In this document: positions 1 through 33,654 of the stretch, piece after piece
How the letters are laid out: each line of letters begins with the position of its first letter
Numbering within the stretch: the first letter of the stretch is position 1
From: Planctomycetota bacterium
GTDB lineage: Bacteria; Planctomycetota; Phycisphaerae; UBA1845
DNA: 33,654 nt
Assembly: GCA_024278695.1 (NCBI GenBank)
Contig: JAJRSR010000042.1
Span: 1-33,654, forward strand
Reading direction: 5' to 3'
Notes under the pieces: generated by a model
The model's input: only the letters and a program-made list of their open reading frames with translations
Database searches by the model: none
What the model was told of the DNA's origin: nothing
Program-made: the position numbers and the translations under genes

Positions 1-3000
1 GCTGTCGGGTCACCAAGGAACTTCTTCACAAAACCGTTGATGTCGATAAAGCTCGGCTCAGTCGAGCCGGCATCGACAAGGTACGGAGGCAGCACGTCAC
101 CATAGTGACCCATCGAGATCACGAGCGGCGGAACCGACCAACACGTTTCATCGGTCGTCAAGTTCGGACACGACGCGTTGGCTCGCTGGACCGAGTACTG
201 AGCCACATCCACCACGTCACTCGGTGTGATCTCAGGACCGTAGACTGCAATGTCCGCGAAGGCACCGAAGTCAGCCACCACCGGATCACAACCAAGCTGT
301 GACGCCGTAAACGTTACCGACGGATCAGCCTGGTTAGGATCGACCGCCGCGAACGGCGCGCCCAGATAGAGCACCGAAGCGCCGCCAGCCAGCCCTGGAA
401 TGTTCAACGGGGTCACGCGAATGACCTCGTTCTCAGTGCTGTTCGGAGCAGCGATCTGCAGGTAACGCTGACCATGGGTACCACCGTCAACACCGGTATT
501 CACCGGCGGCTCAGGTGACGTAACAACAGGAGTTCCCGGTCCGACGGTCAAGAGACCACGACCCTGCTCACCACCGAACCCACCGATACGGATGAGGTAA
601 CAAGTACCCGCAACCACCGGCCGCGTAATCTCAGAGCCGGATCCCACGAATACACAACCATCATCACTACAGTTACCCAACTGCAACGACGCATCCGACG
701 GACACGGGCAAGTGCCCGTACCATCCGAGTACAACGCTAGGACGGTATCAATCTCACCCTCGAAATCACAGAGGCTGAAACTCCAGTCGTCCGTGTCCGT
801 AGCGATATAGGTAAACCAAAGGTCGCGAGCAAACGGATCCGTCTCGATTCCGCCACAGGCAACCTGATCCAGCGGTGCTGGAGAATCCGAAGCACAGAGG
901 TTGTTCCAAGGAATACTTCCGTTGCCAACCGCGATGGCATCCAGGCATTCGTCGTTAGCCGGACCGTTGGTGTTCGGGCAGGTGAAGCCAAGACACTCAT
1001 TGACCTCGAACCGCCAGTCACCCTGCAAGTCATTGATGCACTCATCAGCACCAATCGCGTCCACGCAAGCCGGATCAACGACACCGGCCACTCCGCCGGC
1101 GGTCGCACTGTTGGCCGACGGGCAGAGACAGCAGGGACGAGCCGGCTCCACCGGAACCGAAATCGCGATGTCCAGGCAGAACGCATGGTCATTGCCCGGG
1201 TTCACGTCTCTGACATCGTAAAGATCACCAGTGTTCAACATCGAGTAGCTGTTACCCTGCGGACCACGCGTGTCCAAGGGATCAGCACCACTCCAGAACC
1301 AGTCAACCGATGCAAGACCAGCCGGGTTGCCGTTGTCATCCAGACCATCCGTCTGCATGAAGGCCTCAATCCAGTAGGTCCGGCCTTGAAGCAGCGGAAC
1401 CGGCGTCGGCAAGGACCACTGGTAGCGCCACACGGCTCGTGAACCGTTGAAGAACTCAATACCAGACGCAACGATCGTCACGCGCTGACGGGGCATCACA
1501 GGCGTACCTGGGACACCGTTGGCGTCGTCATAGATCGTCACAAACAGACGCTCCGGCGTTCGGTCATCACTACCCTCGGGAAGACCACCAGGACCCTGGT
1601 CGAGCCAACTACCGGCCACACACCCGGTCATGAGGTTACCCGACTCCTCAGCCACGAAATCCTCCGCAACATAGAGGTGTCCGTTTGTCGGATCATCAAC
1701 ACAATCGCCAACGCAATCATCCGATAGGAAGCCAAACCCGGTTTGCAGCATGCAATGGGCATTGTCCAGAATATCGCAGACCGGGCACGGCGAAGGCTGC
1801 GCCGGGTCCTGACCTGGTCGAGCCTGGCAGGTGTCAAGACCTCCGCCGCAATCGGCATCACTGGCACAAGACTGATCGACGTTGTCACCAGGGGCAACAC
1901 AAACACCACCATTACAGAACATCCCGCCGACATACACGCCACCGACGCCATCACAATCGGACTTGGAAATCGCAACGAAGGAATCCGGAGACGTGCTATC
2001 CGCACAGTCACCAGGGCCCAAACAGCAGGAGCCCGTCGCACAAGTTCCGGTTACCGGGTCATTGTCACAGAACGTGACGCCCGTATCGCGGAACGGCGGT
2101 GCCAGGAAGTTACCGTTGACATCACCACATTCCAAAACGTTGGTCAACGCACAGGTCGGCTCACAAGTTCCGGTGCAATCCCCATCAACCTGACAAGGAA
2201 GCACACAGAAGCCGTTCAGGCAAGACTCGCCAACGCCGCACTCCGTACCCGTCGGACAGGCCACAACGCCCGTTTCCGAGCAACTCGAGTAACAGCAAGC
2301 CGCATCGGGGCAAGCCTCAGCCGTGAAGTGCATCTGATATGGACCATGAGCACCGGCCAACGCGGAATAGACCGGCTGGTAGTAAGTCCCCGCACGGAGC
2401 GGACCATACTGCCACCAGAGGTTGTCGTCGTCACAGAACGGCGCACCGCGATTGTTCGCCGGCAACGTCGGATTGTTCGGATTAATCGAGTTCACAAAAC
2501 CCTGGCCATCCTGACACGGGCAGGCATTCCACATCACGACCCACTGCGGGGCGTGTAGCGGCACGGAGCAGCACATGTCGACCCGCACAAAGGCACAGTC
2601 GTCAATGCTGAACGCTTCCCACCAACCCAGGTCAACGTTTTCCACGTCAGAAGCGGCCGGGTCAAACTGAACGGCCGAACAGGAATCAGGTCCCGAAGCC
2701 CCGGTGTTATCACCAGTCGTTGTCGCCCGAACCGTACGGGCACAAAGCTCGCCGGCACACTCACCAGCGTGCAAACAGGGCAACCCATCATTCGGACCAC
2801 CCTGGCAAACACCGCTCGTCGGAATAGCGAGATTAATTGGCGTCACATTCGCACATTCGTCCGCACCGGTTACGGCCGGCTGCGGGCAACAATCAGGATC
2901 ACAGTCGGTACCATGACCGACGAAGGTGCCGCCACCCGTGGTACAATCCGTCTCGGTGATCCCGTCACTACAAGTCCCGTCTCCGGCGCAGCACGCACCA

Positions 3001-5078
3001 ACCAAACAGGGCTGTACGCAAGATCCAGCACAAGTACCGCCCGGGCAATCTCCCGGCACCGTACACGGCATGAACTCATTGGCACCGCCGGCGCAGAACT
3101 GGCAGTCCGCATCACCGTTGGCAAAGCAATCACCATCGATGTTGAGGCTGTCATCGGAGCAGGTTGCACAGAACTGACCGATTCCACGGAAGGAACCGTT
3201 GTTATTCTCGCAAACCCACGGCAGCACGTTCGGCGTACACGTTCCCGACGCCAAATCACAACAAGCACCGCTTGGGTCTACGGTTTTCGCACCGGTCAGC
3301 TCAAACGAAAGCACGTTGGGGGCATCACTACAAGTACCGCCACCATCAACGCAATCCGTGTTCGTGGGGTTGCACCACAGGCCATCGTCAGTACCGCCAG
3401 CACAAACCTGAAGCGAAGAAGCCGCAGCGTTACCGTTCTGCCAGATCACCGAGGGGTTGTTAACACCAATATCCACCGTGTCCGTGGCCCGAATGAAGAT
3501 CTGACCGTTAGGCGCGAAAGCGGTAGCCACGCGCCATACGACAAAACCGTTCGGCGGAATTGTGATCGGCGGATCGAAGATCAGCGTCCGCACCGCAATA
3601 CCGGAACCAGACGCGAAGAACGTATCCTCGATGAAATCGCCATTGGCATCATAAAACTCGATGGACATGCGCTCTTCGGCAACCGTCCGAACACCACCGA
3701 CAAAGACGATCTCGTCAACGGAGACGAAGGAACCGTTCGAGAAGGTGTAGTCATCGCCAAGATCAGCGATAGCACCACACGCGGCGCTGGACACCGGACC
3801 GACGACAAACGTTGTTTCATCAAGCGGGGCTACGCCACCGCTGTACTTCGGACACTCTCCACACTCAGCTTGTGGCTGGCTGAACAGAATCGCCGAAGGC
3901 GACCACACACCACCGGTAGCCTGGCAGTTCTCATCGATCTCCTTGGAGCAGATGAACTCATCAGGCGTAATGTCCGGCTTGCAACAACGACCGATACCAC
4001 AGGAAGGTCCGTTGTAGCCGGCCTCTTCCGGGGTCAAGCACGTTCGGGCTCCAGGGCAATCGGTATCAGCGGAGCACCGCAATGGGCCAAAATCGGGGCT
4101 GACGCCGCCGGAGCAAGACCGCTCGCCGCAACGACCGCCGGCACCACAAGGGTTGCTGCCGGGAACGCAAAGGCCCGTACCCACGTCACACGTTTCAGCA
4201 CCATCGCACTGAATACCGTTGTCGCACATTTCATCCGGCGTCTGACAGGCACCGTTCGGGCAGTCCACATCGTCCGTACACAGCGTGTCAGGGTTGTCAC
4301 TGGCCTCGTTGCACGTTCGCTCGGTGCAAGGGGTGGCGCATGTGAACAGGTCCTCATTACAAACCGCCACATCACAAACACCGTCACGACAGGTGGAGCT
4401 GTCCACGCAGACATCGCCATGATCGATACCACCGCGGCAAGCACCGGTACATGGAATCGTATCATCGATGTCGGTGGGGTTACCGGTACCAAAACCAGGA
4501 AGCTCGCATACGCCGGCCTGGCAGGTCTCGATGCCGTTACAGAAAACGCCATCCGAGCAAGCGACCGAACCGCCGCCATCCGCGACAGCCTCATGATTGC
4601 AAGTACCGCTACCGAGCGGATCGCCTGCAAAAATCAAGCAACGGTCATTCGTGCAAGGATCGCAGTCGTCGCAATCAATGTCGAACGAACACGCGCCGTT
4701 ACCGGCAATGCCGTTACGGCTCATCGCGTTCGGACGCCACGGGCCATTCAACTTGCCCTCGGCACGAAGGCGCGAAGCCTCATCGTCCAGGTAGTTGACG
4801 ACAATCGGGGACGCTACCGGTGTGGTAGCGTTCCGGGTCAAGCGACCGGAACGATACACGGCCAACCCGTCGGCCATGGCCACGTCGCCGGAAGCCTCAG
4901 ACGTCGCCATCGATAGCGTACGTCCACCATTCGAATTTGTCGGCGAAGCGCCTTCCAAATTCACCGTAAGAGACAAACAAAGCACCAGGACGCCGGCACC
5001 AGCGCACGACATCCAAGGCTTAAACCGTCTTCCAGTATCAATCACCTCAGTACCTCCCATCCGCAGCTTACGTATCAT
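1..5078 (-). CDS. Giant exported Cys-rich surface protein with dockerin-like tail (3' end outside window)
   Basis: Reading leftward from an ATG at 5078 the frame stays open for 1692 codons to the window edge, with no stop. GGAGAG lies about 10 bases before the start. Residues about 23-45 form a signal peptide after a basic stretch (GRRFKPW). Then come Cys/Asp-rich repeats (about 115-400, pattern CxDGxxCNGxExCxxGxC), a beta-rich domain (about 423-550), GACC-type Cys clusters (about 690-735), a pre-peptidase-C-like domain (about 740-900), more Cys repeats, a second beta domain (about 1133-1306), another pre-peptidase-C-like domain (about 1372-1514, LWFTYIA...CYLIRIGGFGG), and a terminal module beginning QRYLQIAAP and ending FIDINGFVKKFLGDP, which resembles half of a dockerin. 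No catalytic motif was recognised. An adhesion or scaffold role is inferred. The frame was spot-checked at three distant points. The gene is divergent from the 5804 gene across an AT-rich gap. Confidence 0.85.
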   Translation of the reverse strand, partial: MIRKLRMGGTEVIDTGRRFKPWMSCAGAGVLVLCLSLTVNLEGASPTNSNGGRTLSMATSEASGDVAMADGLAVYRSGRLTRNATTPVASPIVVNYLDDEASRLRAEGKLNGPWRPNAMSRNGIAGNGACSFDIDCDDCDPCTNDRCLIFAGDPLGSGTCNHEAVADGGGSVACSDGVFCNGIETCQAGVCELPGFGTGNPTDIDDTIPCTGACRGGIDHGDVCVDSSTCRDGVCDVAVCNEDLFTCATPCTERTCNEASDNPDTLCTDDVDCPNGACQTPDEMCDNGIQCDGAETCDVGTGLCVPGSNPCGAGGRCGERSCSGGVSPDFGPLRCSADTDCPGARTCLTPEEAGYNGPSCGIGRCCKPDITPDEFICSKEIDENCQATGGVWSPSAILFSQPQAECGECPKYSGGVAPLDETTFVVGPVSSAACGAIADLGDDYTFSNGSFVSVDEIVFVGGVRTVAEERMSIEFYDANGDFIEDTFFASGSGIAVRTLIFDPPITIPPNGFVVWRVATAFAPNGQIFIRATDTVDIGVNNPSVIWQNGNAAASSLQVCAGGTDDGLWCNPTNTDCVDGGGTCSDAPNVLSFELTGAKTVDPSGACCDLASGTCTPNVLPWVCENNNGSFRGIGQFCATCSDDSLNIDGDCFANGDADCQFCAGGANEFMPCTVPGDCPGGTCAGSCVQPCLVGACCAGDGTCSDGITETDCTTGGGTFVGHGTDCDPDCCPQPAVTGADECANVTPINLAIPTSGVCQGGPNDGLPCLHAGECAGELCARTVRATTTGDNTGASGPDSCSAVQFDPAASDVENVDLGWWEAFSIDDCAFVRVDMCCSVPLHAPQWVVMWNACPCQDGQGFVNSINPNNPTLPANNRGAPFCDDDNLWWQYGPLRAGTYYQPVYSALAGAHGPYQMHFTAEACPDAACCYSSCSETGVVACPTGTECGVGESCLNGFCVLPCQVDGDCTGTCEPTCALTNVLECGDVNGNFLAPPFRDTGVTFCDNDPVTGTCATGSCCLGPGDCADSTSPDSFVAISKSDCDGVGGVYVGGMFCNGGVCVAPGDNVDQSCASDADCGGGLDTCQARPGQDPAQPSPCPVCDILDNAHCMLQTGFGFLSDDCVGDCVDDPTNGHLYVAEDFVAEESGNLMTGCVAGSWLDQGPGGLPEGSDDRTPERLFVTIYDDANGVPGTPVMPRQRVTIVASGIEFFNGSRAVWRYQWSLPTPVPLLQGRTYWIEAFMQTDGLDDNGNPAGLASVDWFWSGADPLDTRGPQGNSYSMLNTGDLYDVRDVNPGNDHAFCLDIAISVPVEPARPCCLCPSANSATAGGVAGVVDPACVDAIGADECINDLQGDWRFEVNECLGFTCPNTNGPANDECLDAIAVGNGSIPWNNLCASDSPAPLDQVACGGIETDPFARDLWFTYIATDTDDWSFSLCDFEGEIDTVLALYSDGTGTCPCPSDASLQLGNCSDDGCVFVGSGSEITRPVVAGTCYLIRIGGFGGEQGRGLLTVGPGTPVVTSPEPPVNTGVDGGTHGQRYLQIAAPNSTENEVIRVTPLNIPGLAGGASVLYLGAPFAAVDPNQADPSVTFTASQLGCDPVVADFGAFADIAVYGPEITPSDVVDVAQYSVQRANASCPNLTTDETCWSVPPLVISMGHYGDVLPPYLVDAGSTEPSFIDINGFVKKFLGDPT

Positions 5079-5803
5079 CAAAATCTCTCTCCACCGCGTT
5101 ATGACCCAACACACTTGCCGAGCCAAAACATTTACGCCACGTCACGCGCCGTGCTTACCACACCTGCGCACAACACAAACGGCACACGCCGTTGACAACC
5201 ACTTCTAGTCTGAACCCGAGAAAAGAATCTGCTTACCCTCCCCTAGTAGCATTAAGAACCCTCTTTGCTCCAGAACCCAGTCACACCAGAGGCAGGCTCC
5301 GCTGCGTGGCCGATATTAACAAGAATGGGTATTCCGCGTCAACAACTTTTTGCAAACTACTCAAAAAACTTCCCCAAAACACCCCAAATCCACCTTTTGA
5401 CGCGAAATTTCGACGCCTTATCGCCATTGCCACGGAAATCACCCGAAACACCCCCCAGACACTCATAATAGCATTCTTACCCGTCTTCGATGCATGCCCA
5501 CTGTAATTTAGACACCTTAGCGTTCACAGCATACCCCAGGTTACACACAGGCTTTCCATCAAAGATATTCCACCTCAACCCCAAAAAAAATCGTTTGAAC
5601 AGCCCACCAGCTTGTGTATCCTTAGGTGGGGAAGACGTGGTAGGGGAAAGATGCCACGCCCGCAGGAGGATTTTCAAGACCCTTTAAGCCTACAAGGCTG
5701 CCACACGTCTCCACACGATGAGCGAGACGGGCACTTGTGTCGCTTTCAAGGCTGGCTCTCGCTCGAAACGCGGCCGTACGCCGCAGAACGGTACCTCATA
5801 AAA
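5079..5803. other. AT-rich divergent intergenic region
   Basis: The 725 bases between two divergent giant genes are richer in A and T than the flanking genes, especially around 5320-5480, and carry no convincing coding frame. Promoters for both genes should lie here, but I could not pick out a clear -35/-10 pair. An ATG at 5651 preceded by AGGGGAAAG is in frame with the rightward giant gene. Using it would put 51 residues that do not look like a signal peptide in front of the signal sequence, so it is left as an alternative start. Confidence 0.5.
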
Positions 5804-8800
5804 ATGACTGAGATGTGTTGTTGTAAGCGACGTCGTTCGCGTCGTCAGTATCGTGCGACACGCAGGGCAACGTACATGTTCGCCCTGTGCAGCGCTATCC
5901 TCACGTTATATCAGACCACCGCTTCGGCCGAAGAAACCAGCCAAACCCCTATATGGCAGGGTAATGTGGACATCGACTTCGCCGACCAAGCACTGCGCGA
6001 TGCCGGTCTCAATGTAGAACTAAGGGGAATAGGGACACAAGATGGCACGCGCGCGATGCGTCTCTCATCAGAGGTAACGCCATGCAACGGCTGGACCATC
6101 GACGTCGATCCCACGGGCTACCCCATGCTGTCCGGTGGACTCGACACAACCGGTGCCGTGCTTTTCAGTAGTGAAGGGCACCGCAGCACGATCGGAAACC
6201 TTCGATTTGTTCCTGACGACGCAGGGTATTGGAGCGTCATCGACCGCCTCGGACGCACCGACGAATCCCGAAAGGTCATGCGGCTGATCCCCGCTACGAA
6301 AGCGTACCGGCCGACCACGCAACGATTACAGCTTACCGGAAAACTGACCATCACCCAGACGCTGGCTGATGAATTGGGCGTCCCACGTCTGGCGGGTCTC
6401 GCCATCGCAAGCGTCACAATCCGGTTAGAACGACTGACCACCCCGGCAGCGACAGAGCCAATCGGCCCCGCCGCTCTAGATACGACCCCGTCGCAAATTG
6501 CAGGCGTCATCGGACCGGACGTGATCGTCGGTGACATCCATCAGATCAACAACTACGGCGTGTTTGGACAGACCGCAGCCTATGCCATCGGCACGGTATC
6601 CTGCAATGTCGGTGACGCTGAATTGGCGTGGGTAGCCTCGACCAACCAGCATCCGGTCATCGCGCAGAACATGTACCGGCTCAAAGAGGGCCGGTTCGAA
6701 CAAATCGGCATGAGCTGGCTGAAGCACGGGTTTTATGCGGTCTCCGGCGGGCTCTGCTACTCGGACTGCCAAGGGACCGACGGCACGACGCTCGGCGTTC
6801 ACTGCTCCGACCCCTACTCGGCCAACCTCAACGGCGCTCAAAACAACCTGGGGCCGCGGTACGAGGTCAACGCGTTTACGGGCGATTTCAATTACCCACC
6901 GGCCGACCCGTTTTATACGAGTTCCATTGCGCGACGCCTTCAGGTGGATCTCGCCGACGTGGACCAATCGCTCAACTCGGGTGCCACGTATTACGTGGAA
7001 TCACACTACGTCACGCCCGACGACGCGGCCGCCGGCAACCAGGACAACAACGCCTCCTACCGCGCGGTCAATGTCACTGGAACAGGGCTCGATGTCCAAG
7101 TCAGCCTCACCAGCGCCACGCGGCGAACGCTACCGGCCATTCGCGCCTGGCAGGCTAACGATCCTGGCGTCGTCATGTCCAATGTGCGGGTGCCCGGAGA
7201 CGGTCACTTCATTCTCGCAGCCAAAGCCACCGACCTCGGCGACGGCTTCTGGTCCTATGAATACGCACTCCACAACATCAACGCCCATCGCTCCGGTGAA
7301 TGGTTCCGGATTCCAATCGACCCAACCGCCAACGTCCGCAACATCGGGTTTCATGACGTCAGCTACCACAGCGGTGAGCCGTTCTCCGGCACCGACTGGT
7401 CCATGAATCGATCCAGCGTCACGGTGACGTGGAGCACCACCCCCTTCGATACGAATCCCAATGCCAATGCGCTGCGCTGGGGCACGCTCTACAATTTCCG
7501 TTTTGAGACCGATGTACCACCCGAGACGAGTGTTGCGACAATCGGCTTGTTCCGAACGGGATCACCCGACCGTGTGGACGCCGCCACCATCGGACCGGCC
7601 ACCAATGTCACCGACTGCAACGGCAATGATACGCCGGACAGCTCCGACATCGCAGATGGTTTCAGTGTGGATTGCAACGGCAATGCGATCCCCGACGAAT
7701 GCGAATCGCACAAGCCCCTCGCGACGCTCTGGGCTACGGGCTTCGTTGATCCCGTGGCCATCGCCGGCATACCGGACAATGCCGATCGTGTCCTGGTGGC
7801 CGAGCGTTCGGGGCGCGTCCTCATCCGCGACAATGGACAAACCCTACCGACACCGTTTCTCAACCTGACCGGGTCAATCGCCGCTGGCCCCGAGCAAGGA
7901 TTGCTCGGGCTGGCCGTTGATCCGAACTTCGCAACGACTGGACATGTATTCGTAGCCTATTCCGACCTTGCCGGGACCACCGTGATCTCACGGTTCACAA
8001 CCCAGGCCGACCCGGACCAGCTAGACCTTGGAACGGAAGTTATCATCAAAACGATCCCCCAACCGTTTGACACCCGAAACGGCGGCATTTTGACCTTCGG
8101 TGCGGACGGGATGCTCTATGTCGGCATGGGCGACGGCGGCGGTATCAACGACCCACTCAACAGCGCCCAAGAGCCGGGTTCGCTGCTCGGCAAAGTCCTC
8201 CGGCTCGACATCAACGCGCCGCAGCCTTACATCCCGGCATCCAACCCGTTCACGAAAACGCCGCTGCCGCTCGACGAAATCTGGGCGATCGGCCTGCGCC
8301 ACCCGCGCGGGATGAGTGTCGACACGGGCACCGGAGATGTTTTCATCCCCGACAACGGCCAGGACGCGACCGAAGAACTCAACATACACATGGGCGGCAC
8401 CCTCGCGGGTGAAAACTACGGCTGGCGCTGCATGGAAGGCGCATCCTGCACCGGGCTTTCCGGCTGCACCTGCCTGGACCCGCTACTCACTGGCGCAGAC
8501 ATCACCTTCGCAAGTAATGCCAGCGGCTGCGGCATAGTCGGCGGCGAAGCCTACCGGGGCTGCGCCATGCCGGATGGGACCGGCACGTATTACTACGCAG
8601 ACACCTGCACGGGTACCATCCATTCGCTTCGTTACGTTAACGGGCTCGTCACGGAAGAACGCGATGCCACCGCCGACCTGCTGGCCGCCGTCGGCACTGT
8701 CGGAGAAATCGCCGTATTCGGGGCTGACGGCATCGGCGAGATTTACTTCGCCACGGCTGCGGGTGATCTGTATAAGCTGATCTCCAACCCAGCCGTTTGC

Positions 8801-10897
8801 GGCAACGGCATCCCGGAGCCAGGCGAGCAGTGCGATGACAATAATCTGGACCCGGGCGACGGCTGCAACGCCATCTGCGAAATCGAACCCGCAGCCTCCA
8901 ATGACTTGTGCGCAGGAGCCTTTAGCATCAGCGAGGGCGTGCATGCCTTCACGACTGCCAACGCCGCAACCGACGGCCCAGACGAGCCGGCACTCTGCGA
9001 CGCCAACGGACAAACCACCGTCGATAATGATGTTTGGTTCCTCTATACGGCATCCTGCAAGGGTTTTGCCACAATCAACACTTGCACCGCCGACTTTGAT
9101 ACACGCATAGCCGTGTATGACGGCCCCGCCTGCCCCACCGCAGCTTCGACGGCCACTGCGTGCTTCGAGAACGGCTGCGTCGGAAAACAACTGATTTTCA
9201 ACGTGCAGGCGTGCCAGTCGTATCTGATCCGGATTGGCGGCACCGCCGGCCAAACCGGCACTGGATCCGTCTCGATCGGATGCACGCCGAGCCCGCTCAT
9301 CACGGACTGTAACGGCAACCTGGTCGAGGACGATACGGACATCATCTGCCAGACAAGCACAGACGGAAACGGTAACGGCGTGCCCGATGAATGCGAAACC
9401 AATGGCGACCCCCTGCTCGGAGGCCGGCTCTATGACAACTGGTGGACGGAAACCACGGCTCCGCCGCCGACCTCGGACCATCCACTATGGCAGTACCGAC
9501 CGGACACCCTAAGCAACACCCGCACCGGGGCCGACACGTGGCGGTGCAAGGAATGCCACGGCTGGGACTATGCGGGTGTAGATGGTCAATACGGCACAGG
9601 TACCCATCGAACGGGTTTCCCCGGTATCCTTGGTGCCACGCTCGAAGCGGGCGATATGTTTACGCTACTACGTGAGCCGCCGAGCAACGGCGGAGCGCCA
9701 GGCGTACTCAACGGTCACGATTACGGATCGGTCTTGCCGGACATTCGCATTACAGACCTCGTAGCGTTCGCGATCGGTGGCACCATTGATGACGGTGCCT
9801 TCATCAACCCCGTAGATGGCACGTTCCTGGGCGATCCCGTCGCCGGCGAGAACAATTACCAGTTCGAAAGCGCGCCGCCCTGTACGTTATGCCACGGCGC
9901 CGACGGCGCTACGATCAACTTCGCAACATTTAATAATCCCGAATACCTGGGCACCATCGCGAATACCAACCCCTGGGAGTTTCTGCATAAGACGCGCGTC
10001 GGACAACCAGCCGCCCCAATGCCGAGTTGGCTTGATAACGGTGGCACAAACCAGGGCGCGGCCGACATCGGACGTTACGCCCAGCTCAACCTTGCGACGG
10101 AATGTGTGGACGCCGCTCAATGCGATGATGGCATTGCCTGCACCGTCAACACCTGTGCGATCGACGGCACTTGTGCCTTCCCCCCGGACGATGCCTTCTG
10201 CATCGACGACGGCATTTTCTGCAATGGACCGGAAGTGTGCGACGGAACCTTGGACTGCGTCAGTGCGGGCAACCCCTGTACGGGGACATGTGATGAAATC
10301 GATGGCTGCGGATGCCTGCCTCCCCTGGTAGCCACCGTTGGCGGACGCTATCTCGCGGTCACGCCCCAAGCCCTCGACAATGCAACCCCCATGGCCATCC
10401 TTGTCACGCCCACCTGCACCCTTGGGCAACCAAGCTACATCGGAGCCCCAATCGCCCCCTACAATGTAGCACCATTAGTCGAATCGCGTACACAAGCGGC
10501 ATTCCTAACGAGCGCACAGTGGGGTGAAACCGTTTACGTTTTCGGCCAAGATATTGTCCCAAATACTCAGTACGACGTAAGCACTGACTGCGGTGGCCCA
10601 TCGCCCATGATAAGCGATCCCACTGTCGGCCAGACAGGACTTTGGGGAGATGTCACCGGTCCGGCAGACGCTGGCGTCGCCACACCCCCTGACGGATTCG
10701 TCAATTTCCGCGACATCAAAGCGGTCGTCGATGGTTTTCTCCAAGACACGAGCGCCCCACCGGTTTATGCAACCGACCTTTTCGGCTGCCGCCCGGTACA
10801 GATCATCGATTTTAGCGACATCAGCGCCGCCGTTTCGGCGTTTCTCGGCGAGACCTACCCCGAAGCCTCCCTATGCCCCGGCCCATGCTGGGAGTAA
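5804..10897 (+). CDS. Exported fusion: GSDH-type quinoprotein propeller, di-heme cytochrome c-like region, dockerin-like tail
   Basis: Start at ATG 5804 is chosen because it gives a basic n-region, a hydrophobic core (FALCSAILTLYQ) and an ASA cleavage site. It has no clear ribosome site, and ATGs at 5651, 5813 and 5876 are alternatives. The protein has 1697 aa. Residues about 45-635 are two beta-rich domains, the second with PDVIVGDIHQINNYG and SWLKHGF motifs that I associate with planctomycete surface proteins. Residues about 637-990 match the glucose/sorbosone dehydrogenase propeller (EQGLLGLAVDPNF, NGGILTFGADGMLYVGMGDGG in part, GLRHPRG, AGENYGW). Then come a DUF4215-like Cys repeat (about 999-1031), a pre-peptidase-C-like domain (about 1033-1160), CKECH at 1248 and CTLCH at 1360 with a possible Met ligand in APMPSW (1406), more Cys repeats, and a degenerate dockerin-like pair (about 1620-1690). 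A SRRQY stretch in the n-region weakly resembles a Tat motif. Sugar oxidation with electron transfer to heme is inferred. Confidence 0.8.
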   Translation: MTEMCCCKRRRSRRQYRATRRATYMFALCSAILTLYQTTASAEETSQTPIWQGNVDIDFADQALRDAGLNVELRGIGTQDGTRAMRLSSEVTPCNGWTIDVDPTGYPMLSGGLDTTGAVLFSSEGHRSTIGNLRFVPDDAGYWSVIDRLGRTDESRKVMRLIPATKAYRPTTQRLQLTGKLTITQTLADELGVPRLAGLAIASVTIRLERLTTPAATEPIGPAALDTTPSQIAGVIGPDVIVGDIHQINNYGVFGQTAAYAIGTVSCNVGDAELAWVASTNQHPVIAQNMYRLKEGRFEQIGMSWLKHGFYAVSGGLCYSDCQGTDGTTLGVHCSDPYSANLNGAQNNLGPRYEVNAFTGDFNYPPADPFYTSSIARRLQVDLADVDQSLNSGATYYVESHYVTPDDAAAGNQDNNASYRAVNVTGTGLDVQVSLTSATRRTLPAIRAWQANDPGVVMSNVRVPGDGHFILAAKATDLGDGFWSYEYALHNINAHRSGEWFRIPIDPTANVRNIGFHDVSYHSGEPFSGTDWSMNRSSVTVTWSTTPFDTNPNANALRWGTLYNFRFETDVPPETSVATIGLFRTGSPDRVDAATIGPATNVTDCNGNDTPDSSDIADGFSVDCNGNAIPDECESHKPLATLWATGFVDPVAIAGIPDNADRVLVAERSGRVLIRDNGQTLPTPFLNLTGSIAAGPEQGLLGLAVDPNFATTGHVFVAYSDLAGTTVISRFTTQADPDQLDLGTEVIIKTIPQPFDTRNGGILTFGADGMLYVGMGDGGGINDPLNSAQEPGSLLGKVLRLDINAPQPYIPASNPFTKTPLPLDEIWAIGLRHPRGMSVDTGTGDVFIPDNGQDATEELNIHMGGTLAGENYGWRCMEGASCTGLSGCTCLDPLLTGADITFASNASGCGIVGGEAYRGCAMPDGTGTYYYADTCTGTIHSLRYVNGLVTEERDATADLLAAVGTVGEIAVFGADGIGEIYFATAAGDLYKLISNPAVCGNGIPEPGEQCDDNNLDPGDGCNAICEIEPAASNDLCAGAFSISEGVHAFTTANAATDGPDEPALCDANGQTTVDNDVWFLYTASCKGFATINTCTADFDTRIAVYDGPACPTAASTATACFENGCVGKQLIFNVQACQSYLIRIGGTAGQTGTGSVSIGCTPSPLITDCNGNLVEDDTDIICQTSTDGNGNGVPDECETNGDPLLGGRLYDNWWTETTAPPPTSDHPLWQYRPDTLSNTRTGADTWRCKECHGWDYAGVDGQYGTGTHRTGFPGILGATLEAGDMFTLLREPPSNGGAPGVLNGHDYGSVLPDIRITDLVAFAIGGTIDDGAFINPVDGTFLGDPVAGENNYQFESAPPCTLCHGADGATINFATFNNPEYLGTIANTNPWEFLHKTRVGQPAAPMPSWLDNGGTNQGAADIGRYAQLNLATECVDAAQCDDGIACTVNTCAIDGTCAFPPDDAFCIDDGIFCNGPEVCDGTLDCVSAGNPCTGTCDEIDGCGCLPPLVATVGGRYLAVTPQALDNATPMAILVTPTCTLGQPSYIGAPIAPYNVAPLVESRTQAAFLTSAQWGETVYVFGQDIVPNTQYDVSTDCGGPSPMISDPTVGQTGLWGDVTGPADAGVATPPDGFVNFRDIKAVVDGFLQDTSAPPVYATDLFGCRPVQIIDFSDISAAVSAFLGETYPEASLCPGPCWE

Positions 10898-10980
10898 CTT
10901 GGCATGTCAGCCCGGAAACCGAGCGTCGCGGGATTGGGCACAGGAAGCAGCGACGTAACGCCGCAACCGCCAGAGTCTAA

Positions 10981-11184
10981 GGGGACTTCAACAACGACGG
11001 AGCCGCAAACTTCCTCGACATCTCGCTATCAATCGGGTTCTTCCTCCAAACAAACGAACTCCCCCTAGTGCTCGTGGATATTGCACCGTGCGGAGGCGAC
11101 GGAGAGGGCGATTTTCGAGATATCACGGCAACCGTAGGCGCGTTCCTTGTCGATCCCTACCCCTGTCCGCTGCCGTGCGAATAG
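10981..11184 (+). pseudogene. Orphan dockerin-like C-terminal fragment
   Basis: A 67-codon frame ending at TAG 11182-11184 reads DFNNDGAANFLDI, then LVLVDIAPCGGDG, then DFRDITATVGAFL and finally DPYPCPLPCE. It closely parallels the last 60 or so residues of the 11644 gene, which ends DPYPCPLPCP. A TAA (10978-10980) lies directly upstream in frame and there is no start codon, so this cannot be a free-standing gene. It starts 83 bases after the stop of the 5804 gene, whose own tail is a more distant version of the module. It is probably what remains of a deleted paralog of the 11644 gene, or the trace of recombination between two family members. Confidence 0.8.
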
Positions 11185-11643
11185 CCATCAGTAAGCAGAA
11201 GAATCGGCTCATACGTCGAGTCGAGTGAGCATCTGCGATTCCTGTCACCTCGCGGCGACGGATGCGGTGGTTCCGTCAAAATGGTGAAATCTCCAGGACC
11301 AGGGCAGCGGGAACCACCCCAAACACGAGCCCACAAGCACCGATATACGGATTTCCAACGAATCTATCAAATAATCCTAGACTTTTCGGACGCATACGGT
11401 TAAAGGTTATAGGAACGAGTGCCGTTTCGTCCTTTTCGCGGACGTCGTGAGTATGCTGCGTACTGTACGATTATCGGCCCTTGGTTGATTGTCGATCAGG
11501 GATGCCACGTGGTGTTCTTGTCGCATGGGTATTCTCGTGTCTCACCTGCCGACGAGACGGCGGACGGCGTTTGAGCGTCGTTCGGCGAGGGGTCGATCCG
11601 AAGGGAAGTCAACAATTACGATAGGGAAAAGGGAGCTGTGGTC
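11185..11643. other. Intergenic region upstream of Cys-rich repeat gene
   Basis: These 459 bases hold no supported gene. The part around 11340-11420 is comparatively AT-rich and may contain the promoter of the next gene. No clear sigma70-type pair was found. GGGAG at 11631-11635 is the likely ribosome binding site of the 11644 gene. Confidence 0.4.
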
Positions 11644-14600
11644 ATGAAGGCATCAAAGTTGATCCGTTCTTGTAGTCTGTGTCTGGTAGCCCTGGCAAGC
11701 GTTACACCAACACTTGAGGCAGCAGAAATGTTCTGGCTGCCGGTGGGTGCTAGTGGCACGCACGTCATCGTCGGAAACGAGATTCGCCTCACCGGAGGCG
11801 GGCAGCGCGTGTTTCTGGAGCTGAAGCTGTCGAGTTGGGCACCGGATGACCTGGGTACTTGGCAAGGCACACTTGATCCGACGCTGTTGGGCCAGGTTTG
11901 TGTCGGTGGCGGCAACGACGGCAACCCCTGCTTTCGCGACTTCGATTGTTTCGGCGGTGGTGCCTGTACGGCCACGCGATCCGGACCGGTCATTTTGGCT
12001 GAAGAGCCCTGCACGATCGACGATGATTGCATCACAGCATTCGGTGACCCGGGCGCTGCTTGTGACACCGTTCGAGGGTTGTGCAAACCAGGATGGCAAG
12101 ATATGGGTCGCTCGGATTTCGTCATTTCCGGTGCTTTATCGTTGGTCGACACCAGCTTCCCGTTCATCAGGTACGGTTCTTCCGTTCTTTTTGGCCCACC
12201 TGCGACCGACACTGGCGAGATTTTCTACGGTGGCACCCTGGCCTTGGATGTTCCCTTGACGGCGGCCGGCTCATACGAGGTGCTTGTCTCGGCGTCGGCT
12301 TCAGAGACATTTATGCTCAACAGTGCTGGTGCAGGAATTGCTCCGGTCAATGTTACGGCCGCCGTGATCACGGTAATTTGCGAATCAAACGCCGACTGCG
12401 ACGATGGCGATGCCTGCACGGAGGATCGATGCGAGGCTGGCGGCACCTGTAGCAACACCACGAACTACGACATCGCCGCGTTCTGCTGCAACCCCGCAAA
12501 CGGCACGCTCACCGCGTTGGATGACGGCATCGAATGTACGGCCAACGTCTGCGCGCCAGACGGTTCGGTGAGCCATCCACCAGTGCCGGAGTTCACCGCT
12601 TGTGGCGACCAATCCAATTCGGAATGCGATGCCCCTGACTCCTGCAACGCGACCGGAAGTTGCGTTGATCGGCTTGTGCCAAACGGCACGGCCTGCGGCG
12701 ACCCGACCGTCGTGGATTGCAACGGTGCCGATATTTGCGATGGTGCCGGAACGTGTTTGCCGAACATAGCTCCCGCAGGCACGGCTTGCGGCGACGGGTC
12801 CGTCACCCAATGTGATGACGCTGATACCTGCAACGCCACCGGCGTGTGCCTTCCAAACAACGTCGCCACGGGCACAGTCTGCGACGACGGTTTGTTCTGC
12901 ACGGTGGGCGAGACGTGCACTGCGGGTTCTTGCGGAGGTGGTGCCGCGCGTGATTGCAGCGACGGATTAACTTGCACAACGGATGTGTGTGACGACAACA
13001 CAGACCTTTGCGACAGCACCCTCGATGCCAACAACTGCCTGATCGCAGGCATCTGTTTTGCTGAGTCCGAGTTCAACCCGGTCAACGATTGCGAATCGTG
13101 CGACTCGCTCACGGCCACAGATGCGTTCACCGTTCGGAGCGACGGAAGCGTTTGCGATGACGGCGACCCCTGTACCGGCACCGGTCGTATCGGAATCGGC
13201 GTCGATACCTGCACCGCAGGCACTTGTGCAGGCACGCCTGATCCAGAGTGCAACGACGATTGCGCCTTCGCCATTGAGGCCGCCGCGGGCACCACGATCA
13301 GCACCATGAACAACGGCGGCCCGGACGAAGCGGAAGCATCGTGCCAGCCGGACTCGAACAATGACATCTGGTTCTTCTACGCTGCGACATGTAACGCACC
13401 AGTCTTTGTGAGTACGACCGGCAGCGCGCTGGTTCCTTCCAATGACACCGTACTCAGCATTCTCGACGCTTGCCCGGATGACGGCGGTGTTGAGATCGCC
13501 TGCGACGATGACAGCGGCGTGGATCTTCAAAGTGCCTTAACGTTCATGGCTGTCTCCGGGCAGGAGTACTTCATACGCGTCGCTGGCTTTGAAGACAACG
13601 TGGGGAGCGTTGCCGTCAACGTGTCCTTGGTGGACGACTGTTTGATCGGCAACACCTGCTACGCCGCTGGCGAGCTCAATCCGGACAATGCGTGCCTCGT
13701 CTGTTCTCCGGACATCAGCACGACGGAATGGACACCCACGGCCGAAGGCTCCGTCTGTGGTAGTGCGGTTGACGATGAGTGCAATTCGCCGGACGCCTGT
13801 AACGGAGCTGGACTCTGCGAAACAAACTTTAAACCGGACGGCACGCTCTGCACCGACGATGGAAACGACTGTTCCATGGATCACTGCCTATCCGGGGTTT
13901 GCGCCCATCCGCCTGAGGCAGAGGGACTCGCCTGTGGTGACCCGACTATCACCGAGTGTGATCTATCTGACAGTTGTGACGGCATGGGCCTTTGCTTGGA
14001 CAACTTCGTGCCCAACGGCGCAGCTTGCGGCGATGCCAGCGAGACCCAATGTGACGCGGCCGACATCTGCGACGGCGGCGGTGCTTGCGTGGATAACTTG
14101 GTCCCGGATGGCACGGCATGTGACGACGGTGATATCTGTACCGGGGCAGACGCGTGCCAGACCGGTGCCTGTGTGGGCACGGCGATACCCGAAGCGCCGG
14201 TTGTCGTCGGACTTGGCGGGTTCAGCATTGACGTGACACCGCTCCCAGCGAACGCGGTAGCCCCCGTGGCACTCCGAGTTACCTCGCCGGACTGGGCTTG
14301 TGTTGATGCGTATATCGATGTGGATGGTTCGCTGGTCGGCGCGCCGGTCATCCAACTTCCGAACGACTGGGGCACGATCAACGTGACCGGAATCGAGATT
14401 AGCCCGAGCAGCACCTACGACGTGGTGGCCGAGTGCGGCACATTCACGTCGAACGTCGGGAGCGGGGATACGTGGCTCTACGCTGATTACAACAACGACG
14501 GCGTAGTCGATTTCCTCGACATCACACTCTCAGTAGACTACTTCCTTGGTGACACGAGCCTTCCCTTGGTTTTGTTGGATATCTCACCGTGCGGAGGCGA

Positions 14601-14685
14601 TGGACGGGTGGACTTCCGCGACATCAACGCAACGGTCAGGGAATTCGTGGAGGATCCGTACCCCTGCCCGCTTCCGTGCCCTTAG
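11644..14685 (+). CDS. Exported Cys-rich repeat protein with pre-peptidase-C-like domain and C-terminal dockerin
   Basis: ATG 11644 follows GGGAG by 8 bases; a GTG six bases earlier is less likely. The protein has 1013 aa and a signal peptide of about 26 residues (LCLVALASVTPTLEA). Residues about 27-240 form a beta-rich domain with the LSSWAPDD motif, similar to the N-domain of the next gene and possibly cohesin-like. After that come Cys/Asp repeats, including six copies of a unit with the pattern CGD-x(3-4)-CD-xx-D-xCdg-x-G-x-C-xxN-xxP-x-GT-x-C: three at about 319-418, one at about 704 and two at about 762-822. A pre-peptidase-C-like domain (about 538-660, NDIWFFYAATC to YFIRVAGF) interrupts them. 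The end carries a dockerin pair: a good calcium loop DYNNDGVVDFLD, then GGDGRVDFRDI. No enzyme motif is visible. It is probably a surface scaffold or adhesin and lies 176 bases upstream of the 14862 gene. Confidence 0.85.
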   Translation: MKASKLIRSCSLCLVALASVTPTLEAAEMFWLPVGASGTHVIVGNEIRLTGGGQRVFLELKLSSWAPDDLGTWQGTLDPTLLGQVCVGGGNDGNPCFRDFDCFGGGACTATRSGPVILAEEPCTIDDDCITAFGDPGAACDTVRGLCKPGWQDMGRSDFVISGALSLVDTSFPFIRYGSSVLFGPPATDTGEIFYGGTLALDVPLTAAGSYEVLVSASASETFMLNSAGAGIAPVNVTAAVITVICESNADCDDGDACTEDRCEAGGTCSNTTNYDIAAFCCNPANGTLTALDDGIECTANVCAPDGSVSHPPVPEFTACGDQSNSECDAPDSCNATGSCVDRLVPNGTACGDPTVVDCNGADICDGAGTCLPNIAPAGTACGDGSVTQCDDADTCNATGVCLPNNVATGTVCDDGLFCTVGETCTAGSCGGGAARDCSDGLTCTTDVCDDNTDLCDSTLDANNCLIAGICFAESEFNPVNDCESCDSLTATDAFTVRSDGSVCDDGDPCTGTGRIGIGVDTCTAGTCAGTPDPECNDDCAFAIEAAAGTTISTMNNGGPDEAEASCQPDSNNDIWFFYAATCNAPVFVSTTGSALVPSNDTVLSILDACPDDGGVEIACDDDSGVDLQSALTFMAVSGQEYFIRVAGFEDNVGSVAVNVSLVDDCLIGNTCYAAGELNPDNACLVCSPDISTTEWTPTAEGSVCGSAVDDECNSPDACNGAGLCETNFKPDGTLCTDDGNDCSMDHCLSGVCAHPPEAEGLACGDPTITECDLSDSCDGMGLCLDNFVPNGAACGDASETQCDAADICDGGGACVDNLVPDGTACDDGDICTGADACQTGACVGTAIPEAPVVVGLGGFSIDVTPLPANAVAPVALRVTSPDWACVDAYIDVDGSLVGAPVIQLPNDWGTINVTGIEISPSSTYDVVAECGTFTSNVGSGDTWLYADYNNDGVVDFLDITLSVDYFLGDTSLPLVLLDISPCGGDGRVDFRDINATVREFVEDPYPCPLPCP

Positions 14686-14723
14686 GCACCAACAACCTTG
14701 ATCTGCGCCGTTTCTGACGACGC

Positions 14724-14780
14724 TGTAGCCGCTTACCGCATGTGACGCCCGGATTGATATCCGGGCGTCAAGCGGCTACA
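14724..14780. terminator. Nested perfect inverted repeat
   Basis: An outer 11-bp arm pair (14724-14734 with 14770-14780, TGTAGCCGCTT/AAGCGGCTACA) encloses an inner perfect 11-bp hairpin (14744-14754 with 14759-14769, GACGCCCGGAT, loop TGAT). It lies 38 bases after the stop of the 11644 gene and 82 before the next start. No T-run follows, so intrinsic termination is uncertain; it may instead stabilise mRNA or be a REP-like element. Confidence 0.6.
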
Positions 14781-14861
14781 ACGTAGGCTCGTCTGCCTGT
14801 TTGTCATTCGGGCGGGTAATTTGTACGCTTCGGGACCCAGCAGAGATAGGGGAATCAACAC

Positions 14862-16010
14862 ATGGTGCGATGTCTAGCTACGTTTTTTTGTTTCGGCGTG
14901 CTGGCGGTTTACGGGACCCCCAGGGTCCAAGCGCAGCAACCCGTGGGGACCTATTCGGTGGAGGCCGTCGCGCTCAACGGTGTGCCGCTGCCAGGGGCTC
15001 CGGTCAAGCTAATCACAGCCTCCCCCGGTGAGATCATTACGGCCGAAATCTACTTGCGTGACTGGTCACCCAACGGCGAAGATCTGCATGCGTATCAGGT
15101 CCAACTGGATGACAAGGCCTTTACTGGACTCATCTCTGGGAGCATCAAGCCTAGTGGCTATGACGCTGCTAGGGAGGAAAAAATCGAAAACGTGGCTAAC
15201 GCCTTCATCGACCTGAACCGCCCCGACTTCGTTCATGCGGGCTCACAGACCATCGCAATCACAGACACCAAGCGTGCGCCTGGCTACCGCTGGCTGTCTG
15301 TCTTGATAGATATTGACAAGGCGCCGATCAGCCCACAAGACGGCACGAAGTTCTATTGCGGAACCGTCCTTCTGACAGTCTCGGCCGATGCCAGCGGCGT
15401 GTTCAACATCGGCCCCGAAACGGATCCGGCTGTCAGTGCTCTGCTGACCGAAGGTCGTCGCACCCTCGGCCCGCTCAACTACGAACCGCTTGAGATTACG
15501 GTGGTCGAAGGCGTGGTCCGGAGAAACATCGTCGCCTCGGATCCACCAACCGGTGCCATCGACGCGCGAATGGTTACCGGCTCGGCCATGACCTCGGGCG
15601 GGTGGCAGACAATCCAACTCACATTCGATTCGGACGCCACTGCTATCTCAGAAAAAGAGTTTTCGGTAACCTCGGGTTCAGGGGCACCGCCGTCGATTAA
15701 GAGCGTCGCCGCACGAGGCAACTCGCTCACACTTACGCTCGATCATACGCTGAGGCCCGGAGCTTGGACCGCTATTACACACAACCCCACCGGCCACACC
15801 CTGCGTTTCGGAGTGCTGCCCGGAGACGTAGATGGCAATGGCACGCGAAACTCCCGCGACTTCATGGCGCTTCTCGAATTGCTAGGTACTGACGCCACAA
15901 GCCCAGCGTACCGCGCGGACCTCAACGGCGATGGTACCACAGACGCAAGAGACGCCCTCGCCATGATCGATTGCCTGGTCGCACACCTATCAAGTCAAAT
16001 CGTGGACTAA
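14862..16010 (+). CDS. Exported protein with cohesin-like N-domain and canonical type I dockerin
   Basis: ATG 14862 follows AGGGGAA by about 7 bases. The protein has 382 aa with a signal peptide of about 25 residues (LATFFCFGVLAVYGTPRVQA). Residues about 30-210 form a beta-rich domain with YLRDWSP and YRWLSVLIDI, resembling the N-domain of the preceding gene and suggestive of a cohesin-like fold. Residues about 218-320 look like a second beta domain. The C-terminus (about 322-378) is a standard dockerin with two calcium loops, DVDGNGTRNSRD and DLNGDGTTDARD. Dockerins bind cohesins or act in cell-surface assembly; here the partner is unknown. It is convergent with rplT. Confidence 0.85.
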   Translation: MVRCLATFFCFGVLAVYGTPRVQAQQPVGTYSVEAVALNGVPLPGAPVKLITASPGEIITAEIYLRDWSPNGEDLHAYQVQLDDKAFTGLISGSIKPSGYDAAREEKIENVANAFIDLNRPDFVHAGSQTIAITDTKRAPGYRWLSVLIDIDKAPISPQDGTKFYCGTVLLTVSADASGVFNIGPETDPAVSALLTEGRRTLGPLNYEPLEITVVEGVVRRNIVASDPPTGAIDARMVTGSAMTSGGWQTIQLTFDSDATAISEKEFSVTSGSGAPPSIKSVAARGNSLTLTLDHTLRPGAWTAITHNPTGHTLRFGVLPGDVDGNGTRNSRDFMALLELLGTDATSPAYRADLNGDGTTDARDALAMIDCLVAHLSSQIVD

Positions 16011-16038
16011 CGATTGCCAAGATCACAGCGTTGATCTA

Positions 16039-16125
16039 CGGCAAGCTACAGACAATATGTGATGGGTGGCACGTGGCGCGTAAGCCCAGCGGGAACAAGC
16101 TCAGCGGGAAACTTGCCGAGCTTAC
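16039..16125. other. Structured spacer between convergent genes
   Basis: Alternative pairings are visible: CGGCAAG (16039-16045) with CTTGCCG (16112-16118), or GTAAGC (16080-16085) with GCTTAC (16120-16125). AGCGGGAA is repeated at 16088-16095 and 16103-16110. It may end one or both convergent transcripts, but there is no T-run. Confidence 0.3.
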
Positions 16126-16173
16126 AACGTACGGTCGTGAGTTCCAGTACACCGGTACAGGCGGCGCGCGGCA

Positions 16174-16548
16174 TTACGCCGCCGCTGCGGCCTTGGGTTG
16201 GTGCTGCTTGGCGATCTCGACGATGGCGTCGAAGTCGCCCGGAGAGTGGATCGCGATTTCGCTGAGCATCTTACGGTTGAGCGCGATGTCTGCGGCGTTT
16301 AGCCCGAAAATAAACCGGCTGTAGTTGATCCCACGCATGCGGCACGCGGCCGTGAGGCGCGTGACCCATAGTGCCCGGAAATCACGCTTACGTCTGCGGC
16401 GGTCCTTCGTAGCGTTGGCGTCGGCCCGCAGGATCGTCTCCTGCATGACGCGCCACTGACGACCACCGCCGCCACGGAAACCTTTGGCCCGCTTGAAAAT
16501 GCGAACCTTCTTGCGATGTCGGGCAGCCCCGTATGTTACTCTTGGCAT
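16174..16548 (-). CDS. rplT: 50S ribosomal protein L20
   Basis: The 124-aa product begins MPRVTYGAARHRKKVRIFKR and carries the L20 core: the GFRGGGGRQWR segment, the basic run KDRRRRKRDFRALWVTRL, and the conserved NYSRFIFGL. L20 binds 23S rRNA early in large-subunit assembly. The ATG at 16548 is fixed by the conserved N-terminus and by AAGGAAAAG just upstream; the in-frame extension to 16599 is not used. It ends in an Ala-rich tail. It lies 122 bases downstream of rpmI on the same strand and is presumably co-transcribed. Confidence 0.97.
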   Translation of the reverse strand: MPRVTYGAARHRKKVRIFKRAKGFRGGGGRQWRVMQETILRADANATKDRRRRKRDFRALWVTRLTAACRMRGINYSRFIFGLNAADIALNRKMLSEIAIHSPGDFDAIVEIAKQHQPKAAAAA

Positions 16549-16670
16549 ATCGCTTTTCCTTCTCAACCGGCCACGGCCAACCCGCCAAGGCAGCCGCACA
16601 CCGGACGAAAGTATCTAAACAGTCGTTTCGAGCACCGTCTTGAACATCAACCCCAACCTGGTGTTGCAGG

Positions 16671-16868
16671 CTAGGCGTTGTTGAGCGTTCGGCGTACGCG
16701 CTTGGCGACGCCACCCTTGAGCACAGCAGACTTACGAAGCCCGCGGCACCGCTCACCGTTTTTGGTACTCATCAAATGGCCCGAATTCGCCGACTTGTGC
16801 TTCACCTTGCCACTGGCCGTGAGCTTCATCCGCTTTTTCGTACCCTTATGGGTTTTCATCTTAGGCAT
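16671..16868 (-). CDS. rpmI: 50S ribosomal protein L35
   Basis: The 65-aa product begins MPKMKTHKGTKKRMKLTASG and contains SGHLMSTKN, matching L35 in sequence and usual length. The start at ATG 16868 is set by this conserved N-terminus. The frame is open upstream to 17342 but that part has no L35 or IF-3 similarity. Usually infC precedes rpmI-rplT; here the gene upstream is an unrelated, divergent one, so infC has moved or been lost from this locus. Confidence 0.97.
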   Translation of the reverse strand: MPKMKTHKGTKKRMKLTASGKVKHKSANSGHLMSTKNGERCRGLRKSAVLKGGVAKRVRRTLNNA

Positions 16869-16923
16869 AATCGATCTCGCTTCATACTCAAGCACCCAGG
16901 ATCGGCCCAGACGCAAGCCCCGC

Positions 16924-16951
16924 ATTATAGGCCCGACGCCCCCAAACGCAA
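16924..16951 (-). promoter_or_regulatory. Promoter of rpmI-rplT
   Basis: On the minus strand a perfect -10 hexamer TATAAT (16924-16929) is preceded, 16 bases further up, by TTGCGT (16946-16951). The start of transcription would be near 16917, giving a leader of about 50 nt before rpmI. It fits a sigma70-type promoter and explains expression without infC. Confidence 0.6.
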
Positions 16952-17320
16952 CCCACACCGCCACACCGTTTCGATCGGCAACATCCAACAGAATCGACAG
17001 AACTCGGGCAAGCGTCGCCATGGACGCCTTTTCTGTATTCTTTTCTGTATTCACGACGCTACTGGCGCGACGCTTGCCCATGCCACCCCGGCGTGTGCTC
17101 ATGCCGCCCAGATGTCCATATTCACCCGGATTCACCCGCCACTTCAGCCATTGTAATGCACGAAGGTTGTCGAAACGGGTGATTTCGCCAAAAATGGTGC
17201 CAAAACGCGGGTGCCCCTTCTTCGGGTACTCCCGAAGGGTGGGGGACGGACCGCAACACCGAGCAATGGGATTGGGGTACCCGCCTCTTGCGGACAAGGA
17301 ATGAAAACGGAGCACAACTG
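16952..17320. other. Divergent intergenic region between rpmI and the NTF2-like gene
   Basis: Beyond the rpmI promoter no gene is supported here, although the minus frame of rpmI happens to stay open through it. The region should hold the rightward promoter of the 17321 gene; no clear hexamers were identified. Confidence 0.4.
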
Positions 17321-18112
17321 ATGAACACAAACTGCATCCCAACCAAGCTGGCCGTCATGGCGATCGGACTTCTCGCCGGTAACAGCTACGCCGAAGTCTC
17401 TGGTCCGCACGCCACGCCAGAGGCATCCCTTGTCGCCCGGCAAGTGGAGGCCTACAACGCGAGGAACCTGGATGCCTTTCTTGCCACCTACGGTCCCAAT
17501 GCGATGCTCTTCGACCTCGACACGGGCAAACGGATTGCCTCCGGCACGGATGAACTGCGAAAACGCTATACGCACCGGTTCACCAGCAGCCCCGACCTCC
17601 ACGCGACGATCCACCAACGCATTGCACTCGACAACTACGTCATCGACCGCGAGTCGGTCATCAAGAAAAAGGGGGAGCCGCGCAGCGAGGCGATCGCCAT
17701 TTACTACGTTCGCGAGAAGTTAATCCAAGGGGTCTGGTTCTTGTTCTTCGATGAAGCCACAGCCAAGCCGACGAAGGGTACCCTCGCAACGGTTGAGAAA
17801 GTCTTTGAGACCATGAACACGCAGGATGTCGGGCGTATCCTCGACTTGTTTGCTGTAGACGTGGAAATCCGAACGCTTCCGGAAAACATCGTCGCAGTCG
17901 ATGGCCACGCACCGCTGAGCGATAACCTCACACGAAGTTTCAATTTCGATCAGGGCATACAGATGGCTATTTCCGAAAAGATGGGTGCCGGCGATTTCGT
18001 CGTCGTCCACGAGCAAATCGAAGGCTCCACGGGACCGCAGTTTGAAGACCTTGTGGTCTTCGACATCAAAAACGGCAAGGTCAAACGGAAGTGGGCGCTA
18101 AGGTCGAACTAG
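17321..18112 (+). CDS. Exported protein with two NTF2/SnoaL-like domains
   Basis: ATG 17321 follows GGAG by 8 bases. The protein has 263 aa and a signal peptide of about 24 residues (LAVMAIGLLAGNSYA). Residues about 33-140 fit a SnoaL/NTF2-like cone fold (VARQVEAYNARNLDAFLATY, then an IASGTDELRKRYT motif and a Tyr-rich final strand). Residues about 150-263 look like a second copy (VEKVFETMNTQDVGRILDLF, then FVVVHEQIEGS and FEDLVVFDIKNGKVKRKW). Such domains bind small hydrophobic ligands or act as isomerases; the substrate is unknown. It is a single gene, divergent from rpmI. Confidence 0.75.
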   Translation: MNTNCIPTKLAVMAIGLLAGNSYAEVSGPHATPEASLVARQVEAYNARNLDAFLATYGPNAMLFDLDTGKRIASGTDELRKRYTHRFTSSPDLHATIHQRIALDNYVIDRESVIKKKGEPRSEAIAIYYVREKLIQGVWFLFFDEATAKPTKGTLATVEKVFETMNTQDVGRILDLFAVDVEIRTLPENIVAVDGHAPLSDNLTRSFNFDQGIQMAISEKMGAGDFVVVHEQIEGSTGPQFEDLVVFDIKNGKVKRKWALRSN

Positions 18113-18430
18113 AACCCGCTCGTTGTCGTCTTGAGCACGCAGACCGGGGTGAACTCGACGCACGGGGAACGTCCGACCTACTCCGAAAAAAGCCTTAATC
18201 CATACGGTTTCCGTAACAAATCTTTCCCGCGCTGGTCAACGCATTATCGGCCGCTTAGCCGTCCTGTTCGATCGTAGCGCCGCCTGACGCCTTACCTTAT
18301 TGGACGCCGCAAACACCACGCGCGGACACGCGAGTCCGTTATGGGCCTTGCTACTGAAATCACCCAAGTGCGCGCGTATGATCACCGCAACGATGCACAA
18401 GATCGATTCCGTTTTAAGGGGGGGGAAACC
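18113..18430. other. Intergenic region
   Basis: These 318 bases hold no gene I can support. The last part carries the purine run AAGGGGGGGG (18416-18425), which serves as ribosome binding site for the following GTG start. Confidence 0.4.
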
Positions 18431-18718
18431 GTGCCGAACCAAACCAACAATCCAAACCAAGACGCCGCACTACTTTGGCTCACCGCACCCGGCTCAGCCC
18501 AGGCGGCCCGATTGGAAGACGCCATGCGCAACTACGCACTACCGGTATATGATCCGGTGGATGTGGCACGACGACTCATGATGGCGCTGTCGATGCCGGC
18601 CGCCGGCTTTGGCGGTGACGCCTCTCAGGTTGATTCGATTGCGCTGGCGATTGCCATCATTGGCCATGCCAGCGAAATGGGGTGGGACATCGTCGAGGAA
18701 ATCAGCCGACCAGTGTAG
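18431..18718 (+). CDS. Small hypothetical protein
   Basis: The GTG at 18431 is preferred because of the strong purine run about 5-15 bases upstream; an in-frame ATG at 18341 has no such site. The 95-aa product has an Asn-rich start (VPNQTNNPNQD) followed by a mostly helical stretch with RLEDAMRNYALPVYDPVDVARRLMMAL and a hydrophobic segment SIALAIAIIGHASEMGWDIV. It lacks a signal peptide. I do not recognise the family. It converges on the HAD-like gene with a 27-base gap. Confidence 0.6.
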   Translation: MPNQTNNPNQDAALLWLTAPGSAQAARLEDAMRNYALPVYDPVDVARRLMMALSMPAAGFGGDASQVDSIALAIAIIGHASEMGWDIVEEISRPV

Positions 18719-18745
18719 CACGCGCCGAGCTACACCACAGCCGGT

Positions 18746-19414
18746 CTATCCCACAGTCAGCGGCATCATGCCCGCGCGGACAAGATCTGCGGCACCGGTC
18801 TGCAAGGATGTCGTGAGCTGGTCGGGCGTTTTGTAGACCATGCGGGCACCGGCTTGGGTCAGCCGTTTGATCGAGCATTCTCCGCACGACACGCCGATCA
18901 CGAACAGGTCGGCCGCGTCCGCAGACCGCACCAGGATATCGGACGAGGCCACGACGACCGTGCGGTCATCCTTCTCCGCGAGAACCTTCAACTCCACGGG
19001 GCGACGGCGGGGATTGTCATCGAGCTTCTCGAAACGCGGCGGGGCACCGGACCAATCACGATGGGCCAGCCACCGCTGCCGAGCGTCAATGTTCGACCGC
19101 ACCGTGACGAGTAATAACGATCCAAACCGGCCGAGCTGGCGTAGGAAATCCGCCGTGTCCGCCTGGGGCTCCAACCCGGCCACGGCATCATCCGCTTCGA
19201 CGAGCCGCTCAAACTCGGCATGGTAGGCGGTCAACTTCGCAGCTTTGGCACCGGGCAGAATATCGGCCTCTACGCCTTTGGTGCGCGTCAGGCGGCGAAA
19301 GGTCGGCTCGTCCAGCCGGGACCAGCCCACCACCTGCGCCGCAGCGCGGTGGGCCGTGAAGTACCCAGGCATGACGTCCGCCAAGACGCCGTCAAATTCC
19401 AGAATAAAACGCAC
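18746..19414 (-). CDS. HAD-fold protein with degenerate catalytic motifs
   Basis: The GTG at 19414 is the start, supported by GGGAGGT five to six bases upstream and by motif I lying at the very N-terminus. The 222-aa product begins VRFILEFDGVLADV, the HAD motif I (hhhhDxDGVLxD), but the nucleophilic Asp is Glu6 while Asp8 is kept. Motif II is LLLVTVRSN with Thr104. A Lys at 143 could serve as motif III. The motif IV region reads VVVASSDILVRSADAADL before VIGV, without a normal GDxxxD. A cap of helices lies between 20 and 90. HAD enzymes are usually phosphatases; with Glu as nucleophile and an altered motif IV this one may be inactive or do something else. The gene lies downstream of the acid-free protein gene. 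Confidence 0.75.
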   Translation of the reverse strand: MRFILEFDGVLADVMPGYFTAHRAAAQVVGWSRLDEPTFRRLTRTKGVEADILPGAKAAKLTAYHAEFERLVEADDAVAGLEPQADTADFLRQLGRFGSLLLVTVRSNIDARQRWLAHRDWSGAPPRFEKLDDNPRRRPVELKVLAEKDDRTVVVASSDILVRSADAADLFVIGVSCGECSIKRLTQAGARMVYKTPDQLTTSLQTGAADLVRAGMMPLTVG

Positions 19415-19492
19415 CGCGTACCTCCCTCGATCTGGGTCAGGGTAACGCGGAAACGGCTGCTGGCAATTCGATTGGGATGGGTGTCTACGCCA

Positions 19493-19525
19493 CGAGGCGG
19501 CTCCCGCCAAACGGGAACCGCCTCG
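19493..19525. terminator. Strong hairpin between two minus-strand genes
   Basis: CGAGGCGG (19493-19500) pairs with CCGCCTCG (19518-19525), and after one C/A mismatch TCCCG pairs with CGGGA, leaving the 5-nt loop CCAAA. It sits 62 bases after the stop of the acid-free protein gene and before the HAD-like gene. There is no clear T-run, so it may terminate weakly or protect the 3' end of an abundant mRNA. Confidence 0.5.
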
Positions 19526-19586
19526 ATGGTACACCTGTTGCGTGGCGCGAGCAGCTAGGACGCCCGCACCACGATGATGGCGTTTG

Positions 19587-19988
19587 TTACTTGGGGAACG
19601 TGAAACCGCGACCCTTGCAGGTCGGGCTCGTGGCGACCATGAAGTTACCGCTCTTCGTGCGGCAGACGGCCTTGATGCTGGTCTTGCCGAACTTCTTGCA
19701 GAGGATGGTCTTACAGGAAGCCGGGCTGGCCGTCTTCGTGCTGAAGTTGCAGTTGGCGGTCTTCGCCCACTTGGCCACTTGGTTGCAGCTAACGGTCTGG
19801 ACGATCGCGCCCTTGTTGATCCAATTCGCGAAGCTGTTCAGCGTCGAGGGCTTGGGACGGGTGAAGTTACCGGTCGTCGCCTTGGCCTGGTTGCAGAGGG
19901 TCTTAAACGAGCTGATCTTGTACTGGAACGCCTTGCAGACATTCGTGTACGTCGCCTTACCGCTGGTGGTCTTGCCATTCGTAGCCAT
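19587..19988 (-). CDS. Basic Cys/Lys/Thr-rich protein without acidic residues
   Basis: ATG 19988 follows GGAGAG by about 8 bases. The 133-aa product contains no Asp and no Glu, with 19 Lys, 3 Arg and 8 Cys, giving a charge near +22. All 19 Lys codons are AAG, Ile is always ATC and Phe nearly always TTC, which indicates high expression. There is no signal peptide or membrane segment. Two segments, LCNQAKATTGNF and SCNQVAKWAKTANCNF, look like divergent repeats. The composition suggests binding of nucleic acid or another polyanion, perhaps with metal- or disulfide-linked Cys; this is inference, and I do not recognise the family. It has a 450-base upstream region and stands as a single transcription unit. 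Confidence 0.8.
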   Translation of the reverse strand: MATNGKTTSGKATYTNVCKAFQYKISSFKTLCNQAKATTGNFTRPKPSTLNSFANWINKGAIVQTVSCNQVAKWAKTANCNFSTKTASPASCKTILCKKFGKTSIKAVCRTKSGNFMVATSPTCKGRGFTFPK

Positions 19989-20438
19989 TTGTGTCTCTCC
20001 AAAGAATAAACAGACTGTCCTAAAATTCGTTCGTCTTTGCCGGCCACTACACCGACGCCGAGTACATCGGACCGCGTTGAAGCGTTCTTGAGAAAACCAG
20101 TGGCTCCGTGTACGCCGACTTTAGAAGTTCCGAGGGAAAATTCGGACTAATTGCAAGGCTTACGCCCGGTTCGCGTCTGTTACTTTTCAGACTCTGAATG
20201 ACACAAAAACCACCGTTTTCATGCAATTATCGTTGATTCGGGGCGTTTCGGCTTGAACCCATCAGCCCCGAATATGTAACGATCACGCTGGATCACCGAA
20301 GCTCAAGACCCATCGCAACAAACGGTGAAAATAATTCAAAAAAAACAGAAAAACATCGCGTCGAGACAATACATCACTGCGCGGGAGCGGCGATTGATAC
20401 GACAACCGCGCCGGAAAACAACCCGGCGACACGACGAA
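19989..20438. other. Long AT-rich region upstream of the acid-free protein gene
   Basis: The 450 bases between the sigma-factor stop and the next minus-strand gene hold no supported ORF. They contain a perfect 9-bp inverted repeat ATTCGGGGC/GCCCCGAAT (20236-20244 with 20265-20273), an A-rich run at 20338-20354 that becomes a T-run in leftward transcripts, and a small hairpin CGCCGG/CCGGCG (20409-20428) just after the sigma-factor stop. The first two may be an operator and a terminator, respectively. No clear promoter for the downstream gene was identified. Confidence 0.45.
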
Positions 20439-21014
20439 CTAATCCGTATCAAGTAGAGACGCATACTCACGAAGCAACCGCATACCCTCGAAGATTCGTG
20501 ACTTGACGACACCCTCTGTGAGATCAAGAACTTCAGCGATTTCGGCCCGCGATAGGTCTTCCACATAGCGTAACCGCAGCACCTCACTTTGCTCCGGCGA
20601 TAACGCCTCGACCAGTTTCGATAGAGACGAGCGCATTTCGGACTTGACCAACCTTGTCAGATGACCAGTGAGCACCTCTTGGACCTCCGATTCGGCCACA
20701 ATCGCCTGACCATCCACTCGATTGGCCCGCGCACGAAGCATATTCAGGCAAACGTTGCGGGCAATCTTATAGAGCCAGGGGCGGAAGAACGCCGGAACGC
20801 CGTCGGCCACGAGCACGCGATAGCAGATCTCCTGCCAGGCGTCCTCGGACTCCTCCGTCCGGCCCAAGTACCCCCAACAGAACCGCTGCACCGGTTCGCC
20901 ATACAACTCATTAAGCAGCGCCCCGGCTGCGGCATCGCCATTGCGAAGATGCTCGACCAGCGCGGCCGTTCGCTCATCGGACTCGGTTTGACCAGATCGG
21001 CTCACCTTCGGCAA
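20439..21014 (-). CDS. ECF-type sigma-70 family RNA polymerase sigma factor
   Basis: The 191-aa product has sigma region 2 (about 30-95: LNELYGEPVQRFCWGYLG, EDAWQEICYRVL, the RPWLYKIARNVCLNMLR helix) and region 4 (about 138-182: LSPEQSEVLRLRYVEDLS, then an HTH with EIAEVLDLTEGVVKSRIF). Regions 1 and 3 are absent, as in ECF sigma factors, which direct RNA polymerase to a small regulon. The longest start is TTG 21014, but GGAG is almost touching it; GTG 21005, 11 bases after GGAG, may be the real start. It lies 113 bases downstream of a kinase gene with an anti-sigma-like zinc motif, so the two probably form one regulatory pair. Confidence 0.9.
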   Translation of the reverse strand: MPKVSRSGQTESDERTAALVEHLRNGDAAAGALLNELYGEPVQRFCWGYLGRTEESEDAWQEICYRVLVADGVPAFFRPWLYKIARNVCLNMLRARANRVDGQAIVAESEVQEVLTGHLTRLVKSEMRSSLSKLVEALSPEQSEVLRLRYVEDLSRAEIAEVLDLTEGVVKSRIFEGMRLLREYASLLDTD

Positions 21015-21127
21015 CGCTCCACACAGCTACGATGGCACCTATAACCTATAACACACGCCAAAGCGATTCGACGGACACTTTTTCATTTTTTTTCGACGTC
21101 GCGCCCTGGACGATCACAAAACCTGAA

Positions 21128-22723
21128 TCATTGGGAGGGGAGGGAAGGTGCGCCGCTTCTCAATTCCTGTGACTCCGCGTCAGTTTCGTCCGTCGCGTCT
21201 TCGACTTCCCAAGATGCGTACAGATCGCGTAGTAACGCCGACGCCTCATCCAACTTGTCGCGCGGCACCTTCGACATGTTCCGGAATGCTTCGATCGCAT
21301 CCAGAAGCAGCGTCTCCGCCTCCGATTCCTCCGCCTCGGACCGTTTGTCACGGGAAAGCAGCACGCCAGCCAGCCCGACCATGGCCGGAGCCGATCGAGC
21401 ATCAAGCTCCTGACGCCGAAACGTGGCCAAGGCGCTTCGATAACGGCGCTCCGCCTCCCGTAAATTGCGTAGTCCGGGCTGTGCGGCCAACACCTCAGCG
21501 AGACGCCTCTCCGTCGCCGCCGTGGCCAGTGCTTGGATTCGGTCGGCGCGAGTCAAGGCCTTGGCCCGTTCGGCATCGAGGCTGCTGTAGGCGGCCGACG
21601 ACACCCCAACGAACGTGATCAGCGCCACCACAGAAACCGTCACCGCAACATGCCGTGTGATCCACTTCCTGAGTTGATAGGTCAAACTGGGCGGACGGGC
21701 GTGAATCGGCTCGTTCAAGAGGTACCGCGTAATATCGTCGGACAACGCGGCCGCCCCCTGGTAGCGGCGGCCTCGCTCCTTCTCCAAGGCCTTCATGGTG
21801 ATCGTTTCCAAGTCGCCGCGTAGGGAACGATCAAACTGGGACGGGCGTTCGGGGATCTCCTCGCAGATCACACGGACGGCCTCATGAATAGCCGCACGAG
21901 ACACGGCCGTCGGCAGGTGGTCCGTGAGCAGTTCGTAGAGGATAACGCCTAACGAATAAACATCGCTACGCACGTCGATTTCATCGGCGGCCCCCCGTGC
22001 CTCTTCCGGGCTCATGTAGGGCAGCGTTCCCATCAGACGCCCCACTTCGTTGAGCGTCGTCATGGGTGCTCCATCATTATCGGTAATTCGAGCAAGGCCG
22101 AAATCCAGCACCTTCGGCGCGCCGTCGGCATCAACGAGGATATTTGAAGGCTTCAAGTCTCGATGGATCACACCGCGTTGGTGGGCGTAATGGATGGCCT
22201 CACACAACCGAACAAAAAGCTGCAAACGCTCCGACAACGGTGTCGCACGCCGCCGAACATAGCTTAACAGCGGCTCACCCTGAACCAATTCCATCACAAA
22301 GTAGGGCTGGCCGTCCGACGTGCGCCCGGCTTCATAGACCGCCGCAATGGAAGGATGCTTGAGCCGGCCAAGAATCTGAGCCTCGCGCTCAAACAGCTTC
22401 ACGCGGTAGCCGTCCACATTTCCACCGCTTCGGACCACCTTGATCGCGACACGCCGTTTGGTGGCCGGCTGCTCACCCTCATACACAATCCCCATACCGC
22501 CCTGCCCAAGCCTACGGTGAATCTCGTAGGGGCCGATTCGACCAGGCATAGGCAAATCGGGTGGTCGAGCCGCCTGAGACACGGCCGAGACACCAAGCCG
22601 AAAATCGGCCGCCCGGGCTTGGCAAAGCTCGCAATGGGCCAGATGTTCGGTCACATCCGGTGCCTCGCGATCCAGACCGCTCCAGAGCTCCTCTTCCGTC
22701 AGTTCACAGCTACGCACAGCCAT
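21128..22723 (-). CDS. Membrane Ser/Thr protein kinase with N-terminal anti-sigma-type zinc finger
   Basis: ATG 22723 follows GAGGCAGGA. The 531-aa protein starts with a short helical domain holding His27-x3-Cys31-x2-Cys34, the zinc pattern of anti-sigma (ZAS) domains. A complete Hanks-type kinase follows: G-loop GQGGMG (73-78), Lys95, Glu113, HRDLKPSN (187-194), DFG (207-209), SPE (238-240) and DVYSLGV (254-260). One membrane segment (about 359-379) separates it from a C-terminal helical, coiled-coil/TPR-like region with many Glu, Arg and Ala. By topology the zinc finger and kinase lie in the cytoplasm and the tail outside. The sigma factor gene is directly downstream, so this protein probably binds or phosphorylates it in response to a signal; that link is inferred from context. 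Confidence 0.92.
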   Translation of the reverse strand: MAVRSCELTEEELWSGLDREAPDVTEHLAHCELCQARAADFRLGVSAVSQAARPPDLPMPGRIGPYEIHRRLGQGGMGIVYEGEQPATKRRVAIKVVRSGGNVDGYRVKLFEREAQILGRLKHPSIAAVYEAGRTSDGQPYFVMELVQGEPLLSYVRRRATPLSERLQLFVRLCEAIHYAHQRGVIHRDLKPSNILVDADGAPKVLDFGLARITDNDGAPMTTLNEVGRLMGTLPYMSPEEARGAADEIDVRSDVYSLGVILYELLTDHLPTAVSRAAIHEAVRVICEEIPERPSQFDRSLRGDLETITMKALEKERGRRYQGAAALSDDITRYLLNEPIHARPPSLTYQLRKWITRHVAVTVSVVALITFVGVSSAAYSSLDAERAKALTRADRIQALATAATERRLAEVLAAQPGLRNLREAERRYRSALATFRRQELDARSAPAMVGLAGVLLSRDKRSEAEESEAETLLLDAIEAFRNMSKVPRDKLDEASALLRDLYASWEVEDATDETDAESQELRSGAPSLPSQ

Positions 22724-22739
22724 TCCTGCCTCGCTACGC

Positions 22740-22786
22740 TTTTCGCGGGGGTCTTCCGTTACGGAAGCGGCCCTCGCTTGCGAAAA
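22740..22786 (-). promoter_or_regulatory. Extended hairpin in the kinase 5' leader
   Basis: TTTTCGC (22740-22746) pairs with GCGAAAA (22780-22786), and inside it a perfect palindrome CTTCCG-TTA-CGGAAG spans 22753-22767. It ends 17 bases upstream of the kinase start. It could be a DNA operator for a dimeric regulator or an RNA structure masking the ribosome site. Confidence 0.4.
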
Positions 22787-23174
22787 ACCACCGTTTCATC
22801 TATCATATCGCGGGTTGCGGGGGGGTAGCCCTCTGTGGAAAAGTTTTTTTTAGATTTTGTCCGTCGCCGGGCCGTTTGATGTGTTGTATAGGTAGACGGC
22901 GGTGTGCGGCTGGCTGAAAAGCCGCTGTGTTTTGCGATCGCACAAAGCCAGCGATGCTCGCTAGGCTTCGATGCTCGCTAGGCTTCTTGGGCTGAGCGAA
23001 GATTTTTCCGAGATGGCGATCGACGGCAACGGTGGTTTGATTAGACTGAAAAATTCGGGCTGGCGCGTGCTGGCGGATTCAGGCTGGCGCATGCCGAGCT
23101 CATTGACTCGGCGCTGATTGATTCGGCTTTGGCGTCGCAGGGCGGCGTCCCGAACAAACTTAGGAGACCAGGTA
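22787..23174. other. Divergent intergenic region with short tandem repeats
   Basis: No gene is supported here. A T-run lies at 22842-22851. Two perfect head-to-tail copies of CGATGCTCGCTAGGCTT fill 22952-22985. Two near-copies of an 18-mer (ATTCGGGCTGGCGCGTGC and ATTCAGGCTGGCGCATGC) lie at 23053-23070 and 23077-23094, 24 bases apart. AGGAG (23162-23166) is the ribosome site of the next gene. The repeats may bind a regulator or be replication slippage products. Confidence 0.5.
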
Positions 23175-24332
23175 ATGTTGAATGGAACGGTAAGACGAAG
23201 CGGGCCACGCTACGGCGCGTTCACGCTGATTGAGCTCTTGGTGGTGATCGCAATCATCGCCCTCTTGATCTCGATCCTGCTCCCATCGCTCGATGCGGCA
23301 CGGCGTCAGGCCAAGCAGAACGCCTGCCTCGCCCACATCAAGGGCGTCGCGACGAGTAGCCGCGTCTATGAGGCGGATGACCCGAGTGGCTGGGGCATCC
23401 CGGTTCACCCCAAACAGTATGACCAGTGTCGTGGCGGAGGCGGTGGCGGGCTCTGTTCGACGCCGTCGTTTGTCGGCGCGTACGAGTGGGGCGGAAAATC
23501 CGGCGTGGGTCGTCCCGGCTATGAAAACTTTCCAGGTGAGCTTGGCAGTAAATACGGCACCTTCATCGGATTCGGGCCGGCAACGCGACCCATGAATGCC
23601 ATCCTTTATAAAGGAGGCTTCACAGACGCATGGGCGTCTGCTGAAGGGTTCGATCGTTTTCAGGCACAACGAGATACAACACTGGAACTCGACCTGTTCA
23701 AGTGTCCGGGCGACAACGGCCCGCCGCGTGGGGGACACTGCCAAGACTGGATCGATAACTCCGAACAGTCCTCCTATGACCACTTTGGAAACAGCTACGC
23801 CGCCAACATCTTCATGGTTGGCGCTAACGGCGGAGCGCTTCCAGGGTTGGCGTCAGGTGAAATGGGTAGTAACTCGCCCTACCTACGCCCGATTTCGCGT
23901 GTCCCCACACCCGCCAGAACCTTGTACTACGAAGAGAATATCGGTCGCTGGGCATGGGCCGCCAAGGCCGACCTACCGGAATGCGTTGGAGTTATCGGTG
24001 GCGACGGCGTGGATCCGGGTCCAACCAAAACCATTGGCGGATGGCATGGCAGGGACTGGACTTACAACCGCGCGTTCGTTGATGCTCACGGCGAATATCA
24101 AAGGATCTATATCGAGGGAACCGAGAACAGCGAAGGCTACGCTAACCACTACCGTTCCGAATGGATCGATCTCACTGTTGCGAACGCTCAAGATCAAACT
24201 GATCGGTGCGTTATTGTCCGTGGTGACGGTTGGCAGAAGGACACACGACCGGCTCCCTATCTCAGAACCGGCTTGCTCTCTTCCGGCGTCGGCCGTCCGT
24301 CGTATGAGGATTGCGTGAATCAGGGACAGTAA
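23175..24332 (+). CDS. Prepilin-like protein with N-terminal cleavage/methylation motif
   Basis: ATG 23175 follows AGGAG by 8 bases and places the type IV prepilin motif 16 residues in. The 385-aa protein has a basic leader ([12 protein letters not shown]), then [20 protein letters not shown] with the conserved Glu, and a long extracellular domain rich in Gly, Tyr and aromatic residues (for example the [15 protein letters not shown] loop and [15 protein letters not shown]). Such proteins are processed by prepilin peptidase and join pilus or type II secretion-like fibres; planctomycetes have many, often single. The residue before FTLIEL is Ala rather than the usual Gly. No other pilus gene is nearby. 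It ends at a strong terminator. Confidence 0.85.
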
Positions 24333-24383
24333 TGCCCTTTTGGCATCAGTGCGTTGCAGTAGCAGCACTTGTAAATCACAAAG

Positions 24384-24417
24384 CACCGTCAACCTGTCCG
24401 GTTGGCGGTGTTTTTTT
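24384..24417 (+). terminator. Rho-independent terminator of the prepilin-like gene
   Basis: CACCGTCAACC (24384-24394) pairs with GGTTGGCGGTG (24400-24410), with a single G-T wobble and a 5-nt loop, followed by seven T (24411-24417). It starts 52 bases after the stop codon. Confidence 0.85.
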
Positions 24418-24489
24418 ACGTCCTGCGTCAAACCCAACGCTTGTGGGTGTCGTGTCGAACCCATTCATGGCTAACCCGGTATAGGCACT

Positions 24490-26196
24490 ATGCCCCCCCA
24501 CCACCCCATTAAACCTAGCGTACGGACCGACGCTCGAACGATGCTCGTCGTTGCGGCTGCGAGCGTAGCACTAGTGGGCATCGCCTTTCATGCCGCACTA
24601 TCCGGTAGCTTCGTATGGGATGACCTGCAAATCATCTACTGGAACGAGGCCTACCGGGGGTTCAGCGCCAACAGCCTACATTGGATGTTCACCACCACTT
24701 ATGGCGGTCACTACCAACCCCTAACTTGGCTCAGTTATTCGGTGGATGACAGGCTTTGGGGCGTGGACGACGCGTTCGGATTTCATCTGACCAACCTTGC
24801 CCTTCATGCGACCACCGGCGTGATTGTCTTCCATCTTTCGTGGCAGCTATTGGCCAGCGCGGGGCACCACGACACTGTACCAGCCCATTGGGTCGGAGCC
24901 TTCGTGGCTGGCACCTTTTTCCTCATTCATCCGCTCCGCGTGGAGTCTGTCGCTTGGGCCACGGAGCGCCGAGACCTGCTCAGCGCACTCTTCCTAACGA
25001 TCAGCGTATTATTCTATGTCCGTCGGCTAACAGCAGACGATCTCGCAACGCGGCGGCGATATTTGGCGGCGTCTGTCGCGGTTTATGTATTATCGCTGCT
25101 ATCCAAGGCAACCGGCATGACACTTCCCGTGGTCCTGCTGATCCTAGACACCTACCCGTTTCGTAGGTTCACCGGAAGCTGTCAAATACCCGAGCGACGA
25201 AACGTCATCTTCGAGAAGGTTTGGTACGTGGTCCCTGCGACACTGACCGCTTGGCTCGCGGCAACGGCGCAGTCACAGGCCGGGGCGATGTGGACCCTGT
25301 CCGAACACCCCCTATCGCTGCGTATCGGTCAGGCATTCTACGGGTTGGCGTTCTATCCATTCAAAACGCTTTGGCCTACTAACTTGGTGCCACTCTACGA
25401 GCAATCACCTGACGCCACGATGATCAACAGCGCTAACGTTATCGCGGCCGTCGTCGTCCTTGGCCTGAGCGTCCTCTTATGGACCCACCGTAAGCGTCTA
25501 CCGGCACTGCTAGCCGCCTGGGCGGCGTATCTGGTTCTCGTATCCCCCATGCTGGGGCTGGCGCAAAGCGGACCGCAGGTCGTGGCCGATCGGTATAGCT
25601 ATGTGTCGTGCCTGCCACTGACGATGCTGTTAGGGGCGGGGTTCCAACGGATCTGGATCAGCCGCCGCAATATTCGACCGATGCTCGTGATCTCATCGTT
25701 GGCGATCGGCGTGGTTCTTGTCGAGATGACACAAGCCCAAACGAAGGTATGGCGTGACCCACTCACGCTCTGGACAACGACGCTCGAACGCGCACCCGAT
25801 ACGCCCAGTGCCCACGCCGCGCTCGGCGCTATTCACTACAATCGTGGTGACTACGAACGATCACGTGAACACAGTTTGGCTGCACTGAAAATACTCCCAG
25901 GCAACCGCTCGGCCCACGTCGCGCTGGCCAAGGCCTCGCTTGCCTTAGCCGATGGTACCACAGCAGAGCATGCCTTCCGCACGGCATTGGATATCACGGC
26001 AGCACTCAAGCAAACAGATCTTGATTCGATGATGGGGCTGGCTGAATCGCTCGCACAACAATCACAGTGGGATGAGGCTGAAGCGCTTGACCGATCGCTC
26101 CTTGCCAACCCACCGCGGGCATTGACCGCCGCCGAACAAGTAGCCATTGAGGCGGCTTTGCATCGCCATACCAACAAGCAACTCGCGGCAGACTGA
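24490..26196 (+). CDS. TMTC-like GT-C family membrane glycosyltransferase with C-terminal TPRs
   Basis: The 568-aa protein starts with one membrane helix (about 18-40) followed by SFVWDDLQII, the Asp-Asp loop typical of GT-C enzymes. Another signature of TMTC-type proteins is HPLRVESVAWATERRDLLSA (about 143-162). Several further membrane helices follow to about residue 415, then TPR-like helices (about 435-560: AHAALGAIHYNRGDYERSREH, AHVALAKASLALADG). Eukaryotic TMTCs O-mannosylate secreted proteins using lipid-linked mannose; the bacterial relatives are mostly uncharacterised. With so many exported proteins nearby, a role in glycosylating them is possible but not shown. The start at 24490 has only a weak AGG; ATG 24541 is an alternative. 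It converges with arcC after 31 bases. Confidence 0.8.
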   Translation: MPPHHPIKPSVRTDARTMLVVAAASVALVGIAFHAALSGSFVWDDLQIIYWNEAYRGFSANSLHWMFTTTYGGHYQPLTWLSYSVDDRLWGVDDAFGFHLTNLALHATTGVIVFHLSWQLLASAGHHDTVPAHWVGAFVAGTFFLIHPLRVESVAWATERRDLLSALFLTISVLFYVRRLTADDLATRRRYLAASVAVYVLSLLSKATGMTLPVVLLILDTYPFRRFTGSCQIPERRNVIFEKVWYVVPATLTAWLAATAQSQAGAMWTLSEHPLSLRIGQAFYGLAFYPFKTLWPTNLVPLYEQSPDATMINSANVIAAVVVLGLSVLLWTHRKRLPALLAAWAAYLVLVSPMLGLAQSGPQVVADRYSYVSCLPLTMLLGAGFQRIWISRRNIRPMLVISSLAIGVVLVEMTQAQTKVWRDPLTLWTTTLERAPDTPSAHAALGAIHYNRGDYERSREHSLAALKILPGNRSAHVALAKASLALADGTTAEHAFRTALDITAALKQTDLDSMMGLAESLAQQSQWDEAEALDRSLLANPPRALTAAEQVAIEAALHRHTNKQLAAD

Positions 26197-26227
26197 CGAA
26201 CGCACGCAGGAGAGGAGAAGCGCCGCG

Positions 26228-27184
26228 TTATTTCGTGATTCGCGTACCCACGCGGCCGGCCACCGCATCGACGGCTTTGTCCAGCGGACCGATGACGACG
26301 TACGCCTCGTCCCGATCTGATCCTTCGAGGAAGCTGATCGCACCACGCACCTTCGGACCCATCGTTCCCGGTGGGAATTGGCCGTCGTCCAGGTGTTTTC
26401 GCGCCTCGGCCACCGTCATGGTTTCGATTTCGGTTTCGTCCGGCTGGCCGAAGTTGAGCCGAACGCGATCGACATCAGTCAGGATCATCATCGCGTCGGC
26501 GGCGACCTCTGCGGCGAGCATGGCACTGGCGAAGTCCTTATCGATCACCGCTGCGATGCCTTTCATGATGCCGTTCTCGTCGCGGACGGCCGGAATGCCC
26601 CCGCCGCCGCAAACGACAAGAAGCTCTCCCGCGTCCACGCTGCGACGGATGTGCTCAATCTCTAGAATCTCCGACGGCTTTGGCGACGGCACGAACCGAC
26701 GGAACACCCCAGGTTCGATCTCCTTGATGCGCCAGCCTTCGAGCCCCTTGAACCGCTCGGCCTCCTCGGCGGTCAACCGTTTGCCGATGGGCTTGCTCGG
26801 GTCTGCAAACGCCGGGTCTTTCGGATCCACCAGAATGGTCGTGACCACGGCTGTCACGATACGCCCATCACCGCGTCCGTGGAGTTCATTGTTGACCGTC
26901 TGGGCAAGCATATACCCCATGCCGCCCTGCACATGCGCGACGGCCACAACCATCGGCAGGCGATAGATAGCCCCAGCGGCGGCCGTGTTACGCAGCAGGA
27001 AGTTTCCGATCTGCGGGCCGTTGCCATGCGTGATGATGAGTTGGTGTCCGGCCTGGATCAGATCAACAAGTGCGACGGCCGTCCCGCGAGCGTTCTCAAA
27101 CTGCTCATCCACGTTACCCTGCTGATTGGCACGCGAAATCGCGTTGCCCCCCAGCGCGACCACGATTCGTAATGGTTCAGCCAT
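26228..27184 (-). CDS. arcC: Carbamate kinase
   Basis: The 318-aa product matches carbamate kinase along its whole length: ALGGNAI (10-16), THGNGPQIG (52-60), VVAVAHVQGGMGYML, VCGGGGIPAV and MGPKVRGAISFLE near the end. It transfers phosphate from carbamoyl phosphate to ADP, yielding ATP and carbamate, which falls apart to ammonia and CO2. ATG 27184 follows GAGAGG by 9 bases. It is the last gene of the rocD-argF-arcC group, 235 bases after argF, so it should use the carbamoyl phosphate made by ArgF. Confidence 0.95.
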   Translation of the reverse strand: MAEPLRIVVALGGNAISRANQQGNVDEQFENARGTAVALVDLIQAGHQLIITHGNGPQIGNFLLRNTAAAGAIYRLPMVVAVAHVQGGMGYMLAQTVNNELHGRGDGRIVTAVVTTILVDPKDPAFADPSKPIGKRLTAEEAERFKGLEGWRIKEIEPGVFRRFVPSPKPSEILEIEHIRRSVDAGELLVVCGGGGIPAVRDENGIMKGIAAVIDKDFASAMLAAEVAADAMMILTDVDRVRLNFGQPDETEIETMTVAEARKHLDDGQFPPGTMGPKVRGAISFLEGSDRDEAYVVIGPLDKAVDAVAGRVGTRITK

Positions 27185-27419
27185 CTATCAAGACCTCTCA
27201 CCCAGACACCTGCGGTCGTGGGGCATAAAACGATTCGTAGTAGCTACCAAATATGTCTATCGAGAGCGATCACACCGCCGAAACGCCGCGCGGGGGAGGT
27301 GTCCTTACCATCTCCGGTAAGCTTTCGCTCGCCACAGAACGGCTCCGCCCCATCTCGACAATTTACGATATCAACGTCCGAGACGGTCTGTCCACGTCCG
27401 AAATCCAGCGCGACACCCG

Positions 27420-28349
27420 CTACTGCAACAAATGCAAGATCAGCGCGCTCTGGGCGTGCATCCGGTTTTCGGCTTGATCGAAGATGGCCGCGTTCGGCAG
27501 CCGCGACGTATCGTAATCGATTTCATCACCGTAGTGAGCCGGGAGGCAGTGCAGGATCACCGCGTCATCATCGGCGCGCTTCATGGTTTCCGCGTCGATG
27601 CGGTAAGGCTCAAACACTTTACGCCGTTCGGCCGCCTCGGACTCCTGCCCCATCGACGCCCACACATCCGCATAGAGCATGTCCGCGCCTTCTGTGGCCG
27701 ACAGTTCCGGCGTGATCGTGATCTTCGCCCCGGTTTCAGCACCGATCGCAGCCGCTTGCTTCGTGACCTCGGCCTTAGGCTCAAAACCCTTCGGGCAGAT
27801 GATCGTCATGTTCATGCCCATCCGAGCGGCACCAAACATAAGCGAATGCGCGACGTTGTTGCCATCACCGATGTAACAGGCGTTGATCCCGTCCAGATGG
27901 CCCTTGCGCTCCAATACAGTCTGAAGGTCTGCCAGGATCTGGCACGGGTGCTCGAAATCACTAAGCCCGTTGATTACCGGAACCGTCGCGTGCGTCGCCA
28001 AGTCTTCGACAATGTCGTGCCCGAAAACACGGGCCATGATGACGTCAACATACCGAGACAGCACCAGCGCGATGTCTTCCGTCGTCTCCCGCTTGCCGAT
28101 GCTGATGTCCGTCGGTGCGAGGTAGATCGCATGCCCACCGAGCTTGGTCATGCCCGTCTCAAACGAGACGCGCGTGCGCAGTGAAGGCTTCTGGAAAATC
28201 ATGGCAAGCGTTTTGTTCGCCAGTGGTGCCGCGCCGAATGGCGCATCACCTTTGCGCAACGCCATCGCCGTCTTGAGGACAGTCATGATTTCTTCGGATG
28301 AAAAATCGAGCACGGAGTTAAAGCTGCGGCCCGTCAAACTCGTTGTCAC
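27420..28349 (-). CDS. argF: Ornithine carbamoyltransferase
   Basis: The 309-aa product has the carbamoyl phosphate motif SLRTR (56-60), HPCQ (134-137), the ornithine-loop SMGQE (232-236) and HCLPAH (267-272), all typical of ornithine rather than aspartate carbamoyltransferase. It interconverts ornithine plus carbamoyl phosphate with citrulline plus phosphate. The GTG start at 28349 follows AGGAG by 9-10 bases. Its place between rocD and arcC suggests the citrulline-splitting direction (as in ArcB), but sequence alone cannot separate ArgF from ArcB, and the symbol argF is used for the family. Confidence 0.93.
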   Translation of the reverse strand: MTTSLTGRSFNSVLDFSSEEIMTVLKTAMALRKGDAPFGAAPLANKTLAMIFQKPSLRTRVSFETGMTKLGGHAIYLAPTDISIGKRETTEDIALVLSRYVDVIMARVFGHDIVEDLATHATVPVINGLSDFEHPCQILADLQTVLERKGHLDGINACYIGDGNNVAHSLMFGAARMGMNMTIICPKGFEPKAEVTKQAAAIGAETGAKITITPELSATEGADMLYADVWASMGQESEAAERRKVFEPYRIDAETMKRADDDAVILHCLPAHYGDEIDYDTSRLPNAAIFDQAENRMHAQSALILHLLQ

Positions 28350-28488
28350 GATAGTTTACTCCTGCAAAAAACCGATCGCCTTTGTCCGGGTGGCCCGTGG
28401 CTTCAGCTTTAAAGGACACGAACCGGAGACTCGAAGACACATCGACCGCCGAACATTTCTCGATAACGAATCGTCTATCGCTTCCGGC

Positions 28489-28505
28489 GGCGGGCAGTGC
28501 CCGCC
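28489..28505. repeat. Perfect short palindrome between rocD and argF
   Basis: GGCGGGCA-G-TGCCCGCC is a perfect 8-bp inverted repeat around one base, in the 195-base gap between argF and rocD. It could fold in the mRNA and tune the ratio of the two proteins, or be a scattered REP-like element. Confidence 0.5.
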
Positions 28506-28544
28506 CTACCACGCCAACCAAACCCGTGACACCCACCAAGCTCG

Positions 28545-29768
28545 CTAGGTCAACACCTTCTCGATGCGTTCCAGTGCCCAGTCGATATCTTCTTTGGTAA
28601 TCACAAGCGGCGGCGCGAGCCGCATCGTTTGGGCGTGCGTATCCTTGCACAGCATGCCAGCGTCCATGAGCGCATTGCAATACTTCTTCGCGGGACCGGC
28701 CTCTGTCTTGAACTCGACCCCAACCCAAAGCCCACGCCCGCGAATCTCTTTGATCTTGTCGGTTTTGATGGCGCGGAGCCGACCGATCAAATAGTCACCC
28801 AACTCGGCGGCCTTTTGCTGATAGTCACCCGTCTTGAGCATCTCAACGACCTTCCGGGCGACCGCACACGAAAGCGGATTTCCACCGAAGGTGCTGCCGT
28901 GGTCACCGGGGGTGAACACGCTCAGAATCTCTCGGCTCGACACGACGGCCGAAATCGGCATGATCCCGCCCCCCAAAGCCTTACCGAGAATCAACACGTC
29001 CGGCACCACACCGTCGTGCTCGATGCAGAACGTCTTGCCGGTACGCCCCAGACCGGACTGAATCTCATCCGCGATGAACAACACGTTCTTTTCCGTGCAG
29101 AGGTCACGTACCTGCTTGAAATAGCCTTCGGGCGGCACGATGATACCGGCCTCGCCCTGGATCGGCTCGACCAGAAAGCCCACGGTGTTCTCATCGATCG
29201 CGTTGCGCAGCGCGTCGATGTTGCCGTACTCCACAATCTCAAAGCCAGGCGTGAACGGACCGAACCCGTCGCGGCACTGCGGGTCTGTCGAAAAACTGAT
29301 GACCGTGGTCGTGCGCCCATGAAAATTATCGGTGCAGCAGATGATCTTGGCCTTACCCGGCGCAACGCCCTTCTTGGTGTAGCCCCATTTGCGTGCGGTC
29401 TTGATGGCCGTCTCCACACCCTCGGCACCGGTGTTCATCGGAAGGATCGCTTCCATGCCGCAGAGCTCAGCCAGTTCACGCGAAAGCGGACCGAGCTGGT
29501 CGTTATGAAACGCGCGCGATGTCAGCGTGACACGATCAAGCTGCTGCTTGGCGACTTCGACGAGTTCCGCATTGCCGTGCCCGAAGTTGACGGCCGAGTA
29601 AGCCGCGAGCATGTCGAGGTAGCGTTTGCCATCTGCATCCTCAACCCATACGCCGTCGGCCTTGGCTACGACAACCGGCAACGGGCTGTAGTTGTGAGCA
29701 GCAAACGTTTCTACAAGTTCAATATGCTGTGCGCCACTTAGTTGCGCCGTCGCCGTGTCGACCGTCAT
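28545..29768 (-). CDS. rocD: Ornithine aminotransferase
   Basis: The 407-aa product is a class III PLP aminotransferase. Its N-terminal motif AAHNYSPLPVVVAKADGVWV and the following LDMLAAYSAVNFGH are typical of ornithine delta-aminotransferase rather than acetylornithine aminotransferase. NTGAEGVETAIKTARKWGY, VGFLVEPIQGEAGI, FIADEIQSGLGRTGK and the PLP lysine in LILGKALGGG (Lys263) are present. It converts ornithine and 2-oxoglutarate to glutamate semialdehyde and glutamate. ATG 29768 is chosen; a TTG at 29783 in frame is an unlikely extension. It is first of the leftward group, behind a good promoter. Confidence 0.93.
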   Translation of the reverse strand: MTVDTATAQLSGAQHIELVETFAAHNYSPLPVVVAKADGVWVEDADGKRYLDMLAAYSAVNFGHGNAELVEVAKQQLDRVTLTSRAFHNDQLGPLSRELAELCGMEAILPMNTGAEGVETAIKTARKWGYTKKGVAPGKAKIICCTDNFHGRTTTVISFSTDPQCRDGFGPFTPGFEIVEYGNIDALRNAIDENTVGFLVEPIQGEAGIIVPPEGYFKQVRDLCTEKNVLFIADEIQSGLGRTGKTFCIEHDGVVPDVLILGKALGGGIMPISAVVSSREILSVFTPGDHGSTFGGNPLSCAVARKVVEMLKTGDYQQKAAELGDYLIGRLRAIKTDKIKEIRGRGLWVGVEFKTEAGPAKKYCNALMDAGMLCKDTHAQTMRLAPPLVITKEDIDWALERIEKVLT

Positions 29769-29893
29769 CGCCGTCCCTTTCAAATGTTCATCATAAAGCC
29801 CACCAGTTGGCGGGCGCGAGTGCGTGGCGCTTTCACGCGACCGTTCCGCAGTGCCAGCGCTTCCGTATATCGGAATGACCGCTCGCGGGCGGG

Positions 29894-29922
29894 AGTATAG
29901 AGACGCCCCATTCGAGAATCAA
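29894..29922 (-). promoter_or_regulatory. Sigma70-like promoter of rocD-argF-arcC
   Basis: On the minus strand TTGATT (29917-29922) and TATACT (29894-29899) are separated by exactly 17 bases, close to the sigma70 consensus. Transcription would start near 29887, giving a leader of about 120 nt before rocD. No other -10/-35 pair as good was seen in this gap. Confidence 0.65.
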
Positions 29923-30030
29923 CCCATCATTTGAGGAATAAACCGCCGCCGCGTCTCAAGGGATTGGTGCTAGCGCAATCCGGAAAACCTACCGAACCGG
30001 GAACGGACGTCGGAAGCCGTTTGAGTAGGC

Positions 30031-31410
30031 TTAACGGGCGGTTGCAGACCTATCAGCCTTGGCGGCTTCGGCATCCGAATCCACCATGGCACCGCCGCCG
30101 CAGACCATGCCGATTTCGAGTTCGCTACGGCCACGTTGGGTGGAGGCTTCTGTGCCGTCGCGGGACCAGCCGCCCACACGAAAGGTGAAGCAGGCCCCTT
30201 CAACCACGTCCTCAAGAATGAGACCGGAAAGCGTCCCGAACCCGCCGCAGTAGTCGTCATTGCAGATCAGGAGGCTCGCATTGTCCTCAGGGCAAGGGCA
30301 GGCTTCGCCGGACTCGTTTGTGCCATAGAGGGCCAACATCGAATCATAGAGCCCGGATTGGCACATCTGGACGGTCATCGTGCCCGAGCACGGGGCGACG
30401 TACTCATACCACACGTCCACCTGAAAGCTCTCAACGCCGGACTCAGCACAATCCCCACCGGCTTGTGGACCGTCCGTGGAAGCCAGTCGCGTATCAGTGG
30501 CTACATGGCAGCGAAACGCCTCTGCGGTCTCATCCACGGGCAGGCAGGCCACCTCATCGGCGCAATCCTGTAGGAACACGTCGCAAACTTGACCAACCCC
30601 AAACACGTCCTCGCCTTCGGCGCACCGACCGAGCCCTTGCTCCGCGCTTTGTCCGCCGCAGATCGCTTCGGCGTTTTCGCAAATATCATTGGGAGCCACC
30701 GGACACCCGCCGAAAGTCGATTCGACCTCGTCGCAGGTCAAACCCGGAAGAAACAGCCCAAAAAACGGACAATCGAAATCATCCTCGACCTCTTCGCAAA
30801 ACGGACCCACACCCCCCGGACGACAGCACGCGCCGGGCTGCCCGCGTACCGAATCATCTCGCGCGCATACCGTCTCCTGTGTGGAGTCGTAGGCACCCTG
30901 CCCGAACCGCGACACGGCCGTCCAGTAAACCAACGCCATATAGCGGCATGCGGTAAACTCATCATCAAGAAGCGTCAGGTTCTCATCGCACAAGGCGTTC
31001 ATGTCTTCGAAGAACTGCTGATCGCACTCGTCTCGAGAAACACCACAGGTGCTGTAGCACCGGTTGTGCCCCTCGCAAGCCCCCGTGAAACAGGCCGACC
31101 CGATCGGACAGTCCGGCACGAGCGGCGCAACCTCAATCGGGCCGCAGGCAATGTCAGAGTTCGTCGTCAGCAGGACCGCACGGAGCCTCGCCTCAAAGGC
31201 CGCGTCACCCGACTGGCCGCACCCTCCGGCATTTATCAAGCCTGCCACCAACACACCTGCCACAAGCACACGTTTGCTTGCATGATGACGGGAGTGGGTC
31301 GGTCGTCGAAGCACCGCGCAGGTTGTTTCCTGTGGCTCGAAAGCATTTAATGCGTCGATCGGTCCATCGAAACCGATTCGCAACGACTGATAATACTTAA
31401 GAGCATTCAT
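30031..31410 (-). CDS. Lipoprotein-like protein with group XII phospholipase A2-like motif
   Basis: The 459-aa frame from ATG 31410 has a late hydrophobic segment (48-61) followed by NAGGC, which would make Cys64 a lipidation site; a GTG at residue 33 could be the true start. Residues about 88-170 carry CFTGACEGHNRCYSTCG, then DECDQQFFEDM (127-137), the pattern of group XII phospholipase A2 (CxxHDxCYxTCG...CDxxF). Here the His is kept (115) but the calcium-binding Asp is Asn116. The rest holds Cys clusters (CCRPGGVGPFCEE, CPVAPNDICENAEAICGG) and a pre-peptidase-C-like domain (about 335-440, DVWYEYVAPC to CFTFRVGGW) like that of the giant genes. Lipid hydrolysis or lipid binding outside the cell is inferred. 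The tail is Ala/Asp-rich. Confidence 0.75.
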   Translation of the reverse strand: MNALKYYQSLRIGFDGPIDALNAFEPQETTCAVLRRPTHSRHHASKRVLVAGVLVAGLINAGGCGQSGDAAFEARLRAVLLTTNSDIACGPIEVAPLVPDCPIGSACFTGACEGHNRCYSTCGVSRDECDQQFFEDMNALCDENLTLLDDEFTACRYMALVYWTAVSRFGQGAYDSTQETVCARDDSVRGQPGACCRPGGVGPFCEEVEDDFDCPFFGLFLPGLTCDEVESTFGGCPVAPNDICENAEAICGGQSAEQGLGRCAEGEDVFGVGQVCDVFLQDCADEVACLPVDETAEAFRCHVATDTRLASTDGPQAGGDCAESGVESFQVDVWYEYVAPCSGTMTVQMCQSGLYDSMLALYGTNESGEACPCPEDNASLLICNDDYCGGFGTLSGLILEDVVEGACFTFRVGGWSRDGTEASTQRGRSELEIGMVCGGGAMVDSDAEAAKADRSATAR

Positions 31411-31652
31411 CGTTTACCGTACCACCCGCTACCTAAGAACCCCATACCCAAGCCGCTCGCACACGCGGGGCAACAGCCCACGCAAACCCCCAGACCGTAA
31501 AGGTCTATCGGCAGGAAAGGGTCTTGGTCTGGTAATATACCCCGCAGAACCATCGGCCAAGGTAGCCAATGCGGTACTTGGCTGGAATTGATCAGGAAAA
31601 ACCAGGTCGCTCCGGGTTAGATCGCGAGACCGAAGCTGGTACAGGCCGTTTT

Positions 31653-33284
31653 TCAGCGATGGCGGCGTAAGTTGGTTCGCATGGCCGCCAGACCCGCGAA
31701 CATCCACAGCAGGTTCACCATACCCATAGCACCGCAGAAACCGCCGCAATCAGGGTTAGTCCCGGTACCATCCGGAACGGGCTGCTCGACCGGATCGTCC
31801 GCAGGTGCTTCCCCGGCTGGACCCTGCTCGCCTGGTTCGCCTTGTGGACCGGTCTCACCTTGTGGACCAGTAGCCCCTTGAGCACCGGTCTCGCCCTGCT
31901 CGCCCTGAGCACCCTCGCAATCCAAAACGTTGACCAGCGTATCCCCGTTGATGTCTTCCACGGGGTCGGCCACACCATTTTCGTTGAGATCCCAACAGGC
32001 CAAGCCATCCGCACCCGCTGCGCCCGTCGCACCGCCCACGCCATTGGCCCCACTCGCCCCGTCGGCACCGGGCGATCCTTCCAGCGGCACGGCCGGAACC
32101 ACGATCACCACGCCATCACAACTAGCCGTGTTTCCGGCAAAGTCTTCGGCGGTGAACGTGACGAAGTTCACACCGAGCGGAATATCGGTCGGCTCGTCGA
32201 GGGTGGTCGTCATGGCAATCGCGTCGGCCGCACTACAGCCGTCTGATACTGAGACGCTGGCCAGCCAGTCCTGAAGCTCCACACTGCCCGTCACGTCTGA
32301 TGCCGCAATGGCGAACACGGTTGTACTGTTGATGAAGAGTTCCTCTGGGCAGGTAATGGCCGGCGGCACTTTGTCCTGGTCCTGAAGCATGTGTTCGCTC
32401 AGTCCATCCATCAACCGTCCAGACAAATCAGTCGCCGACCGATCAATTATAATTGAGAAGGTCCGATCGCAAGGAAGCCCAACGAAAGGGAGACTGTAAC
32501 TTACCCCGTCCATTGTGCTTGGATCCCCGCTAGCAAGGGCCAATTCACCTAGATCGTCGAGCGCGTAAATTGAACCGCGCGTGACTGTCTGCGACTCCAT
32601 ATCTTCTGAAAACGTTACGGTCACGACTGGATCGGTATTAGAATCCAGGAAGAAAAAAACGCTTTCAACTGTGGGAGATTGTCCGTCATCTGAAGCCAAC
32701 AACGGCGCAGTGGTCAACCCCTCCACGAAGATGTCAAGATCAGCGTTGTCGATGACACCATCACCGTTAAGATCTGCACCTGCGGGAGGATTCGTGGAAT
32801 AAAGAATCGCCTGGTCCCCCGTATCCACAACGCCATCGCGATTCACGTCTCCTTGCAGGACTGTGTACTCGATAACAGCAGCACGACCGCTGGATGCATC
32901 CGCATCCGCATCGAGTGGCGTACCGTCTGTCCCAATGACAAGAACGTTTACGACCAAGGTCATCACGTCGGCATTCACAATGTCTACTGTGACAGCCACT
33001 GTATCCGTGGCGATGCCTACGGGAACCACGCTCACGCCGGAAAGCACACCTTGTGTCCGCGTGCGTACGGTGATAGCGCCAGGCGGAATCACGACATCCA
33101 CATCAAACGTCAACGTCACCTCTAGGCTTGCACGACCGTCAACGATCCACTCTACGGGGTCCGGCACGATCGACGCCACCTGAGGCGCAGCTTCAACCCG
33201 AGATGCGCCAAGGGTTACCATCAAGACAACACTTGCCAAGACACCAAGAGCCGGCAAGGCACTGCCTGAATTGATTCGATACAT
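31653..33284 (-). CDS. Surface protein with dockerin, HYR and collagen-like segments and C-terminal membrane tail
   Basis: ATG 33284 follows GGGAAGGGAAG; a start ten codons earlier is less likely. The 543-aa protein has a signal peptide (LGVLASVVLMVTLGASRVEA), a beta domain (about 35-140), a dockerin (about 143-195: DVNRDGVVDTGD, DLNGDGVIDNAD), another beta domain (VTVTFSEDM), a HYR-like domain (about 305-400: PPAITCPEELF, VNFVTFTAEDFAGNTASC), nine Gly-X-Y triplets (about 404-430), an EF-hand-like loop DLNENGVADPVEDINGD, and twelve more Gly-X-Y triplets (about 459-494). The end is CGGFCGAMG, a hydrophobic helix and RTNLRRHR, in the style of C-terminal sorting tails. It is probably anchored at the cell surface; no enzyme motif is seen. 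It lies 242 bases upstream of the phospholipase-like gene. Confidence 0.85.
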   Translation of the reverse strand: MYRINSGSALPALGVLASVVLMVTLGASRVEAAPQVASIVPDPVEWIVDGRASLEVTLTFDVDVVIPPGAITVRTRTQGVLSGVSVVPVGIATDTVAVTVDIVNADVMTLVVNVLVIGTDGTPLDADADASSGRAAVIEYTVLQGDVNRDGVVDTGDQAILYSTNPPAGADLNGDGVIDNADLDIFVEGLTTAPLLASDDGQSPTVESVFFFLDSNTDPVVTVTFSEDMESQTVTRGSIYALDDLGELALASGDPSTMDGVSYSLPFVGLPCDRTFSIIIDRSATDLSGRLMDGLSEHMLQDQDKVPPAITCPEELFINSTTVFAIAASDVTGSVELQDWLASVSVSDGCSAADAIAMTTTLDEPTDIPLGVNFVTFTAEDFAGNTASCDGVVIVVPAVPLEGSPGADGASGANGVGGATGAAGADGLACWDLNENGVADPVEDINGDTLVNVLDCEGAQGEQGETGAQGATGPQGETGPQGEPGEQGPAGEAPADDPVEQPVPDGTGTNPDCGGFCGAMGMVNLLWMFAGLAAMRTNLRRHR

Positions 33285-33291
33285 GATTGTT

Positions 33292-33310
33292 CTTCCCTTC
33301 CCTTCCCTTT
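33292..33310. repeat. Short CTTCC tandem run
   Basis: The plus strand reads three CTTCC-type units in a row; on the minus strand this is GGGAAGGGAAGGGAAG just before the 33284 start, giving several overlapping ribosome-binding possibilities. Such a run is prone to slippage, which would change spacing to the start. Confidence 0.45.
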
Positions 33311-33529
33311 GCATCGTGCGAAGATCACAAGAAGGCGACGGAGCCCTGATTACCTACCGGGAAACTCACTCGAGCACCCGCAAAGGCGAACACGCCACCC
33401 ACACGACCACAACACACAGACAGTCAATCAGCGTGAGAACCACAACTAAGCAAATGGCACAACAATACCCACGATAGACCCTCCCCCACCAGACGTTCAG
33501 GCTACCGAGTATAGCAGGGTCAGCGCACA

Positions 33530-33654
33530 TTAAGTTCCTTGTGCCGCAAGGACTTGCATCAAGAACTCGTTGTTCCAGCCGGCCATTTCGCTCTTCCCTT
33601 TGATGCTGTGCTTTGAGGGGTGGCGTTTGAGCAGGCTGATCGCGAAGCGACGCA
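33530..33654 (-). mobile_element. Transposase C-terminus (partial, enters at right edge)
   Basis: The minus strand encodes 40 residues and a TAA stop (33530-33532): RRFAISLLKRHPSKHSIKGK and then SEMAGWNNEFLMQVLAAQ. The pattern of Arg/Leu-rich helix, basic GIK-like linker, AGWxxxxLxxVL matches the C-terminal end of ISAs1 (H-repeat)-like DDE transposases as I remember them. The rest, including any catalytic residues, lies outside the window, and no terminal inverted repeat could be identified on this side, so whether the element is intact is unknown. Confidence 0.6.

Follow-up and report, generated by a model that had tools for sequence, protein, structure and literature searches.

The window (the whole stretch of DNA analysed, 33,654 nucleotides) carries on its minus strand a gene that starts with ATG and encodes a basic protein entirely free of acidic residues, with 0 Asp, 0 Glu, 19 Lys, 3 Arg and 8 Cys. 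This gene, the parts of its predicted product, its upstream signals and the two neighbouring genes lying directly upstream are given in Table 1.

Table 1. Features of the acid-free gene and its upstream region (window positions)
Feature	Position	Strand	Basis or remark
Acid-free basic protein gene, 133 residues	CDS 19590-19988, stop codon 19587-19589	-	Open reading frame, composition, homologues
Conserved core, residues 40-133, alpha-beta-alpha-alpha-beta-beta	19590-19871	-	AlphaFold2 core model, conservation
N-terminal 23-residue helix, residues 14-36	19881-19949	-	AlphaFold2 full-length model
Short N-terminal tail, residues 1-13	19950-19988	-	pLDDT <50 at residues 1-9, predicted disordered
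Shine-Dalgarno sequence GGAGAG	19995-20000	-	Read from the sequence; kept in homologues
Promoter-like element TCAAG-N16-CCGATG	20065-20091	-	Own-genome site, ends 76 nt upstream of the ATG
ECF sigma factor gene, neighbour on the same strand	20439-21014	-	Pfam Sigma70_r2/r4; synteny
Ser/Thr protein kinase gene, neighbour on the same strand	21128-22723	-	Pfam Pkinase 9e-46; synteny

The residue counts agree exactly, on recount, with those of the preliminary description, as do the Lys codons, all AAG (19/19), and the Ile codons, all ATC (5/5). Among the 190 genes called in a 244-kb sample of the same genome, on which the own-genome codon and composition statistics are based, this gene is the only acid-free one; indeed, the Asp+Glu share averages 11.6% (sd 3.1%), and no other gene falls below 2.7%. 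AAG makes up 67% of the Lys codons of this sample, so that 19 out of 19 would arise by chance with p ~5e-4. In addition, the codon adaptation index (CAI) relative to ribosomal-protein usage reaches 0.766, the highest among the 172 non-ribosomal genes sampled and within the range of the ribosomal proteins (0.68-0.82), while the median of the other genes is 0.655. A log-ratio codon index places 91 genes above this one, and the claim of high expression is therefore based on CAI, on the use of AAG and on the share of C-ending codons. The same bias is found family-wide, since the family gene exceeds its neighbours in AAG usage in 26/26 loci and in the C-ending share of pyrimidine-ending codons in 25/26. 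Altogether, the codon signature expected of a highly expressed gene is borne out, and it suggests that the protein is probably abundant.

Around the gene, no RNA element was found with Rfam. A strong G+C-rich hairpin (cgaggcggctcccg/cgggaaccgcctcg, positions 19493-19525) lies directly downstream and has no T run, and open reading frames whose translations resemble ribosomal proteins L20 and L35 (16174-17342, minus strand) are located a few kb away.

Conservation, distribution and predicted structure

Homologues were found in 75 of the 114 genomes of the order. The gene occurs as a single copy in 48/51 genomes of its own family (f1) and in 25/27 of a second family (f4), suggesting a core chromosomal gene; it is also present in 1/1 genome of f7 and 1/3 of f2, and in 0/32 genomes of f3, f5, f6 and f8. 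In wider searches, the window's own genome was the sole match among 392 genomes drawn from the phylum (0 in the 391 others), and, apart from one weak match with a stop, a search of 397 genomes of the class returned members of f1 and f4 alone, on the understanding that both searches score few candidates per genome and that very distant relatives could escape them. The named records are metagenome-assembled genomes of Phycisphaerae, Phycisphaerales or Planctomycetota, and a planctomycete origin is supported. No relatives were found in the IMG/VR contigs or in the phage and plasmid collections searched (for the viral scans, a single distant member and an alignment of narrower breadth served as queries), and a phage or plasmid origin was therefore rejected.

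The reading frame is held in the homologues of related genomes, with dN/dS values of 0.06-0.41 in the closest pairs, which indicates purifying selection. An opposite-strand frame, the alternative that the preliminary description had named as fatal to its claim, finds no support, since stops interrupt the antisense frames in 26 to 46 of the 46 homologues; the overlapping plus-strand open reading frames, which also have a low coding score, were thus rejected as genes. On these sequence comparisons, the gene is real and conserved.

Over 46 members of the family, Asp+Glu amounts to 1.2% and Lys+Arg to 16.7%, with a pI of 9.9-12.0. This basic composition is conserved among homologues that are 24-61% identical to the window protein, which suggests that it has been selected. 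Cys behaves otherwise: its number varies from 0 to 10 per member (two members have none), its positions shift, and neither Cys nor His is invariant at any position. Zinc sites among the Cys, for which the preliminary description had advised a structure prediction, are consequently unlikely, and a zinc or other metal site was rejected. The statement that no known family comes to mind was confirmed by searches of Pfam, NCBIfam, PDB sequences and PHROGs, none of which gave a family match above the curated cut-off for the window protein (best Pfam E 0.043, with weak scattered matches among the 46 members). The HU/IHF family (PF00216, Bac_DNA_binding) was not matched by the window protein, nor were the S1, Alba and ribosomal families. 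The family was therefore assigned to no known one, and no paper on such a protein was found in the literature searched with the terms tried.

AlphaFold2 models of the window protein (full-length, pLDDT 86 and pTM 0.77; core, pLDDT 90 and pTM 0.78) predict a long N-terminal helix followed by a helix-strand-helix-helix-strand-strand arrangement. Q34, G37, G60, L96, G101, I105, K106 and F129 are invariant or nearly so in the family, with G60, G101, K106 and F129 as the invariants of the core. Most members begin with a tail of 29-64 residues in which Gly, Ser, Thr and Arg, and also Asn, abound, and the window protein is among the few with a short one. A fold search against the PDB and viral structures returned nothing at E <0.001, and Foldseek with the core model gave no match better than E 1. 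The element order of the core is that of a winged helix-turn-helix, but Foldseek gave no significant match to solved winged-helix domains; the weak matches include several replication initiators (Rep) with TM of only ~0.29 and 8-9 A rmsd, which do not support a winged helix.

The upstream promoter-like element

Every one of the 46 upstream regions examined carries the pattern T(C/A)AA(G/C)-N16-CCGAT(A/G), or a close variant of it, with constant spacing and 49-92 bases before the ATG, compared with a similar pattern in 0.7% of shuffled upstream sequences. Members of f1 mostly carry TCAAG...CCGATG and those of f4 mostly TCAAC...CCGATA. The strict pattern has 10 matches in the window's own genome, most of them apparently within genes, and the other matches across the family genomes are scattered; the element thus seems close to private to the acid-free gene. 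A possible second target is a gene of the same genome, apparently for an FHA-domain protein by its sequence, with the same element lying 69 bases ahead of it (contig C81, positions 2854-2880).

The adjacency of the ECF sigma factor and kinase genes is kept in many relatives and is absent in genus g9 and in the f4 loci read. An ECF relative occurs in 40/114 genomes; it is missing in many that keep both the gene and the promoter, and present in some that have no acid-free gene. The neighbouring ECF factor was rejected as a general regulator for this reason, and the adjacency appears to be local synteny, the promoter-like element apparently not needing the ECF factor.

The element is similar to FliA (sigma28) promoters, which share the TCAAG/TAAAG and CCGAT(A/G) parts; as an example, the Escherichia coli flgKL site recognized by FliA is TCAAGTCCGGCGGGTCGCTGCCGATAAT, that is TCAAG-N15-CCGATAA (PMC4183435). 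It differs from FliA promoters in being nearly private to one gene. In our preferred reading of the protein, given below, the element would be read by an alternative sigma factor, probably of the FliA/WhiG type. The likeness to FliA sites also raises the reading that the protein is linked to motility, with late synthesis alongside the flagellum under the control of FliA/sigma28 and perhaps export by the flagellar apparatus by way of the disordered N-terminus. Such a role would agree with the occurrence of FliA-like sites upstream of the gene in all 46 regions and of FliA-type sigma factors and flagellins in nearly all genomes of the order. However, the spacer exceeds that of the E. coli sites by one base (16 against 15), and the element was absent from the flagellin upstream regions. 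Moreover, none of the 30 genomes of f5 and f8 has the acid-free gene, although 28 of these carry flagellins, and one genome (G001, 98% complete) keeps both gene and element while no flagellin and no FliA-type sigma factor was detected in it above the cut-off. Note that a genus mate (G032) does have a FliA-type sigma factor, so that G001 may have lost its own recently. Together, G001 and the flagellin upstream regions weaken the case for a strict flagellar regulon, and we regard a motility-linked function as very unlikely.

Two other signals were seen upstream in particular subclades. In one of them the -10-like element is overlapped by a possible operator, the inverted repeat CCGA...TCGG (positions 20052-20070 of the window, minus strand, and relatives; 11/32 loci versus 4% in shuffles), and GTCACG(T) occurs ~20 bases before the Shine-Dalgarno sequence in another (upstream regions L021, L024, L026-L030, L085 and L087).

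Candidate roles of the protein

The near-total exclusion of acidic residues, kept despite the divergence of the family, points to a polyanion as ligand. Combined with the codon usage, the single-copy core status, the lack of an evident export signal and the basic flexible tail, it leads us to infer a nucleic-acid-binding protein. Our preferred reading, to which we give an even chance, is that of a new single-copy, probably abundant, acid-depleted basic family of some Phycisphaerae that would bind nucleic acid by charge in the manner of a nucleoid-associated protein. By composition, RNA or another polyanion is as good a candidate ligand as DNA, and DNA would be favoured over RNA solely through the likeness to bacterial nucleoid proteins.

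Within the nucleoid-associated reading, the predicted compact core would present positive charge on a defined surface (conserved K59, K106 and K112 and the region of R44), with further, non-specific contacts made by the flexible Gly/Ser/Thr/Arg tail that most members carry. DNA-compacting proteins are commonly built from a compact core and a disordered basic tail; searches of Pfam, the PDB and the viral structures gave no match to DNA-binding families by homology or by fold. The protein may compact or coat DNA alongside HU. Indeed, HU genes were found in all 60 genomes tested, with or without the acid-free gene, so that a replacement of HU was rejected: there is no gap to fill, and the protein would work beside it. 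Like HU/IHF it is small and basic and occurs in the same genomes, but it is encoded by a separate gene and, in contrast to HU, is not present in all of them.

Nucleoid proteins restricted to particular lineages (chlamydial Hc1/Hc2, Lsr2, GapR and Lys-tailed HU) offer a further comparison: they are also small, basic, chromosomally encoded and probably abundant, and several have a disordered basic segment. Compared with them from sequence and predicted structure, as a putative DNA binder, the acid-free family has no detected relation in sequence or fold, its tail is rich in Gly/Ser/Thr/Arg instead of Lys-Ala repeats, and Asp and Glu are nearly absent. The chlamydial histone-like gene hctB (Hc2) is read by sigma28 (PMC12282069), which parallels the sigma28-like element of the family, no kinship being implied. 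If the dedicated and conserved promoter and an alternative sigma factor drive expression, synthesis of the protein may be confined to a single phase of the cell cycle. A fuller version of the nucleoid reading, namely a near-acid-free chromatin protein of new fold whose phase-specific synthesis from a dedicated sigma28-like promoter would serve to condense the Phycisphaerae nucleoid in parallel to sigma28-driven hctB in Chlamydia, seems unlikely to hold as a whole.

Small, basic, acid-poor proteins with disordered tails are also typical of ribosomal and RNA-binding proteins, a type which the composition and tail of the family fit. The protein could therefore be an abundant RNA-binding or ribosome-associated factor (for hibernation, rRNA packing or as an RNA chaperone), the Gly-, Ser-, Thr- and Arg-rich region acting as an RGG/SR-like tail, and its ribosomal-protein-like codon usage is in line with this. 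Nevertheless, the failure to match S1, Alba and ribosomal families, the dedicated promoter outside ribosomal operons and a distribution largely limited to two families within one order, which would be unusual for a component of the ribosome, make this alternative somewhat unlikely. Charge alone cannot separate DNA from polyphosphate or acidic polysaccharide either, and a polyanion-binding structural or storage-associated protein (of the envelope, stalk, exopolysaccharide or polyphosphate granule) would suit the lineage-restricted distribution, which is common among such proteins. Against it, inspection of the family sequences by eye revealed no evident signal peptide or transmembrane stretch, and free Cys in varying numbers suggests the cytosol; an exported structural role, such as a spore- or crust-like one of the kind raised in the preliminary description, is mildly disfavoured by these sequence traits, and the structural or storage alternative appears quite unlikely overall.

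Whatever its role, this is a core and probably abundant protein common to two Phycisphaerae families in which no domain is annotated and for which the PDB and viral structures yielded no structural relative. Condensed nucleoids have been reported in planctomycetes, and a DNA-packing function would place an independent lineage of chromatin proteins beside them; an RNA-binding function would add an unknown part to planctomycete translation or RNA handling. The private promoter-like element makes the timing of expression testable. As a further observation, the window's own genome also encodes an HU homologue (L117, positions 3210-3635) with an extra Lys/Ala-rich stretch at its N-terminus and a high degree of codon adaptation.
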